DNA of 64,000 bases from Blastococcus saxobsidens (GTDB lineage: Bacteria; Actinomycetota; Actinomycetes; Mycobacteriales; Geodermatophilaceae): positions 1-64,000 of the forward strand of contig NZ_JAAGWG010000004.1 of assembly GCF_010682065.1 (NCBI RefSeq). The letters are read 5' to 3'. Position numbers and translations under genes: made by a program. Below are positions 1 to 64,000 of the stretch, in pieces (the first letter of the stretch is position 1; every line of letters begins with the position of its first letter). The notes beneath the pieces are model-generated. The model saw only the letters and a program-made list of their open reading frames with translations, made no database searches and had not been told where the DNA came from.

Positions 1-227
1 GAGTTCTCAAGGAGCGGACGCGCAGAAACTCGACCCTTCCGGGCTTCGTCCCTGGCTGGATGTCCAACTCTACGCCGCTTCCAGAGCTTCCTCCGTGGAG
101 GGGCTCCTCGGTGGCCCTTGCGGGCTTCCGTGGGGCGCAGAGAGAACATTACACGACGTTTTGGGGGTCCTGCAGGGGGGCCCCCCCGACCCCCCGGAAG
201 CCACCCCCGGGTGCACGAATGCGCAGG
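1..227. other. Left-edge stretch without a convincing gene
   Basis: No frame here has a plausible start, family signature or codon pattern. The stretch 140-165 is less GC-rich than its surroundings and looks intergenic. A G6/C7 inverted run near 175-190 could form a strong hairpin just downstream of the minus-strand alkB stop and may act as its terminator. The open plus-strand frame through bases 2-100 could be the tail of a gene lying to the left, but nothing in it is recognisable. Confidence 0.3.
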
Positions 228-854
228 TCAGGCGACGCCTCGGGGCCGGAACTGGACGCTCACCCGGGGGCCCACGGGCTTCGTCGTCTTGGGGATGCAG
301 TGCTCCCACGTCCGCTGGCAGGAGCCACCCATCACGACGAGGTCCCCGTGACCGAGCGGGAAGCGGAGGGACTCGCCTCCACCCACCGGGCGCAGCAGCA
401 GCGGACGCGGCGAGCCGAAAGAGGCGATGGCGACCATCGTGTCGGTGGAGCGACCGCGGCCGATCCGATCGCCGTGCCAGGCCACACTGTCGCGCCCGTC
501 CCGGTACAGGCACATGCCGGCGGAGACGAACGGTTCACCGAGCTCAGGCGCGTAGTGCCGGTTCAGCGCCTCGCGGGCGTCGGTCAGGAGCTGGTGCGGG
601 AGGCGCTCGGCCCCTCCGTACCAGCGGAGCAGCCGCGGGACGGCCACCTCGCGCTCGTACATCTGGCGGCGGTCCTCCCGCCAGCCGATGTCCCCGAGCA
701 GCACCTCGAGCACCTCGTCCGACCCCGACACCCAGCCAGGCAGATGGTCCACCCAGGCGCCGCGGCCGAGGTCGTGCCGGACGAGGCCGGCGAGGGGGCC
801 GAGCGTGGCCTCGTCGGCGAGATCCCACATCGAAGGCTGGTGCGCCAGCGTCAT
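228..854 (-). CDS. alkB: Alpha-ketoglutarate-dependent dioxygenase, AlkB family
   Basis: Predicted Fe(II)/2-oxoglutarate dioxygenase of 208 aa that would remove alkyl lesions from nucleic acid bases by oxidative demethylation in the cytoplasm. The AlkB core is visible: the HxD iron ligands in WHGDR (H127, D129), the distal His in WEHCIPK (H185), and the two arginines of RVSVQFR (R197, R203) that hold 2-oxoglutarate. Length is normal for the compact bacterial form. It lies 70 bp downstream of recQ on the same strand, but a perfect inverted repeat sits between them and a TAGCGT box lies 6 bases before the ATG, so it probably has its own leaderless promoter. The repair neighbour supports the assignment. 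Substrate preference (DNA, tRNA or protein) cannot be read from sequence. Confidence 0.9.
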   Translation of the reverse strand: MTLAHQPSMWDLADEATLGPLAGLVRHDLGRGAWVDHLPGWVSGSDEVLEVLLGDIGWREDRRQMYEREVAVPRLLRWYGGAERLPHQLLTDAREALNRHYAPELGEPFVSAGMCLYRDGRDSVAWHGDRIGRGRSTDTMVAIASFGSPRPLLLRPVGGGESLRFPLGHGDLVVMGGSCQRTWEHCIPKTTKPVGPRVSVQFRPRGVA

Positions 855-872
855 GCCGGCACGCTACCCCCA

Positions 873-896
873 CTTTTCGCACATGTGTGCGAAAAG
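873..896. promoter_or_regulatory. Perfect inverted repeat upstream of alkB
   Basis: CTTTTCGCACA and TGTGCGAAAAG are 11-base perfect arms around a TG centre. The repeat covers the place where the -35 of the alkB promoter should be (TAGCGT box 6 bases before the ATG on the minus strand). The inner 16 bases match the actinobacterial SOS box (TCGAAC-N4-GTTCGA type) only partly, so a LexA role is a guess. It could also be the terminator of recQ. Confidence 0.5.
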
Positions 897-924
897 CTGT
901 GGACGAAGCCCACCGGGCCCGGGA

Positions 925-3159
925 TCAGGCAGTGAGCGCGAGCGCGAACGGCAGGACCGCCGGGGCGCCCGCGCGACGCAGCTCCCGGCCGGCGACCGTC
1001 ATCGTCCAGCGGGAGTCGGCCAGGTCGTCGACGAGCAGGACCGGCCCGGTCAGGCCGGCCAGCCGCTCGCGGAGCTCCGGCCCCACGACGATCCGGTCCC
1101 ACACCGCCGCCAGGCGGAAGGCGCTGTTGCCGCCCGGCTGCCCGGTCGGGCCGCCGTGGGCGAGGGAGAGCTCCCCCAGGTAGGGCAGCCGGCCCATCCG
1201 CGCCAGCCCCTGGGCCACGCCGGTCACCAGGTTCGGACGCCGACGCGAGGGGATCGCCACGACGGCCGCGGGGCGCTCCTTCCAGTCCCAGGCGCCGAGC
1301 ACCCGGCCGCAGGCCCGCAGCAGTTCCTCGTCGGGGGGCACGTCGGAGACCGAGCGCCGCACCGGGACCTCGAAGGCGGCGTCCGGGTCCTCCTCGATGC
1401 CCGGCGCCTCCAGGTCGAGCTCCACGACACCGCCGACGCCGTCGTCACCCAGGAGGGTGCGCAGCCGCTGACCCCAGCCGAGGTCGGTCAGCCGGGCCAC
1501 CGCCCGGCCGGTCTCCAGCTGCTCCGACGGCGCGATCTTGCCCTTGACGTCCACGCCGAGCCGGTCGGCGCCCGTGGGCCACATAGCCCGGGGGGCGAGC
1601 TCCACGCCGGGCCGGTCGAGCGCGGCCGACGCCTTCTCGGCCGCGGCCTCGGGGACGTCGGTGGCGTACCAGGGGCCGGCGCACACGTCGCAGCGGCCGC
1701 AGGGGGCGGCGGTCGGGTCGTCGAGGGCGGACTGGAGGAACGCCATCCGGCACTCGGCCTCGTCCACCGGCTTCGCGTAGGTGAGCATCGACCGCTGCTC
1801 GGCCTCCCGGGTGCGGGTGACCCGGGCGTAGCGGTCGGCGTCGTAGACCCAGGGCCGGCCGGTGGAGCGCCACCCGCCCTGCACCCGCTCGACCGCTCCG
1901 TCGACGGCGAGCACCTTGAGCAGCAGCTCCAGCCGGGAGCGGCGCACGTCGGCGACCGTCTCCAGCCGGGCGACCGACCACGCCTTGCCGTCGGCCATCG
2001 CCGTCAGCACGGCGGACGCGTGGTCCTCCCGCGGCATGGAGGAGGTGGCGAACCACTGCCAGATCGCGATGTCCTCGGGGCCGGGGAGCAGCAGGACGTC
2101 GGCGTGCTCGACGGCGCGGCCGGCACGGCCCACCTGCTGGTAGTAGCTGACCGGCGAGGACGGGGCGCCCAGGTGGACGACGAAGCCGAGGTCGGGCTTG
2201 TCGAAGCCCATGCCGAGCGCGGACGTGGCGACCAGTGCCTTCACCTCGTTGTTCCGCAGCGCCTCCTCGGCGGCCTTGCGGTCGGCGTCGTCGAGCCGGC
2301 CGGTGTAGGAGCGGACCTCGTGGCCGGCGTCGCGCAGCAGGTTGGCCGTCTCCTCCGCAGCGGCGACGGTGAGCGTGTAGACGATGCCGCTGCCCGGCAG
2401 GTCGCCGATGTGCGTGCTGAGCCAGGCCAGCCGCGCGCGGTCCGAGGGCAGCCGGAGCACGCCCAGGCGCAGCGAGTCGCGGGACAGCGGGCCGCGCACC
2501 GTCGTCACCTCGACGCCGCCGGCGCCGAGCTGCTCGGCGACGTCGTCGACCACGCGCTCGTTCGCCGTCGCCGTGGTGGCCAGGACGGGTGTCCCGGCCG
2601 GCAGCGTGCCCAGCAGGTCCCGGATCCGGCGGTAGTCGGGGCGGAAGTCGTGACCCCAGTCGGAGACGCAGTGCGCCTCGTCGACCACGACCAGCCCGCA
2701 CCGGGCGACCAGGCCGGGCAGCTGCTCCTCGCGGAACCGCGGGTTGGTCAGCCGCTCGGGCGAGACGAGCAGGACGTCGACGTCGTCACCAGCCAGGCGG
2801 GCGGCGATGTCGTCCCACTCGGTCATGTTGGCGCTGGAGATCTCCACCGCGCGAATGCCGGCGCGGGCGGCGGCGGCCACCTGGTCGCGCATCAGCGCGA
2901 GCAGCGGGCTCACCAGCAGGGTCGGGCCCTTGCCGCGGCGGCGCAGCAGCGCCGTGGAGACGAAGTACACGGCCGACTTGCCCCAGCCGGTGCGCTGCAC
3001 GACCAGCGCGCGGGCGGAACGCTCGACCAGCGCGGCGACGGCGGCGTCCTGCCCTTCGCGGAAGACGGCGTCGGGACGGCCGGTGAGCTCGCGCAGGATC
3101 GCAAGGGCTTCCTCGTGGACCGAGCCGGCGATCGAGGACGTCGGTGCAGCGGTGCTCAT
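925..3159 (-). CDS. RecQ-like ATP-dependent DNA helicase with C-terminal phosphoribosyltransferase-like domain
   Basis: Superfamily 2 helicase of 744 aa, expected to unwind DNA during recombination or repair. Motif I is TGWGKS (about residues 57-62), motif II is DEAH followed by C (about 160-164), motif III is ATTATAN, and motif VI lies in QQVGRAGRA. A zinc-binding cysteine set follows (CRMAF, then CGRCDVC), as in RecQ proteins. The last ~125 residues look like a type I phosphoribosyltransferase fold, with LVDDLADS as a PRPP-loop-like segment; this helicase-PRTase layout is known in actinobacteria, but the tail's role is not. I chose the ATG at 3159 because the residues before it are low-complexity and the family starts here. 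It diverges from the PHP gene and lies upstream of alkB. Confidence 0.85.
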   Translation of the reverse strand: MSTAAPTSSIAGSVHEEALAILRELTGRPDAVFREGQDAAVAALVERSARALVVQRTGWGKSAVYFVSTALLRRRGKGPTLLVSPLLALMRDQVAAAARAGIRAVEISSANMTEWDDIAARLAGDDVDVLLVSPERLTNPRFREEQLPGLVARCGLVVVDEAHCVSDWGHDFRPDYRRIRDLLGTLPAGTPVLATTATANERVVDDVAEQLGAGGVEVTTVRGPLSRDSLRLGVLRLPSDRARLAWLSTHIGDLPGSGIVYTLTVAAAEETANLLRDAGHEVRSYTGRLDDADRKAAEEALRNNEVKALVATSALGMGFDKPDLGFVVHLGAPSSPVSYYQQVGRAGRAVEHADVLLLPGPEDIAIWQWFATSSMPREDHASAVLTAMADGKAWSVARLETVADVRRSRLELLLKVLAVDGAVERVQGGWRSTGRPWVYDADRYARVTRTREAEQRSMLTYAKPVDEAECRMAFLQSALDDPTAAPCGRCDVCAGPWYATDVPEAAAEKASAALDRPGVELAPRAMWPTGADRLGVDVKGKIAPSEQLETGRAVARLTDLGWGQRLRTLLGDDGVGGVVELDLEAPGIEEDPDAAFEVPVRRSVSDVPPDEELLRACGRVLGAWDWKERPAAVVAIPSRRRPNLVTGVAQGLARMGRLPYLGELSLAHGGPTGQPGGNSAFRLAAVWDRIVVGPELRERLAGLTGPVLLVDDLADSRWTMTVAGRELRRAGAPAVLPFALALTA

Positions 3160-3239
3160 GCCGACGACACTAGGTGCGCCCGGCGACAGGACGGGTGGCC
3201 GAGCGCGACCCGGGGACGACGGTGGAGAATCCACAGGCG

Positions 3240-4073
3240 ATGGACCACCAGGGGCAGCTTCCGGCCGACAACCACGTGCACACCCACTGGTCGTGGGACA
3301 CCCCCGACTCCTCGACGATGCGCCGGGCCTGCGAACGCGCGATCGCCCAGGGCCTGCCGGCGATCGCCTTCACCGAGCACCTGGACTTCACGGTGTGGCA
3401 CGACGAGGACCGGGCGACCGAGGAGGGGCTGGTCGACCGCCACCCGGCCCACCAGCTGCCGATCGACGTCGAGGGGTACTTCGCCGAGCTCGCGGAGGTG
3501 CGCGACCGGTTCCCGGAGCTGCGCATCTGGTCGGGCATCGAGACCGGCGAGCCGCACCTGTTCGCCGCGAGCATCGCCCGCCACCTCGAGGACTCCCCGG
3601 TCGACCGCGTGCTCGGCTCGCTGCACTCGCTGTCGGACGAGGGCCGGCTGATCGGGGTGGGGCGGCTGCTGCACGTGGACGCCGACGCCACCATGCGCCG
3701 CTACCTCGGCGAGATGGTCGGGATGATCGAGAGCAGCGACGTCTTCCAGGTCCTGGCGCACGTGGACTTCCCCCGGCGGTACTGGCCCGGCGGCAGCTCG
3801 CGGTACGTGGAGAAGGACTACGAGGAGGAGTACCGGGCGGTGTTCCGCGCCCTGGCCGGCAGCGGCCGGGCGCTGGAGATCAACACCAGCAGCCCGCTGG
3901 CGTCGGCCGACCAGGTGCGCTGGTTCCACGAGGCGGGCGGCGAGGCGGTGAGCTTCGGCAGCGACGCGCACGCGCCCACGGCGGTCGGGCAGAAGTTCGA
4001 GCTCGCCGTCGCCGTCGCCGAGGCCGCGGGGTTCCGCCCCGGCCGGGACCGCTTCGACTTCTGGCGTCGCTGA
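3240..4073 (+). CDS. PHP domain phosphoesterase, histidinol-phosphatase-like
   Basis: Metal-dependent phosphoesterase of the PHP superfamily, 277 aa. The N-terminal HVHTH motif (H12, H14, H16), FTEHLDF, the mid-protein H in LAHVDFP and the C-terminal SDAHAP supply the expected metal ligands. Its closest known class is the HisK-type histidinol phosphatase, but no his genes are near, so the substrate is uncertain and it should be named generically. The ATG at 3240 is preferred; in-frame GTG codons at 3174 and about 3222 would add residues not typical of the family. It is divergent from recQ with an ~80 bp spacer and converges on benE. Confidence 0.75.
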   Translation: MDHQGQLPADNHVHTHWSWDTPDSSTMRRACERAIAQGLPAIAFTEHLDFTVWHDEDRATEEGLVDRHPAHQLPIDVEGYFAELAEVRDRFPELRIWSGIETGEPHLFAASIARHLEDSPVDRVLGSLHSLSDEGRLIGVGRLLHVDADATMRRYLGEMVGMIESSDVFQVLAHVDFPRRYWPGGSSRYVEKDYEEEYRAVFRALAGSGRALEINTSSPLASADQVRWFHEAGGEAVSFGSDAHAPTAVGQKFELAVAVAEAAGFRPGRDRFDFWRR

Positions 4074-4085
4074 CGGACCGTCCCG

Positions 4086-5261
4086 TCACACCGGCCCGGA
4101 CGCCTCGACCGGCCGGGGCCGGTACCAGGCCCAGAAGGCCAGGCCCACGGCCAGCGACCAGAACGCCGACCCGATTCCGCCCACGGTGATGCCGCTGATC
4201 GCGACCAGCAGGGTGGCGACGACGGGGATCCGGTCCTCGGGGCGGGCGAGCGCGCCGCTCAGGGACGACGCCAGCACCGGCCACAGGGCCAGTCCGGCCG
4301 CGGCGGCGACGAAGCCGGCCGGCGCGGTGGCGACGAGGGCGGCGACGGCGACCGAGACGAGCGCGAACCCGACGTAGGCGATCCCCGCCGTGCGGGCTGC
4401 CAGGTACCGGCGCCCCGGGTCGGCGTCGGCCTCGGGACCGGCCGCGAGCGCGGCGCTGATGGCGGCCAGGTTGATCGCGTGCCCGCCGAACGGGGCGCCG
4501 AGCACGGTGCCGGCGCCGGTCACCGCCATGGCCGGCCGCCACGGCGCCCGGTAGCCGAAGGACGCCAGCACCGCCATGCCCGGGACGTTCTGCGAGGCCA
4601 TCGTGACCAGGAACAGTGGCAGCGCCAGCCCGAGCACGGCGGGGGAGGTGAAGTCCGGCGTCGTCCAGTCCAGGCGGGGGACCAGGGCGGACGCGGCCAC
4701 CCCGCCCTCGCGGTGGGCCAGCCAGCCGATGATGGCGAGGGTGACCGCGAAGGCCGCCGGCACGGCCCAGCGCGGCGAGTACCGCAGCAGCGCGGCCCAG
4801 ACGAGGACCACCGGGACCACGAGCCAGGGCATCTCGAGCGCCGACCGGACCGGCTGCAGGCACAGCGGCACGAGGACGCCGGCCAGCATGGCCTGGGCCA
4901 GCACCGGCGGGATGGCGCCGATCGCCCGCCCGAGTCCGGGCCAGGCCGCGGTGAGCAGGATCAGGCCGCCGACGACCAGGAAGGCGGCGACGGCGACCGG
5001 CCAGGACGGCGCGAACGCCGTCGCCAGGAGGGCCGCACCCGGCGTCGACCAGGCCACGGTGATCGGCATCCGGGTCCGCTGGGCCAGCAGCACGGTGGCC
5101 ACGCCCATGGTCAGGGACAGGACGAGCAGGCCCGAGGCGGCCTGACCCGGCGTCGCCCCGACGGCCCGGCGCCCGGTGATGACGACGGCGAAGGAGCTGA
5201 GGAACCCGACGAGTGCGGTCACCAGCCCCGCGACGGTCGTCGACGACGGGGCTGCGGGCAC
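4086..5261 (-). CDS. benE: Benzoate/H+ symporter family transporter (BenE)
   Basis: Integral membrane protein of 391 aa with about 12 hydrophobic segments, matching the BenE family of aromatic-acid/proton symporters in length and pattern. The central conserved stretch MPITVAWSTPGAALL and the later FGGHAINLAAISAA are both typical of the family and form the pore-region half-helices. No benzoate catabolic genes (benABCD, catA) are in the window, so the substrate may not be benzoate. GTG start at 5261. It stands alone: PHP gene converges on one side and a GNAT gene diverges on the other. Confidence 0.85.
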   Translation of the reverse strand: MPAAPSSTTVAGLVTALVGFLSSFAVVITGRRAVGATPGQAASGLLVLSLTMGVATVLLAQRTRMPITVAWSTPGAALLATAFAPSWPVAVAAFLVVGGLILLTAAWPGLGRAIGAIPPVLAQAMLAGVLVPLCLQPVRSALEMPWLVVPVVLVWAALLRYSPRWAVPAAFAVTLAIIGWLAHREGGVAASALVPRLDWTTPDFTSPAVLGLALPLFLVTMASQNVPGMAVLASFGYRAPWRPAMAVTGAGTVLGAPFGGHAINLAAISAALAAGPEADADPGRRYLAARTAGIAYVGFALVSVAVAALVATAPAGFVAAAAGLALWPVLASSLSGALARPEDRIPVVATLLVAISGITVGGIGSAFWSLAVGLAFWAWYRPRPVEASGPV

Positions 5262-5303
5262 GCCGCGCGACGCTAGCGGAGCCTCCCTCTACCGTTCGTG
5301 ATC

Positions 5304-5837
5304 ATGGGTGCCCCCGATCCGGTCGTGCGCGACGCCACGACCGACGACGCCGCGGCCTGCGCGGCGATCTACGCGCCGTACGTCACCGGCACGGCGATCA
5401 CCTTCGAGCTCGAGCCGCCCTCCGAGGAGCAGATGGCCGAGCGGATCGCCGCCGCCCAGCGGGCGCACGCGTGGCTGGTGCTCGAGGACGACGGTGTGGT
5501 CGTCGGTTACGCCTACGCCGGTCCCTACAAGGAGCGCGCCGCCTACCGCTGGTCGTGCGAGGTGAGCGTCTACCTCGACGGCGGACGACGACGACGGGGC
5601 GGTGGACGGGCGCTGTACGAGGCGCTGTTCGCCACGCTGGCCGACCGCGGCTACCGCACGGCGGTCGCCGGCATGACGTTGCCGAACGGGCCGAGCACCG
5701 GGCTGCACACCGCGCTGGGGTTCGAGCCGATCGGCACCTACCGGCGGATCGGCTTCAAGCACGGGCAGTGGCGCGACGTGCTGTGGGCGCAGCGGGCGCT
5801 CGGCCCCTACGACGACGACCCGACGCCGCCGGCCTGA
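5304..5837 (+). CDS. GNAT family N-acetyltransferase, phosphinothricin acetyltransferase-like
   Basis: Acetyl-CoA-dependent N-acetyltransferase of 177 aa. It begins with VRDATTDDAAACAAIY, carries the PPSEEQM segment, the SVYLD strand and the R-x-x-G-G-G-R-A acetyl-CoA loop (about 95-105), and ends with GFEPIGTYRRIGFKHGQW-type sequence, the layout of the Pat/Bar/MnaT group that acetylates phosphinothricin, methionine sulfoximine or similar amino acids. A TACCGT box 8 bases before the ATG at 5304 suggests leaderless transcription; a GTG at 5298 is the alternative start. True substrate is unknown. Confidence 0.82.
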   Translation: MGAPDPVVRDATTDDAAACAAIYAPYVTGTAITFELEPPSEEQMAERIAAAQRAHAWLVLEDDGVVVGYAYAGPYKERAAYRWSCEVSVYLDGGRRRRGGGRALYEALFATLADRGYRTAVAGMTLPNGPSTGLHTALGFEPIGTYRRIGFKHGQWRDVLWAQRALGPYDDDPTPPA

Positions 5838-5843
5838 CGCGGA

Positions 5844-7541
5844 TCAGGCCACGCGGCGGCGGAAGCTCCCCGCTCGCGGCAGCGGCGAGGTGAGGTCCGG
5901 CTCGTAGGCATGGGCAGCCGTTGCGCGCGGAGCGGGCACCGGGGGCTTCCCGGGCCGGCGATCGGCCCCGCCCGGGACGACGAACCGGTAGGTCGCGTCC
6001 ACGTCCCTGACGGCGAAGGTGTCCTCGTCCTCGCCGACGTGGTGCAGGACCACCGTGTCGAACCGCTCCGCGACCCGGTGCAGGGACTCGGCGTCGGAGA
6101 CGTCGATGACGGTGCCACCGGCCGCGAAGGCGGCGACCGGCACGATGCGGTCGGCGTGCTTGAGCACGAAGTCGTCGGCGGCGTCGCGGCCGCCGACCCG
6201 GCTCAGCCATGCAGCGGCGCCGGCGGTGAGCAGCGCGAGGGCCAGGACGGCGACGGCGAGGCCGCGGGCCACGCCGATCGGGACGGAGATGCCGAGGACC
6301 GGGAAGGCCCGTGGGACGACCTCGTCGGTCGTCACCTCGGTCTCGGTGCGGGTGCTCAGCACGTCGAGCTCGCCGGCCAGGCGCAGGGCCGTCGGGTCGA
6401 GCGCGAAGGCCAGGCTCGCGGGTCCCGTGGCCTGGAACGGGATCCCCCGTACGGTTCCCGAGGTCGCCGTCGTGGGCGTGATCCGCAGGACCGCGCCGCC
6501 AGCGGCGCTGCCGACCTCCGCGTAGTGGTCCTCCAGCACCGCGGATGCGCGGGCGGTGTCGACGGCCACGGTCGCCGTCGCGGTGCCGTTCTGCAGCGCG
6601 ACGACCGGACCGCTGTTCAGGTAGGTGGCCCAGCCGTCCGGCGCCTCGACCGAGACGTCCAGGCGCACCACGCCCTGCACGGCGGCGAGGTCCGGCCCGG
6701 TGACGGTGCTCGCGTAGGAGACGGTCAGACCGGTGGCGAGCTTGGTCCAGACGGTGTCACCGGTCTCGATGACGCCGCCCGGGTAGGTGGTGCCGCGCGC
6801 GGCGGTGCCCCCGTAGGAGAACTGCCCCTCCTCGGTGACCGCGACGGTCTCGCTGCCCTCCTCCGTGGAGGGCAGCAGGAACAGCACCCCTGCACCGACG
6901 ACGGCGACCAGCGCCACGGACGCCGAGGCCATCGCCACCTGGCGGGCGCGCGCCCGGACGAGCACCGGCACGTCGCCGGCGCTCAGGCGCGGGACGGAGA
7001 GCGTCGGCGCGGGAAAGGAGGGGAGGGAGAGCGAGGGCATCGAGAAGGACGGCACCCGGCGCCGACGGGAACGCCGCGTGCGCTGCCTGCCCGACTTGGC
7101 CGCGCCCACCACCAGGGCCGTGGAGAGGCCGACGACCGCCAGGGTCCACGGCGAGGTGAGCGTGGCGAGCACGTGGCCGCCGTTGGGGATCCGGAAGAAG
7201 AGCCGGCCCAGGATCTCGTCACTGGTCGGCCGGTCCTGGTCCAGGAAGTCGTTGTTGTCGCCCTGCGTGACGAAGCCGCCGACGTCCGCCGAGACGATGC
7301 GGTGCATCACGACGGTGTCCAGGGACTCGCTCCGGTAGGCGACGACGTCGCCCACCGAGTACGTGGCCGCTTCGCTCAGGACGGCGATGTCCCCGGCGTG
7401 GAAGTCCGGCTCCATGCTGGTGCCGTACGTGGTGACGTACGTGGTGCCGCCTCCCAGCGACAGGGGCCAGAACAACCACACGGTCGCGAGCACCAGCGCG
7501 GCGACGGCGCTGGTGCTCGCGACTCGTGATGCGGCAGTCAT
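5844..7541 (-). CDS. SipW-like signal peptidase I fused to a DUF5305-like domain
   Basis: A 565-aa membrane protein with two modules. Residues 1-150 form a signal peptidase I of the SipW/archaeal type: an N-terminal membrane helix (about 12-30), the nucleophile Ser in YGTSMEPDF (S42), a His instead of Lys as general base in VMHRIV (H80), GDNN (94-97), and a second helix. Then comes an Arg-rich linker with Pro/Ser repeats (PSFSMPSLSLPSF), a membrane helix (~210-228), an extracytoplasmic beta-rich region, another helix (~428-448) and a ~115-residue cytosolic tail; this part matches the DUF5305 layout. It follows the small secreted protein at 7606-8016, its likely substrate, after a strong hairpin. 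The linker may let cleavage and a second envelope task be coupled; that is inference. Confidence 0.8.
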   Translation of the reverse strand: MTAASRVASTSAVAALVLATVWLFWPLSLGGGTTYVTTYGTSMEPDFHAGDIAVLSEAATYSVGDVVAYRSESLDTVVMHRIVSADVGGFVTQGDNNDFLDQDRPTSDEILGRLFFRIPNGGHVLATLTSPWTLAVVGLSTALVVGAAKSGRQRTRRSRRRRVPSFSMPSLSLPSFPAPTLSVPRLSAGDVPVLVRARARQVAMASASVALVAVVGAGVLFLLPSTEEGSETVAVTEEGQFSYGGTAARGTTYPGGVIETGDTVWTKLATGLTVSYASTVTGPDLAAVQGVVRLDVSVEAPDGWATYLNSGPVVALQNGTATATVAVDTARASAVLEDHYAEVGSAAGGAVLRITPTTATSGTVRGIPFQATGPASLAFALDPTALRLAGELDVLSTRTETEVTTDEVVPRAFPVLGISVPIGVARGLAVAVLALALLTAGAAAWLSRVGGRDAADDFVLKHADRIVPVAAFAAGGTVIDVSDAESLHRVAERFDTVVLHHVGEDEDTFAVRDVDATYRFVVPGGADRRPGKPPVPAPRATAAHAYEPDLTSPLPRAGSFRRRVA

Positions 7542-7561
7542 GGAGGCACCGATCGGGGTTC

Positions 7562-7592
7562 GGGCGAGGCGGCCAGGGGGGCCGCCTCGCCC
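7562..7592 (-). terminator. Intercistronic hairpin between substrate gene and signal peptidase
   Basis: GGGCGAGGCGGCC and GGCCGCCTCGCCC are perfect 13-base arms around an AGGGG loop. There is no U-run. On the minus strand it follows the 136-aa secreted protein gene and precedes the peptidase gene, so it would let much more of the first gene be transcribed than the second, a common pattern for structural protein plus processing enzyme. Confidence 0.65.
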
Positions 7593-7605
7593 AGGACGGA
7601 ACTGC

Positions 7606-8016
7606 TTAGTTCGAGGTGACCGTCAGGGAGGTCTTGTCGATCAGGGAGATGAGCGGCAGCTGCGCGGCCGTCATGGTGCACGTGACGATGTGCGCGGCGC
7701 CGTCCGGCGCGTAGGTGCAGGTGTTGGCGCCGTCGGTGATGGGAGTCGTGCCGGTGTAGAGGGTCATCCGCGCGGACATCGCAGGCGACGGGACGGCCTG
7801 GCCGACGGTGAAGGCCACGGTCTGCAGGCGGCCGCTGTCAGTGGCGCTCGGGGTGTAGGCGATGTTGCTGACCGAGACACCCGTCGCCGTCATCTCCCCG
7901 TAGCCGGCGACGTTGTTGTCGACGGTGGCGAAGTTGTTGCTGGCGGTGAAGGCGGAGGTCGTGAGGCCGGCAGCGGCAACCGCGACTCCGGCGAGCAGAA
8001 CGCGCGACTTGCGCAT
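7606..8016 (-). CDS. Small secreted protein with SipW-cognate-type signal peptide
   Basis: A 136-aa protein starting MRKSRVLLAGVAVAAAGLTTSAF: a basic tip, a hydrophobic core of ~18 residues and a TSAFTASN cleavage region like the signal peptides processed by SipW-type peptidases (TasA/camelysin class). The mature part is rich in Thr, Ala, Val and Ser with short alternating hydrophobic stretches, consistent with an all-beta surface subunit, and contains only two Cys (NTCTYA and VTCTM), which could form a disulfide. The neighbouring SipW-like peptidase is the expected processing enzyme. Whether it forms fibres is inference. Its promoter must lie in the AT-richer stretch around 8120-8200. Confidence 0.7.
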   Translation of the reverse strand: MRKSRVLLAGVAVAAAGLTTSAFTASNNFATVDNNVAGYGEMTATGVSVSNIAYTPSATDSGRLQTVAFTVGQAVPSPAMSARMTLYTGTTPITDGANTCTYAPDGAAHIVTCTMTAAQLPLISLIDKTSLTVTSN

Positions 8017-8343
8017 TGCCTGGGTCCTGTTCTCTCAGCGGTCCAGTCCGCCCGGATGCGGTTCACCCGGGTCATCGGCACTGGGCCTGTCGTTCGACAA
8101 CCAGGTCTTCGGCAACGCCCGGCACATTCTTAACTCTTGTCCCAAAAGAAACTGGAGTCTCCGAGTCGACAATTGAAAGAAGGTGACCGATAACCATTCT
8201 GCTAATGCGTGCAGGGACAGTCGGGGCGGTGTGCGGCGTGCCTTCCGGGATCGCCGGACCAGCGGCCTAGGTTGTTCCGGAACCCATCGCCCCGCGGACC
8301 ACCGAGGTGCGTGTCCCGAGGTGTCCGTAGGAGGAATCGCGTC
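8017..8343. promoter_or_regulatory. Divergent control region between secreted protein and MCP-like gene
   Basis: This 327-bp stretch has no convincing gene. Bases 8120-8205 are unusually AT-rich for the window (for example TTCTTAACTCTTG and CAATTGAAAG) and probably hold the minus-strand promoter of the secreted protein. The right part contains the plus-strand promoter candidate at 8247-8273 and a strong AGGAGG ribosome site at 8329-8334. Confidence 0.5.
8247..8273 (+). promoter_or_regulatory. Promoter candidate of the MCP-like gene
   Basis: GGGATC, 15 bases, TAGGTT. The same two boxes occur as GGGAAC-16-TAGGTT before the SpoIIE phosphatase at 9701, and both are preceded by TCC. The pair suggests one sigma factor reads both genes; which one is not clear from sequence. 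Confidence 0.4.
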
Positions 8344-9600
8344 GTGCGCTCGTCGAGGTCACAGGGATCGGTCGCGTCCGCGGAGCCCGTGGCGCCCCGG
8401 GTCGCGGCGCCCCGGGTCGTCGCGCCCCGCCGGAGCGTCGAGCGGGACACCAGCATGGAGGCCGCCGCACAGCAGGCCGGCGTGCTCGCGCAGGCCTCGC
8501 GCGAGGTCTCCGACACCTCCCGGGACGCCGCGGAGTCGCTCTCGGAGCTGCGCTCGGCGATCAGCGACATCTCCGCCACCACCAGCCGCGCCTCCGCCGT
8601 CACCGAGGTCGCGGTACGGGACGCGCAGGCGGTCGACGAGCGGATCGCGGCGCTGCAGACGGCCAGCGAGTCGATCACCCAGTTCGTCCGCATGATCACC
8701 GCGATCAGCCAGCAGAGCCGGTTCCTGGCGCTGAACGCCTCCGTCGAGGCCACGCGCGCCGGCGAGCTGGGCCGCGGCTTCGCCGTCGTCGCCGACGAGG
8801 TCAAGGAGCTGGCCGGGCGCACGGCCCAGGCCGCCCAGGACATCGACGCCCAGATCAAGGCGGTGCAGAAGGAGACCGCGCAGGCGATCGAGGTCATCCA
8901 GCGCATCACCGGGACCCTGGGCTCCATCGCCGAGGCGCAGGACGCCATCGCCGCGGCCGTCGAGCAGCAGCGGGCCGCGACCGAGCGGGTCGTGGACAAC
9001 GTCGACCGGGCGGCCACCGGCTCCGCGCGGATCACCGACGCCGTCGCCCAGCTCGCCGACAGCCAGCGGGTGGTCTACGTCCGGCGGGCCCTCTCGGTCG
9101 CCGAGCAGCACCTGGCCGAGCTCGGCGGCGTCCACCTCGGCGAAGGACGGTCGACGGTGACCGTGCGCGACCAGGCCACCGGCGCCGCGCACACCGCCGA
9201 GCTGCGCGACGTCCTCGTCGGCGACGTGGTCCTCGACCGCAGCGACGACCCCGGCCGGCCGGCTCCGCTGGTGGACGAGGTGGTCCGCCAGGTCGGGGGC
9301 AGCTGCACGCTGTTCCAGCAGCTCGACGACCGGGGCAGCATGGTGCGGGCAGCCACCACGGTGCTCAACCCCGCCGGCCGCCGCAACGTCGGCACCTACA
9401 TCGCCCGCACCGATGCCGACGGCAGACCGAACCCGGTGCTGGCCGCGGTGCTGGCCGGGCAGGTCTACACCGGCGCCGCGACCGTGGCCGGACGGCAGTT
9501 CTTCACCGCGTACGCGGGGCTGCACGACGCCACGGGCACGCTGATCGGGGTGCTGTACGTCGGCCTCCCGCTGGACGCGATGCCCGGCGCGGGGAGCTGA
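8344..9600 (+). CDS. Soluble methyl-accepting-chemotaxis-like protein with C-terminal single-Cache domain
   Basis: A 418-aa protein with no membrane helix or signal peptide. Residues ~40-250 are a coiled-coil MCP signalling domain; the hairpin tip is recognisable in FLALNASVEATRAGELGRGFAVVADEV. Residues ~265-415 match a single-Cache (sCache_3-type) sensor domain: VRDQATGAAH, then GGSCTLFQQL, VGTYIAR, and the closing GTLIGVLYVGLPLDAM. The order signalling-then-sensor inside the cytoplasm is the reverse of classical receptors. I chose the GTG at 8344 because AGGAGG stands 9 bases before it. No cheA or cheW is present in the window, so its partner may be the SpoIIE phosphatase next door; that is a guess from position and a shared promoter pattern. 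Confidence 0.8.
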   Translation: MRSSRSQGSVASAEPVAPRVAAPRVVAPRRSVERDTSMEAAAQQAGVLAQASREVSDTSRDAAESLSELRSAISDISATTSRASAVTEVAVRDAQAVDERIAALQTASESITQFVRMITAISQQSRFLALNASVEATRAGELGRGFAVVADEVKELAGRTAQAAQDIDAQIKAVQKETAQAIEVIQRITGTLGSIAEAQDAIAAAVEQQRAATERVVDNVDRAATGSARITDAVAQLADSQRVVYVRRALSVAEQHLAELGGVHLGEGRSTVTVRDQATGAAHTAELRDVLVGDVVLDRSDDPGRPAPLVDEVVRQVGGSCTLFQQLDDRGSMVRAATTVLNPAGRRNVGTYIARTDADGRPNPVLAAVLAGQVYTGAATVAGRQFFTAYAGLHDATGTLIGVLYVGLPLDAMPGAGS

Positions 9601-9624
9601 GCACGCCGACCGGTCCTGACCTCC

Positions 9625-9652
9625 GGGAACGGTCGGCCCCGTGCTCTAGGTT
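9625..9652 (+). promoter_or_regulatory. Promoter candidate of the SpoIIE phosphatase gene
   Basis: GGGAAC, 16-base spacer, TAGGTT, 48 bases before the GTG start at 9701. Nearly the same arrangement as the one before the MCP-like gene. Confidence 0.4.
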
Positions 9653-9700
9653 GGTCGCGGTTCGGCACGGAGCCGCAGCCGGGAGCCGTACGAGGGGGAC

Positions 9701-10789
9701 GTGGTGAACCGATGGGGGCGCGTGAACGAGGCGCTGCCCGCCGTCGTCCTGGTCCTGGTCGTGCTGGCCGAGGTGGTGAGCGGCCGCGGTCAGGTGGTGC
9801 TCGGGCTCGCCGCCATCGCCCCGCTGGTGGCCGCCACCTGGCTGGGCCGCCGGGCGACGGTCGCCTACAGCGCCACCGCCTTCATCGTCGCCACCCTGCT
9901 CGGGCTCTACGAACAGCAGTACACGGCCGAGACGGCGGTGGCGCAGACGATCCGGCTGCTCGCCGTCGTCCTCGCCGGCGCGCTCGCGGTGGCCACCTGC
10001 GAACTGCGGCTGCGGCGCGAGCAGCACATCGCCCGGCTGAGCGCCGAGGCGGCGGCCACCCGGGCCGCCGTGCGCACGAGCGACACCCTGCAGCGGGCGC
10101 TGCTCGGGAACTCGCCGCAGGTGCCGGGCCTGGAGATCACGGCCCGGTACCTCCCCGGTGATCAGGGCGCCCAGGTGGGCGGCGACTGGTACGACGCCTT
10201 CCCGCTGACCGACGGCTGCACCATGCTCGTCATCGGCGACGTCGCCGGTCACGACGCCCCGGCCGCGGCGACCATGGCGCAGACCCGCGGCATGCTGCGG
10301 GCCCTGGCACGTTCCGGTCACACCAGCCCCGCCGAACTGCTCACCGCCCTGGACTCCGTCCTCGCCGGGCTGAGCCTCGACACGCTGGTGACGGTCACCG
10401 TCGTCACCGTCGACGTGCACGGCGGCGGCGCGACCGTGCCGCTGCGCTGGTCCAACGCCGGCCACCCGCCACCGATCCTCGTGCGCGCCGGCGGGGAGGC
10501 CGTGCTGCTGGAGCGGACGCCCGACCGGCTGCTGGGCGCCTCCTCGGCGGGCAGCCCGCGGACCGAGCACGAGGTGGCCATGGGCCGTGGCGACCTGCTG
10601 ATGCTCTACACCGATGGTCTCGTCGAGCGGCGCGGGATGACTCTCGACGACGGCAGCGCGTGGCTGCTGCGGGCCCTCTCGCGCATCGGCGGCGAGCAGG
10701 TCGACCGGGTCTGCGACGGCCTGCTGGGTGCGCTGGGCTCCCGCGGCGACGACGACATCGCCCTGCTGGCGGTGCGGCTGCCCCGCTGA
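9701..10789 (+). CDS. Membrane-bound SpoIIE-type PP2C serine phosphatase
   Basis: A 362-aa protein with four N-terminal membrane helices (about 11-27, 32-49, 53-70, 83-102), a short coiled linker, and a SpoIIE/RsbU phosphatase domain (~125-360). Metal-binding motifs are present: VGGDWYDAF, VIGDVAGHD, LYTDGLVERR and the final DDDIALLAV. LRWSNAGHPPP is also diagnostic. Such phosphatases dephosphorylate STAS-domain anti-anti-sigma factors in partner-switch cascades at the membrane. No STAS antagonist or kinase is adjacent; related HATPases are at 43.7 and 61.6 kb. GGGGGA stands before the tandem GTG GTG start at 9701. It converges on kptA with one base between stops. Confidence 0.88.
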   Translation: MVNRWGRVNEALPAVVLVLVVLAEVVSGRGQVVLGLAAIAPLVAATWLGRRATVAYSATAFIVATLLGLYEQQYTAETAVAQTIRLLAVVLAGALAVATCELRLRREQHIARLSAEAAATRAAVRTSDTLQRALLGNSPQVPGLEITARYLPGDQGAQVGGDWYDAFPLTDGCTMLVIGDVAGHDAPAAATMAQTRGMLRALARSGHTSPAELLTALDSVLAGLSLDTLVTVTVVTVDVHGGGATVPLRWSNAGHPPPILVRAGGEAVLLERTPDRLLGASSAGSPRTEHEVAMGRGDLLMLYTDGLVERRGMTLDDGSAWLLRALSRIGGEQVDRVCDGLLGALGSRGDDDIALLAVRLPR

Positions 10790-10790
10790 C

Positions 10791-11330
10791 TCAGCGGCCG
10801 GCGCCGCCCTCGACCACGGCGAGGAACGCCGGCGGCACGGAGTCGACGAGCCAGACCCCGTTCGGCGACAGGGTGAACCGCGCGCCGTCGTCGGCCATCC
10901 CGCCGGCGTCCACCCGCAGGACGACCGGGCGGCCGCGCCGGGCGCCGACGGCGCGCGCGGTGGGCACGTCGGGGCTCAGGTGGACCGCGTGCCGCCGGCC
11001 CGGCCGCAGCCCCTCCGCCAGGATCGCGGGCAGGAACCGGCCGACGGCGCCGTGGAACAGCACGTCGGGCGGACGCCGCGCGACGTGGCCGAGGTCGACG
11101 ACGACGCTGTGCCCCTGGCTGGCCCGGATGCGGGTACCGCTCTCGTCGAAGGCGTAGCGCTGCTTGTCATCGGCGGCGACCACGCGGTCGAGCTGGGCGC
11201 GGGTCAGCCGCAGCGCGGCCAGCAGCTGTTCGACGGCGACCCAGCCGGCCCCGTCCAGCTCGAGGCCCACGGAATCCGGTCGGTGCCGGAGCACGTAGGA
11301 GAGCCGCTTGCTGGTCCGGACGACGTCCAC
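10791..11330 (-). CDS. kptA: RNA 2'-phosphotransferase (Tpt1/KptA)
   Basis: A 179-aa KptA homologue that would transfer an internal RNA 2'-phosphate to NAD+, yielding ADP-ribose 1'',2''-cyclic phosphate. The four-residue active-site set is visible: SYVLRHRPD (H and R), the R of RASQGHS, LFHGA and R/H in GRRHAVHLSPD. Full family length. Bacteria lack the tRNA-splicing route that makes 2'-phosphates, so its natural substrate here is unknown; KptA enzymes can also ADP-ribosylate RNA ends. It is flanked by two SpoIIE phosphatase genes, without obvious functional link. Confidence 0.88.
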   Translation of the reverse strand: MDVVRTSKRLSYVLRHRPDSVGLELDGAGWVAVEQLLAALRLTRAQLDRVVAADDKQRYAFDESGTRIRASQGHSVVVDLGHVARRPPDVLFHGAVGRFLPAILAEGLRPGRRHAVHLSPDVPTARAVGARRGRPVVLRVDAGGMADDGARFTLSPNGVWLVDSVPPAFLAVVEGGAGR

Positions 11331-11349
11331 GTGCCGCTGCCCGTCGGGG

Positions 11350-13107
11350 TCAGCCGCAGCGGTAGAGGACGAAGGCGACGTCGTCGTCCGGGGCGTCGCC
11401 GAGCAGCCGCTCGGTGAGCAGGGCGCTCAGCTCCGCCGGCGCGAGGTGCCGCCCCTCGACGAGCGCGTCGGCGGCGCGGCCGATGCCCTCGTCCAGGGCC
11501 TCGTCCCGTCGCTCGACCAGGCCGTCGGTGTAGAGCAGGAGGGTCGACCCGGGCGACAGGGTCAGCTCCGCCTCCGGCCGCTCGCGCCGGTCGGTGACGG
11601 CGAGCGGCAGCGAGCTGCCCTCCTCCAGCAGCCGGACGGTGCCGCCGTGGTCCACGAGGACGGCCGGGGGGTGCCCGGCGCTGCTGTAGCGGATCCGGCC
11701 GGTGAAGGGATCGATGATTGCGCAGAAGACGGTGCTCACGGCCGCGCCGGGGATCAACGCCGCGAAACCGTCGAGGGCGGACAGGACGTGACCCGGTGAC
11801 CCGCTCTCCAGCAGCAGCGCCCGGCCGGCGCTGCGCAGCTGGCCCATCACCGCCGCCGCGGGCAGTCCGCGGCCCACCACGTCCCCCACCACCACGCCGT
11901 AGGCCCCGTCGGAGAGCTCGACGACGTCGTACCAGTCCCCGCCCACCTCCAGCGTCCCGGTCGCGGGCTCGTAGTGGACGGCGAAGCCGGCCGGCAGGGC
12001 GGTGGGGCCGAGCACCGCGCGCTGGAGCGTGACGGCGACGTCGGTGAAGAACTGCGCCCGCGCCTGGTCCGAGCGGGCCCGCTCCTCCGCGCGGCGCCGT
12101 TCGGCCGCCACGGCCTGGGCGTCGGCGACCGCGGCGGCCACCTGACCGGCGGCCAGCGTCATGAAGATGCGGTAGTCCTCGTCGAGCGGGAGGTGCGGGC
12201 TGGCGCCCAGCACCAGCGCGCCGACCGGCTGCTCGGCGCCGGCGGCGGTGAGCGGGAGGACCACCGCGGTGTCGACGTCGGCCTGTGCGACCGCGCTCGC
12301 GCCGACGGTGGACAACCCGGGCAGGAGGGTGGCCAGGCCGGTGACCGTCTGGGTCTCACCGGTGGCCGTCGCCCATCGCACCCGCTCGGAGATGACACTG
12401 GTGGCCAGCTCGTCCTGCAGGGCGACACCCTGCGCGGCGACCAGCTGCGGGGGTCCGCCGTCCCCGTCCACCAGGTACACCAGTCCCAGGGGGCAGTCGG
12501 AGCGGGCGTCGGCGAGCACCCCGAGCGCCGTGGCGACCGCCTCGGCGGTGTCCCCGTGGGAGGCGCGCGGCAGGCTGCCCAGCCGCTGCAGCACGCCGAG
12601 CCGGCGGGCGGCGAGCACGCGGTGGGTCGTCTCGACGACGGTGTCCAGCAGGCCCACCACCGCGCCACCGGGCTCGACGACCGGGCTGAAGGAGAAGGAG
12701 AAGTAGGTCTCCTCCTCGTAGCCGTGGCGGTACATGACCAGCGGCAGGTCCTCGGAGTACGTGGCCCGCCCGGCCATCACCTCGTCGACCATGGGCGCCA
12801 GCGCGGGCCAGATGTCGGACCAGACCTCGGTCGCCGGCCGGCCCAGCGCCGCGGGGTGCCGGGCGCCGAGCATGGGTGCGTAGGCGTCGTTGTAGACCAT
12901 GACGAGCTCCGGGCCCCACATCAGCAGGAACGGGAACCGGCTGTTCACGGCGGTGCTGATCGCCGTCCGCAGCGTCGGCGACCAGTCCGCCTGCGGGCCG
13001 AGGGGCGTCGTCGCCCAGTCGTGCTCGAGGAGCATCCGCTGGAGTTCCGTCCGCGGCCCACCGGGGATCAGCTCCGCCAGATGACTGTTCAGCGCTGATC
13101 CCCCCAC
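11350..13107 (-). CDS. PAS-GAF-SpoIIE phosphatase
   Basis: A ~585-aa soluble signalling protein: N-terminal PAS domain (about 25-150; FLLMWGPELVMVYNDAYAPMLG), a GAF domain (about 170-330; reads out a ligand or redox signal), a short coiled coil (AERRRAEERARSDQARAQFF), and a SpoIIE PP2C domain with VGGDWYDVV, VVGDVVGRG, YSSAGHPPAV, LLYTDGLVERR and the final DDDVAFVLY. Predicted to dephosphorylate an anti-anti-sigma factor in response to a cytoplasmic signal. Start is uncertain: no good ribosome site; I take the GTG at 13107, after which homology-like sequence begins. An alternative is the CTG five codons downstream. The minus-strand frame remains open further upstream but that part is arginine-rich shadow sequence of ohr. 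Confidence 0.82.
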   Translation of the reverse strand: MGGSALNSHLAELIPGGPRTELQRMLLEHDWATTPLGPQADWSPTLRTAISTAVNSRFPFLLMWGPELVMVYNDAYAPMLGARHPAALGRPATEVWSDIWPALAPMVDEVMAGRATYSEDLPLVMYRHGYEEETYFSFSFSPVVEPGGAVVGLLDTVVETTHRVLAARRLGVLQRLGSLPRASHGDTAEAVATALGVLADARSDCPLGLVYLVDGDGGPPQLVAAQGVALQDELATSVISERVRWATATGETQTVTGLATLLPGLSTVGASAVAQADVDTAVVLPLTAAGAEQPVGALVLGASPHLPLDEDYRIFMTLAAGQVAAAVADAQAVAAERRRAEERARSDQARAQFFTDVAVTLQRAVLGPTALPAGFAVHYEPATGTLEVGGDWYDVVELSDGAYGVVVGDVVGRGLPAAAVMGQLRSAGRALLLESGSPGHVLSALDGFAALIPGAAVSTVFCAIIDPFTGRIRYSSAGHPPAVLVDHGGTVRLLEEGSSLPLAVTDRRERPEAELTLSPGSTLLLYTDGLVERRDEALDEGIGRAADALVEGRHLAPAELSALLTERLLGDAPDDDVAFVLYRCG

Positions 13108-13226
13108 GGCCCGGCACGCCCCGGCGCCACCGTGACGGCGGAATGTCACCTCGTGCTCAGCGGCATCCTCCCATCCCGCGGTGCGGCAGGTGCATTGGAC
13201 ACAACCGGCACGCACCCGGGCCGCCC

Positions 13227-13649
13227 TCAGGCGACGGTGGTCTCCAGCGTGACCGGGACGTTGCCGCGGGTGGCGTTGGAGTAGGGGCACACCTGGTGCG
13301 CCGCCTCGACCAGCTGTTCGGCGGCGGACTGCTCGATGCCGCCCAGCTCGACCGACAGGGTGATTTCCAGGCCGAAGCCGCCGGCGTCGTTCGGGCCGAT
13401 GCCCACGTCGGCGGTGACCGCGGAGTCGGAGAGGGCGACCTTCTGCCGGCGGGCGACCATCTTCAGCGCGGAGTGGAAGCAGGCCGCGTAGCCGGCGGCG
13501 AAGAGCTGCTCCGGGTTGGTCGCACCACCCGTGCCGCCCATCTCCCGCGGAACGGCCAGGTCGAGGTCGATCAGGCCGTCGGAGGAGCGGGTGTGGCCGT
13601 CGCGGCCCTCCCCGGTCGCAGTGGCGGTGGCGGTGTAGACGGCGGGCAC
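13227..13649 (-). CDS. ohr: Organic hydroperoxide resistance protein (Ohr/OsmC)
   Basis: A 140-aa thiol peroxidase of the Ohr group that reduces organic and lipid hydroperoxides. Both redox cysteines are in place: [10 protein letters not shown] and [13 protein letters not shown]. The N-terminal [20 protein letters not shown] and [11 protein letters not shown] match the family, and length is typical. It is divergent from a TetR-family gene with two palindromes between, so regulation by that protein, rather than by the usual MarR-type OhrR, is likely. Confidence 0.93.
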
Positions 13650-13667
13650 GGGAGCCTCCAGAAGTAG

Positions 13668-13685
13668 GCAGAACGACCGTTCTGC
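13668..13685. promoter_or_regulatory. Operator-like palindrome in the ohr/TetR intergenic region
   Basis: GCAGAACGACCGTTCTGC: perfect 8-base arms around AC, 18 bases upstream of the ohr start. The half-site AGAACG/CGTTCT recurs in the second palindrome at 13716-13735. Confidence 0.65.
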
Positions 13686-13715
13686 TCCAGCCGAGCACGG
13701 GCCGCCCGGAAGCGC

Positions 13716-13735
13716 AAGACGGAACGTTCGTTCTT
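13716..13735. promoter_or_regulatory. Second operator-like palindrome, abutting the TetR gene -10 box
   Basis: AAGACGGAACGTTCGTTCTT is symmetric at 16 of 20 positions. It ends 2 bases before a TAGCCT box (13738-13743), which itself is 7 bases before the GTG start of the TetR gene, the spacing of a leaderless promoter. Binding here should block the regulator's own transcription. Confidence 0.6.
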
Positions 13736-13750
13736 GCTAGCCTGGCCGAC

Positions 13751-14320
13751 GTGACCACCGCCGTCCGCCCGTCGGCCGCCCGGGAGCGCCTGCTGCGGGC
13801 TGCGTCGGCGACCTTCTACGCCGAGGGCATCCGCGGCGTGGGGGTCGACCGGGTGATCGGGGAGGCCGGCGTCACGCGCGCGACCTTCTACCGGCACTTC
13901 CCGGGCAAGGACGACCTGGTGGTCGCCTACCTGGAGGCGGTCGACGTCGGGGTGCGCGAGCGGGTGGGCGCGGCCCCCACCACGGCGAACGCGGCCGCCG
14001 GCTTCCTGCGGGGACTGGCCGGCGGGATCGGTGACGAGCTGTGCCGCCGCGCGTTCCGCGGCTGCCCGTTCATCAACGCCGCGGCCGAGTTCCCGGACGC
14101 GACGCACCCGGTGCACCGGGCGGTCCTCGCACACCGCCGCTGGCTGGAGGACGTGGTGCGGCACGGCTTCGCCGCCGCCGGACACCCGGACCCGGCCGAG
14201 GCGACCCGCCGCTTCGTCATGCTCCGCGACGGCGCGATGGTGGCCGGCTACCTGGCCGACCCGGGGACGGCGCGGACGACGCTGCTCGCCGCCGTCGACG
14301 ACCTGCTCGCCGCGACCTGA
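13751..14320 (+). CDS. TetR/AcrR family transcriptional regulator, probable repressor of ohr
   Basis: A 189-aa regulator with an N-terminal TetR helix-turn-helix (about 8-55: RERLLRAASATFYAEGIRGVGVDRVIGEAGVTRATFYRHF) and an all-alpha ligand domain that includes CRRAFRGCPFINAAAEFPD. Two cysteines (in ELCRRAFRGCPF) lie six residues apart in the ligand domain and could sense peroxide by disulfide formation; that is inference. The GTG start at 13751 is likely leaderless. Divergent placement from ohr and the two shared palindromes make autoregulation and control of ohr the obvious reading. Confidence 0.85.
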   Translation: MTTAVRPSAARERLLRAASATFYAEGIRGVGVDRVIGEAGVTRATFYRHFPGKDDLVVAYLEAVDVGVRERVGAAPTTANAAAGFLRGLAGGIGDELCRRAFRGCPFINAAAEFPDATHPVHRAVLAHRRWLEDVVRHGFAAAGHPDPAEATRRFVMLRDGAMVAGYLADPGTARTTLLAAVDDLLAAT

Positions 14321-14337
14321 GCCGCAACCTTCCCTGC

Positions 14338-14394
14338 CGAACCATGCGAAGTCGTGGCGATCGGCGCGCGATGGCCACGAGTTCGCATGGTTCG
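14338..14394. repeat. Long near-perfect inverted repeat
   Basis: CGAACCATGCGAAGTCGTGG at the left and its near-exact complement ending CATGGTTCG at the right form a stem of about 25 bp with two or three mismatches and a short loop (GCGCG region). It lies between the converging TetR and rpsD genes and fills the whole spacer. It can serve as a bidirectional terminator, but its length and the base-perfect outer half suggest a genomic repeat element. Confidence 0.6.
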
Positions 14395-14401
14395 ACGGCG
14401 A

Positions 14402-15004
14402 TCAGCGGGAGTAGTACTCCACGACCAGCTGCTCCGCGCAGACGACCGGGACCTCCTCGCGGGTGGGCGTCCGCTCGTAGCGGGCGACCAGGTCGGCCAG
14501 CCGGACCTCGAGGTACTTCGGCGGCTCGGCGTGCGCGCCGGAGGCGGCGACCTGGAACGGCTCCTTGGCGCGCGACTTCGCAGCGATCTGGATGAAGTCG
14601 CCCGGCCGGAGCCGGTAGGAGGGGCGGTCGACGCGCTTGCCGTTGACCAGCACGTGCTGGTGGGTGACGAACTGGCGGGCCTGGTAGATGGTGCGGGCGA
14701 ACCCGGCGCGCAGGACGGTGGCGTCCAGCCGCGACTCGAGGTCCTGGATCAGCGCCTCGCCGGTCTTGCCGCCGGTGCGCTTCGCGCGGTCGAAGGCGGC
14801 CCGCAGCTGCGTCTCGCTGATGTCGTACTGCGCGCGCAGCCGCTGCTTCTCCTTGAGCCGGGTGGAGTAGTCGCTGTCCTTGCGACGCTTGCGGCCGTGC
14901 TCGCCCGGCGGGTAGGGCCGGCGCTCCAGGTACTGGACGCACTTCGGCGTGAGCGGGATGCCCAGCGCTCGACTGAGCCGGGCCTTGGGGCGGGGCGTGT
15001 TCAC
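14402..15004 (-). CDS. rpsD: 30S ribosomal protein S4, zinc-free form
   Basis: Primary 16S rRNA-binding protein of the 30S subunit, 200 aa. The N-terminal S4 part has RRPYPPGEHGRKRR and EKQRLRAQYDISE; the S4 RNA-binding domain (about 90-150) has RLDATVLRAGFARTIYQARQFV and VNGKRVDRPSY; it ends with CAEQLVVEYYSR. The four-cysteine zinc knuckle of other S4 proteins is missing (only C22 in that region), so it is the C-minus type. It stands alone rather than in the alpha operon, as in Streptomyces. An iron-box-like sequence lies 14 bases upstream of its ATG, within its promoter region. Confidence 0.94.
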   Translation of the reverse strand: MNTPRPKARLSRALGIPLTPKCVQYLERRPYPPGEHGRKRRKDSDYSTRLKEKQRLRAQYDISETQLRAAFDRAKRTGGKTGEALIQDLESRLDATVLRAGFARTIYQARQFVTHQHVLVNGKRVDRPSYRLRPGDFIQIAAKSRAKEPFQVAASGAHAEPPKYLEVRLADLVARYERTPTREEVPVVCAEQLVVEYYSR

Positions 15005-15017
15005 GGGGACCTCCGGG

Positions 15018-15036
15018 TTTGGTTAGGCTCACCTTA
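15018..15036. promoter_or_regulatory. IdeR/DtxR-type iron box
   Basis: TTTGGTTAGGCTCACCTTA matches the actinobacterial iron-box consensus TTAGGTTAGSCTAACCTAA at 16 of 19 positions. It lies between divergent rpsD and the DUF2470 gene. Because DUF2470 domains occur in haem-utilisation proteins, control of that gene is the simplest reading; rpsD could be affected too. Confidence 0.6.
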
Positions 15037-15067
15037 CTACTCGACTCCGAGCATCCCGAGGTGGTCC

Positions 15068-15823
15068 ATGACGGCCGGTCCGACCCACTCCCCCGCGGCC
15101 GTCGAACGGCAGCCCCCGGCGCCCGAGCGCGCCCGCACCGTGGCCACGCGGTCCGCCACGGACGTGCACGTCGCAGGCATCGGCTCCTGCGTGGTGTGGG
15201 CGTCGACGACCACGGCCGACGGCGACATGCTGCTCGTCGTCCCCGCCACCGGAGGCGTCGTCGCGGCGCTGCGCGGCTCCTCGCTGGGCGACGCCCCGGC
15301 CCTGCTGACCGTGACCGACCCCGCCCCCGTTCCCCTCCGCCACCCCCTTCGCGGGCTCGTGCACCTCACCGGCTGGCTGGTGCCGGTGCCCGACGCCGAC
15401 GTCCCGGCGCTGCTGCTGGACTTCGCGGAGGCCGCGCCGGCCGACGCGCTGTTCGAGGTCGGGCGGTCGGCCGTCCTGGTCCGCCTGGACCTCGCCGAGG
15501 TCGAGCTCGAGGAATCCGGCGCCCGGACCTACGTCGACCCCGACGACTTCCGCGAGGCGCGGCCCGACGTCGTGACCCGCGCCGAGGACGAACTGCTGGC
15601 CGCCCAGCGCGGACCGCTGGGCCGGCTCCTGACGCGGGTGCAGCGCTGGGCCGGCCGGCACGACGACGTCCGGATCCTGGGGCTGGACCGGTTCGGGGTG
15701 CGGTTCCGCATGCAGGGCCGGCAGGGCTGCTACGACCTCCGGGTGCCGTTCGCGGCGCCGCTGTCGGGCCCCGACGGGTTCGCCGACGCCGTCGACGAGC
15801 TCCTGACCTGCGGACCTGCATGA
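15068..15823 (+). CDS. DUF2470 domain protein, probable haem/iron-related
   Basis: A 251-aa cytoplasmic protein. The N-terminal ~130 residues resemble the split-barrel flavin/haem-binding fold of HugZ-like proteins, and the C-terminal ~85 residues match DUF2470 (VRILGLDRFGVRFRM, YDLRVPFAAPL, AVDELL). DUF2470 proteins bind haem and occur with haem oxygenases and iron-uptake genes. The ATG at 15068 has GAGG a few bases upstream; the iron box at 15018 is 32 bases before it. Exact activity (haem degradation or haem storage) cannot be told from sequence. Confidence 0.7.
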   Translation: MTAGPTHSPAAVERQPPAPERARTVATRSATDVHVAGIGSCVVWASTTTADGDMLLVVPATGGVVAALRGSSLGDAPALLTVTDPAPVPLRHPLRGLVHLTGWLVPVPDADVPALLLDFAEAAPADALFEVGRSAVLVRLDLAEVELEESGARTYVDPDDFREARPDVVTRAEDELLAAQRGPLGRLLTRVQRWAGRHDDVRILGLDRFGVRFRMQGRQGCYDLRVPFAAPLSGPDGFADAVDELLTCGPA

Positions 15824-15866
15824 TCGTCCGCTGGTCGGGACGAGCCGGCTGTGCGACGGTCCTGCG

Positions 15867-16280
15867 ATGACCTCCTCCTCCGACGGCGGCCGGCGCGCCC
15901 TGCAGCTCACCCTCGGCGCGTTCGCCGCCATCCCCCTGGCCTCCGGGCTCGCCGGCGCGCTGCTCGGCCCCGCCTCGCTGCCCGGCACCGAGGGCCCGCT
16001 CGCGCCCGACGTGGAGAGCGAGTACCGCTACACGCACCTCATGTACGCCGCGGCCGCCCCGCTGATCTGGTCGACGATCCCCCGGGTGGAGCGGGAGGGC
16101 GCGCTGCTGCGCGGCATCTCCGGCGCGCTCTTCCTGGGCGGAGCGGTCCGCCTGCTCGCCTGGCAGAAGGCCGGCAAGCCCCAGCCGGCGCTCGTCGGGG
16201 CTGCGGCGCTGGAGCTGCTCGGCGCACCGGTGCTCGCCGCCTGGCAGCACCGCGTCGCCACCCGGACACGCAGGCGCTGA
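15867..16280 (+). CDS. DUF4345-like small membrane protein
   Basis: A 137-aa protein with four hydrophobic segments (about 12-33, 58-72, 83-98, 108-124) and the RYTHLMYAAAAPLIWSTIPRVE segment characteristic of DUF4345-type proteins. Function unknown. It follows the DUF2470 gene by 43 bp, so the two may be co-transcribed, and precedes a second small membrane protein gene. Confidence 0.65.
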   Translation: MTSSSDGGRRALQLTLGAFAAIPLASGLAGALLGPASLPGTEGPLAPDVESEYRYTHLMYAAAAPLIWSTIPRVEREGALLRGISGALFLGGAVRLLAWQKAGKPQPALVGAAALELLGAPVLAAWQHRVATRTRRR

Positions 16281-16364
16281 CGCCCGCCCGGAAGTAGCGA
16301 TGAGTTCTCCCCGCCGATCCCGTCTTCCTCCTGACGAGTCCACCAGCGGGGAAGGAACCCGGTC

Positions 16365-17075
16365 ATGACCATGCAGGCGAGCGCGACCACCGTCCGGATC
16401 ACCGACGGCGAGTGCTGGGACCGGCCCTCGGCCGTGACGCGGTTGCTCCTGGGCTACGGGCCGCTCGCGGGGCTCGTGTACCTGGGCTCCGGTGTGATCC
16501 AGGGGCTCACGCGCGACGGCTTCGAGTTCAGCCGACACAGCCTCAGCCTGCTGGCCAACGGCCCGCTGGGCTGGATCCACGTCACCACTCTGATCGTCAC
16601 CGGCCTCACGACGATCGCCGCCGCGGTCGGCGTCCACCGGGCGCTGCGCGGGGGCCGCTCCTGGGCCGGCCCGCTGCTCGGCGGCTACGGAGCAGCGCTG
16701 GTCCTGGGCGGGATCTTCGTGGCCGACCCGATGGACGGCTTCCCCCTCGGCACACCGGCCGGCGTACCGGTGGAGACGTCGCTGGCCGGGGTGCTGCACC
16801 TGGCGGCCGGCGGGCTCGGCTTCGCCTGCCTGGTCGGGGCCACCGCCGCCCTCGCCCGCCGGTTCGGCCGCGAGGGACGGCGCGGGTGGGCGTGGAGTTC
16901 GGTGGTCGCCGGCGCCGTCGTCCTCGCGGGATTCCTGGGCGTGGCGAGCGGCGCGACGTCCGCCCTCGCCGTGCTGGGGCTCTGGATCGGGGTCGCGACC
17001 GGCTGGGCCTGGCTCGCGGCGGTCTCGGTGCACCTCTACCGGCGCACCCCGCACCCCACGCGCCCGCGCGTCTGA
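16365..17075 (+). CDS. DUF998 family membrane protein
   Basis: A 236-aa protein with six predicted membrane helices. FEFSRHSLSLLANGPLGWIH after helix 1 and the conserved DPMDGFPLGTP loop in the middle identify DUF998, a family of unknown function that often resembles cytochrome b561-like bundles in topology. AAGGAA precedes the ATG at 16365. It sits between another small membrane protein and the uraA-like permease on the same strand. Confidence 0.75.
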   Translation: MTMQASATTVRITDGECWDRPSAVTRLLLGYGPLAGLVYLGSGVIQGLTRDGFEFSRHSLSLLANGPLGWIHVTTLIVTGLTTIAAAVGVHRALRGGRSWAGPLLGGYGAALVLGGIFVADPMDGFPLGTPAGVPVETSLAGVLHLAAGGLGFACLVGATAALARRFGREGRRGWAWSSVVAGAVVLAGFLGVASGATSALAVLGLWIGVATGWAWLAAVSVHLYRRTPHPTRPRV

Positions 17076-17174
17076 CACCTCACCGCCCCTGTCCGGCGCA
17101 CCCGCCGGTCGGTGGGACGATGCGCCTCGCCCGGTAGGGGTCACGGGCGTTGGCGCAGGTCGAGGAGGCAGACG

Positions 17175-18674
17175 ATGGCGTTGGGCTGGAAGCTGCACGG
17201 GGACGGGAAGACGCCGCCGCTGGGTGAGGCCGTGGCGCCGGAGGAACGGCTCACCTGGCCGCGCACGGTGGGGATCGGCGCGCAGCACGTCGTCGCCATG
17301 TTCGGGGCGACGTTCGTCTTCCCGCTGCTGATGGGCCTGGACGCCAACCTCGCGATCATGATGAGCGGGTTCGCGACGATCATCTTCCTGCTGATCGTGC
17401 AGGGGAAGGTGCCCAGCTACCTGGGCAGCTCCGCATCGTTCGTGGGCGGCGTGGTCGCCGTGCGGGCCGCGGGCGGGACGACGTCGGACGTGCTCGGCGC
17501 ACTGCTGGTGAGCGGCGTCGCCCTGGCGCTGGCGGGTGTGCTGATCCACCTGGCCGGCGTGCGCCTGGTGAACAAGGTGTTGCCTCCGGCGGTCACCGGC
17601 GCGGTGGTCATGCTCATCGGCTTCAACCTCGCGCCGGTGGCGACGGCGACCTACTGGCTGCAGGACCAGTGGGTGGCGCTGGCGACCATGGCGTTCGTCA
17701 TCGTCGCCGCCCTGCTGCTGCGCGGCTTCATCGCCCGCATCTCGATCCTGCTGGGGCTGGTCTTCGGCTACCTGCTCTCGATCCTGCTCGACGCGACCGC
17801 CGGGCCGATCACCTCGGTGCTGCCGGGCCAGAACCTGCGCGACGCCGCCGGCGCCGCCTGCGACCAGGAGGGCCCGTACTGCCTGGCGACGGCGTTCAGC
17901 CACGACCGGGTCGACTTCAGCGCCGTGAGCGAGGCCCCGTGGTTCGGGCTGCCCTCCTTCACGACGCCGAGCTTCTCGGTCAACTTCGCGCTGCTCGTGC
18001 TGCCGGCGGTGATCGCGCTCGTCGCGGAGAACGCCGGGCACGTGAAGGCGGTGGCCGAGATGACCCGCCGCGACCTGGACCCGATGATCGGCCGGGCCGT
18101 CTTCGCCGACGGCGTGACCACCGTGGTGGCCACCTCGGTCGGCGGCTCTCCCACCACCACCTACGCGGAGAACATCGGCGTCATGGCGGCGACGCGGGTG
18201 TACTCGACGGCGGCGTACTACGTGGCCGCCCTGGTGGCGATCGCCCTGGGCCTCGTGCCCAAGTTCGGCGCGCTGATCAACGCGATCCCCGGCGGTGTGC
18301 TCGGCGGGATCACCGTGGTGCTCTACGGGATGATCGGCCTGCTCGGCGCGAAGATCTGGAAGGAGAACCGCGTCGACTTCGCCAACCCGATCAACCTGGT
18401 GCCGCTGGCGGCCGGGATCGTCATCGCGGTCGGCAACTCGGGCAACGACGCCCCCCTGCTGCGGTTCAGCGACGACTTCTCCCTGGGCGGCATCGCGCTC
18501 GGCACGATCGTCGCCGTGGTCGGCTGGCACGTCGCGCGGGCGCTGGCCCCAGCGGAGATGAAGGCCTCGCTGCTGCGCGAGGGCCCGCACCCCGCGGCCG
18601 GCTCCACCTTCGGCCACGTGCCCGGCGACGAGGTGGCGGCGACGTCCGGCTCCACGGAACGCCCGGCGAGCTGA
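17175..18674 (+). CDS. Uracil/xanthine permease, NCS2 family
   Basis: A 499-aa nucleobase/proton symporter with about 13-14 membrane helices. ATFVFPLLMG, GSSASFVGGVV, AENAGHVKAVAEMT and GSPTTTYAENIGVMAATRVYS are hallmark NCS2 segments; the glutamate in AENAGHV and the TTYAEN region line the substrate site. ATG at 17175 is chosen for the GAGGAGG ribosome site 6 bases upstream. The sequence fits the UraA/RutG-like actinobacterial branch; whether uracil or xanthine is preferred is not decided by visible residues. It ends in a strong bidirectional terminator. Confidence 0.88.
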   Translation: MALGWKLHGDGKTPPLGEAVAPEERLTWPRTVGIGAQHVVAMFGATFVFPLLMGLDANLAIMMSGFATIIFLLIVQGKVPSYLGSSASFVGGVVAVRAAGGTTSDVLGALLVSGVALALAGVLIHLAGVRLVNKVLPPAVTGAVVMLIGFNLAPVATATYWLQDQWVALATMAFVIVAALLLRGFIARISILLGLVFGYLLSILLDATAGPITSVLPGQNLRDAAGAACDQEGPYCLATAFSHDRVDFSAVSEAPWFGLPSFTTPSFSVNFALLVLPAVIALVAENAGHVKAVAEMTRRDLDPMIGRAVFADGVTTVVATSVGGSPTTTYAENIGVMAATRVYSTAAYYVAALVAIALGLVPKFGALINAIPGGVLGGITVVLYGMIGLLGAKIWKENRVDFANPINLVPLAAGIVIAVGNSGNDAPLLRFSDDFSLGGIALGTIVAVVGWHVARALAPAEMKASLLREGPHPAAGSTFGHVPGDEVAATSGSTERPAS

Positions 18675-18692
18675 CCGGTTCGCCCCACGCCG

Positions 18693-18732
18693 TCGAAGGC
18701 CCTCCCGGATCCGTCCGGGAGGGCCTTCGACC
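18693..18732. terminator. Bidirectional terminator
   Basis: GTCGAAGGCCCTCCCGGA and TCCGGGAGGGCCTTCGAC are perfect 18-base arms around TCCG, between the converging permease and ABC-exporter genes. No U-run, as is usual in this GC range. Confidence 0.85.
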
Positions 18733-18744
18733 TGCGTGGACCTG

Positions 18745-19503
18745 CTACTGCACCGGACGGCGGTGGGCGAGGACCCAGCCGGCCACGGAGGCGACGACGA
18801 CCCAGCCGGTCAGGATGAGGATCGAGCGCGTCTCCTCCGATCCCTGGCTCAGCAGCATGGCCGCGTGGGCGGGGTCGACGGCGTCGCCCAGCTCCGGCTT
18901 GCCGACCCGCACCAGCGGGAGCACCCCCAGGACCAGCAGGTAGAGCGTGGTCAGCGCGGCCGTCGTGTTCGCCGTCGCCGCCCCGATGCCGGCGCCGATC
19001 ACCGCGAACACCGCACCGGCGGCCACGGTGGCGACCACCGACTGCTGCCATCCGGTCCAGTTGAGGTCGTCGACGCCCACCAGGGCGATCACCCCGATGG
19101 ACGCGGCCGCCGCCACCGCCGCGAACGCCGCACCCAGCAGCGCGACGGCTCCGGCCTTCGCCGTGAGCACCCGGCCGCGCTGCGGCACCAGCAGGTAGGT
19201 CGTCTGCACGGTCCCGTGGGTCCACTCCCCCGCGGTGGAGACGACGCCCAGGGCCAGCATCACCAGCCCGGTCATCATCGCGACGACGCCCATCGGGCCG
19301 GCCACCCAGCCGAACTCGGCGTCCAGCGCGGCCAGCGCCAGCCCGACCGGGCCCATCAGCACCGCGGCGGTGGCGAAGGCCTTGCCCGAGCGGTGGGACA
19401 GCGACTTGCGCATCTCGAGGCCGACCAGCGTCGGCAGTGACGGAGCGGTCCGGCGCACGGGGACGTCGGAGCGCGGGGCGGTCAGTGTCAGGGTCGTGGT
19501 CAT
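18745..19503 (-). CDS. ABC-2 type transporter permease
   Basis: A 252-aa membrane protein with six hydrophobic segments in the ABC-2 arrangement: an N-terminal amphipathic part (LVGLEMRKSLSHRSGKAF), then helices including the conserved STAGEWTHGTVQTTYLLVPQRGRVLTAKA loop. It is the membrane half of an exporter with the ATPase encoded 11 bp upstream. Substrate is unknown; linked two-component genes suggest antibiotic or envelope-stress export. Confidence 0.82.
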   Translation of the reverse strand: MTTTLTLTAPRSDVPVRRTAPSLPTLVGLEMRKSLSHRSGKAFATAAVLMGPVGLALAALDAEFGWVAGPMGVVAMMTGLVMLALGVVSTAGEWTHGTVQTTYLLVPQRGRVLTAKAGAVALLGAAFAAVAAAASIGVIALVGVDDLNWTGWQQSVVATVAAGAVFAVIGAGIGAATANTTAALTTLYLLVLGVLPLVRVGKPELGDAVDPAHAAMLLSQGSEETRSILILTGWVVVASVAGWVLAHRRPVQ

Positions 19504-19514
19504 GTCGGGGCTCC

Positions 19515-20390
19515 TCACGAGGCCGAGGTGAGCTGGAAGAAGAGGTCCTCGAGGCCGCGCTGCACCGGGCGCAGGTCGACCAGGACGTGACCGCCTGCGG
19601 CGGCCACCGCTCCGACGGCGGCAGGATGGGCGCCGGGGACGAGCAGCGCGCCGTCGTCCCCGGGTTCCACGTGGAACCCACCCGCCTCCAGGGCGGCCGC
19701 CAGGCCGACGGGGTCCAGCGCCCGCACGGCCGCGCCGTCGGCACCCAGGAGGGACGCCACCGGGCCGTCGGCGACGATCCGGCCGCCGCCGATCACCAGC
19801 AGCCGATCGACCGTGTGCTCGACCTCGCCCAGCAGGTGCGAGGAGAGCAGCACCGTGCCGCCCCGTGCCGCGTGGCCGCGCAGCAGGTCGCGCATCCAGC
19901 GGATGCCCTCCGGGTCCAGGCCGTTGACCGGCTCGTCGAACATCAGCACCGGCGGGTCGGCCAGCAGCGCGCCGGCGATGCCGAGCCGCTGCCGCATGCC
20001 GAGCGAGTAGCCGCCCACGCGCCGTCCGGCGGCGTCGGCGAGCCCCACCATCGACAGCACCTCGTCCACCCGTGACGCAGGCGCACCGATCGCCGTCGCC
20101 AGCAGTGCCAGGTGGGTCCGGCCGGTGCGGCCGGGGTGCACGGCACCGGCGTCGAGCAGAGTGCCGACGACGGCCCCGGGGTTGGGCAGCTCGGGATACG
20201 GCCGCCCCTCGACGGTCGCGGTGCCCGACGACGCCGGCACGAGGCCGGTCATCATGCGCATCGTCGTCGTCTTGCCCGCGCCGTTCGGGCCGAGGAAGCC
20301 GGTGACCGTGCCGGGTTCGAGGGTGAACGAGACGTCGTCGACGACGGTCCGTTCGCCGTACCTCTTGGTCAGTCCGCTGACCGTGATCAT
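19515..20390 (-). CDS. ABC transporter ATP-binding protein
   Basis: A 291-aa ATPase pairing with the permease just downstream. Walker A is GPNGAGKTTT, the signature is YSLGMRQRLGIA, Walker B is PVLMFDEPVNGLDPEG and the H-loop is LLSSHLLGEV. The ~70-residue C-terminal extension is typical of DrrA/CcmA-like drug-resistance ATPases. ATG at 20390 is chosen over an upstream frame extension. The gene diverges from the sensor kinase at 20572, the standard layout for a drug- or envelope-responsive exporter controlled by its neighbouring two-component pair. A parS-like palindrome lies inside the coding sequence. Confidence 0.88.
   Translation of the reverse strand: MITVSGLTKRYGERTVVDDVSFTLEPGTVTGFLGPNGAGKTTTMRMMTGLVPASSGTATVEGRPYPELPNPGAVVGTLLDAGAVHPGRTGRTHLALLATAIGAPASRVDEVLSMVGLADAAGRRVGGYSLGMRQRLGIAGALLADPPVLMFDEPVNGLDPEGIRWMRDLLRGHAARGGTVLLSSHLLGEVEHTVDRLLVIGGGRIVADGPVASLLGADGAAVRALDPVGLAAALEAGGFHVEPGDDGALLVPGAHPAAVGAVAAAGGHVLVDLRPVQRGLEDLFFQLTSAS
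19662..19679. other. parS-like 18-bp perfect palindrome
   Basis: GGGTTCCACGTGGAACCC lies inside the ABC ATPase gene. Its core GTTCCACGTGGAAC is close to the ParB-binding consensus TGTTNCACGTGAAACA. A second exact core copy lies at 59028-59041. A role in chromosome segregation is possible but not shown. Confidence 0.35.
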
Positions 20391-20571
20391 GGGAGCCTCC
20401 GCAGCTCGTCGGGTGGTGACCACGAATCTGCCGAGGAGGCGGGGCCCCGCGCGTCGGCCGCGGGGAGCGACCTGGGGTCGCCGGACGGCGGAGCGCCGTC
20501 ATCCGAAAGTCGATCCAGGAGTCCACTCGCGGGCGACCCGCCAGGACCGCGCCGGGAAATACGCTCCGGCC

Positions 20572-21705
20572 ATGAGGGTCCGCGACCGCCTGTGGCCGGG
20601 TCTCGGCGCGCGCGGGGTCTGGCTCGAGCTGCACGTGGCCGTCTCCTGCGCGGCGGTGGTCGCCTTCGAGGTGGCCGCCCTCAACCCCGGCCCGCTCGGC
20701 TCGCTCCTGCTGGTCCTCGTCGCGGTGCTGCTCGGCTTCCTCCTTCTCCTCCTGCGCCGGCGGGCTCCACTGGTCCCCTTCGGCGTCGGCGCCGCGCTCG
20801 CCGCGATCGACATCTCCACCGGCCTGCTGGTCACCTCCTACGCCGTCGCGCGGTACGTGGGCTCGTGGCGCATCCGCGCGGCAGCCGGCGTGCTCGGCGG
20901 CCTGGCCGCGCTGCAGCCGTGGGACCACGACACCTTCAACGAGTGGCTCGCCGGCGGCGCCACCGCCGCGCTGCTCGTCGTCCTCCCCGGGGCGCTGGGG
21001 GTGTGGCAGCGCACCCGGCTGCAGCTCCTGGCGGCGCTGCGCGACCGGGCCGAGCGCGCCGAGGCCGAGCGGGAGCTGCTGGCTCGCGACGCCGTGCTGA
21101 CCGAGCGCACCCGGATCGCGCGGGAGATGCACGACGCCGTCGGGCACCGGGTGAGCCTCATGGCGTTGCAGGCCGGCGCCATCGAGATGGCCGCGGGCGA
21201 TCCCGCGCGCGTCGAGCAGCTGGCCCGGCAGGTGCAGGACGCCGGACGGCAGGCGCTCGACGAGCTGCGGCAGATGGTCGGCGTGCTGCGCGCGGAGGAC
21301 ATCGACGACCAGGCGCCGCTGGGCCCGCAGCCGGGCCTCGACGACCTGCCCGCGCTGCTCGCCCGGGCCCGCGAGGCCGGGCTGTCGGTGCGGCTCACCG
21401 GGCAGACCGGGGTGCCGGTCGACGCCGCCGTGGGGCGCGCGGCCTACCGGGTCGTGCAGGAGGCCCTGACCAACGCCGGCAAGCACGCCCCCGGCGCGGA
21501 CGTGCAGGTGTGCGTGGCGCACGCCGAGGGTCAGCTGGTCGTCGAGGTGCTCAACGGGCCGGCGTCGCGGATCGGCGCGCCTGCGCCCGGCGGCGGCTAC
21601 GGGCTGGTGGGGCTGGGGGAACGGGTGCGCACCCTGGGCGGCCGGCTGACCGCGGAACCGAGGTTGGACGGTGGCTTCCGGGTCGAGGCGGTGCTGCCGA
21701 CGTGA
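20572..21705 (+). CDS. Two-component sensor histidine kinase (NarL-type partner)
   Basis: A 377-aa kinase: four or five N-terminal membrane helices with short loops (residues ~15-150), then a HisKA_3 dimerisation domain with the phospho-accepting His in TRIAREMHDAVGHRVSLM and an HATPase_c domain (RVVQEALTNAGKHAPGA, GGGYGLVGLGERV). The tiny extracytoplasmic loops suggest intramembrane sensing, as in kinases linked to drug exporters. Its stop overlaps the regulator's start (GTGA), so they are translationally coupled. Confidence 0.9.
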   Translation: MRVRDRLWPGLGARGVWLELHVAVSCAAVVAFEVAALNPGPLGSLLLVLVAVLLGFLLLLLRRRAPLVPFGVGAALAAIDISTGLLVTSYAVARYVGSWRIRAAAGVLGGLAALQPWDHDTFNEWLAGGATAALLVVLPGALGVWQRTRLQLLAALRDRAERAEAERELLARDAVLTERTRIAREMHDAVGHRVSLMALQAGAIEMAAGDPARVEQLARQVQDAGRQALDELRQMVGVLRAEDIDDQAPLGPQPGLDDLPALLARAREAGLSVRLTGQTGVPVDAAVGRAAYRVVQEALTNAGKHAPGADVQVCVAHAEGQLVVEVLNGPASRIGAPAPGGGYGLVGLGERVRTLGGRLTAEPRLDGGFRVEAVLPT

Positions 21706-22361
21706 GCATCCGGGTCCTGATCGTCGACGACGAGGAGCTCGTGCGGTTCGGCCTGCGCACGGTGCTGGAGGCGGCGGGCGGCTTCACGGTGGTGGGCGAG
21801 GCGGGCAACGGCGCCGACGGGGTGACCGCTGCCCGCGAGCTCCGCCCGGACGTCGTGCTCACCGACATCCGCATGCCCGTGATGGACGGATTGGAGGCGA
21901 CCAGGCGCATGCTGGCCCTGCCGGAGCCGCCGCAGGTCGCCGTCCTCACCACCTTCCACGTGGACGAGTACGTCCACGCCGCCCTGGCCGCGGGCGCCGC
22001 CGGCTTCCTGCTCAAGGACACGCCGCCCCGGGAGATCGCCGCCGCCGTCCGGTCCGTCGCCGACGGGACCGCCACCCTCTCCCCGAAGGTGACCGCGGCG
22101 CTCATCGACGCCTACGTCGACCGCCGGGCCGCGCCGCGGCGGGCGGAGGCCCTGCGCAGGGTCGCAAGCCTGTCGGAGCGCGAGCGGGAGGTGCTCACCC
22201 TGCTGGGCAGCGGTGGGTCGAACGCCGAACTGGGGAAGCGGCTGTTCGTCAGCGAGGCGACGGTGAAGACCTACGTGTCCCGGCTGCTCACCAAGCTCGA
22301 CCTCGCCAACCGCACGCAGGCCGCCATCCTCGCCCACGAGGCCGGGCTGCTGGAGGGCTGA
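21702..22361 (+). CDS. LuxR/NarL family response regulator
   Basis: A 219-aa response regulator: receiver domain with IVDDEE, the phospho-acceptor in DVVLTDIRMPVMDG and K in FLLKDT; C-terminal LuxR helix-turn-helix with LSEREREVLTLLGSGGSNAELGKRL and VSEATVKTYVSRLLTKLDLANRTQA. GTG start at 21702 overlaps the kinase stop. The likely target is the divergent ABC exporter operon. Confidence 0.92.
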   Translation: MSIRVLIVDDEELVRFGLRTVLEAAGGFTVVGEAGNGADGVTAARELRPDVVLTDIRMPVMDGLEATRRMLALPEPPQVAVLTTFHVDEYVHAALAAGAAGFLLKDTPPREIAAAVRSVADGTATLSPKVTAALIDAYVDRRAAPRRAEALRRVASLSEREREVLTLLGSGGSNAELGKRLFVSEATVKTYVSRLLTKLDLANRTQAAILAHEAGLLEG

Positions 22362-22370
22362 CCGCCGGGC

Positions 22371-22387
22371 CCGCTCGCCCCGAGCGG
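22371..22387. terminator. Hairpin between response regulator and thioesterase genes
   Basis: CCGCTCG, CCC loop, CGAGCGG: a compact stem located between two converging genes. Confidence 0.55.
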
Positions 22388-22405
22388 CTCCCGACCGGGA
22401 GGCGG

Positions 22406-23167
22406 TCAGGGGCCGAGCAGCCGCCGGGTCTGCCGGCCGCGGGCGACCAGCGCTCCGTCCTCGGCCCGCAGCTCGACGTCGTCGATCGCCACGTCCGCGT
22501 CGCACCACACGGTCCGCTGGTCGATCCGCACCCATGCGCCCGGCTCCGGCGCCGGACGCGCCAGGTGCGCGGTGAGCTCGACGGTCGGCATGGCCGCCGG
22601 CACGGTGCGGACGGCGAACAGCGACGGCGGCAGCGCGTCGAGCAGCAGCCCGAGCTGCACCAGCGGCTCCAGCTCGACACCCCGGATGCGCGCCCACGCG
22701 TGCAGCCGCGGCTCGGTGCCCCCACCCAGCGGCCGGGTGGCGCCCAACGCCCGGACCTCGATGTGCTCGGCGACCGGCACGTAGTCGCGCGGCAGCTCGA
22801 CCGGCTCCCCGTCGGCGACCTGCGGCAGCTCGTCCGGTGCCCAGTGCTCGATCCCGGGGGTGGCCGGGCGGGCGAGGGTGAGCGTCTGGGCCGACGCGAG
22901 CAGGACCCGGTCCTGGGTGAGCCCGCTGCGGATGCTCCCGGTGCGGCCGCTGCGATCGGCTGCCGCCGTCACCACCGATTCGACGCCGGTCGCCACGCCG
23001 CCGAGCAGGTGGGCGGTCACCGCGCGCGGGGCCGCGCCCGCGAGGTCGGCCGCCGCCTGGAGCAGGTGGCCCACGACCAGCCCGCCCTGGGTGCTGGTGA
23101 ACGAGCGCCAGGTAGGGCCGAAGACGAGGCCGGTCCGCTCGAGGGTGGCCGGGGTGGCGAGATCCAT
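22406..23167 (-). CDS. Acyl-CoA thioesterase-like, hotdog-fold protein
   Basis: A 253-aa protein in the tandem-hotdog (TesB-like/thioesterase-superfamily) form: GPTWRSFTSTQGGLVVGHLLQAAADLAG in the first half contains the helix that wraps around a hotdog sheet, and the second half (VELTAHLARPAPEPGAWVRIDQRTVWCDADVAIDDVEL, with RAEDGALVARGRQTR) repeats the pattern. Such enzymes hydrolyse acyl-CoA. ATG at 23167 follows GGAGG-like sequence. It diverges from an HxlR regulator gene, with two matching palindromes between them, so HxlR control is likely. The acyl substrate is unknown. Confidence 0.72.
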   Translation of the reverse strand: MDLATPATLERTGLVFGPTWRSFTSTQGGLVVGHLLQAAADLAGAAPRAVTAHLLGGVATGVESVVTAAADRSGRTGSIRSGLTQDRVLLASAQTLTLARPATPGIEHWAPDELPQVADGEPVELPRDYVPVAEHIEVRALGATRPLGGGTEPRLHAWARIRGVELEPLVQLGLLLDALPPSLFAVRTVPAAMPTVELTAHLARPAPEPGAWVRIDQRTVWCDADVAIDDVELRAEDGALVARGRQTRRLLGP

Positions 23168-23192
23168 GGGGTCCTCCGGGCGACGACTGGTT

Positions 23193-23209
23193 GGTTCGAT
23201 ATTCGAACC
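23193..23209. promoter_or_regulatory. Operator palindrome 1 for the HxlR regulator
   Basis: GGTTCGATATTCGAACC: perfect GGTTCGA/TCGAACC arms around TAT. It lies 25 bases upstream of the thioesterase start. Confidence 0.7.
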
Positions 23210-23234
23210 GGGTGCGACAGACGCTACACGAGTC

Positions 23235-23251
23235 GGTTCGGTATGCGAACC
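23235..23251. promoter_or_regulatory. Operator palindrome 2 for the HxlR regulator
   Basis: GGTTCGGTATGCGAACC: same GGTTCG/CGAACC half-sites. Its centre is 42 bp from the centre of the first, four helical turns, so both face the same side of the DNA. It ends 7 bases before the regulator's ATG. Confidence 0.7.
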
Positions 23252-23258
23252 TGATGGC

Positions 23259-23726
23259 ATGGCGACCCGACTGGACGAGCTCCCGGGCAGGCGCTGCTCC
23301 ATCGCCGGCGCCCTCGACGTCGTCGGCGACCGGTGGGCCCTGCTGATCGTCCGAGAGGTCTCACTGGGCGCTCACCGGTTCAGCGAGATCCTGCGCGGAA
23401 CCGGAGCACCCCGGGAGCGGCTGACCGCGCGGCTGAACGCCCTGGTGGGTGCCGGGGTGCTGGAGCGGCGCGAGTACAGCCAGAACCCGCCGCGCGCGGA
23501 CTACCACCTGACCCGATCCGGTCTCGACCTGCTGCCGGTGCTCCAGGCGCTCATGCAGTGGGGCGACCGGCACGTCGCCGACACCCCGCCGGTCGAGCTG
23601 CACCACCACGGGCACCGCATCGCCGCCTCGTGGGTGTGCGACGTCTGCGGCGAACGGATCGGTCGGGAGACCGAGCGCCACGTGCCCGACCACAGCGAGC
23701 CGGGGCACGGGCCGCTTCCCCGCTGA
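23259..23726 (+). CDS. HxlR family winged-helix regulator
   Basis: A 155-aa HxlR-type regulator: RRCSIAGALDVVGDRWALLIVREVSLGAHRFSEI, then the winged helix (RERLTARLNALVGAGVLERREY and YHLTRSGLDLLPVLQALMQWGDRH). The Cys in RRCSI is the residue that senses thiol stress in HypR/QorR-like members. A C-terminal CDVCGERIG pair (plus His residues) adds a possible metal or redox site. ATG at 23259. It diverges from the thioesterase and is followed by an NAD(P)-binding oxidoreductase, the usual company for quinone- or electrophile-sensing HxlR proteins. Confidence 0.88.
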   Translation: MATRLDELPGRRCSIAGALDVVGDRWALLIVREVSLGAHRFSEILRGTGAPRERLTARLNALVGAGVLERREYSQNPPRADYHLTRSGLDLLPVLQALMQWGDRHVADTPPVELHHHGHRIAASWVCDVCGERIGRETERHVPDHSEPGHGPLPR

Positions 23727-23801
23727 CCCGAGCGGTTGGTGGAATGCTCAACCACTTGCCCCGTGTTGCCCCGGCACGCACTCGACGACGGAGGCACAGA
23801 C

Positions 23802-24446
23802 ATGGCACGGATCAGCGTGTTCGGCGGAACCGGTTACGCAGGCAGCAACATCGCGACCGAGGCGGTCCGGCGCGGCCACACGGTCACGTCCGTCAGCCGG
23901 AGCGTCCCCGAGCAGCCGCTCGACGGCGTCACCTACCTGACCGGCTCGCTGCTCGACGCCGACATCCGCGCGAAGGCCCTGGCCGAGGCCGACGTCGTCG
24001 TGGTGGCCGTCGCACCCCGTGGCGACATGGCGGGCTCGGTCCAGCCCGGCATCGCGGCGCTGATCGCCGACGCCGAGCAGGCCGGGGTGCGCCTCGGCGT
24101 CATCGGTGGCGCCGGCTCGCTGCACGTCGCCGAGGGTGGCCCGCTGCTCTTCGACACCCCCGACTTCCCGGCCGAGTACCGCCCCGAGAGCCTCGAGATG
24201 GCCGCCGCCCTCGACGACCTCCGGGCCGCGCCCGAGACGCTCGACTGGTTCTACCTCTGCCCGCCGGCCGCCTTCGGCGGCTTCGCGCCGGGCGAGCGCC
24301 GCGGCACGTACCGGGTCGCCGACGACGTGCTGCTGACCGACGACGAGGGCACCTCCTTCATCGGCGGCGAGGACTTCGGTGCCGCCGTCGTCGACGAGAT
24401 CGAGCAGCCCGCGCACCGGCGCGCCCGCTTCACCGTCGCCTACTGA
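23802..24446 (+). CDS. NAD(P)-dependent oxidoreductase, NAD(P)H-binding family
   Basis: A 214-aa Rossmann protein of the atypical short-chain (NmrA/YwnB-like) type: ISVFGGTGYAGSNIATEAVRRGHTVTSVSR is the dinucleotide loop, GVIGGAGSL the central strand, and the C-terminal PAAFGGFAPGERRGTYR the substrate-side segment. GGAGG stands 7 bases before the ATG at 23802. Probable role is reduction of quinones or related electrophiles under control of the adjacent HxlR. The last 51 bases of the gene are the left end of a 111-bp duplication (next copy at 24575), so the coding end EIEQPAHRRARFT appears twice on the chromosome. Confidence 0.82.
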   Translation: MARISVFGGTGYAGSNIATEAVRRGHTVTSVSRSVPEQPLDGVTYLTGSLLDADIRAKALAEADVVVVAVAPRGDMAGSVQPGIAALIADAEQAGVRLGVIGGAGSLHVAEGGPLLFDTPDFPAEYRPESLEMAAALDDLRAAPETLDWFYLCPPAAFGGFAPGERRGTYRVADDVLLTDDEGTSFIGGEDFGAAVVDEIEQPAHRRARFTVAY

Positions 24447-24506
24447 CGTTCCCGCGGGAACGCCCGCGCAAGGCGCGCACCTTGCCGACGTTCCCGCGGG
24501 AACGCC
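24396..24506 (+). repeat. 111-bp repeat, copy 1 (includes the oxidoreductase 3' end)
   Basis: Copy 1 begins in the last codons of the oxidoreductase, crosses its stop, and contains two GTTCCCGCGGGAAC palindromes (24448-24461 and 24490-24503) around a core with an AAGGCGCGCACCTT hairpin. Copy 2 starts 179 bp later and differs at only a handful of positions. Confidence 0.85.
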
Positions 24507-24574
24507 ACCGTCCGTCGCGGTCCGAGCCGTGGCCTCTGCGCGTGGGCCTGGAGCGTTTCGCCTTCGTCCTCCAG

Positions 24575-24685
24575 GAGATCGAGCAGCCCGCGCACCGGCG
24601 CGCCCGCTTCACCAACGCCGACTGACATTCCCGCGGGAACGCCCGCGCAAGGCGCTCACCTTGCCGGCGTTCCCGCGGGAACGCC
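24575..24685 (+). repeat. 111-bp repeat, copy 2
   Basis: Repeats copy 1 with a 179-bp period. The coding fragment EIEQPAHRRARFT is kept in frame up to a stop, but there is no start before it, so it is a gene remnant. Both palindromes persist (24627-24640 with one changed base, and 24669-24682). The 68 bp between copies are unique. The following 24686-24754 hold nothing recognisable. Confidence 0.85.
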
Positions 24686-24754
24686 GGCCGGTACCAGCAC
24701 TACCGCCCCGACTGCTGTTGCCGAGCCGCGCCGCCTCTGCCAGCGTTCGGCACC

Positions 24755-25189
24755 ATGGCCGAGCCCACGCGAGCCGGGGCCGCCCCAGCACCCGTTCCCG
24801 GGGACGGCCCGTCGGAGTTCGTCGAGCAGATGTACCTCGCCGTCGTCGAGGAGCACTGGCTCTGGGAGGTCCCCCTGGGCCTGTCCGACGGGCACGGCGG
24901 CTACGAGCACGGCCCCTGGGACCCGGCGGAGTGCTCCCGCCAGCTGCTCGCCTGGTTCGACGCCGGGCTGGTCGAGCTCTACACCGACCCCCCGGACGAC
25001 GCCCCGCGCCCGCAGAACGTCGCCGAGTGGCGCGCGTGGCACCAGGGCCGCTACCGCGTCGAGGACGGGCCGGGCATCGCCCGCGCCGTCCTGGCCGACC
25101 CGTCGCGCTGGACCGGCAGCCCCGGCGACGGTTTCCTGCGCCTCGCCCCGACCGATGCCGGCATGGCGCCCGACGCCGCCTGGGTCTGA
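24755..25189 (+). CDS. Orphan protein with WFDAGLVEL motif (paralogue 1)
   Basis: A 144-aa soluble protein I cannot assign to a family. It is acidic and Trp-rich. Its centre, GPWDPAECSRQLLAWFDAGLVEL, and its end, ARAVLADPSRWT-x4-DGFLRL, recur in the protein encoded at 28122-28619 (GPFEPAACSEVLLRWFDAGLVEL, ARALLADPGRWT-x4-DGFAVPL), so the two are paralogues about 35% identical. Conserved Trp, Cys and the DP-x-RWT segment suggest a small globular domain. Start ATG 24755 lacks a clear ribosome site. Confidence 0.6.
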   Translation: MAEPTRAGAAPAPVPGDGPSEFVEQMYLAVVEEHWLWEVPLGLSDGHGGYEHGPWDPAECSRQLLAWFDAGLVELYTDPPDDAPRPQNVAEWRAWHQGRYRVEDGPGIARAVLADPSRWTGSPGDGFLRLAPTDAGMAPDAAWV

Positions 25190-25193
25190 GACC

Positions 25194-26120
25194 TCAGCCG
25201 GCGACGAGCAGCGGCACGCCGGTCTCCCGCTCGGACACCTGCCACAGCACGTCGATCTGCTTCCGCAGGTCGAACCGGCGCAGGATCGGCCGGCGCACCG
25301 GCGGGCCGTGCGAGCCGAACCGGGGCGCGTACAGCTCCCCGCCGCGGGCGCCCGGGTCGGTGGCGGCGCGCAGCTGCGGCCTGGCGCCCTCCAGCGGCGT
25401 CATCCCCGAGCGGGCCGTCATCGCGTGCGCGATGGCCCCGATCCAGCCGGCGCCACCCTCGCGCACCGTCCGCGCCTGCAGGTCGGTGTTCGACAGCCCC
25501 GGGTGCGCGATCAGGCTCTGCGCGCCCACCCCGGCCCGCTCGAACTGCTGCTGCAGCCCGAGCCCGAAGTGGTAGTTGGCCATCTTGGCCCGCGCGTAGG
25601 AGCCCCACGCCCGGTACTTCCGCGTCATGTGCGGGTCGGCCGGGTCCAGCGGGCCGCCCATGAACCGCGCGGTGCTGGTCACCGTCACCACCCGCGCCGA
25701 GTCGCTCCGCAGCAGCGCCGGCAGCAGGTGCGCGGTGAACGCCCAGTGCCCCAGGTGGTCGACGCCGAGCTGCATCTCGAACCCGTCGACCGTCGTCCGC
25801 TGCGGCATCGCCATCACGCCGGCGTTGTTGACCAGCAGGTCGAGCCGCTCGTGCCGCGCCAACACCGTCTCGGCGGCGGTCTGCACGCCAGCGAGGTCGC
25901 CGAGGTCCAGCGGCACCACCTCGAGGGAGGCCGCGGGGTAGCGCTCGGCGATCCGCGCCACCGCCGCCGTCGTCTTCTGGGGGTCGCGGGCGGCCACCAC
26001 CACGTGCGCGCCCGCGCCGGTCAGCGCGAGCGCCGTCTGGAAGCCGAGCCCGCCGTTGGCGCCGGTCACCACCGCCGTGCGTCCGTTGAGGTCGGGGATG
26101 TCCTTCTCGGTCCAGGTCAC
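25194..26120 (-). CDS. Short-chain dehydrogenase/reductase
   Basis: A 308-aa classical-type SDR: TGANGGLG cofactor loop, LDLLVNNAGVMA, catalytic Ser in VTVTSTA, and Y-x-x-x-K as SYARAKMAN. The long C-terminal part with FDLRKQIDVLWQVSERETG resembles the retinol-dehydrogenase/WW-oxidoreductase-like subgroup that acts on hydrophobic alcohols. GTG at 26120 is preferred because GAGG stands 7 bases upstream. It is the last gene of a minus-strand set with the SRPBCC and serine-hydrolase genes. Confidence 0.85.
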   Translation of the reverse strand: MTWTEKDIPDLNGRTAVVTGANGGLGFQTALALTGAGAHVVVAARDPQKTTAAVARIAERYPAASLEVVPLDLGDLAGVQTAAETVLARHERLDLLVNNAGVMAMPQRTTVDGFEMQLGVDHLGHWAFTAHLLPALLRSDSARVVTVTSTARFMGGPLDPADPHMTRKYRAWGSYARAKMANYHFGLGLQQQFERAGVGAQSLIAHPGLSNTDLQARTVREGGAGWIGAIAHAMTARSGMTPLEGARPQLRAATDPGARGGELYAPRFGSHGPPVRRPILRRFDLRKQIDVLWQVSERETGVPLLVAG

Positions 26121-26213
26121 GCCTCGATCCTCCCCGACGGAGGCCGGCAAAGGCGATTGCGCAGGAGAAGACCCCTTGGATGCCCCCGAGGGGTACTTCT
26201 GGGCGCAACCGGT

Positions 26214-26768
26214 TCAGGGCAGGCGGCCGGTGGCCTTCAGCTCCACCGCGGTCAGGACCTCCCAGCGGATCGCCGAGCTGCCCGGCCGCACGAACCGCCA
26301 GTAGCGGTCGAAGCGGCGGCGGACCTCCGCGTCGGTCGACATCACCCGCGTCTCCGAGCTCAGCTCCGTGCCGCCGTTCCGCGGCGTCAGCCGGAAGTCC
26401 ATCGCCGCCTTCACCCACCCGCGCTGGGTGAACCGGCGGAAGTGCTCGGCGTCCAGGACCGGTCCGCCCTCCCCGCCGGACGGCCGCCAGGCCTGGAGCG
26501 CGCCGCCGAACACCACCGCCGTCGGCGCCTCCGAGCCCAGCAGCGGCACCGGCAGCGCGTCGAGGAAGGCCCGGTCGTGCAGCTGGCCGACGCCGCCACC
26601 GGACAGCACCACCGGGAGGAACCGCGCGGCCGAGAGCGCGAGCGTCACCGGCAGCTCGGACAGCCGGACGGCGTGCAGCGCCTCCCACACCACCGGCGGT
26701 GGGGCGGCGATCCACCGCGACTGCCGGGTCACGTGCTCCGGGCGCGGCAGGACGTCGTCGAGTTCCAC
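26214..26768 (-). CDS. SRPBCC-like protein
   Basis: A 184-aa protein with the helix-grip pattern: RQSRWIAAPPPVVWEALHAV (N-terminal strand and helix), a middle beta region ending in LTPRNGGTELSSETRVM, and a C-terminal helix RRRFDRYWRFVRPGSSAIRWEVL. This is how polyketide-cyclase/START-like hydrophobic-ligand binding proteins look. No catalytic residues can be named. Between SDR and serine hydrolase genes on the same strand with spacers of 93 and 77 bp. Confidence 0.6.
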   Translation of the reverse strand: MELDDVLPRPEHVTRQSRWIAAPPPVVWEALHAVRLSELPVTLALSAARFLPVVLSGGGVGQLHDRAFLDALPVPLLGSEAPTAVVFGGALQAWRPSGGEGGPVLDAEHFRRFTQRGWVKAAMDFRLTPRNGGTELSSETRVMSTDAEVRRRFDRYWRFVRPGSSAIRWEVLTAVELKATGRLP

Positions 26769-26845
26769 GTCCCGCTACCTATCCCACCTGGTCAGCCGGC
26801 ACGCATGCGGCGGCACGGGTCACCCTGGCGGCGGCCCCTCCGGTC

Positions 26846-27979
26846 TCAGCCGAGGGCGTCGTAGACGGCGCGGACGTAGGCCTCGCTGCGCGGTGAACCG
26901 ACGAGCCCGCCGCCCATCCGGTTCATCATGTAGCTGATCGTCAGCCGCCGGTCGAGGTCGCAGACCACCAGCGAGCCACCCCAGCCGCCCCAGAAGAAGG
27001 TGCGGCCCTCCGGCACGTAGGGCACCGTCGGCGAGCCGAGGCAGAAGCCCATCCCCCAGCGGAACGGCGCCCCCAGCACCAGGTCCACGCCGTCGGCCTG
27101 CTGGTCGAAGACCTTCTCCACGGTCTCCGGCGACAGGAGCCGCACGCCGCCGGCGGAGCCGCCCAGCGAGAGCGTGCGCAGCACCTTCATCACGCCGCGG
27201 GCGTTCGAGTGCCCGTTCAGCGCGCCGAGGTCGGCGGCCCGCCACTCCGGTGTGTTGGCCGCGCCCGCCTTCGCCGTCGGACCGGTGAAGGTCTTCACGC
27301 CCACCGACTCGGGGTCCAGCGTGCGCGGGTCGACGTCGGGCGGCGGCGGGGGCACCACCGGCGCGATCCGGGACACCTCGGACTCCCGGGCCCCGATCTG
27401 GAAGTCCGCGCCCAGCGGGTCGGCGATGTTGTCGGCCACGAACTTCTTGAACGTCGTGTTGGTGATCCGCCGGATCACCTCGCCGACCAGGTGCCCCTGG
27501 TTGTTGGCGTGGTAGCCCGAGGCCGTGCCCGGCTCCCACCAGGGCCGCTGCTGGGCCAGCTTCTCGGTGGCCGACGGCCAGTCGTACATGTCGCGGATGG
27601 AGAACGGCTGCTCCCAGCCCGAGACCCCCGAGGTGTGCGAGAGCAGGTGCCGCACCTGGACGTGCTTCTTGCCCTTGGCGCAGAACTCGGGCCAGTAGTC
27701 GCCCACCGGCGCGTAGAGGTCCAGCTCGCCGCGCTCCACCAGCATCAGTGCGGCCAGCGACAGCACGCACTTCGTCGTCGACCAGACGTTGACGATCGTG
27801 TGCTCCGACCAGGGCTGCGTCCGCGCCTCGTCCCGGTAGCCGCCCCACAGGTCCACGACGGTCTCCCCGTCCAGGTCGACGGCGACCGACGCCCCCAGCT
27901 CCTCGCCGTCCAGCTGCTGCGCGAGCGCCTCCCGCACCCCGGTGAACCGCTCGTCGCACTGCCCGTGGACCTCGGCCAT
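26846..27979 (-). CDS. Serine hydrolase, beta-lactamase/esterase (class C-like, EstB type)
   Basis: A 377-aa protein of the penicillin-binding serine hydrolase fold. Catalytic S-x-x-K is STTK in VWSTTKCVLSL (about 67-70), the Tyr motif is YHANNQ, and FWGGWGGS near the C-terminus is the third motif. LLSHTSGVSGW is a family hallmark. No signal peptide, so it is likely a cytoplasmic esterase of the family VIII carboxylesterase group rather than a true beta-lactamase. Probable operon leader for the downstream SRPBCC and SDR genes. Confidence 0.82.
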   Translation of the reverse strand: MAEVHGQCDERFTGVREALAQQLDGEELGASVAVDLDGETVVDLWGGYRDEARTQPWSEHTIVNVWSTTKCVLSLAALMLVERGELDLYAPVGDYWPEFCAKGKKHVQVRHLLSHTSGVSGWEQPFSIRDMYDWPSATEKLAQQRPWWEPGTASGYHANNQGHLVGEVIRRITNTTFKKFVADNIADPLGADFQIGARESEVSRIAPVVPPPPPDVDPRTLDPESVGVKTFTGPTAKAGAANTPEWRAADLGALNGHSNARGVMKVLRTLSLGGSAGGVRLLSPETVEKVFDQQADGVDLVLGAPFRWGMGFCLGSPTVPYVPEGRTFFWGGWGGSLVVCDLDRRLTISYMMNRMGGGLVGSPRSEAYVRAVYDALG

Positions 27980-28121
27980 CAGCCCCCCTCGCTCCGGGCA
28001 CGACGTCGTCGGCGTGCCTCGCCGACGATCACATCACGGCGGATGGGGCGTCGCAGCACCGTCGCGCCCGGCATGATTCCCGGGCGCGGACGCGCGACGG
28101 ACACGGAGGGACGGTGCGACG

Positions 28122-28619
28122 GTGGTCGGATTCCTCGGCCGGCTGTTCGGACGAGCGGACGACGCCGGGCCCGAGATCCCCGGCATGGTCCCCACCGGGC
28201 GGCGCCGGTGGACGGGGCGGCCGCCGGCTCCCGCAGCGGACGGCGCCGACGTGCGGGCGGCGATGCACCTCGCGGTGCGGCACGACACCTGGCTGTTCGA
28301 CGTCCACGAGGGCGACTTCGTCGACGGCACGGACATGTGGGGACCGTTCGAGCCGGCGGCCTGCTCGGAGGTGCTGCTCCGCTGGTTCGACGCCGGCCTC
28401 GTCGAGCTGCGCCAGGACATCGACCACCCACCCGAGGCCTTCTACGACCCCTCGGTCGACCTCGACTACGACGTCGCCGACCTGCCGCTGGTCCCGCCCG
28501 GGGCCGCGCGGGCCCTGCTGGCCGACCCTGGTCGCTGGACCGACGCGACGCCCGACGGCTTCGCCGTTCCCCTGCCGACCGAGCTGGGCCGGCGCACACC
28601 CCCCGCCGAGTGGCCGTGA
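28122..28619 (+). CDS. Orphan protein with WFDAGLVEL motif (paralogue 2)
   Basis: A 165-aa relative of the protein at 24755-25189; the shared blocks are AMHLAVRHDTWLF, CSEVLLRWFDAGLVEL and ALLADPGRWTDATPDGF. It adds a 45-residue basic N-terminal segment (FLGRLFGRADD, GRRRWTGRP) that the other lacks. GGAGGG precedes the GTG at 28122, with a GTG at 28114 in another frame. No known family recognised. Confidence 0.6.
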   Translation: MVGFLGRLFGRADDAGPEIPGMVPTGRRRWTGRPPAPAADGADVRAAMHLAVRHDTWLFDVHEGDFVDGTDMWGPFEPAACSEVLLRWFDAGLVELRQDIDHPPEAFYDPSVDLDYDVADLPLVPPGAARALLADPGRWTDATPDGFAVPLPTELGRRTPPAEWP

Positions 28620-28681
28620 GCCCGGGCAACGACTCGGCAACGACATCGCCCCGGGGCACCTGAACCGTCCGGCCCCACGGA

Positions 28682-28687
28682 TAGGTT
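28682..28687 (+). promoter_or_regulatory. -10 box of a leaderless promoter
   Basis: TAGGTT, then 7 bases, then the ATG of the FtsX-like permease at 28695. No ribosome site is present, so transcription probably starts at the ATG itself. Confidence 0.5.
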
Positions 28688-28694
28688 CCCGCCG

Positions 28695-31403
28695 ATGATC
28701 AGGATCCGGTCGGCGCTGCGCCACCTGCGTCTCCGGCTGCTGCCGGTGCCGGGACAGGCGCTGGGGCTGGTCGCGCTCGTCGTCGTCCTCGCCAGCGCGC
28801 TGGTGTCCGCGCCGCTGATGGTCGCCGCCGCCGAGCAGGGTGCCTGGGAGCAGGAGCGCGACCGGCTGAGCGAGGCCGTGCTCGGCGCGACGCTGGGCAC
28901 CACCACCCAGGCCCGCCGGCAGCGCACCTCCGACACCCGCATCAGCCGGGCCGTCGAGCTCGACGAGGCGATCAAGCAGGCGGCCCGCCGGGCCCGCGTC
29001 GACCAGGACGGCCTCGGGCTGCCGGAGACCATCGGCTTCCTGATGGACCCGATGATCGCCATCGGCCCGGAGGGGAGCGGCCCGGCCCAGCTGGTGTTCC
29101 GCACCGGCGCGTTCGACGGGGTGGAGGTCGTCGCGGGGTCGGCCAGCAGCACCGGCGTGCTCATCCCGCAGCGCATGGCCGAGCGGACCGGCCTCGGCCC
29201 CGGCGACCGGTTGCCGGTCACGCCCGCCGAGCGGCCGGGCGGGGCGGAGCTGGTCGTCGGCGGCGTCTACGCCGACCTCGTGGCGCCCCTGCCGGCGAGC
29301 TGGCAGCAGCACAGCTTCCTGTTCCTCCCCCGGCTCGACGAGCGCAGCGGCAACCTCGTGTACCCACCCCCGGTCGTGCTCGCCTCGCGGGACACCGCCG
29401 TGACCACCGCGGCGGCCCTCGAGGAGCACCTGTTCCTGGAGTGGTTCCTCCCGCTGGAGCCGGGCCTGCCGGTCGAGACCGCCCGCGACGCCGTGGGCGC
29501 CGGCGAGCGGATGCAGGCCGCGCTCGCCTCGCCGGAGTCCGAGCTCTCCCGACTGGTCGAGGAGGAGGGCTACCAGACGCCGGTGGGCCGGTCCGCCCTC
29601 CCAGCGGTGCTGGACACCGTCGACACCACGGTCACGCTGCTCGAGCCGCCGGTGCGCGCGGTCGGCATCGGTGGCGGCGCCGCCGCGCTGGTGCTGGTGG
29701 GCGCCTGGGCCGGGCAGCGCATGCGCCGCCGCGAGGACGAGCTCCGCTCCCTGGTCGCCCGCGGCCTCTCCCCCGCCCGCGGGGCCGGCGTGGCCGCCCG
29801 CGAGGCCCTGCTGCCCGTGCTCGTGGGGCTGGCCGCCGGCGGCGCGATCGGCTGGCTGCTGGTGCAGCGGCTCGGCCCGGGCGACACGTTCCCGCCCGGC
29901 GTCCTCGGGCGGTCGCTGGTGGTCCTGGCGGCGGGCGGGGTCTCCGCGCTGGCCGTCGTCGCCGTCGTGACCGCCGTCCTGATCACCCGGCTGGACTCCA
30001 TCGGCAGCGGGCCGGCCGCCCAGCTGCTCGGCCGGGTGCCGTGGCTGGCGGTCACCGCCGTGCTCGCCGTCGTCGCCGCCGTGCCGCTGCTCACCGCGGA
30101 GCCCGCGGAGGAGGGCCGCGGGGTCGACGTGCTCACCCTCGTCGTGCCGCTGCTGATCACGATGGTCGTCGCCGGAGCGCTGACCGCGGTGCTCCCCCGG
30201 CTGGCCGAGCTGCTCGGCGACCGCCTCCGCCGGCTGCCCGTGGGCCCGTTCCTCGCTGCCCGGCGGGTGCTCGCCGGGCAGGGGGCCGCCCGGCTGGTGG
30301 TGGTGACGACGGCGCTGTCGCTGGGCCTCGTCGTCTACGCCGGGGCGCTCGGCTCCTCCACCGACCGGACGATCGCGACCAAGGCGGCCGTGGCCACCGG
30401 CAGCGACGTCGTCGTCCCGCTGGGTGCGGACACCACCGGCCGGGAGCTGCCGGCCGACGCCATGGTGGTCGGCGTCGAGCGGGAGACGACGCTGCTGCCC
30501 GGCGACGCCCGGGTGAACGTGCTGGTCGTCCGGCCGGAGAAGGTCGCCGGCGTCGTCCGCTGGGACGCCGGCCTCGCCGACCGCCCGCTGGAGGAGCTGA
30601 TGGACGCGCTGGCCGGCGCCGACGGTCCGCGTGTGCCGGTGCTGATCGCCGGGGACGTGGCCGACGGCCTGGTGGAGGGCACCGGGGGAGAGGTCACCCT
30701 CGACTTCGGCTACTACTCGCTGCCCGCGCAGGTCGTCGGGCGGGCCGAGGCCTTTCCCGGGCAGAGCTCCAGCGAGCCGCTCGTCGTCGCCGAGTGGGAC
30801 GCCTACCTCGCCGCCGTCGAGGACGCCGGGCGCGACCCCGCCCTGGTGCTGGCCCGCGAGGCCTGGGCGCGGGGCGAGCCCGAGGGCGTCCTGGAGACGC
30901 TCGCCGCCGCGGGCTACGTGCCGTCGGCCCAGGACCGGCTGACGACGGCCGACGCGTTCGCCGCCCGCCCCGAGCTCACCGCGCAGACCTGGTCGCTGGA
31001 CTACCTGCGCGCCGTCGCCCTGGCCGCCGGCGTGCTGGGGCTGGTCGGCGTCACGATGCACGCCGTCGCCCAGCAGCGGCGGCGCACCGTTGCCGGCCTG
31101 CTGCTGCGCCGGATGGGCATGACGCGCCGGGCCGCCGACGTCTCCGCGGGCCTGGAGATCGGGCTGCTCGCCGGGCTCGCCGCGCTGGTCGCCGTCGCCG
31201 TCGCGCTGCCCGCCTCGGCCCTGGTGCTCCGGGTGCTGGACCCGGTGCCCGCGCTCGAGCCCGAGGCGGTGTTCGCGGTCCCGTGGGGCAGCATCGCCGC
31301 GGTGGGCGGCGGCGTCGTGCTCGTCACCGTCGTCGGCTCCTGGCTGGTCGGCCGGACCGCCCGGCGGGCCACCGGAGGACAGGTGATGCGCGATGCGACA
31401 TGA
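28695..31403 (+). CDS. FtsX-like ABC permease, double-length
   Basis: A 902-aa permease of the MacB/LolC/FtsX superfamily in fused form. One N-terminal helix (about 22-46) is followed by a ~270-residue extracytoplasmic domain, a set of helices (about 318-338, 365-390, 405-435, 450-470, 480-500), another helix near 530-555, a second extracytoplasmic region, and three C-terminal helices (about 768-788, 825-850, 870-895) around the QQRRRTVAGLLLRRMGMTRR loop. This 10-helix pattern is two FtsX modules in one chain. Its stop overlaps the first of two ATPase genes by 11 bases. Such systems move lipids, peptides or act mechanically on the envelope; the substrate is unknown. Confidence 0.82.
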   Translation: MIRIRSALRHLRLRLLPVPGQALGLVALVVVLASALVSAPLMVAAAEQGAWEQERDRLSEAVLGATLGTTTQARRQRTSDTRISRAVELDEAIKQAARRARVDQDGLGLPETIGFLMDPMIAIGPEGSGPAQLVFRTGAFDGVEVVAGSASSTGVLIPQRMAERTGLGPGDRLPVTPAERPGGAELVVGGVYADLVAPLPASWQQHSFLFLPRLDERSGNLVYPPPVVLASRDTAVTTAAALEEHLFLEWFLPLEPGLPVETARDAVGAGERMQAALASPESELSRLVEEEGYQTPVGRSALPAVLDTVDTTVTLLEPPVRAVGIGGGAAALVLVGAWAGQRMRRREDELRSLVARGLSPARGAGVAAREALLPVLVGLAAGGAIGWLLVQRLGPGDTFPPGVLGRSLVVLAAGGVSALAVVAVVTAVLITRLDSIGSGPAAQLLGRVPWLAVTAVLAVVAAVPLLTAEPAEEGRGVDVLTLVVPLLITMVVAGALTAVLPRLAELLGDRLRRLPVGPFLAARRVLAGQGAARLVVVTTALSLGLVVYAGALGSSTDRTIATKAAVATGSDVVVPLGADTTGRELPADAMVVGVERETTLLPGDARVNVLVVRPEKVAGVVRWDAGLADRPLEELMDALAGADGPRVPVLIAGDVADGLVEGTGGEVTLDFGYYSLPAQVVGRAEAFPGQSSSEPLVVAEWDAYLAAVEDAGRDPALVLAREAWARGEPEGVLETLAAAGYVPSAQDRLTTADAFAARPELTAQTWSLDYLRAVALAAGVLGLVGVTMHAVAQQRRRTVAGLLLRRMGMTRRAADVSAGLEIGLLAGLAALVAVAVALPASALVLRVLDPVPALEPEAVFAVPWGSIAAVGGGVVLVTVVGSWLVGRTARRATGGQVMRDAT

Positions 31404-32223
31404 CGCGACCCCCGCGGCGACCTGTGAAGGACTGGTCCGCATCTACTGGTCGCCCAGCGGCGAGGTGCACGCGCTCAAGGGCGTGGACGCGGTCGTCCCC
31501 GCCGGGCGGCTGACCGCCATCACCGGCCCCTCGGGATCGGGCAAGAGCTCGTTGCTGAAGATCCTCGCCGCGCAGGACCGGCCCACCGCCGGGCGCGCCG
31601 AGGTGGCCGGCCACCCGCTCACCGGCCTGTCGGCCCGGCGGCTGCGGGCGCTGCGGCGCCGGCACATCGGCTACGTCTTCGCCCGCCCCCCGCAGAACCT
31701 GCTGCCGCACCTCACCGGGCACGAGCACCTGGCGATGGCCGCCCGCTTCCGCGGCGTCGGCCGCGCCGAGGCCCGGCGCGAGGGCGCCGAGCTGCTGGAC
31801 CTGCTCGGCATCGCCGACCGCGCCGACCACCTGCCCGGCCAGCTCTCCGGCGGCGAGCAGCAGCGGCTGGCGTTCGCCCAGGCGGTGATCGGCCGGCCGG
31901 CGCTGGTCGTCGCCGACGAGCCCACCAGCGAGCTGGACAGCGCCACCACCGCCGACCTCCTCAGCGCCGTCTCCGAGCTCACCCGCACCGGTACCACCGT
32001 CGTCATGGCCACGCACGACCCGCTGGCCGCGGCCGCCGCCGACCAGGTGATCCATCTGCGCTCGGGCGCGGTCTCCCACGAGGAGGTGGCCGGCCGCCGG
32101 CTGGCGGTCATCGACGGCGACGGCCGGCTGCAGCTGCCCGAGGAGGCGCTGGCCCGGTTCGCCGCCCGGCGCGTGCTCATCGACGTCACCGACGACGGCG
32201 TCGTCCTGCGGGAGCCCTCGTGA
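31393..32223 (+). CDS. ABC transporter ATPase, first of an unequal pair
   Basis: A 276-aa ATPase. Walker A GPSGSGKSS, signature LSGGEQQR, Walker B LVVADEPTSELD and H-loop MATHDP are all intact. The Q-loop is odd: where LolD/MacB-like proteins have VFQ, this has VFARPPQNLLP, so the Gln is shifted or lost. A ~50-residue C-terminal extension (RRLAVIDGDGRLQLPEEALARFAARRVLIDV) resembles a small DNA-binding-like or regulatory extension seen in other actinobacterial FtsX ATPases. Start ATG 31393 lies inside the permease 3' end. Confidence 0.88.
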   Translation: MRHDATPAATCEGLVRIYWSPSGEVHALKGVDAVVPAGRLTAITGPSGSGKSSLLKILAAQDRPTAGRAEVAGHPLTGLSARRLRALRRRHIGYVFARPPQNLLPHLTGHEHLAMAARFRGVGRAEARREGAELLDLLGIADRADHLPGQLSGGEQQRLAFAQAVIGRPALVVADEPTSELDSATTADLLSAVSELTRTGTTVVMATHDPLAAAAADQVIHLRSGAVSHEEVAGRRLAVIDGDGRLQLPEEALARFAARRVLIDVTDDGVVLREPS

Positions 32224-32870
32224 GCGCCGCGCTGCGGGGGACCGGCCTGTCCAAGAGCTACCGGCGGGGCAGCGAGCAGGTGCACGCCCTGAGCGGGGTC
32301 GGCATCGAGGTGCGGGCCGGCGAGATGGTCGCGCTGCTCGGCCGGTCCGGCTCCGGCAAGACCACGCTGCTCAACTGCCTGCTCGGCTGGGAGACCCCCG
32401 ACGCCGGCGAGGTGTCCGTCCCGGGCGCGGGCGCGCCGGAGAGCGCCGCGTGGACGACGGTCGCCGTCGTCCCCCAGCGGTTCGGTCTGCTGGACGAGCT
32501 GACGCTGGCCGACAACGTGGCGATGCCGGCACGGCTGGCCGGGCTGCCCGATCCGCACGCCGCCGCGCTCGGCGCCCTGGAGACCCTGCGGCTGGCCCAC
32601 CTGGCCGCCCGCATGCCCGACGAGGTCTCCCTCGGCGAGCAGCAGCGCACCGCCCTGGCCCGGGCGCTCGTCGTCCGCCCGGCGTTCCTCGTGGCCGACG
32701 AGCCCACCGGCCGGCTGGACGAGGACCTCACCGCCCACGTGCTGGGCACGCTGCGCGAGCACTGCGCGGCCACCGGCTGCGGCGTGCTGCTGGCCAGCCA
32801 CGACCCGGTGGTCATCGCCTCCGCGGACCGGGTGGTGCGGCTGCACGACGGCCGCGTCGTCCCCGGCTGA
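32220..32870 (+). CDS. ABC transporter ATPase, second of an unequal pair
   Basis: A 216-aa ATPase with Walker A GRSGSGKTT, a normal Q-loop (VVPQRFGLLDELT), Walker B LVADEPTGRLD and H-loop LASHDP. Its signature is degenerate: VSLGEQQR instead of LSGGQQQR. Together with the first ATPase it should form a heterodimer with one consensus and one weakened ATP site. GTG start overlaps the previous stop (GTGA), so translation is coupled. Confidence 0.88.
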   Translation: MSAALRGTGLSKSYRRGSEQVHALSGVGIEVRAGEMVALLGRSGSGKTTLLNCLLGWETPDAGEVSVPGAGAPESAAWTTVAVVPQRFGLLDELTLADNVAMPARLAGLPDPHAAALGALETLRLAHLAARMPDEVSLGEQQRTALARALVVRPAFLVADEPTGRLDEDLTAHVLGTLREHCAATGCGVLLASHDPVVIASADRVVRLHDGRVVPG

Positions 32871-32971
32871 CCGCCGCCGGCGGGAGCCAGCCCCATCCGG
32901 CCGGGTGAATCCGCTCCAGAGCCGACCTGCCCCGGCCGATCAGGGGGAGACGGCACGACGGAGGGAGGCAC

Positions 32972-34198
32972 GTGAGCAGGGGACGCTCGGCAGCGGAGCA
33001 GCAGATCGCCGACCTGCTGCACACCGCGCGCAAGTCCCTCCGCCTCAGCGTCGCGTTCCTGAGCCGGCTCGACGGCACCACCCAGCACCTGGAGGTCGTG
33101 GACACCTCGGTGCCGTTCCTCTTCCAGGAGGGCTACCAGCAGCGCCAGGAGGTCACCCTCTGCCAGGCGATCCTGGACCGGAAGCTCCCGCAGGTCGTGC
33201 CGAACCTCAAGGACTTCCCCGAGGCGATGAAGCTCCCGGCCGCCCGCATGCCGCGGCTGCGCAGCTACGTCTCGGTGCCGGTCACCCTCAGCGACGGCAG
33301 CCTCTACGGCACCTTCTGCGCCGCCGGGCTCACCACCGACAAGGACCTCACCACGCGCGACAAGGCGCTGATGGACGTGCTCGCCTCGGCCGCCGCCGTG
33401 ATCATCGAGCCGGAGGTCCGATCGCAGGAACGCCGGGAGGAGATCACCGCCCGCCTCGACCCGCTGATCGCCGCCGGCGGGCCCACCGTCGTGCTGCAGC
33501 CGATCATCGCCCTCGCCACCGGGCAGCGCGTGGGCGCCGAGGCGCTCAGCCGCTTCCCCGGGGACTGGGGCATGGCACCCGACGTCTGCTTCGCCGAGGC
33601 GCACAGCATCGGCGCGGGCCACCGGCTGGAGGTGCTCGCCCTGGAGCGGGCGGCCACCCTGCTCGACCGGGTCGAGGGCTACGTCGCCATGAACGTCTCC
33701 CCCGCCACGCTGCTCACCGACGAGTGCGGCGAGCTGCTGGCCCGGCTGCCGCTGCACCGGATCCTGCTCGAGCTCTCCGAGCACGACCAGGTCGAGGACT
33801 ACGCGGCGCTGACCGCCGCCCTGGCCCCGCTGCGCGCCGCCGGCCTGCGGCTGGCCATCGACGACGTCGGTGCCGGCTTCTCCTCGCTGCGGCACATCGT
33901 GGTCACCGCACCCGACGTGATCAAGATCGACCGCAGCATCGTCACCGGTCTGGACACCGACCCGGTGCTGGCCAAGCTGGTCGCCTCGCTGGCGGAGTTC
34001 GCGCACGGCTGCGACGTCCAGGTCGTCGCCGAGGGCGTCGAGACCGCCGCGGAGCACAGCAGGCTGCGCGAGCTGGGCGTCGACCACGGGCAGGGCTGGC
34101 ACTTCGGTCGCCCGGGACCGCCCGAGGCGCTGCGCGCCGCGGACGCACCCCGCGTCCCGGCCCCCCGCCGAGCGCTCCGCGCCGCCGCCGAGGTCTGA
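32972..34198 (+). CDS. GAF-EAL protein, cyclic di-GMP phosphodiesterase
   Basis: A 408-aa soluble protein: GAF domain (about 15-150) and EAL domain (~155-400). The EAL catalytic set appears complete: GAEALSRF (the EAL motif), N in AMNVSP, E in LLELSEHD, the DD pair in IDDVGAGFSSL, K in IKIDRS, E in VVAEGVET and Q in QGWHF. It should hydrolyse c-di-GMP to pGpG, gated by whatever the GAF domain binds. GGGAGG precedes the GTG at 32972. It converges on a diguanylate cyclase gene with 9 bases between them. Confidence 0.9.
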   Translation: MSRGRSAAEQQIADLLHTARKSLRLSVAFLSRLDGTTQHLEVVDTSVPFLFQEGYQQRQEVTLCQAILDRKLPQVVPNLKDFPEAMKLPAARMPRLRSYVSVPVTLSDGSLYGTFCAAGLTTDKDLTTRDKALMDVLASAAAVIIEPEVRSQERREEITARLDPLIAAGGPTVVLQPIIALATGQRVGAEALSRFPGDWGMAPDVCFAEAHSIGAGHRLEVLALERAATLLDRVEGYVAMNVSPATLLTDECGELLARLPLHRILLELSEHDQVEDYAALTAALAPLRAAGLRLAIDDVGAGFSSLRHIVVTAPDVIKIDRSIVTGLDTDPVLAKLVASLAEFAHGCDVQVVAEGVETAAEHSRLRELGVDHGQGWHFGRPGPPEALRAADAPRVPAPRRALRAAAEV

Positions 34199-34207
34199 CC
34201 CCGCCGG

Positions 34208-35110
34208 TCAGCCGCGCGGGTTCCGGCGGCGGAGGCTGCTCTTCGCCCCGTACATCGCGCGGTCCGCGCGGGCGACGACGGCGTCGGCCGACTCCCCCCG
34301 CCTGCCCACCGCGACCCCCACGCTCACCCCGATCGCCAGCGGCCCCTCCGGGCCGGGGAACGGCTCCCCCAGCCGGGCGACGACCCGCCGGGACAGCTCC
34401 TGCAGCTCGGCCTCGTCGGCGTGCGGGCACAGGATGACGAACTCGTCGCCGCCGAACCGCGCCACCAGGTGCTCGGGCCCGGCCACGTCGGCCAGCCGCG
34501 CGGCGGCCTCGGCCAGCAACCGGTCCCCGGTCGCGTGGCCGTACTCGTCGTTCACCGTCTTGAACTGGTCGAGGTCGCAGAACAGCAGCCCGCAGCCGGA
34601 GCTGCCCGCATCGGCCAGCCGGGCGTGCAGCGCGTCGAACAGCGCGCCGCGGTTCGCGACGCCGGTGAGCACGTCGGTCCGCGTCTGGTGGCGCAGCCGT
34701 GCCTCCCGCGCCCGGTCGTCGGTCACGTCCAGGCCGACGCAGGCGATCCCGTAGGGCACCCCGTCGTCGTCGCGCAGCACGGTGTTGCGCATCGTGACCC
34801 GCCGCCGCTCGCCGTCCCGGGTGAGCCAGTCGCCCTCCTGGGGGTAGGCGCGCCCGCTCTCCATCGCCAGGTGCACGGCCTGCTCGGCGAGGGCCACGTC
34901 CTCCGGTGCGACCCAGACGTCCCAGAACGGCTTGCCCCGGAGCGTCTCGGCGTCCTGCCCGGTGAACCGCTGCAGCGCCGGGTTGGTCAGCAGGATCCGG
35001 CCGTCGTGGTCGACGATGCACAGGAGCGCCTCCACGGCGTCCACGAAGGCCTGGGCCAACCGCGCCTGCGAGGGGCCGGCGCTCGGGGCCTGGCCGCCCT
35101 GCGCAGTCAT
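34208..35110 (-). CDS. PAS-GGDEF diguanylate cyclase
   Basis: A 300-aa protein: PAS with PAC segment (about 20-140) and a complete GGDEF domain starting at TDVLTGVANR, through LFCDLDQFKTVNDEYGHATGD to VARFGGDEFVIL. Predicted to make c-di-GMP from two GTP. The RxxD inhibitory site is absent: the four residues in that position are PEHL. It is opposite in activity to the convergent EAL protein. Confidence 0.9.
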   Translation of the reverse strand: MTAQGGQAPSAGPSQARLAQAFVDAVEALLCIVDHDGRILLTNPALQRFTGQDAETLRGKPFWDVWVAPEDVALAEQAVHLAMESGRAYPQEGDWLTRDGERRRVTMRNTVLRDDDGVPYGIACVGLDVTDDRAREARLRHQTRTDVLTGVANRGALFDALHARLADAGSSGCGLLFCDLDQFKTVNDEYGHATGDRLLAEAAARLADVAGPEHLVARFGGDEFVILCPHADEAELQELSRRVVARLGEPFPGPEGPLAIGVSVGVAVGRRGESADAVVARADRAMYGAKSSLRRRNPRG

Positions 35111-35261
35111 CGGATGACGCTCCTCGAGCTCGACGGACGGACCTGTTCCGGACCCGGGAGCCGCGACGGTACGTCGATCGTGCGCTGGGCGGGACCCTTC
35201 CTGAGCTGCCCAGTGACCGGGGGGTTCCTAACGTGGGTCCGCACACGGGGACGCGGACGGC

Positions 35262-35293
35262 GCGGACGGCCGGGGGTGGGCCCGGCCGTCCGC
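35262..35293 (-). terminator. Terminator of the old-yellow-enzyme gene
   Basis: GCGGACGGCCGGG and CCCGGCCGTCCGC, perfect 13-base arms with a GGTGGG loop, 7 bases past the stop of the minus-strand gene. Confidence 0.75.
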
Positions 35294-35299
35294 AGCGAC

Positions 35300-36379
<1,080 letters not shown>

Positions 36380-36447
36380 GTCGCGGGCAACCTGCCCCGT
36401 CCCGGCCGGATTCCGGATGCGGCGATCCTCACGCCCGCGCCGTCCGC

Positions 36448-38292
36448 TCAGGAGCTGAGGACGGCGTCCCGCTGGGCGATGCCGGCCAGCCGGGCGTAGC
36501 GGCCACCGCGCCGCATCAGCTCCTCGTGCGTGCCCTGCTCCACGACCCGTCCCGCGTCGAGGACGGCGATGCAGTCGGCGTGCCGCACCGTGGAGAGCCG
36601 GTGGGCGATGGTGATCGTCGTCCGCCCCCGGGCCGCCTCGTCCAGCGCGGCCTGCACCGCCCGCTCGGTCTCGTTGTCCAGCGCACTGGTGGCCTCGTCG
36701 AGCACCAGCACCCGGGGGTCGCGCAGCAGCGTCCGGGCGATGGCCAGCCGCTGCTTCTCCCCGCCGGAGAACCGGTGCCCTCGGGCACCCACCACGGTCT
36801 CGTAGCCGTCGGGCAGCGCGGCGACCACCTCGTGCACCTGGGCGCGGCGGGCGGCGTCGACGATCTCCTCGTCGGTGGCGTCGGGGCGGGCGTGCAGCAG
36901 GTTCTCCCGCACGGTGCCGTGCAGCAGGTAGGTCTCCTGGCTGACGACGCCGACGACGCGGGCGAGATCGGCCAGCCGCATCTCGCGTACGTCGACGCCG
37001 TCGATCAGCACCCGCCCGGAGGTCGGGTCGTTGAGCCGGGCGACCAGCGAGGCGAGCGTGCTCTTGCCCGACCCCGTCTCGCCGACCAGCGCCAGCGTCG
37101 TGCCGGCCGGCACGACGACGTCGACGTCGCTCAGCGCGGGGCGCACGCCGTCGGGGTAGCGGAAGCCGACGTGCTCGAACCGCACCTCGCCGCGGACGTC
37201 GGCGGCGTCCACCCGCACCGGAGCGGGAGGGTCGTCGATGTCGACGGGCAGGTCCAGGTACTCGAACACCCGGCTGAACAGGGCCATGGAGGCGGTCAGC
37301 GAGACGCCGATGTCGAGCAGCTGCATGAGCGGGCGGAAGAGCGCACCCTGCAGCGTGGTGAAGGCGACGAGGGTGCCGATGGTCATGCCGCCCGACGTCG
37401 CCGGCAGCCCGGCGGCCAGGTAGATCAGCGCCGGGATCCCGGCGAAGACGATGCTCATGGTGGCCATGCGCCAACGGCCGGCGAGCTGCGAGCGGACCTC
37501 GAGGTCGACGAGGAACTCCGACGTCCCGGCGAACCGCTGCGACTGCGCCGGACCTGCGCCCAGCGTCTTGCCCAGCAGCACCCCGCTGACGCTCAGCCCC
37601 TCCTCCACCTGGGAGTGCAGGTCGGCCAGGTGCCGCTGGCGCTGGGCGGTGATCGCCCGGCGCATGCGGGCCACCCGGCGGGTCAGCCACACGGCCGGGG
37701 GGAGCACCACGAGCGAGAGCAGGGACAGCCGCCAGCTCAGCACGGCCATGGCGACGGCGGTGCCGATGACGGTCGTGGCGCTGGAGGCGAACGACGTCGC
37801 GGTGGAGGTGACGACCGACTGCATGCTGCCCACGTCGTTCATCAGGCGGGACTGAACCTCGCCGCCCTTGGTGCGGGTGAAGAAGCCCAGCGACTGGCGC
37901 TGCAGGTGCGTGAAGACCGCCGTCCGGAGGCCGTGCATGACCCGCTGGCCGATGGTGGTGGACAGCCAGGTCTGGACGACGCCGAAGATCGCCGTCACCA
38001 CGGTGACGGCGAGCATCCCGCCGACGGCCCAGAGCAGCAGCGGCACGTCCTGGTCGGGAATGGCCTCGTCGATGACCAGCCGGATGAGGAAGGGCGTGGC
38101 CAGGGCGACGGCCGAGGACGCCACGATCAGTGCCACCACGACGCCGAGCTGCCACCGGTAGGGCCGGAAGAGCGCGGCGACGCGGCTCCAGCGGACGGGA
38201 GAGCGCTCGAGCTGGGCGCGGTCGGCGGGATCGGGCCTGCGGCCTCCGCCGCCGCCACCGGGGCCACCGCCCCGGCCGCCGCTGGTCATCAT
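36448..38292 (-). CDS. ABC multidrug exporter, fused membrane and ATPase domains
   Basis: A 614-aa half-transporter: Gly-rich N-terminus, six membrane helices (about 45-320), and an ATPase domain (~365-600) with Walker A GETGSGKST, signature FSGGEKQRLAIARTLL, Walker B VLVLDEATSALD and H-loop AHRLST. Acts as a dimer in the membrane; drug, lipid or peptide export are the known roles of this MsbA/LmrA-like group. GGAGGTGG stands 15 bases upstream of the tandem ATG. The divergent MarR gene and the palindrome at 38328 suggest substrate-induced expression. Confidence 0.9.
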   Translation of the reverse strand: MMTSGGRGGGPGGGGGGRRPDPADRAQLERSPVRWSRVAALFRPYRWQLGVVVALIVASSAVALATPFLIRLVIDEAIPDQDVPLLLWAVGGMLAVTVVTAIFGVVQTWLSTTIGQRVMHGLRTAVFTHLQRQSLGFFTRTKGGEVQSRLMNDVGSMQSVVTSTATSFASSATTVIGTAVAMAVLSWRLSLLSLVVLPPAVWLTRRVARMRRAITAQRQRHLADLHSQVEEGLSVSGVLLGKTLGAGPAQSQRFAGTSEFLVDLEVRSQLAGRWRMATMSIVFAGIPALIYLAAGLPATSGGMTIGTLVAFTTLQGALFRPLMQLLDIGVSLTASMALFSRVFEYLDLPVDIDDPPAPVRVDAADVRGEVRFEHVGFRYPDGVRPALSDVDVVVPAGTTLALVGETGSGKSTLASLVARLNDPTSGRVLIDGVDVREMRLADLARVVGVVSQETYLLHGTVRENLLHARPDATDEEIVDAARRAQVHEVVAALPDGYETVVGARGHRFSGGEKQRLAIARTLLRDPRVLVLDEATSALDNETERAVQAALDEAARGRTTITIAHRLSTVRHADCIAVLDAGRVVEQGTHEELMRRGGRYARLAGIAQRDAVLSS

Positions 38293-38327
38293 CTCGCTGA
38301 TGCCGCCACCTCCTGCCTCTCAATTGC

Positions 38328-38340
38328 TGAGGTTACCTCA
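38328..38340. promoter_or_regulatory. MarR operator candidate
   Basis: TGAGGTTACCTCA, 6-base arms around T, located in the 86-bp region between the exporter and the MarR gene. CAATTG, a second short palindrome, precedes it by one base. Confidence 0.6.
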
Positions 38341-38378
38341 TCGTGTGGGAACCGCCGCGTCTTCGCTACCATTCCCCC

Positions 38379-38795
38379 GTGGCGGACGACGGGACCGGAG
38401 AGCTGGGCGACCTGCTCATGCGCGTGGCCCGTACCCAGCGACGCCGGTGGCGCGACGCCCTGGCCCCGTGGGACCTCTCCCCGCACCAGGCCCGGGCCCT
38501 GCGGGTGATCTGCGAGCACGACGGCGTCCGGCTCTCGGACCTGGCCGAGGCGCTGCACATCGCCCCGCGTTCGGCGACCGAGGTGGCCGACGGGCTGCAG
38601 GAGCGCGGCCTGGTCGAGCGGTCCCCCGATCCGGGCGACCGGCGGGCGGTGCTCCTGCGGCCCACCGACGCGGGCCGCCGCGTCCGCGGCGAGGTCGGCC
38701 GCGCCCGGGCGGCGGACTCCGCCGAGCTGTTCGCCCGCCTGAGCGCCGAGGACCGCGCGACGCTGGCCCGGGTCCTGCGCAGCCTGACCGACTGA
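38379..38795 (+). CDS. MarR family transcriptional regulator
   Basis: A 138-aa winged-helix regulator: LSPHQARALRVICEHDGVRLSDLAEALHIAPRSATEVADGLQERGLVERSPDPGDRRAVLLRPTDAGRR carries recognition helix and the DxR-R wing. Likely represses itself and the divergent multidrug exporter. GTG at 38379 is preferred because TACCAT lies 6 bases before it, a leaderless -10; the GTG at 38343 is the alternative and has no ribosome site. Confidence 0.87.
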   Translation: MADDGTGELGDLLMRVARTQRRRWRDALAPWDLSPHQARALRVICEHDGVRLSDLAEALHIAPRSATEVADGLQERGLVERSPDPGDRRAVLLRPTDAGRRVRGEVGRARAADSAELFARLSAEDRATLARVLRSLTD

Positions 38796-38864
38796 GATCC
38801 GGTCCGGGCCGGCCCACCCGGCGACAATGGGCCGGCCCGACCGTCGCCGCCCCAGGGAGGTCCG

Positions 38865-39428
38865 ATGCAGGAGCAGCTCGGGATCGACGGGAGGACGGCC
38901 GCACTGGTCGTGCTGGCCACGGTCGCGATGTACCTGACGCTGGTGCTCTGCGTCCGGCTCGTGGGCCAGCGCAGCCTCGCCACCATGTCCAGCTTCGACC
39001 TCGGCTGCGCGATCGCGCTGGGCGCGGTCGTCGGCCGGACCGTGCTGCTGCTCGACCCGACCCTGGCCACCGGCGTCGTCGCGATCGTCACGCTGTTCGC
39101 GACGCAGACCGTGCTGGCCCGGCTGCGGCAGAACCGCTGGGTGGACCGGCTGATGAACCGCCCGCCCGTGCTGCTCATGGCCGGCTCGACGCCGCTGACC
39201 GACAATCTGCGGGCCGCGCACGTCGCCGAGGACGAGCTGCGGCAGAAGCTCCGTCTGGCCGGCATCCGGAACCTCGCCGAGGTGCGCTGCGTCGTGCTGG
39301 AGCGGACCGGAGCGGTCAGCGTGATCCGGCAGGGCGAACCGCTGGACCCGTGGCTCTTCTCCGACGTCCCCGGCGCGGAGCGGCTGCGCGCGGCCGCCCC
39401 GGACGACGCCCGGCGTCCGCCGGCATGA
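38865..39428 (+). CDS. DUF421 (YetF-like) membrane protein
   Basis: A 187-aa protein with three N-terminal membrane helices (about 12-32, 45-62, 66-86) and a cytosolic C-terminal domain. GQRSLATMSSFDLGCAIALGAVVGR and the later AHVAEDELRQKLRLAGIRNLAEVRCVVLERTGAVSVI are DUF421 hallmarks. The function of the family is unknown; YetF-like proteins are linked to stress in spore formers. GGGAGG stands 5 bases before the ATG. First gene of a three-gene overlapping set. Confidence 0.85.
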   Translation: MQEQLGIDGRTAALVVLATVAMYLTLVLCVRLVGQRSLATMSSFDLGCAIALGAVVGRTVLLLDPTLATGVVAIVTLFATQTVLARLRQNRWVDRLMNRPPVLLMAGSTPLTDNLRAAHVAEDELRQKLRLAGIRNLAEVRCVVLERTGAVSVIRQGEPLDPWLFSDVPGAERLRAAAPDDARRPPA

Positions 39429-39577
39429 CCCGGGCGCCCGGGGAGATCCCGGACCGGGCGGTGCTGCTCCTCCAGGGCGCGGTCGTGGCCGGCTTCGCCG
39501 CCGCCCAGTTCGTCGCGCTCCGCCGGAGCCGACCGGCCGGGCGGAGAACGCGCCCGGGCCGCAGACTCGGCACGTGA
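39425..39577 (+). CDS. Small single-helix membrane protein, 50 aa
   Basis: The ATG overlaps the DUF421 stop (ATGA). One hydrophobic segment (VLLLQGAVVAGFAAAQFVAL, about 13-32) is followed by a strongly basic tail (RRSRPAGRRTRPGRR), giving an N-out or tail-in membrane anchor. No family recognised. Coupling to DUF421 upstream and the acidic mini-protein downstream supports real translation. Confidence 0.55.
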   Translation: MTRAPGEIPDRAVLLLQGAVVAGFAAAQFVALRRSRPAGRRTRPGRRLGT

Positions 39578-39702
39578 CCGAGCCGCGCGAGGACGACGAC
39601 GAGACCAACAACCTGCACCCGGGCCAGCACGACGAGGGCGGCCACGGAGGCATGTCCACCCGCGAGCACGACGCCAAGAAGGACGACGCCGACCGGAACT
39701 GA
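39574..39702 (+). CDS. Acidic hydrophilic mini-protein, 42 aa
   Basis: Starts VTEPREDDDETNNLHPG with a GTG that overlaps the previous stop (GTGA) and ends at 39702, two bases before the convergent DUF1992 stop. It is full of Asp, Glu, His and Gly (GQHDEGGHGG), without Cys or hydrophobic core, so it is probably disordered. It may bind the basic tail of the preceding 50-aa protein; this is inference from charge only. Confidence 0.5.
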   Translation: MTEPREDDDETNNLHPGQHDEGGHGGMSTREHDAKKDDADRN

Positions 39703-39704
39703 AC

Positions 39705-40181
39705 TCAGCGGCGGCGCCGCCACCAGCGCCGTGCCGCCCGTTGCGGCGCGGGTTCGGGCGCCGGCGGCGGGGGTGGGCGGTCCCGCCGCCACCCCTCCAC
39801 CAGCGCGTCGACGTCGGCCAGGCCGGGAACCGGCGCCCACCGGCTCTCCGCGGGACGGCGCCAGAAGGCCTCCACCCGCGCGTCGTAGTCCTCGGCCAGC
39901 GCCCGGACCTCCGCCTCGGTCGCCAGCCTGGCGGCCCGCTGGGGCAGCTCGTCGCGCTCCCGGCGCAGCGCCAGACCCGGTGGCAGCATCGCCGCGGTGT
40001 CGACGCCCTCGCGCCGCGCCTTGGCGACCGCCCAGTCGTAGGCGTTCTCCGACAGGGCTTCGCGCGGCAGCGGCCGGCCGGCCCCCGACAGGTTCTCGAA
40101 GGCGCCCCGGGCCTGCCCGCGGGCGATCTGGTGCTCCACCCAGGTCTCGTAGGAGACCCCCGGCGGCTTCCGCTCGGCCAT
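39705..40181 (-). CDS. DUF1992 (DnaJ homologue C28-like) protein
   Basis: A 158-aa protein with the DUF1992 core: PGVSYETWVEHQIARGQARGAFENLSGAGRPLP, then helices with RREGVDTAAMLPPGLALRRERDEL. The family is widespread and named after human DNAJC28, but lacks a J-domain here. A proline-rich segment and RRWWRRRR tail close the protein. ATG at 40181; function unknown. Confidence 0.8.
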   Translation of the reverse strand: MAERKPPGVSYETWVEHQIARGQARGAFENLSGAGRPLPREALSENAYDWAVAKARREGVDTAAMLPPGLALRRERDELPQRAARLATEAEVRALAEDYDARVEAFWRRPAESRWAPVPGLADVDALVEGWRRDRPPPPPAPEPAPQRAARRWWRRRR

Positions 40182-40214
40182 CACCCCCCACGGTACGAGT
40201 GACCGGCGACTCAG

Positions 40215-40242
40215 CACCCTCCTCTTACGTGAGAGTCGGGTG
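40215..40242. repeat. Hairpin in the DUF1992/SulP intergenic region
   Basis: CACCC-TC-CTCT and AGAG-TC-GGGTG pair around TACGTG. It may be an operator or a 5' leader structure for the SulP gene; the rest of 40182-40322 shows nothing else. Confidence 0.35.
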
Positions 40243-40322
40243 TGCGGCAGGATGGACGGCGATCCGCGCCCCCGCGCACCGTCGCCCGGGGAGACGCCGC
40301 CACCCCCACCGGAAACGGGAGC

Positions 40323-41801
40323 ATGTCCGTCCTGCCTGCACTCCGCCCTGCCCGCCCGACCTGGCTGGAACCCCGCGTCGCCCGCACCGAGGTGCTGGCC
40401 GGCCTGGTGGTCGCACTGGCGCTCATCCCCGAGGCGATCAGCTTCTCGATCCTCGCCGGGGTGGACCCGCGCGTCGGGCTGTTCTCCTCCTTCGTCATGG
40501 CGGTGGTCATCGCCTTCACCGGCGGCCGGCCGGCGATGATCACCGCGGCGACCGGCGCCATCGCCCTCGTCGTCGCCCCGCTGGCCCTGGAGTACGGCGT
40601 CCAGTTCCTTTTCGCCGCCGTGATCCTCGGTGGGATCTTCCAGATCCTGCTGGCCGCGGCCGGCGTGGCACGGCTCATGCGGTTCATCCCGCGCAGCGTC
40701 ATGGTCGGGTTCGTCAACGCGCTGGCGATCCTGATCTTCACCGCGCAGTTCCCGCAGCTGATCGGCGTGCCGTGGCTGGTCTACCCGATGGTCGCCGCCG
40801 GGCTGGCCATCATCTTCCTGCTCCCCCGGCTGACCACCGTGGTCCCCGCCCCCCTGGTGGCGATCGTCGTGCTGACGGCGCTCACCCTGGCCGTCGGCTG
40901 GGACCTGCCCGACGTCGGCGGCGAGGGCGAGCTGCCCGACAGCCTGCCCTTCTTCCTGCTGCCCGACGTCCCGTTCACCCTCGAGACGCTGGGCGTCATC
41001 GCCCCCTACGCCCTCGGCGTGGCCTTCGTCGGGCTGATGGAGTCGCTGATGACGGCGAAGCTCGTCGACGACATCACCGACACCCACTCCGACAAGACCC
41101 GGGAGTCCTGGGGCCAGGGCGTGGCCAACATGGCCTCGGGCTTCTTCGGCGGCATGGGCGGCTGCGCCATGATCGGCCAGACGATGATCAACGTGAAGGC
41201 CTCGGGTGCCCGCACCCGGCTCTCCACGTTCCTGGCCGGCGTCTTCCTGCTCGTGCTGGTCGTGGCCCTCGGCGACATCGTCAGCGTCATCCCGATGGCC
41301 GCCCTGGTCGCGGTCATGATCTTCGTGTCCATCGCGACGTTCGACTGGCACAGCCTGCAGACCATCCCCCGGATGCCCAAGAGCGAGACCACCGTGATGC
41401 TGTCGACGGTCGCGGTCACGCTGCTCACCCACAACCTCGCGATCGGCGTGGGGGTCGGCGTGCTGGTCGCCTGCGTGCTCTTCGCCCAGCGCATCGCGCA
41501 CCTGGTGGACGTCGACCGGGTCGTCGGGGCCGACGGCTCGGTGCGCTACTCCGTGGCCGGCGCGCTGTTCTTCGCGTCGAGCAACGACCTCTACACCCAG
41601 TTCGAGTACGCCGACGACCCCGAGCACGTCGTCATCGACCTCTCCGGGGCCCAGGTCTGGGACGCCTCCACCGTCGCCGCGCTGGACGCCATCACCCACA
41701 AGTACGCGACCCGCGGGAAGACCGTGCAGATCGTCGGCCTCGACGATCACTCGCTCAGCCGGTTCGAGCGGCACACCGGCCAGCTGGGCGCGGGGCACTG
41801 A
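40323..41801 (+). CDS. SulP family anion transporter with STAS domain
   Basis: A 492-aa SLC26/SulP carrier: 12-14 membrane helices from ~20 to 395, beginning with LVVALALIPEAISFSILAGVDPRVGLFSSF (the sulphate-transporter signature), and a C-terminal STAS domain (~410-485) with HVVIDLSGAQVWDASTVAALD. Substrate may be sulphate, bicarbonate or another anion; no carbonic anhydrase or cys gene is beside it. Start ATG 40323 is preceded by a GGGAG. Its stop overlaps the MerR gene (TGATG). Confidence 0.9.
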   Translation: MSVLPALRPARPTWLEPRVARTEVLAGLVVALALIPEAISFSILAGVDPRVGLFSSFVMAVVIAFTGGRPAMITAATGAIALVVAPLALEYGVQFLFAAVILGGIFQILLAAAGVARLMRFIPRSVMVGFVNALAILIFTAQFPQLIGVPWLVYPMVAAGLAIIFLLPRLTTVVPAPLVAIVVLTALTLAVGWDLPDVGGEGELPDSLPFFLLPDVPFTLETLGVIAPYALGVAFVGLMESLMTAKLVDDITDTHSDKTRESWGQGVANMASGFFGGMGGCAMIGQTMINVKASGARTRLSTFLAGVFLLVLVVALGDIVSVIPMAALVAVMIFVSIATFDWHSLQTIPRMPKSETTVMLSTVAVTLLTHNLAIGVGVGVLVACVLFAQRIAHLVDVDRVVGADGSVRYSVAGALFFASSNDLYTQFEYADDPEHVVIDLSGAQVWDASTVAALDAITHKYATRGKTVQIVGLDDHSLSRFERHTGQLGAGH

Positions 41802-42181
41802 TGGCCGCCCGCACCGGTCTGCTGCAGATCGGCCAGGTCGCCGAGCGCACCGGCCTGAGCCTGCGCACGATCCGCTTCTACGAGGAGCACGGCCTGGTCC
41901 GCCCCACCAGCCGCAGCGACGGCGGCTTCCGCCTCTACAGCGACGACGACGTCGCCCGCCTCGAGGTGATCAAGCGGATGAAGCCGCTCGGTTTCACGCT
42001 CGAGGAGATGCAGGAGCTGCTGGCGCTGCTGGCCGAGCTGGCCGAGCGCCCCGGCGACGCCGTCCTGGCCGACCGGCTGCGGATGTTCCACGAGGCGGCC
42101 ACCGCCCGGGTGCTCGCCCTGCGGGAGCAGCTGTCGATCGCCGAGGGGTTCGCCGCCGACCTGGCCGGTCGGCTGGGCTGA
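41801..42181 (+). CDS. MerR family regulator
   Basis: A 126-aa MerR protein: LQIGQVAERTGLSLRTIRFYEEHGLVRPTSRSDGGFRLYSDDDVARLEVIKRMKPLGFTLEEMQELL is the DNA-binding half; a coiled dimerisation helix with a short C-terminal segment follows. No cysteine is present, so it is not a metal- or SoxR-type sensor. Translationally coupled to the SulP transporter, whose expression it may control. Confidence 0.85.
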   Translation: MAARTGLLQIGQVAERTGLSLRTIRFYEEHGLVRPTSRSDGGFRLYSDDDVARLEVIKRMKPLGFTLEEMQELLALLAELAERPGDAVLADRLRMFHEAATARVLALREQLSIAEGFAADLAGRLG

Positions 42182-42247
42182 CCACACCCGGTCGCGACCC
42201 GCCCCCGAACGGGTGTGACGCGGTGCCGCCGGGGTGCACGCCGAACG

Positions 42248-43714
42248 GTGACCCAGCAGGCTGTCCGGGTGTCCCTGTCCCTGCCGGGTCTGCCCGCGCT
42301 GCCGCCCGAGCTGGCCGGCCCGGTCGCGGTGCAGCTGGCCAAGCCGGTACGGGAGATCCCGCAGCCCACGGCGCTGTCCGGCGGGTGCCGGTACGAGCCC
42401 AAGTGGGACGGCTACCGCCTGGTCGTCGTTCGGGACCGCACCTCCACCCGGCTGTGGTCGAAGCAGGGCCGCGACCTCACCGACCGGTTCCCCGACGTCG
42501 CCGCCGCCGCGGTCGCCCAGCTGCCCCCGGGGTCCGTCGTCGACGGCGAGGTCGTCATCTGGCACGACGACCGGCTGGACTTCGGGCTGCTGCAGCGCCG
42601 CATGGTCACCGCCGCCGGGCGGATCGCCGCCCAGGTGGCCGCCGCACCGGCCTCCTACGTCGCCTTCGACCTGCTCGCCGCCGGTGGCGAGGACCTCCGC
42701 CGCAGCACCTTCACCCGCCGCCGGGCGGAGCTGGAGCGCCTGGCCGCCCGCTGGGCCCCGCCGCTGCAGCTCTCCCCCGTGACCGCCGACCCCGCCGAGG
42801 CCCGGCGGTGGTTCGACGACTTCCGGCCCGCCGGGGTCGAGGGGCTGGTCGTCAAGGGCGCCGCCACCCGCTACGCGCCCGGCCGCCGCGACTGGCTCAA
42901 GGTGAAGAGCTGGGAGACCACCGAGGTGCTCGCCGGCGGGGTCATCGGCCCGATCGAGCGGCCCAGCCAGCTCGTGGCCGGCCGCTACCGGGACGGCGAG
43001 CTCGTGGTGGTCGGCCGGACCAGCCCCCTGTCACCGGAGCAGTCCGCCGAGCTGGCCGGCGTCCTGCGCCCCGCGGGTGCCGACCACCCCTGGCCCGAGC
43101 GCATCGGGACGGGCCGATTCGGCGGCGGCCGGCTGTCGGTGCCGCTGACCCGGGTGGAGCCCACCGCCGTGGTCGAGGTGAGCGCCGACGCGGCGCTCCA
43201 GGCCGGGGTGTTCCGCCATCCGCTGCGCTTCGTCCGCGTCCGGCCGGACCTCCTCGCCGAGGACCTCCCCGGGCTGGCCGCGGCGACCGCGGACGTCGAC
43301 AGCCCGCCGGCGGTCCTCTTCGTCGACGTCGACGACTTCAAGACCATCAACGACACGCTCGGGCACGCGGCCGGGGACGAACTGCTCCTCGCCGTCGCCG
43401 CCCGGCTCTCCGCCGACGTCCGCGGTGGGGACGTCGTGGCGCGGCTGGGCGGCGACGAGTTCGCCCTCCTCCTCACCGACGCCGACGCCGACCGGCTGCG
43501 CGACGTCGCCGACCGGCTGCTGGCCGCCGTCCGGCTGCCGGTGGAGATCGCCGGCCGGTCGGTGAGCGTGACCGCGAGCATCGGTGGCGCCCTCGCCGGC
43601 CCCGGTGCCACCGCCGAGCAACTGCTGCACCGGGCCGACACCGCCATGTACAGCGCCAAGCGCGGCGGCAAGGACTCCCGGGCCCTGCTCGACACCGCCT
43701 CCGGCGTCCACTGA
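42248..43714 (+). CDS. ATP-dependent DNA ligase fused to a GGDEF (diguanylate cyclase) domain
   Basis: A 488-aa protein in one uninterrupted frame. Residues 35-345 are an ATP-dependent DNA ligase of the short LigC-like type: adenylated Lys in EPKWDGYR (K52), VVDGEVVIW, YVAFDLLAAGG, EGLVVKG, WLKVKSWE, then an OB-fold with LAGGVIGPIERP and GRFGGGRLSVPLTRVEPTAVVEV. Residues 354-485 are a GGDEF core: LFVDVDDFKTINDTLGHAAGDELL, GGDEF at 401-405, and RGGD (392-395) exactly five residues before it, a consensus c-di-GMP inhibitory site. The N-terminal DxLT helix of normal GGDEF domains is missing. I know no described protein of this design. Start uncertain: GTG 42248, or GTG 42215; neither has a good ribosome site. 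Both halves appear catalytically complete at motif level. Confidence 0.85.
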   Translation: MTQQAVRVSLSLPGLPALPPELAGPVAVQLAKPVREIPQPTALSGGCRYEPKWDGYRLVVVRDRTSTRLWSKQGRDLTDRFPDVAAAAVAQLPPGSVVDGEVVIWHDDRLDFGLLQRRMVTAAGRIAAQVAAAPASYVAFDLLAAGGEDLRRSTFTRRRAELERLAARWAPPLQLSPVTADPAEARRWFDDFRPAGVEGLVVKGAATRYAPGRRDWLKVKSWETTEVLAGGVIGPIERPSQLVAGRYRDGELVVVGRTSPLSPEQSAELAGVLRPAGADHPWPERIGTGRFGGGRLSVPLTRVEPTAVVEVSADAALQAGVFRHPLRFVRVRPDLLAEDLPGLAAATADVDSPPAVLFVDVDDFKTINDTLGHAAGDELLLAVAARLSADVRGGDVVARLGGDEFALLLTDADADRLRDVADRLLAAVRLPVEIAGRSVSVTASIGGALAGPGATAEQLLHRADTAMYSAKRGGKDSRALLDTASGVH

Positions 43715-43735
43715 GGGGGTCGCGGCCCTCGCGGG

Positions 43736-44731
43736 TCAGCGCAGGCGGGTGCTGAGCCGGACGACGACGCCCCCCGGCCGGGGCAGCACGTCCACGTGGT
43801 CCCACAGCTTGCGGGCCAGCCAGAGCCCCATGCCACCCCGGGACAAATCGGCGCCGTGGGCCGGCCGGAACCCCGTGAACGGGTCGTCGAAGCCGGGGCC
43901 GCTGTCGCCGATGGCGCACACCACCCGGTCGTCGGAGACCCACACCCGGGCCGAGACCGGGCGCGCGCCGTGCCGGAAGGCATTCGAGGCGATCTCGCTG
44001 GCCGCGAAGTGCAGGTCCTCGGCGAGCTCCGGATCCCGCACCCGCTCGGCCAGCACCGTGCGCAGGGCGCCGCGCAGCGCGGCCAGCGACGGCGCGTCGG
44101 CCACGCTGAACACCGGGCCGGCGTCCTCCACCGGCTCGCGCGGCACCGGCAGCCGGCGGACGAAGTCCTGCGGGTCGCCGAACCCGGCGCTCGACCGCAG
44201 CCCCTCCTCGTCGAGCAGCAGCGGATGGGTGGCGGGCACGCCGGACAGCACGTCGGCGGGGAGCTCCCGGCGGTCGAACAGGCACAGCAAGGACAGCGGC
44301 GCGTCCGCCAGCATCCGATTGGCGGCAGCCTCGTACCGCATCCCTTCGCGCCAGTACCGCGGCTCGGCCCCGAACCGCACCTGACCGACGAGGCGCAGCC
44401 GCCCCGACCGTGCGGCGCTCGCCCGCTGCAGCCAGTCGCTCATCGCGGCGACCCCGTCGGCCACCCGCGTGTCGGCCAGGCAGATGCGATCGTCCGCGGC
44501 GATGTCGGACGCCCGGCCGCCCAGGGCGGAGGTGATCAGCGCGTCGGTCGCCGGCGGGCAGGACATCAGCACCAGGTCGCCGGCCCGGAAGCCCTCCTCG
44601 ACGAAGGGGACCACCCCGGCCAGCAGCTCCTCGTCGGAGCCGGCCACCAGGCCGACGTGCGTGCAGGGCTGGGCGCAGCCGGCGACCGGCACGGCGGCAC
44701 CGGCCGTGCCGACGTCCCCTGCCTCGCGCAT
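43736..44731 (-). CDS. MEDS-HATPase anti-sigma/sensor protein (RsbA-like)
   Basis: A 331-aa protein: the N-terminal MEDS domain (about 25-185; HVGLVAGSDEELLAGVVPFVEEGFRAGDLVLMSCPP) is found in sensors of methanogens and in actinobacterial stress regulators, and the C-terminal HATPase_c domain (~215-330) has ASEIASNAFRHGARP (N-box) and GDSGPGFDDP, RGGMGLWLARKLWDHVDV (G boxes). No HisKA domain, so it is an RsbW-like serine kinase/anti-sigma type. Upstream region contains TGTGGGAC-N13-GTCCCACA. Divergent from the phosphoribosyltransferase gene. Confidence 0.85.
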   Translation of the reverse strand: MREAGDVGTAGAAVPVAGCAQPCTHVGLVAGSDEELLAGVVPFVEEGFRAGDLVLMSCPPATDALITSALGGRASDIAADDRICLADTRVADGVAAMSDWLQRASAARSGRLRLVGQVRFGAEPRYWREGMRYEAAANRMLADAPLSLLCLFDRRELPADVLSGVPATHPLLLDEEGLRSSAGFGDPQDFVRRLPVPREPVEDAGPVFSVADAPSLAALRGALRTVLAERVRDPELAEDLHFAASEIASNAFRHGARPVSARVWVSDDRVVCAIGDSGPGFDDPFTGFRPAHGADLSRGGMGLWLARKLWDHVDVLPRPGGVVVRLSTRLR

Positions 44732-44780
44732 GCCGTCCTCGGGGGTCCGTGGCCGGGAGCCCGGCCGGATGGTTGAACAT

Positions 44781-44809
44781 TGTGGGACATGTTTCCCGCG
44801 CGTCCCACA
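44781..44809. promoter_or_regulatory. Inverted repeat TGTGGGAC-N13-GTCCCACA
   Basis: Perfect 8-base arms, 50 bases upstream of the MEDS-HATPase start and inside its promoter region. Rest of the 149-bp divergent spacer includes TGTTTCACGTGCAC (44857-44870), a parS-like half-match just before the -10 of the PRTase gene. Confidence 0.4.
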
Positions 44810-44880
44810 CCGCCCCCGCTGGGAAGTGCGGAGGACGGCCCGATCCCCGTCCGTGATGTTTCACGTGCACCATCCCTGCC

Positions 44881-45375
44881 GTGAGCGACGACCGCGAAGT
44901 GCTGACCTACGAGATGTTCGGGACCGCGAGCCGCGAGCTGGCCCAGCAGGTCGTCGACGACGGGTTCGAGCCGGACCTGGTGCTCTCCATCGCCCGGGGC
45001 GGGTTGTTCCTGGGCGGGGCACTGGGCTACGCGCTGGACGTGAAGAACCTCTTCGTGATGAACGTGGAGTTCTACACCGGCGTGGACGAGCGGCTGGACC
45101 TGCCGGTGGTGCTGCCACCGACCCTGGACGTCGTCGACCTGACCGGCGCCAACGTGCTGGTGGCCGACGACGTGGCCGACACGGGCAAGACCCTGGAACT
45201 GGTCCGATCGTTCTGCGCCGGCTACGTCGCCGACGTCCGCACCGCGGTGGTCTACGAGAAGCCCGGCTCCCTGGTGCGCTGCGACTACGTGTGGCGGCGC
45301 ACCGACCGGTGGATCGACTTCCCCTGGTCCGCCGAGCCACCGGTACGACGGCGGGCCGGCTCCCCCGGCGCCTGA
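44881..45375 (+). CDS. Phosphoribosyltransferase domain protein
   Basis: A 164-aa type I PRTase: LVLSIARGGLFLGGALGYALD and the PRPP loop VLVADDVADTGKTLELV are clear. DLVWRRTDRWIDFPWS-like C-terminal sequence resembles hypoxanthine/xanthine-guanine PRTases (GPT group), so purine salvage is plausible. CACCAT is 7 bases before the GTG at 44881 and suggests a leaderless message. Confidence 0.8.
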   Translation: MSDDREVLTYEMFGTASRELAQQVVDDGFEPDLVLSIARGGLFLGGALGYALDVKNLFVMNVEFYTGVDERLDLPVVLPPTLDVVDLTGANVLVADDVADTGKTLELVRSFCAGYVADVRTAVVYEKPGSLVRCDYVWRRTDRWIDFPWSAEPPVRRRAGSPGA

Positions 45376-45676
45376 CCGACCCGGGCCGCCGACCGACCCG
45401 GCCGCGGACGGGCCCCGGACGCAGATCGGCGGCGGCGGGATCGCTCCCGCCGCCGCCGTCCCCCCAGGTCGCCCCGTCGCCGCGTCTTGCGCCGGGCCCC
45501 GCGACCAAGTCCTGCCGGCGCCGGTGGAAGGCGCCGTGCCCCCTTCATCGGCGGGTCGGTGGAGCTACTACAGCGGAATCACCCGAACGATGGGCCTTCC
45601 TCGTTCCGTAATCGCACTGCACTGCACCGGGACGACGGGTCCGTGCGCTCGGCGCCGACCCCGCCTCGGGGCGGCC
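45376..45676. other. Intergenic stretch, terminator only
   Basis: Three hundred bases between converging genes. Apart from the terminator at 45427-45458 I see no gene or repeat. Bases 45560-45640 are less GC-rich and have no open frame worth calling. Confidence 0.5.
45427..45458. terminator. Strong hairpin terminator
   Basis: CGGCGGCGGCGGGA and TCCCGCCGCCGCCG are perfect 14-base arms around TCGC, about 50 bases past the PRTase stop. Confidence 0.75.
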
Positions 45677-46801
45677 TCACCGACGACGCGAGACCGTGAC
45701 CGTGAACTTCGGCGCCCGCTCGACCAGCGTCGTCGGGCCGACCACCCGGCCGAGCACCGGCTTGTAGCGCAGCGCGCTGTTGTAGACCGTCCACAGCTCG
45801 CCACCGGGCCGCAGCACCCGGGCGGCCGCCGCGAACAGCCGGTCCGCGGCCGTGGTCACCACCGCGGCGCCGACGTGGAACGGCGGGTTGCACACGACCA
45901 GGTCCACGCTCGAATCGGGCAACGAGTCCGCGGCGTCGTCCCGCACGACCTCGATCCGCTCCCCCACCCCGTTGGCAGCGGCCGTCGCCCGGGCGGAGGC
46001 CACCGCGGCGGCGGACTGGTCGACCCCGATGACCCGCACCTCGGGCCGGGCCAGGGCCAGCGCGACCGCCAGCACGCCGGTGCCGCAGCCCAGGTCCAGG
46101 GCGACGTCCGCCGGCGCCGGGCGGTCCAGGGATTTCAGCAGCACGCGGGTGCCGATGTCGATCTTCGTGCCGGCGAACGCGGCGCCGTGCGCGCAGACGG
46201 TCATCGCCGGATCGGGATGCACCTGGCGGCGCGGGAAGGAGGAGCCGTGCGGCCGGGGGCCGCGGGCCACCAGCACCCGCGACTTCTGCCGTGCCAGGGT
46301 CGCCGAGACGTCGGCGAACGACTCCCGCAGGACGTCGTTCATCGCATGGGTCATGTGCTTGACCCGGCCACCGACCAGCACCGTCACGTCCGGCGCGGCG
46401 GACGCGGCCACCGTCTCGGCGATCTCGCGCAGCGCCTCCAGGCCCTTGGGCGCCTGCACCAGCACCAGCCGGGCGCCGGCTGCCAGCTCCGCACCCAGCG
46501 GCAGCGACCGGTAGGAGCCGGCCAGCCCCAGCTGCTCGGCGTTGCGGGCCAGCGCCCGCTCCCCCACGAGCAGGTCCTGGGCCACCCGCACGTCGGACGC
46601 GCCGTGCAGCCCCACCGCGCCGAGGGTGAGCGCTCCGTAGGCGTCGTCGACGACGGCCACCTCGCCGGGGCCGCAGAGCGCGAGCGTGGCCGCCGCCTCG
46701 TCGAGCAGCAACCGGTCGGTGGCGTCGACGGCCACCAGCTCGGGCGCCTCGACGTCGGGGCCCCGCCGGAGCCGGGTGAAGAACTCCTCGGGCGCGGTCA
46801 C
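45677..46801 (-). CDS. RlmG/RsmC-like class I methyltransferase
   Basis: A 374-aa protein with two halves, like RlmG (23S rRNA m2G1835) and RsmC (16S m2G1207). The N-terminal half is a degenerate methyltransferase fold; the C-terminal half carries motif I ALDLGCGTGVLAVALAL, and the catalytic NPPF in VVCNPPFHVG, diagnostic of N2-guanine methyltransferases. GTG at 46801 overlaps the stop of the haloalkane dehalogenase (GTGA), so it is translated after it. RlmG is the better fit by length, but the rRNA target should be tested. Confidence 0.82.
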   Translation of the reverse strand: MTAPEEFFTRLRRGPDVEAPELVAVDATDRLLLDEAAATLALCGPGEVAVVDDAYGALTLGAVGLHGASDVRVAQDLLVGERALARNAEQLGLAGSYRSLPLGAELAAGARLVLVQAPKGLEALREIAETVAASAAPDVTVLVGGRVKHMTHAMNDVLRESFADVSATLARQKSRVLVARGPRPHGSSFPRRQVHPDPAMTVCAHGAAFAGTKIDIGTRVLLKSLDRPAPADVALDLGCGTGVLAVALALARPEVRVIGVDQSAAAVASARATAAANGVGERIEVVRDDAADSLPDSSVDLVVCNPPFHVGAAVVTTAADRLFAAAARVLRPGGELWTVYNSALRYKPVLGRVVGPTTLVERAPKFTVTVSRRR

Positions 46802-47712
46802 CGCGGGGTCGCGGAGACCAGCTCCACGACGACGCGGGCCAGCTCGGGGCCGACGTCCTCCTGGAGGAAGTGCCCACCCCCGGGGAGCGTCGTGTGCGCC
46901 ATCCCCTGCGCGCCGGGGACGAGCTTCTGGAACACCCGGTCCCCGCCGCCGGTGATGGGGTCGGAGTCGGAGAACGCGGTGAGGAACGGCTTCTCCCACC
47001 GGCCGAGCTCCTGCCACGCCGCCCGGTTGGCCGCGGCCGCGGGGTCGTCGGGCGACGTCGGCACGAGCGCGGGGAACTGCCGCGCGCCGGCCTTGTACGA
47101 GTCGTCGGGGAAGGGCGCGTCGTAGGCGGCCACGACCTCCGGGGCCAGCCCGCCGGCGGTGCCGTTGCCGACGATCCGGCCGATCTGGAACTCCGGGCTC
47201 TCCTGGGAGAACCGCTGCCAGGCCAGGAACGCCTCGCTCATCTTCTGGTCACCGGTGGGCAGGCCGGTGTTGGCGACGACGACCCGGGCGAAGCGGTCCG
47301 GGTTCTCGGCGACCAGCCGGAGCCCGATGAGGCCGCCCCAGTCCTGCCCGACGAGGGTGACGTCCCGCAGGTCCAGCTCGTCGAGCAGTGCCTGGCGCAT
47401 CCAGCCGACGTGCCGGGCGTAGGTGTAGGCGGACCGCTCGACCGGCTTGTCGGAGCGCCCGAAGCCGACCAGATCGGGTGCGACGACGCGCAGCCCGGCG
47501 GCGGTGAGCACCGGGATCATCCGCCGGTGGAGGAAGGACCACGACGGCTCGCCGTGCAGCAGCAGGACCGTCTCGCCGTCGGCCGGGCCCTCGTCGACGC
47601 AGGCGACCCGCAGCCGCCCGCCCTCGCCGTCGTCGACCTCGACGTAGCGGGGCTCGTAGGGGAAGTCGGGCAGGTCGGTGAAGCGCTCGTCCGGCGTCCG
47701 GAGGATCTCCAT
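46798..47712 (-). CDS. Haloalkane dehalogenase, subfamily I-like
   Basis: A 304-aa alpha/beta hydrolase that would hydrolyse haloalkanes to alcohol and halide. HGEPSWSFLHR supplies the oxyanion hole and the halide-binding Trp (HGEPSW), the nucleophile is the Asp in LVGQDWGGLIG, DLVGFGRSDKP follows strand 4, the acid is in SDSDPITGG, and the base is His in GGGHFLQED. This set and the position of the acid fit subfamily I (DhlA/DhmA-like). Physiological substrate is unknown; in actinobacteria these genes are often single and housekeeping-like. It precedes and overlaps the rlmG-like gene. Confidence 0.86.
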   Translation of the reverse strand: MEILRTPDERFTDLPDFPYEPRYVEVDDGEGGRLRVACVDEGPADGETVLLLHGEPSWSFLHRRMIPVLTAAGLRVVAPDLVGFGRSDKPVERSAYTYARHVGWMRQALLDELDLRDVTLVGQDWGGLIGLRLVAENPDRFARVVVANTGLPTGDQKMSEAFLAWQRFSQESPEFQIGRIVGNGTAGGLAPEVVAAYDAPFPDDSYKAGARQFPALVPTSPDDPAAAANRAAWQELGRWEKPFLTAFSDSDPITGGGDRVFQKLVPGAQGMAHTTLPGGGHFLQEDVGPELARVVVELVSATPR

Positions 47713-47873
47713 GCCGCCCAGTCTCGCCGACGGCCCCGACCGGGCGCGAGCAGCCCGCTGCACGTCCGTGTCTGGGGCGGCGGTACCGCGCCGGTGCGCA
47801 TCCGCGCGGTTCTCCGCCGGCCGATTCCGACGTCGATGCGCATGCGGGCGCTACGCAGCCTGCCCGCGGACGA

Positions 47874-47909
47874 CGACGGCGCCGGCGGGTCTCCCCACCG
47901 GCGCCGTCG
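47874..47909 (-). terminator. Terminator of msrA
   Basis: CGACGGCGCCGG and CCGGCGCCGTCG, perfect 12-base arms, about 18 bases beyond the msrA stop on the minus strand. The rest of 47713-47926 shows no gene. Confidence 0.7.
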
Positions 47910-47926
47910 GCCGCACGCACGTCAGC

Positions 47927-48589
47927 TCAGTCGGTGCTCTCCACGCCCAGCCCGATCGGGCAGGAGACGCCCGTCGAGTGCACGGGGCAGTAGCCGTGCG
48001 GCACCTTGTAGAGGTACTGCTGGTGGTGGTCCTCGGCGTAGAAGAACTCCCCCAGGGGCGCGATCTCGGTGGTGATCTCGCCGTAGCCGGCCGCCTTCAG
48101 CCGCTCCTGGTACGCGTCGCGGGTGGCCCGCGCCGCGGCCTCCTGCTCCGGGGATGCGTAGTAGATCGCCGAGCGGTACTGGGTGCCGATGTCGTTGCCC
48201 TGGCGCATGCCCTGCGTCGGGTCGTGGTCCTCCCAGAACACCTTCAGCACCTGCTCGTAGGAGATGACGGCGGGGTCGAACACGACGAGGACGACCTCGG
48301 TGTGCCCGGTGCGCGCCGAGCAGACCTCGTCGTAGGTCGGGTTCGGGGTGTAGCCGCCCGCGTAGCCCGCGGCCGTCGACCAGATGCCCGGGGTCTCCCA
48401 GAACACCTTCTCCACACCCCAGAAGCAGCCGGCGCCGAAGACCGCGGTCTGCATGCCGTCAGGGAACGGCGGCTGGATGCGGTTGCCGTTGACCGCGTGC
48501 ACCTCGGGCACGTGCGGCAGCGGGTCGGGACGGCCCGGCAGGGCGCCCTCGGGCGCGACCAGCTCGGTCTTGGCACGGGAGAAGAACAT
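47927..48589 (-). CDS. msrA: Peptide methionine-S-sulfoxide reductase
   Basis: A 220-aa MsrA that reduces methionine-S-sulfoxide in proteins. The catalytic Cys is in [10 protein letters not shown], with [25 protein letters not shown] and EDHHQQYL typical of the family. Resolving cysteines are in [14 protein letters not shown] at the C-terminus. The longer N-terminal part ([19 protein letters not shown]) is the actinobacterial and E. coli form. Start at ATG 48589. It diverges from a reductase gene. Confidence 0.95.
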
Positions 48590-48658
48590 GCTCCGAGCGT
48601 AGGACGGGATCACAACCCGGTGGAGCGCGATGCACCTGGTCGGGCGCATGATCGCGGC

Positions 48659-49681
48659 GTGACCGTGCACACGCGTGAATGGCAGCTGGCCGCCCGTCCC
48701 GTCGGGGAGCCCACCCCGGACGACTTCCGCCTCGTGGAGCTGGACCGGCCCGACCCGGCCGAGGGGCAGGTGGTCGTCCGCATGCTGGTCATGAGCGTGG
48801 ACCCGTACATGCGCGGCCGGATGAACGCAGGGAAGTCCTACGCCGCGGCCTGGGAGGTCGGCGAGACGATGAAGGGCGGCGCGGTCGGCCGGGTGGTCGA
48901 GTCACGCTCCCCCGGCGTCCCGGAGGGTGCGCTCGTGCTGGCCGACGCCGCCTGGCGGGACGTCGCCGTCCTCGACGCCAGGCACGTGCGGGTGCTGCCC
49001 GAGCTGCCCGGCATCCCGCCCAGCTACCACCTGGGCGTGCTCGGCATGCCGGGGCTCACCGCCTGGGCCGGCCTGTTCCGGCTCGCCGAGTTCCGCGAGG
49101 GCGACACCGTGTTCGTGTCCGGCGCCGCCGGCGCGGTGGGCAGCCTGGTCGGGCAGTTCGCCCGGCTCAACGGCGCGTCGGCGGTGATCGGGAGCGCGGG
49201 GACGCCGGAGAAGGTCCGCTGGCTGACCGAGGAGCTCGGCTTCACCGCCGCGTTCGACTACCACGACGGCCCGGTCGCCCAGCAGCTCCGGGCAGCCGCG
49301 CCCGAGGGCATCGACGTCTTCTTCGACAACGTCGGCGGGGAGCACCTCGAGGCGGCCATCGGCGCCTTCAAGGAGTTCGGGCGGGCCGCGCTGTGCGGCG
49401 CGATCTCCGCCTACAACGCCACCGAGCCCGCGCCCGGGCCGCGGAACATGTTCCAGATGGTGAGCAAGAAGCTGACCCTGCGCGGCTTCATCGTCGGCGA
49501 CCACACCGACCTGCACGCAGAGTTCATCCGGAAGGTCCCCGCGCTGGTCACCTCCGGCGAGCTGGTGGTCCGCGAGACCGTGCGCGAGGGGCTCGACAAC
49601 GCCGTCGACACGTTCCTGGACCTCCTGCGCGGCGGCAACACCGGCAAGATGATCGTCCGGCTGGCGGCCGAGGAGGGCTGA
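48659..49681 (+). CDS. NADP-dependent oxidoreductase, MDR superfamily (CurA/2-alkenal reductase type)
   Basis: A 340-aa zinc-free medium-chain reductase. [12 protein letters not shown], the glycine-rich cofactor loop [41 protein letters not shown] and [17 protein letters not shown] are hallmarks of the CurA/prostaglandin-reductase/leukotriene-dehydrogenase group, which reduces alkenals and enones with NADPH. CATGAT stands 6 bases before the GTG at 48659, suggesting a leaderless mRNA. The neighbour MsrA makes oxidative/electrophile stress plausible. Confidence 0.9.
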
Positions 49682-49722
49682 CCGGGGGTTCCGGGACGCT
49701 CCGGCGGGGAAGGCTGCACCCC

Positions 49723-49935
49723 ATGTGGCTCTTCCTCACCGCCCGGCTCCGCACCTGGCTGCTCCTCACCGTCGTCGTCCCGCTGGCCACCGGCCTGCTG
49801 CGCAGGATCGGCCGCGCCCTGGAGCGGCGCGTTGGGCCGACGCGGATCAGCGGCGCCCTGCTCAAGGCCGGCGAGCTCGGGGACCGCGCCCGCGCCACCC
49901 TGCGCGGCGGGCGGCGAGGCGGGCGGGGCCGGTGA
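49723..49935 (+). CDS. Small basic membrane-anchored protein, 70 aa
   Basis: A 70-aa protein: a hydrophobic N-terminal segment (LRTWLLLTVVVPLATGLL, about 9-26) and a highly basic remainder ending GGRRGGRGR. Function unknown. Its stop overlaps the GTG of the hydrolase downstream (GTGA), and the reductase ends 41 bases before, so it is the middle of a likely three-gene unit. Confidence 0.55.
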   Translation: MWLFLTARLRTWLLLTVVVPLATGLLRRIGRALERRVGPTRISGALLKAGELGDRARATLRGGRRGGRGR

Positions 49936-50618
49936 CCTCACCGGCCCTGGAGACCCGCCCCGCCACCGGGACGCCCCGCGCGGTGGCGCTGTTCTGCCAC
50001 GGCGGCACGGTGGCCAGCGTGGAGCCGCCCAAGGAGCGGGCGCTGTCGCTGGTCCGGATGCGGGCGATCGAGCAGTTCGTGTCCGCGGCGGGGGCCGGGC
50101 AGGGGCTCGGCACCTGCCTGCTGCGCTACCGGGTGGCCGGCTGGAACGGGCCGGCCGCCGACGCGTTCGCCGACGTGGGCTGGGCCCTGGACCGGATCCG
50201 GGAGGAGCACGGGGACCTGCCGGTGGTGCTGGTCGGCCACTCGATGGGCGGGCGGGCCGTGCTCCGGGCCGGCGGGCACGACGGCGTGGCCGCGGTGTGC
50301 GCACTGGCGCCCTGGACGCCGCCGGGCGAGCCGGTGGACCACCTGCGGGGTCGCAGCGTGGTCATCCTGCACGGCCGCGGTGACCGCTGGGTGCCGGCCC
50401 GGTTGTCCGAGGACTACGCCGTCCGTGCCCAGCGGGCCGGGGCCCGGGTTGCTCGCTTCACCGTCCCCGGTGGGCACAGCATGCTGCGCGGCGCGCACCG
50501 CTGGCACGGCTTCGTGCGGGACGTCGTCCTGGCCGGGGCCGGGCTGGCCATGATGCGCCGCGACGTCGCGGAGGCGCAGGACCGCCCGGCTCCCGAGGGG
50601 CTGACCGTCGCGCTGTAG
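49932..50618 (+). CDS. Alpha/beta hydrolase
   Basis: A 228-aa alpha/beta hydrolase: FCHGGTVAS is the oxyanion strand, the nucleophile elbow is VGHSMGGRA (Ser), the acid is in HGRGDRWVP (Asp) and the His is in VPGGHSMLRG. Substrate unknown; the fold is of the compact dienelactone hydrolase/lysophospholipase type. Translationally coupled to the preceding basic membrane protein. Confidence 0.82.
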   Translation: MTSPALETRPATGTPRAVALFCHGGTVASVEPPKERALSLVRMRAIEQFVSAAGAGQGLGTCLLRYRVAGWNGPAADAFADVGWALDRIREEHGDLPVVLVGHSMGGRAVLRAGGHDGVAAVCALAPWTPPGEPVDHLRGRSVVILHGRGDRWVPARLSEDYAVRAQRAGARVARFTVPGGHSMLRGAHRWHGFVRDVVLAGAGLAMMRRDVAEAQDRPAPEGLTVAL

Positions 50619-50636
50619 CCGGCGCCGGGTGTCGGG

Positions 50637-51218
50637 TCAGCGTCCCCTCGCGGCCTTCGGAAGCGACGCCGGGTCGACACTCGACGGGAGCGGGTCGTCG
50701 GCGAGACGGGCCCAGAGCAGCTCGTCGTGCTTCACGCCGTCGCCGTACCGGAACGAGCGGCGCAGCCGCCCCTCCTGGGTGAACCCGGCCTTCTCCGCCA
50801 CCCGCGCCGACGCGGTGTTCTCCACGGCGTGGCACAGCTCGATCCGCTCGGCGTCCAGCGTGCTGAAGACCCAGCGGCAGGCGGCGTCCACGGCCGCCGG
50901 CGCGACGCCGCGGCCGCGGGCGGGCGGAGCCGTCCAGTAGCCGACCTGCGCATCCCCCTGGGCCAGGTCGATGGAGTGCACCGACACCGACCCGAGCAGC
51001 TCGCCGGTGCTCCCGTCCACGACCGCCCAGGAGGCCCGGCGGGCGTCCGTGCGCAGCAGCTCCAGCAGCGCGACGGCGTCCTCGCGCGACCGGACGCCGC
51101 CGGTGCCCGACCACAGCCGGGCGACCGGGTCCTGCTGGGCGACGACGACGGCGTCGACGTCGTCGTCCCGCCACGGCCGCAACCGCAGCGGGCCGTCGAT
51201 CAGCTCCGGGATCTCCAC
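50637..51218 (-). CDS. GNAT acetyltransferase, RimJ/RimL-like
   Basis: A 193-aa GNAT enzyme: LRLRPWRDDDVDAVV start, VGYWTAPPARGRGVAPAAVDAACRWVF (acetyl-CoA loop RGRGVA) and ENTASARVAEKAGFTQEGRLRRSF are the standard RimJ/L/YdaF pattern that acetylates protein N-termini or small amines. Opposite strand to the hydrolase; the stop is 18 bases away. Confidence 0.88.
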   Translation of the reverse strand: MEIPELIDGPLRLRPWRDDDVDAVVVAQQDPVARLWSGTGGVRSREDAVALLELLRTDARRASWAVVDGSTGELLGSVSVHSIDLAQGDAQVGYWTAPPARGRGVAPAAVDAACRWVFSTLDAERIELCHAVENTASARVAEKAGFTQEGRLRRSFRYGDGVKHDELLWARLADDPLPSSVDPASLPKAARGR

Positions 51219-51241
51219 CCGGCCATCGTCCCGCAGGCGGC

Positions 51242-52042
51242 TCAGCCCTCCGCGGACCCCGGCCGGGTCATCGGCTCGTGGCTCTTGCCCGCGATCGAGT
51301 CGGGCAGCACGGCGGACAGCCTGCCCATCAGCTTGCTGGTCACCGAACCGGCGAACACCGAGGCCTCGCCCTTCATCAGGCCCTCGAACCCCTGACGGGC
51401 GACCTGCGCCGGGTCGTCCTTGCTGTCGCTGGCACCCAGCTTGGTGTCGGTGGCGTCGGCGCGGTCGAAGAACTCCGTGTCGGTGGGGCCGGGCAGCAGC
51501 GCGGTCACGGTGACGCCGGCGTCGGTGAGCTCCTCGCGGATCCCGAGGGCGAGGAACTGCACGAAGGCCTTCGTCGCGGAGTAGACCGCCTGGAACGGCT
51601 CGGGCGCCTGCGAGGCGACCGAGGAGGTGAACAGGATCCGCCCCTCACCGCGGGCCACCATGTCCTGCACGACCCGCTTGGCCAGGTGCAGCGTGGAGAC
51701 GCAGTTGAGCTCCACCATGCCGATCTCGGCGTCGAGGTCGGTCTCGGCGAAGCGGCCGGCCACCCCGACCCCCGCGTTGAGCGCGGCGGCGTCCAGCGGC
51801 CGGCCGGCACCACGGACGGCCGCGACCACCTTCTCCACCTCTGGCCGTTTCGTGAGGTCGGCCCGGATGTCGGAGACGGCGGCCCCGCGCTGCTGGAGCT
51901 GGAGCTTCGCCGCGTCCAGCTCGCTGTCCTCGGCGACGACGATCAGGTCGAACCCGTGCTCGGCGAACTGCTTGGCCAGCTCGAGACCGATGCCGCTGGA
52001 GGCGCCGGTGACGAGGGCGAGGGGACGGACGGCTTCGGACAC
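51242..52042 (-). CDS. Short-chain dehydrogenase/reductase
   Basis: A 266-aa classical SDR: TGASSGIG cofactor loop, ADLTKRPEV, NAGVGVAG, catalytic Ser in LFTSSVAS and Y-x-x-x-K as YSATKAF. Residues VAEDSELDAA after strand 2 replace the usual Arg, indicating NAD(H) preference as inference. GGAGG stands 7 bases before the GTG at 52042. Co-oriented with the GNAT gene, 23 bases apart. Confidence 0.87.
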   Translation of the reverse strand: MSEAVRPLALVTGASSGIGLELAKQFAEHGFDLIVVAEDSELDAAKLQLQQRGAAVSDIRADLTKRPEVEKVVAAVRGAGRPLDAAALNAGVGVAGRFAETDLDAEIGMVELNCVSTLHLAKRVVQDMVARGEGRILFTSSVASQAPEPFQAVYSATKAFVQFLALGIREELTDAGVTVTALLPGPTDTEFFDRADATDTKLGASDSKDDPAQVARQGFEGLMKGEASVFAGSVTSKLMGRLSAVLPDSIAGKSHEPMTRPGSAEG

Positions 52043-52252
52043 GGGACCTCCAGCTGCGCGGAACGGGACGGACCGTCCCTTCCCACCCCGGTCGTGGCCC
52101 ACGCGTCGGGCGCCGGCAAGGCGAGCCTGACCTTGGCCCGCGGGGGCCACGGGTCGGCCCCGGCGTGACACCCCGGCCGGGCAGGACAGGAGCGACCGTC
52201 CACACCGTTCCCGCCACGCTCCACCCGCCCGACCCACCCCTGCGAGGCCGCC

Positions 52253-53545
52253 GTGTACCTGTCGAAGACCGAGGCAGCCGTCCTGCCCACCACGCTCGGG
52301 GCCGCCCGGCCGGCCGTGGCCGCGCCCGCACCGGGCCGCCGGCGCACGTGGTCGATGCTCGGCCCGGCCTTCGTGGCCGCCGTCGCCTACGTCGACCCGG
52401 GCAACTTCGCCACGAACTTCTCCGGCGGCGCCGCCTTCGGCTACACCCTCCTGTGGGTCATCGTCGCGGCCAACCTCATGGCGATGCTCATCCAGTCGCT
52501 GACCGCCAAGCTGGGGCTGGCCACCGGGCGCGACCTGGCCACGCTGTGCCGGGAGCGCTTCCCCCGGCCGGTCACCTGGGGGCTGTGGCTGCAGGCGGAG
52601 GCGGTGGCCATCGCCACCGACCTGGCGGAGATCGTCGGCGGGGCGGTCGCGCTCAACCTGCTGTTCGGGGTGCCGCTGCCCATCGGCGGGCTGATCACCG
52701 CGGTGGTGGCGTTCATCCTGCTGGCGGCCCAGTCGCGGGGGCACCGGCCGTTCGAGCGGGTGATCACCGGGCTGCTGCTCGTGGTCGGCCTCGGGTTCGG
52801 CTACACGCTGATCGGCGCCGGGGTGGACGTCGGCGGCGTGGCGAACGGCATGGTGCCCTCCTTCGACGGCGCCGACAGCATCGTGCTGGCCACCGGCATC
52901 CTCGGCGCCACGGTCATGCCGCACGTCATCTACGTGCACTCCGCGCTCACCCCGGGCCGCTACGGCGACGTCGTCACCGCCGGCCGCACCCACTCCGGAC
53001 GGCGCCGGCTGCTGCGCGCCCAGCGTCTCGACGTGCTGCTGGCGATGGGCCTGGCCGGGCTGGTCAACGCGGCCATGCTGATCATCGCCGCCCAGCTGTT
53101 CACCAGCGGCAGCGGCGCCGACACCCTCGAGGGCGTGCACGCCGGGCTCGGCGACCAGCTGGGCACCGGCGCGGCGCTCGCCTTCGCCGTCGCCCTGCTG
53201 GCCTCGGGCTTCGCCTCCTCGTCGGTGGGCACGCACGCCGGGCAGGTCGTGATGGCCGGATTCCTGCGCCGGCACATCCCGGTGCTCACCCGCCGGCTGA
53301 TCACCCTCGCGCCGGCCCTGGCGGTGCTGGTGCTCGGCGGCGACCCGACGACCGCGCTGGTCTGGTCGCAGGTGGTGCTGAGCTTCGGCATCCCGTTCGC
53401 GCTGATCCCGCTGCTCTGGCTCACCAGCCGCCGGGACCTGATGGGCGGTTGGGTGAACCGGCGGATCACCACGGCCGTGGGCGTCGTGGTCGCGGCGCTG
53501 ATCATCGGCCTGAACGGCCACCTGCTCCTGGGCCTCGTCAGCTGA
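52253..53545 (+). CDS. mntH: Nramp family divalent metal transporter
   Basis: A 430-aa metal/proton symporter for Mn2+ (and Fe2+), with 11 membrane helices. The two metal-site motifs are present: VDPGNFATNF in helix 1 and GATVMPHVIYVHS in helix 6; AEIVGGAVALNLLFG in helix 3 and AGQVVMAGFL near helix 9 are also family marks. GTG start at 52253. No MntR box was recognised upstream. A long inverted repeat overlaps its stop codon and serves as terminator. Confidence 0.92.
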   Translation: MYLSKTEAAVLPTTLGAARPAVAAPAPGRRRTWSMLGPAFVAAVAYVDPGNFATNFSGGAAFGYTLLWVIVAANLMAMLIQSLTAKLGLATGRDLATLCRERFPRPVTWGLWLQAEAVAIATDLAEIVGGAVALNLLFGVPLPIGGLITAVVAFILLAAQSRGHRPFERVITGLLLVVGLGFGYTLIGAGVDVGGVANGMVPSFDGADSIVLATGILGATVMPHVIYVHSALTPGRYGDVVTAGRTHSGRRRLLRAQRLDVLLAMGLAGLVNAAMLIIAAQLFTSGSGADTLEGVHAGLGDQLGTGAALAFAVALLASGFASSSVGTHAGQVVMAGFLRRHIPVLTRRLITLAPALAVLVLGGDPTTALVWSQVVLSFGIPFALIPLLWLTSRRDLMGGWVNRRITTAVGVVVAALIIGLNGHLLLGLVS

Positions 53546-53603
53546 TCCCGGCGGTTCGTGCACCTGACCCCGGGAGATTCGTGCACGAACCGCCGCGATC
53601 AGC
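53541..53603. repeat. Long inverted repeat / bidirectional terminator
   Basis: GCTGATCCCGGCGGTTCGTG at the left pairs with its complement ending GATCAGC at the right; the inner 15 bp (CGGCGGTTCGTGCAC with GTGCACGAACCGCCG) are perfect and the outer 7 bp are perfect after a 2-base mismatch. The loop is 17 bases. It spans the space between mntH and thiD. Confidence 0.7.
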
Positions 53604-53612
53604 GGGGTCCTC

Positions 53613-54422
53613 TCACCACCAGCGGACGAAGTGGTGCACCGGGCCGTGGCCGGACCCGATGCCGAGGGACTCCCCCGCCGCGAGCGCCTCCTGCAGGTAG
53701 TCGCGGGCCTGCTCGACCACCGGCTCCCACGCACCGGGCCCGCCGATCCCGCGGGCGACCAGAGCGGCGATCGCCGAGGAGAGGGTGCACCCGGTGCCGT
53801 GCGTGGCCGACGTCGCCACCCGCGGACGCCGGGTCACGAGGACCCCGCCGGCGTCGACCAGGACGTCGACGCTCTCCACCCCGCCCAGGTGCCCGCCCTT
53901 GAGCAGGACCGCGGCCGGGCCGAGGGCCAGCAGTGCCCGGGCCTGCTCGACCATCGCGTCCACCGTCCCCGCCGGCGGCCCGTCGAGAAGCGCCGCCGCC
54001 TCGGGCACGTTGGGCGTGACCAGCGCGGTCAGCGGCAGCAGGTGGGTGCGGATGGCGTCGACGGCGTCCTGCCCGACCAGCCGGTCGCCGCTGGTGGCCA
54101 CCATCACCGGGTCGCAGACCACCGGGCCGGGGCGCCGCTCGGCGAGCACCGCCGCCACCTCGCGGACGACGTCGGCCGTGCCGAGCATGCCGAGCTTGGT
54201 CGCCCCCACGGGCACGTCGTCGAGCAGCGTGCGCAGCTGGTCGCCCACGAACGCGGCGGGCACGGCGTGCACCCCGGTGACGCCGCGGGTGTTCTGCGCG
54301 GTCAGGGCGGTGAGCACCGCGGTGCCGTAGACCCCGAGAGCGCTGAAGGTCTTCAGGTCGGCCTGGATGCCGGCGCCACCGCTGGGGTCGCTGCCGGCGA
54401 CGGTCAGCGCGACGGCGGTCAC
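53613..54422 (-). CDS. thiD: Hydroxymethylpyrimidine (phosphate) kinase
   Basis: A 269-aa ribokinase-fold enzyme that phosphorylates HMP and HMP-P to HMP-PP, one of the two precursors joined by Thi[24 protein letters not shown] binds the pyrimidine, [12 protein letters not shown] and TPNVPEA are typical, and [12 protein letters not shown] holds the catalytic Cys and anion hole. GTG at 54422 overlaps the thiE stop. It is the last gene of the minus-strand thiamin arm. Confidence 0.95.
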
Positions 54423-55075
54423 GGCCGCACCGCCGTCGCCAGCGCCGACCGCAGCCCGCGCGCCGCCGCCGCCGGGTCCTCCGCCGCGCAGATCGCCGAC
54501 ACCACGCAGACGCCGTCCACCCCGGTCACCGAGCCGGCGCGGGGAGCGTCGATGCCGCCGATCGCGACCGACCGCAGGCCGGCGGCCCGCGCCTGCGCCG
54601 CGAGCGCGGCGACGCCCTCCGGTCCGAGGCCGGTGCCGGCGTCGGGCTTGGTGGGCGTGGCCCAGACCGGACCGATGCCGACGACGTCGACCGTGCCCGG
54701 CGGCAGCGCCAGCGTGGCCGCCATCTCCGCCGGCGTCCCCGCCGACAGCCCGAGCAGCCGGTCCGGACCCAGGAGCGCGCGGACCTCGGCCGGCGGCAGG
54801 TCGTCCTGGCCGATGTGCACGCCGTCGGCGCCGGCGAGCAGGGCGACGTCCACCGCGTCGTTCACGAACAGCGCCACCCCCGGGGCGCCGGCCAACGCGT
54901 CGCGGACGGCGAGGGTGAGCTCGTACAGCTCCCGTCGCGAGGCGACCTTGTCCCGGACCTGCACCGCCGTCACACCTCCGGCGACCGCGGCCCGCACGAC
55001 GTCGCCGACGGTGCGCGGACGGGAGAGCGCGGTGTCGGTGACCAGGTAGAGGGTCGGGTCGAGGGCCGGCCTCAC
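54419..55075 (-). CDS. thiE: Thiamine-phosphate synthase
   Basis: A 218-aa TIM barrel that joins HMP-PP and thiazole phosphate. All active-site pieces are here: QVRDK, VNDAVD (Asn and the Mg-binding Asp), GQDDLP (second Mg-binding Asp), LSAGT and TPTKPD (Lys). GTG at 55075 overlaps the thiM stop (GTGA). Unlike the related protein at 60869, this one keeps both metal ligands and is therefore the true synthase. Confidence 0.95.
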
Positions 55076-55869
55076 GACTCGGCCCGGACGTCGGCGCGCA
55101 GCAGGTCCTCGGCGGTCACCGCGTCGAGCGCGTCCACCCAGGCCGCCGCGAAGGTCCCCGGTCCCGAGCACACCGCGGCGGCGGCCTCGGCCGCCAGCGC
55201 CACGTGCGCGTGCGCCGCGACCGCTCCGGTCAGGCGGTCCCCGGCCACGGCGACGTACGCCGCGGTGAGCGCTCCCAGCGCGCAGCCGGCCCCCGTGGTC
55301 CGGGTGAGCAGCGGGTGCCCGCCCCCGACCCGCACGACCCGCGAGCCGTCGGTGACGACGTCGACCGGGCCGCTGACCGCCACCACCCCGCCCGTGCGCG
55401 CGGTCAGCGCCACGGCGGCGTCCAGGGCGTCGTCGGCGGTCGCGGTGGAGTCCACCCCGCGACCGCCCGCGCCGGCGCCGGCCAGGGCCATGACCTCCGA
55501 GGCGTTGCCCCGCACCACGGCCGGCCCACTGCCCGCCAGCTCGACCGCCAGGTCGGTGCGGAACCGCAGGCCGCCCACGGCCACCGGGTCGAGCACCCAC
55601 GGTGTCCCGGCCGCCGCCGCGGAGCGGACGGCGACCCGCATGGCCTCGGCGGAGCGCCCGTGCACCGTGCCGACGTTCACCAGCAGCGCCGAGGCGATCG
55701 CGGCGAAGTCGCCGGCCTCCTCGGGCGCCTCGACCATCGCCGGCGCGGCGCCGACGGCGAGCAGCACGTTGGCGGTGAGGGTCTGCACGACCGTGTTGGT
55801 CAGGCAGTGCACGAGCGGGCTGCTCGTGCGGAGCGCGGCGCGAGCGGCCGCGAGCGCGTCGACGTCCAC
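55072..55869 (-). CDS. thiM: Hydroxyethylthiazole kinase
   Basis: A 265-aa ribokinase-like enzyme that phosphorylates salvaged hydroxyethylthiazole. [32 protein letters not shown] is the thiazole-binding segment, [12 protein letters not shown] follows, and [17 protein letters not shown] carries the catalytic Cys and anion hole. I chose the GTG at 55869: the conserved protein begins there, and AAGGGA, which is also the 3' end of the TPP aptamer, lies 6 bases upstream as the ribosome site. The open frame upstream is riboswitch, not protein. Confidence 0.93.
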
Positions 55870-55871
55870 GT

Positions 55872-55950
55872 GACATCCCTTCGCCAGCATGACCTGGGCA
55901 GGTTCGACGGGTGTCATCTCAGCCCGGCGCGCGGGCACCCCGTGTCGGGG
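55872..55950 (-). promoter_or_regulatory. TPP riboswitch (THI element) before thiM
   Basis: On the minus strand the conserved blocks follow in order: ACGGGGTGCC, GGGCTGAGATGA, ACCCGTCGAACCTG, and GCTGGCGAAGGGA. The P1 stem pairs GACA with TGTC. The last block, AAGGGA, is also the ribosome site of thiM (6 bases before GTG), so binding of thiamin diphosphate would hide it directly: translational control. It lies inside the operon, between tenA and thiM, so it acts only on thiM and the genes coupled to it. Confidence 0.92.
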
Positions 55951-55967
55951 CCGAAGGTAGCAAGCGC

Positions 55968-56609
55968 TCAGCCGCGCCGTCCGCCTCCGGACCACGCGGA
56001 CTCGAAGAAGCCCAGCTCCAGCTCCATCGCCCGCCGGTAGGCCGCGGCGACGGCGGGGGTGTCGACCGCGTACCGGTCGAGCAGCTCCTCCAGCGTCGCC
56101 GCCAGCTGCTCGAAGCCCGGATCGGCGTAGGTGGCGACCCACTCGGCGAAGGGCCCGTCGGGGGCCGCGGCGGACCTCCCGGCCAGCGACTGCCCGAGGA
56201 AGGCGTAGAGCCGCATGCACGGCGTCATCGCCGCGCAGGTCTCCCCCGGACCGCCGGTCGCGGCCGTGGCCAGCAGGAAGTCGGTGTAGGCCGAGGTCGC
56301 CGGCATCGGCTCGACGCCGGTCAGGTCGATGCCCTCCCGCGCGGCGTACCCGTGGTGCAGCCGGAGCTCGTCGCGGACCCCGGCCAGCAGGTCGGCGAAC
56401 GCCTCCAGACCGGCCCGGTCGGGGCTGCGGACGACCGCCATCGCGTAGCCGCGGGCGAACGCCTGCAGGAAGAACGCGTCCTGGGCCACGTAGCCGGCGA
56501 AGCGGTCCCGGGGCAGCGTCCCGTCGGCCAGCCCCCGCACGAACGGGTGGGCCAGCGTGGCGTCCGCGAGGTCGGCGGAGTCCGCCCAGAGGCGGCGGGC
56601 CAGGCTCAT
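55968..56609 (-). CDS. tenA: TenA family protein, cysteine type (aminopyrimidine aminohydrolase)
   Basis: A 213-aa TenA_C protein that hydrolyses 4-amino-5-aminomethyl-2-methylpyrimidine to HMP for salvage of degraded thiamin. [28 protein letters not shown] is the N-terminal block, and the catalytic Cys is in [14 protein letters not shown], matching Cys135 of B. subtilis TenA. E in [10 protein letters not shown] at the C-terminus is the conserved glutamate. ATG at 56609 overlaps the stop of the second TenA gene (ATGA). No riboswitch stands before it. Confidence 0.92.
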
Positions 56610-57214
56610 GCGGCGCCCAGGGAGCCGTCGCCCATCGCCATGTCCCAGAACGCGGTCTCGGCGTCGAGCACCTCGAGCACCACGGCGTCGTGCCGGCCGC
56701 CGAGGGCGTCGGCCGCGGCCGCCAGCCCGTCGACGTAGCCCGCGAACCCCGACGTCGTCCAGTGCGCCACGTAGCCGGCGTACTCCGGCGCGCCGGGCGC
56801 GGCCGCGGTCCACGCGGCCAGGTAGACGCGCTCGATCGCCCAGAGGGCGGTCAGGGCAGCGGGCACCTCGGCGGCATCCAGGCGGTCGAGCAGCTCGGCG
56901 TAGGCCGCGGTGGCCGGGAGGCGGGGGACGTCGAGGTCGAGGCCGCGGCGCCCGGCCAGCTCCTCGAACCAGGCCAGCTCCTCCACCAGCGCGACCGCTC
57001 CGGCCGCGAGCACGGCCTGCGCCGGGCGCGGCGCGCGGGCCAGCAGCCGGGCCTGGAAGCGCAGCAGGTCAGCCACGTAGCGGGCGTCCTGCACGAGCCA
57101 GGTGTCGAAGGCCCCGGTGCGGATGCTGCCGTCGCGGACGGCGAGCAGGAAGGGATGACGGGTGGCCCGTTCCCAGGCCCCGGCATGGTCGCGGATCAGA
57201 TCGGACGTCGGCAC
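56606..57214 (-). CDS. TenA family protein, glutamate (Cys-less) type
   Basis: A 202-aa TenA_E-type paralogue: [34 protein letters not shown]. The catalytic-Cys position reads [13 protein letters not shown], with Glu and no Cys, and the conserved C-terminal Glu is in [10 protein letters not shown]. TenA_E proteins are thought to deformylate or hydrolyse formylated aminopyrimidine, upstream of TenA_C. TACTGT is 6 bases before the GTG at 57214, so the message is probably leaderless and thus not riboswitch-controlled. Confidence 0.85.
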
Positions 57215-57220
57215 GGCGCG

Positions 57221-57242
57221 ACAGTACGGGCGGGGCTACAGT
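57221..57242. promoter_or_regulatory. Overlapping divergent promoters of the two thiamin arms
   Basis: TACTGT on the minus strand (57221-57226) serves the tenA-tenA arm and TACAGT on the plus strand (57237-57242) serves the riboswitch-cytX arm. With only 10 bases between them, the -35 region of each lies on or beyond the other's start, so the two should compete. -35 boxes are weak. Confidence 0.45.
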
Positions 57243-57260
57243 TCCGACGCACATGTGCGG

Positions 57261-57345
57261 GAGCTCGGGTGAACCGGGCTGAGAGGGCGGCTGACTGCGC
57301 CGCCGACCGCTGGAACCTGTCCGGGTAATGCCGGCGTAGGGAGCT
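57261..57345 (+). promoter_or_regulatory. TPP riboswitch before cytX
   Basis: Plus-strand THI element: GAGCTCGGGTGAACC, GGGCTGAGAGGGC, a GGCGGC/GCCGCC variable hairpin, GGAACCTGTCCGGGTAATGCC, and GGCGTAGGGAGCT. P1 is AGCTC/GAGCT. As before thiM, the 3' conserved AGGGAG is the ribosome site for the ATG at 57350, so TPP binding should shut off translation. Confidence 0.96.
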
Positions 57346-57349
57346 GACC

Positions 57350-58695
57350 ATGAGTACGTCCGATGCCGTCCGCGCGTCCACCACCCGCGGCGACGCGCCG
57401 CTCACCCTCACCGAACCCCCGCCGCGGTCGCTGGGGTTCGGCGACACCCTCGGCCTGTGGGGCAACCTCGGCGTCAGCCTGCTGCTGCCGGTGGCCGCGG
57501 TCTTCGTCGTCCTGCCCGGCCGGCCGCTGGCCGAGACGCTCGGGGCCGTCGTCGTCGGCGCGGTGATCGGCGCGCTGCTGCTCGGGATCGGCGCCGCGGC
57601 GGGCGCCCGCGAGGGCGTGCCGGCGATGGTGCTGCTGCGCGGGCTGCTCGGCCGGCGCACCTCCTGGCTGCCGACGGCGTTCAACCTCGTGCAGTGCATC
57701 GGCTGGGCGACGTTCGAGATCGTGATCATCGCCGAGGCGGCGTCCCGCGTGCTGGACGCCCCGCGCTGGCCGTTCGTGCTGGCCGCCGGCGTCCTGGCGA
57801 CGCTCATGGCCCTGCGCCCGCTGGGCGTCGTCCGGATCCTGGCCCGCTACGCCATCTGGGCGGCGGCCGCGGCGGTCGTCTACCTGCTCGTCGACGTCCT
57901 CTCCCAGCCGCTGCCGGACACGATGGACGCCGGCGTGGCGACGTCGTTCTGGACGGCGACCGACATCGTCATCGCCCTGCCGATCTCCTGGTTCCCGCTG
58001 GCCGCGGACTACACCCGGCACGTGCGCAGCGGCCGCGCCGCCTTCGCCGGCGCGAGCATCGGCTACGGCCTGGCGACGATGGTGATGTTCACCCTCGGGG
58101 TGCTCGCGCTGGCCGCGTACGGCAGCGGCGGGTTCGACGTCATCGACGCCCTGCTGGCCGTGCCGCTGGGTGCGCTCGCGGTGCTGATCCTCGTCTCCGT
58201 CGAGCTGGACGAGGCCTTCGCGAACCTCTACTCGACGGCGGTGTCGGCGCAGAACGTGGTCGGCCGGCTGGACCGCCGGGTGGCGGTCCTCGTCGTCGGC
58301 GCCCTGGCCACGCTCCTGGCGCTGAGCTTCGACATCGTCGCCTACGAGCCCTTCCTGTTCCTGATCGGCGCGGTGTTCGTGCCGCTGGTCGGCGTCTTCG
58401 CCGTGGCCTACGCGCTCACCCCGCGGGGCGCCTGGGACACCTCCGACACCGCCCGCACCCGCCCGGCGCTGCTGCTGCCGTGGGCCGCCGGCTTCATCGC
58501 CTACCAGCTGACCCTGCCGACCTTCTTCGGCGGCCCGGGCTCGGGGTGGACGGCCTGGTGGGCGGCGCGGCAGGCCGACCTCGGGATCGATCCGGCCAAC
58601 GGCTGGTCGGCCTCGCTGATCAGCCTCGCCGTCGCCGCGACGCTGACCGCGCTGCTGGTCCTGCCGGGCGTGCTGCGCCGCAGGCGGGCGCCCCG

Positions 58696-58699
<4 letters not shown>
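57350..58699 (+). CDS. cytX: NCS1 family permease, probable hydroxymethylpyrimidine transporter
   Basis: A 449-aa NCS1 (cytosine/purine) permease with 12 membrane helices; SLGFGDTLGLWGNLGVSLLLPVA, WATFEIVIIAEAASRVL, SWFPLAADYTRHVRSGRAAF and ALSFDIVAYEPFLFLIGAVFVPLVGVF are CytX-like. CytX is known as the thiamin-riboswitch-linked importer of HMP, and the riboswitch immediately upstream supports that over cytosine. Its stop overlaps the thiO start (GTGA). Confidence 0.88.
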
Positions 58700-61468
<2,769 letters not shown>

Positions 61469-61502
61469 TCGGATGCCCGGAGTGATCTGGGCAACAACAC
61501 GT

Positions 61503-61531
61503 TTGACGAGCCGCGCAGCGACCCATACGTG
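61503..61531 (+). promoter_or_regulatory. Sigma-70-like promoter before the HATPase gene
   Basis: TTGACG, 17-base spacer, TACGTG. A GTTCGGCCGGC/GCCGGCCGGGAAC hairpin (61535-61569) follows in the leader, and GAGGAG lies 10 bases before the GTG. Confidence 0.45.
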
Positions 61532-61585
61532 ATTGTTCGGCCGGCACAGGCGTCCCGCCGGCCGGGAACCGAGGAGAGCACGCGC

Positions 61586-62020
61586 GTGACAGGGCAGGCG
61601 GCCGGAACCATCTGGCCGTCGGCGTCCCCACCACCCGCCGAGCCGCTGCTCGCCTGGGAGCTGACGGTCGTCGCCGAGCTGCCCGGCGTCCGCGCCGACG
61701 TGCGCCGCGAGCTGACCGCCGGAGCGCTCGCCTCGGGCACGCCCGACCTCATCGACCGCCTGGTGCTCGCGCTGGACGAGATGGCCTCCAACGCGCTGCG
61801 CCACGGCGGCGGTGCCGTCCGCGCGGCGGTCGGCCGCACCACGACCGCCTACCTGGTCGAGGTGTCGGACCAGGCAGCACGGACGCCGCCGACGCCGGCG
61901 GTGGGCCGCGACCCCAGCTTCGGAGGGCTGGGCCTCTACCTCATCGCGGAGCTGGCCGATGACCACGGCTGGTACGCCGCCGACGGCGCCAAGCACGTGT
62001 GGGCGCTGCTCCCCCGCTGA
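61586..62020 (+). CDS. Small HATPase, RsbW-like anti-sigma/serine kinase
   Basis: A 144-aa protein consisting of an HATPase_c domain: LVLALDEMASNALRHGGGAVR (N-box), VSDQA and GGLGLYLIAELADDHGW (G-box). Such stand-alone domains in actinobacteria bind a sigma factor or a STAS protein. GTG at 61586 has GAGGAG 10 bases upstream. It converges with a SpoIIE phosphatase gene 19 bases away, its natural antagonist in a partner-switch pair. Confidence 0.82.
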   Translation: MTGQAAGTIWPSASPPPAEPLLAWELTVVAELPGVRADVRRELTAGALASGTPDLIDRLVLALDEMASNALRHGGGAVRAAVGRTTTAYLVEVSDQAARTPPTPAVGRDPSFGGLGLYLIAELADDHGWYAADGAKHVWALLPR

Positions 62021-62039
62021 GCGGACGGCCGGGTGCGCC

Positions 62040-64000
62040 TCAGTCCTGGGGGTGCAGGCGCATCGCGACGATGGCGACGTCGTCCTGCAGACCCTCGGGG
62101 CGCAGCCGCTCCAGCAGCGCGTCGCACAGCTCCGGCAACGGCATGCCGCCCAGTTCCGCGAACGCCGCGATGAGCCGCGCGGTGCCCTCGTCGAGCGAGA
62201 GGTCGCGGCCCTCCACCAGTCCGTCGGTGTAGAGCAGCACGGTGCTGCCGCGGGCCACCGTCGTCTCGGTCTCGGTGCGCCGGGCCGCCGCGTCCACACC
62301 GAGCATCAGCTGCGCGCGGTCGCCGGCCAGCGCCTCGATCCGGCCGTCGGGGTGGAGCACCAGCGGCGGCGGGTGACCGGCGTTGGACCAGCGCAGCCGG
62401 GTGAGGCCGGCGGCCCGCTCCTCGGCGGTCTGCTCGACGCGCACGAGGGCGGCCGTGGCCAGGGTCCCCACCTGGAGGCCCTGCATCGCGGCGTCGAGGT
62501 CGGTCAGCACCGCGGCCGGGCCGATGCCGTCCCGGAAGCCGATGCCGCGCAGCATGCCGCGCAGCTGACCCATGGCCGCGGCGGCCTCGGTGTCGTGCCC
62601 CACGACGTCGCCGATGACGAGCATGGTGGCACCCGAGGGCTGCACCCAGGCGTCGTACCAGTCCCCGCCGACCTCGGCGACCGCCATCGCCGGGTGGTAG
62701 CGGACCACGATCTCGGAGGAGGCCGGCTGCGGCGGTGCGGTGAGCATGCCGCGCTGCAGGCCCTCGGCCAACCGGCGCTGCTGCTGGTACAGCCGCGCGT
62801 TGTCCAGCGCCAGCGCCATCCGGCCGGCCACGTCCTGCACGGTCGCCGTGTCGTCGCCGTCGGGCACGGGGCGGTCGGCCGACCGGTACACGCTGAGGGC
62901 GCCGAGCGTCCGGCCACGGGCCGACATCGCCGTGGTCACCGCCGACTGCGGCGCCAGAGCCCAGAAGGCATCGCGCACCTCGCCGGCCGGGAGCGTCTGC
63001 CCGACCGTGGCGGCGATGTCGGGCACCACGAGCGCCTGCCCGGACGCCAGCGCCCGCATGATCGGCGCGTCCGGCTGCAGCGCGGCCAGCCGGGAGGCCG
63101 CGTAGCGGGCGACGAGCTCCTCCTGCTGCGGGTCCCGGTGCGAGGTCGCCACGTCGCGCATCCGGCCCTCCTCGTCGACCAAGGTGAGGATCGCCCAGTC
63201 GCCGAGCCCGGGGACCAGTAGCCGGGCCACCCGGCGGAGCGCGGCCTCCTCGTCCTCCCGGGTGGCCAGCTGGGCGGACATGGCGGTGGTGGTGTGGGCG
63301 ACGAGGGCGAGCCGGGACGCACCACGCCGGGCCTGCTCCTCCGCCGCCCGCCGTTCGGTCACGTCCAGGAACGACACCGAGAGGCCGTCGGGGGTGGGCC
63401 AGGCCCGGACCTCGAACCAGGCGTCCAGGGGCGCCGGGTAGTACGCCTCGAACATCTGCTCGCGGCCGGTCGTCGCCGCTCCCCGGTAGTGCCGTTCGAA
63501 GTCGCTGCCCACGGCCGCCGGGAAGAGGTCCCAGACGACGCCGCCGAGCAGATCCTCCCGGGAGGCGCCCAGCACCCGTTCGGCCTCGGTGTTGACGTAG
63601 GTGAAGCGCCAGTCCCGGTCGAGGGAGAAGAAGGAGGCCTTCATCGCCTCCAGCAGCCGGGCGATGCGGACGTCCTCCTGCCGCTGCGGGGTGGTGTCGT
63701 AGCCGGCGCCGAGCAGGCGCACCGGGGTGCCCCGGTCGTCGGCGACGGCGCGCCCGCTGCCCCGGACCCAGCGGGTGTCCCCGGAGGGCAGGACGACGCG
63801 GAACTCCGCGTCGTAGGCGCCGACGGTGTCGATAGCCGCCTGCAGCGCCTCCAGGGTGCGGTCGCGGTCGTCGGGGTGCACCCGGGCGGCGAACGCGTCG
63901 ATGGTCTCGTCGAACCCGGCGCGGTCGTAGCCGAAGAGGGCGAGCAGCCGGTCGTCCCACAGCAGCCGGCCGGTGACCAGGTTCCAGTCGAAGCTGCCGA
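62040..64000 (-). CDS. PAS-PAS-GAF-SpoIIE phosphatase (N-terminus beyond window)
   Basis: The visible ~653 residues run off the right edge. They hold the end of one PAS domain (WDDRLLALFGYDRAGFDETID, HPDDRDRTLEALQ, WVRGSGRAVADDRGTPVRLLG), a second PAS (SFFSLDRDWRFTYVNTEAERVLGASREDLLGGVVWDLFP), a GAF domain (~195-345 of the part after HPDD) and a SpoIIE PP2C domain with VGGDWYDAWV, VIGDVVGHD, WSNAGHPPPL, LLYTDGLVEGR and DDVAIVAMRL. The phosphatase should act on a STAS anti-anti-sigma factor after sensing by PAS/GAF. A start would lie left of the sequence given, beyond 64000 on this strand. Confidence 0.85.
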   Translation of the reverse strand, partial: GSFDWNLVTGRLLWDDRLLALFGYDRAGFDETIDAFAARVHPDDRDRTLEALQAAIDTVGAYDAEFRVVLPSGDTRWVRGSGRAVADDRGTPVRLLGAGYDTTPQRQEDVRIARLLEAMKASFFSLDRDWRFTYVNTEAERVLGASREDLLGGVVWDLFPAAVGSDFERHYRGAATTGREQMFEAYYPAPLDAWFEVRAWPTPDGLSVSFLDVTERRAAEEQARRGASRLALVAHTTTAMSAQLATREDEEAALRRVARLLVPGLGDWAILTLVDEEGRMRDVATSHRDPQQEELVARYAASRLAALQPDAPIMRALASGQALVVPDIAATVGQTLPAGEVRDAFWALAPQSAVTTAMSARGRTLGALSVYRSADRPVPDGDDTATVQDVAGRMALALDNARLYQQQRRLAEGLQRGMLTAPPQPASSEIVVRYHPAMAVAEVGGDWYDAWVQPSGATMLVIGDVVGHDTEAAAAMGQLRGMLRGIGFRDGIGPAAVLTDLDAAMQGLQVGTLATAALVRVEQTAEERAAGLTRLRWSNAGHPPPLVLHPDGRIEALAGDRAQLMLGVDAAARRTETETTVARGSTVLLYTDGLVEGRDLSLDEGTARLIAAFAELGGMPLPELCDALLERLRPEGLQDDVAIVAMRLHPQD

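Follow-up and report, generated by a model that had tools for sequence, protein, structure and literature searches.

ATP-dependent DNA ligases of the LigC type, described in mycobacteria as LigC (PMC5663958), have ligase motifs in common with the first half of the protein that we discuss here. In diguanylate cyclases, a coiled-coil linker brings two GGDEF domains together, and both this linker and the DxLT turn have been tied to cyclase activation (PMC8041772 and PMC6733907). New genes are known to arise when a deletion joins existing genes, and, of two deletion-born fusions in the M. tuberculosis complex, neither appears to be immediately functional according to the authors (Kaul et al., preprint 2026, PMC12803068). 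We found no pairing of a ligase with a GGDEF domain in the open-licence PMC literature, where searches for it brought up a survey of jumbo phages and a study of an EAL domain, and nothing there on Blastococcus together with cyclic di-GMP.

In the window (the whole stretch of 64,000 nucleotides of Blastococcus DNA that was analysed), such a pairing is encoded in one continuous frame. We propose that a private and young deletion of about 1.45-1.47 kb joined two adjoining genes and that the result is a chance fusion, not a new type of enzyme; on the comparison with relatives given below, this is probably the correct explanation.

The fused reading frame

The frame (42248..43714, plus strand, as are all features below) encodes 488 amino acids plus the stop. 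It is open without a break from the GTG at 42248 (the GTG at 42215 is an alternative start) to the stop at 43712-43714, and Pfam recognises domains of both kinds in it. The adenylation domain of ATP-dependent DNA ligases (DNA_ligase_A_M, PF01068; 42332..42907) lies at residues 29-220, with 110.8 bits against a cut-off of 26.2. The C-terminal OB-like region of the ligase (DNA_ligase_A_C, PF04679; 42965..43249) lies at residues 240-334 and covers positions 6-93 of the 94 in the profile, with a score (24.2 bits) that is below the cut-off of 27.5. The GGDEF domain (PF00990) follows at residues 348-476 (128.2 bits against a cut-off of 23.8) and matches the profile from position 27 to position 160 of 161. 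The original prediction, that ligase motifs are followed in one frame by the catalytic motifs of a GGDEF domain, is borne out: KWDGYR (lysine at 42401-42403), EGLVVK, and WLKVK are all found, as is the GGDEF signature (43448..43462). Five residues ahead of that signature is an RxxD (RGGD, 43421..43432), which we take to be the c-di-GMP inhibitory site. The R and D of this site and the GGDEF residues are invariant across the window and 21 aligned orthologous cyclase domains.

The ligase half scores best against NF006078/PRK08224, which is presumably the LigC model, but with 225.3 bits it falls below the curated cut-off of 296 and in this it differs from LigC. Its orthologue in the B. saxobsidens relative (G008) is also under the cut-off (222.8 bits), and another ligase copy in the window genome, on contig C34, is well above it (519.7 bits). 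Because of this difference in score between the two copies, we consider the ligase half to be a LigC-like paralogue. Since the part affected by the deletion is a short variable tail, it is essentially whole, and so far as can be judged from the residues present the ligase is probably intact.

The junction and the neighbouring genes in relatives

The ligase is present in all 22 of the other Blastococcus genomes examined, where it has its own stop, mostly behind a tail such as EDLPPLP. In 21 of these 22 genomes, a GGDEF homologue on the same strand starts 1455-1522 bases past the ligase stop and is part of an open frame that is 612 codons long or longer; it belongs to a separate PAS/GGDEF protein of about 600 residues. 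Thus, the separate parts and the intervening DNA that mark a deletion-born fusion are found in 21 of the 22 congeners, and a fused ligase-GGDEF is found in none of them. With the two genes apart in close relatives, the fusion looks accidental. The original prediction had listed a surviving chance recombination among its options, and it is this one that agrees with the neighbouring genes. The prediction had also proposed looking in relatives for the same junction, which none of the 22 congeners has; a fusion shared by no relative was one half of what it had named as its own refutation.

When the window is aligned with relatives, the alignment splits sharply at 43271/43272. At this junction (43270..43274), homology to the end of the ligase gives way to homology to the interior of the neighbouring cyclase gene. 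The gap between the two aligned blocks is 1452 bases in the B. saxobsidens relative versus −8 in the window, and 1470 bases in Blastococcus sp. LR1 (G017) versus +3 in the window, so about 1.45-1.47 kb that is present in both relatives is missing from the window. On the left flank, the window reads EDLPG at the end of the ligase where relatives have EDLPPV-stop, EDVPGI-stop, and similar endings. On the right flank, relatives read NERLAAAT and so on in the interior of the cyclase gene, and the window reads LAAATADVD. The missing piece comprises, on the ligase side, the last codons and the stop, and then the spacer; on the cyclase side, it comprises the start, a hydrophobic N-terminal part (judged by eye in the B. 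saxobsidens cyclase), the PAS domain, the DxLT turn, and the first half of helix alpha0. The B. saxobsidens cyclase has 617 residues (PAS at 321-431 and GGDEF at 445-598), and the window retains it from residue 463 on, as a C-terminal remnant of 146 amino acids (43274..43711). In the 21 orthologues, TDPLTGLLNR or a one-letter variant of it, together with the first half of helix alpha0, lies just upstream of where homology to the window starts. The original prediction was therefore right that the first part of the GGDEF domain, including DxLT, is missing and that the join is not end-to-end. It had placed the junction around residues 345-354; the join is indeed nearby, but the actual site, about residue 342/343 (43271-43274), precedes this range by a few residues.

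In short, the ligase runs into the tail of the cyclase because the roughly 1.5 kb between them are missing in one genome, that of a soil bacterium. The deletion that we propose would have taken the end of the LigC-like ligase gene (its last codons and stop), the spacer, and some 460 codons from the start of the cyclase gene. It would have left an almost complete ligase that continues in frame into the GGDEF core. Within 120 bases around both breakpoints, the longest common word in each of 21 relatives measures 6-10 bases, and any homology at the join must therefore have been short. On the same evidence we reject a repeat-mediated deletion or the collapse of a repeat. The event probably took place in the organism, by end joining or by illegitimate recombination over a few bases at most.

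Like the fusions of Kaul et al. (PMC12803068), this one consists of fragments of two genes joined by deletion. It differs from them in that the genes are next neighbours and both halves have recognisable catalytic motifs, and also in that it is seen in one genome only, too few to speak of fixation or spread. As long as nothing else is shown, one junction in one genome is best regarded as a product of chance. A striking pairing of domains can arise from one deletion between neighbours, and here it is explained by comparison with relatives. If the deletion is real, then we see a deletion-born fusion at an early stage, in which the catalytic cores of both parts can still be recognised, and it would be suitable for testing whether such joins acquire a function or decay.

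A wider search gave the same picture. Across 112 genomes of the family, the window genome is the only one among the matches listed by score that spans both halves without a stop; the list is sorted by score, and a fusion would rank first. A match in G005 that reaches residue 460 includes a TGA. In six genomes of a second genus (G023-G026, G029, and G038), a GGDEF match on the same strand lies about 2.5 kb from the ligase start, among the matches listed. We also considered 77 loci from named genomes (these overlap partly with the 22 congeners), of which 71 hold the ligase. A GGDEF start on the same strand is less than 2 kb downstream of the ligase in 22 of the 71 and less than 400 bases downstream in none, and none has a fusion-like arrangement (for 4 of the 71, the available sequence ends within 2 kb downstream). 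An established two-domain enzyme is rejected, as the architecture is in no other genome examined.

The GGDEF neighbour is absent from the Geodermatophilus, Goekera, Modestobacter, and Arthrobacter loci. It is also absent from six loci titled Blastococcus (L067, L068, L075, L078, L082, and L097), so not every member of the genus, as named, has ligase and cyclase side by side. In the one congener of the 22 that stands apart (G021, locus L046), there is no GGDEF match above 50% identity in the 5.2 kb downstream of the ligase; its ligase without an adjoining GGDEF gene could reflect an independent loss or ancestral absence. The ligase gene is apparently frame-shifted in L058 (G018), in L052 (G007), and at G031:C1:3114301-3115325, which could mean that it is dispensable or that these are sequencing errors. 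Finally, a locus titled UNVERIFIED_ORG Bacillus sp. AZ43 (L074) has a Blastococcus-type pair of ligase and cyclase, and its name is probably wrong.

Assembly error as an alternative

A second explanation is that the two genes are separate in the organism, as in its relatives, and that the missing piece dropped out during assembly. The contig with the window, C38, is part of a 4.09-Mb assembly in 77 contigs that is 91% complete, as compared to 96-100% for the 22 congeners. There is an assembly fault elsewhere, because two contigs duplicate 38,982 bases: G000:C28:1-38982 and G000:C74:1-38982 (L161-L164) are identical from the first base, and C28 is only slightly longer (39,061 bases). Both of these observations favour an assembly error, as do a junction that is in no other genome examined and a GGDEF half that is undecayed (see below). 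However, repeat collapse is not expected where the breakpoints share only 6-10-base words, and there is no N anywhere in the window. Also, the missing stretch is on no other contig: the best DNA match to it in the genome's own assembly is 91 bases at 74%, and the genome's best protein match to the relative's cyclase is the fusion itself (residues 463-607 of the relative). The junction occurs once in the assembly. We thus reject a second copy, or a stray contig that carries the missing piece.

The surroundings of the junction also argue against an error. Over 84 kb, the window genome and the B. saxobsidens relative are largely collinear. Of 43 B. saxobsidens frames that are supported in LR1, 39 were found in the window genome, and the other 4 lie at the far end of the relative's contig, past the compared stretch. 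All but one of the 39 recovered frames can be aligned for 80% or more of their length, and the sole exception is the cyclase. (The alignments of 5 of these 38 frames contain one or two stop codons; those may be false antisense frames.) Overall, we consider an assembly error unlikely, though with a tangible chance of being true, and in our judgement the deletion is probably real. Other, larger length differences were seen on both sides in this comparison, for example: an alignment gap at 52106-52115 is 8 bases in the window versus 123 in the relative, and, as a separate observation, window positions 39422-39566 hold 143 bases versus 2482 in B. saxobsidens, with a gap of 389 bases in LR1.

The GGDEF half and the spacer

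The GGDEF half is 87-89% identical to the C-terminal end of the B. saxobsidens PAS-GGDEF cyclase that adjoins the ligase, but unlike that cyclase it has no N-terminal part, PAS domain, or DxLT, and only half of alpha0. A complete domain would have the DxLT turn and helix alpha0; here the turn is gone and the helix is cut. Where a sensory or dimerising N-terminal part would be expected, the ligase stands in its place. Because the sensor, the linker, the DxLT turn, and the start region are gone, the cyclase would, as a regulated enzyme, be abolished or severely weakened. Going by its domain content, we expect that the cyclase is probably disabled and that the GGDEF half does not act as a regulated cyclase. 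The ligase may well keep sealing nicks with a passenger of 146 residues.

The part of the cyclase that remains shows no sign of decay. For GGDEF, dN is 0.045 on the window branch versus 0.050 on the branch of the intact B. saxobsidens gene, and for the ligase it is 0.012 versus 0.021. (This analysis used 19 ligases and 21 GGDEF domains: G021, which has no cyclase, was omitted, as were G007 and G018 from the ligase half because of the apparent frameshifts.) Also, the window's GGDEF half has no private change at positions that are invariant in the 21 others. Relaxed selection on this half was not seen. The lack of decay is compatible with a deletion that is very recent, with an error of assembly, or with retained function. 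When the GGDEF half is modelled alone, the mean pLDDT is 91 and the model resembles solved GGDEF domains. On this model, the GGDEF core would still fold, and it might bind c-di-GMP or GTP.

A third explanation is a bifunctional enzyme, in which c-di-GMP or GTP, bound to the GGDEF half, controls the ligase, or in which c-di-GMP is a product of the fusion. The retention of the GGDEF, nucleotide-site, and RxxD residues, in a half that is no less constrained than its intact relative, would suit this explanation, as would the predicted fold. But the fusion is in one genome only (compared with 22 congeners and, among the matches listed, 112 family genomes), and the DxLT turn, linker region, PAS, and N-terminal part are lost. 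Of these, the DxLT and the coiled-coil linker are described as taking part in cyclase activation (PMC8041772 and PMC6733907). This makes a bifunctional enzyme very improbable, and a functional link of nick sealing to signalling by c-di-GMP, which the original prediction had raised, is not supported. Beyond the intact and undecayed GGDEF motifs, nothing supports control of the ligase by c-di-GMP. A variant would be that a young fusion is being kept because its sensor-free GGDEF core, judging from its motifs, binds c-di-GMP via RxxD (or GTP) and so modulates a repair ligase. If true, this would be a direct link from the level of c-di-GMP to nick sealing, but we give it hardly any credence. So far, nothing can be learned from the fusion about a connection of c-di-GMP with DNA repair.

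The spacer between ligase and cyclase in relatives contains a CGATG box in 21 of 21 cases (a mean of 1.6 in shuffles and 0/21 in control stretches). The box is 10-13 bases ahead of a GTG or ATG; in 18 of the 21, this codon shares the reading frame of the cyclase, and in 11 of the 21 spacers a CAAG or AAAG lies 15-19 bases upstream of it. We considered a flagellar-sigma-type promoter and rejected it: TCAAG-N14/15-GYCGAT occurs 10 times in the genome's own sequence as compared to 7 times for the reversed control, so the pattern has no general support, although there is one match above the FliA/WhiG cut-off. Whatever its type, the spacer box (in L039 and 20 other relatives) is a candidate promoter that may give a nearly leaderless cyclase mRNA, separate from that of the ligase.
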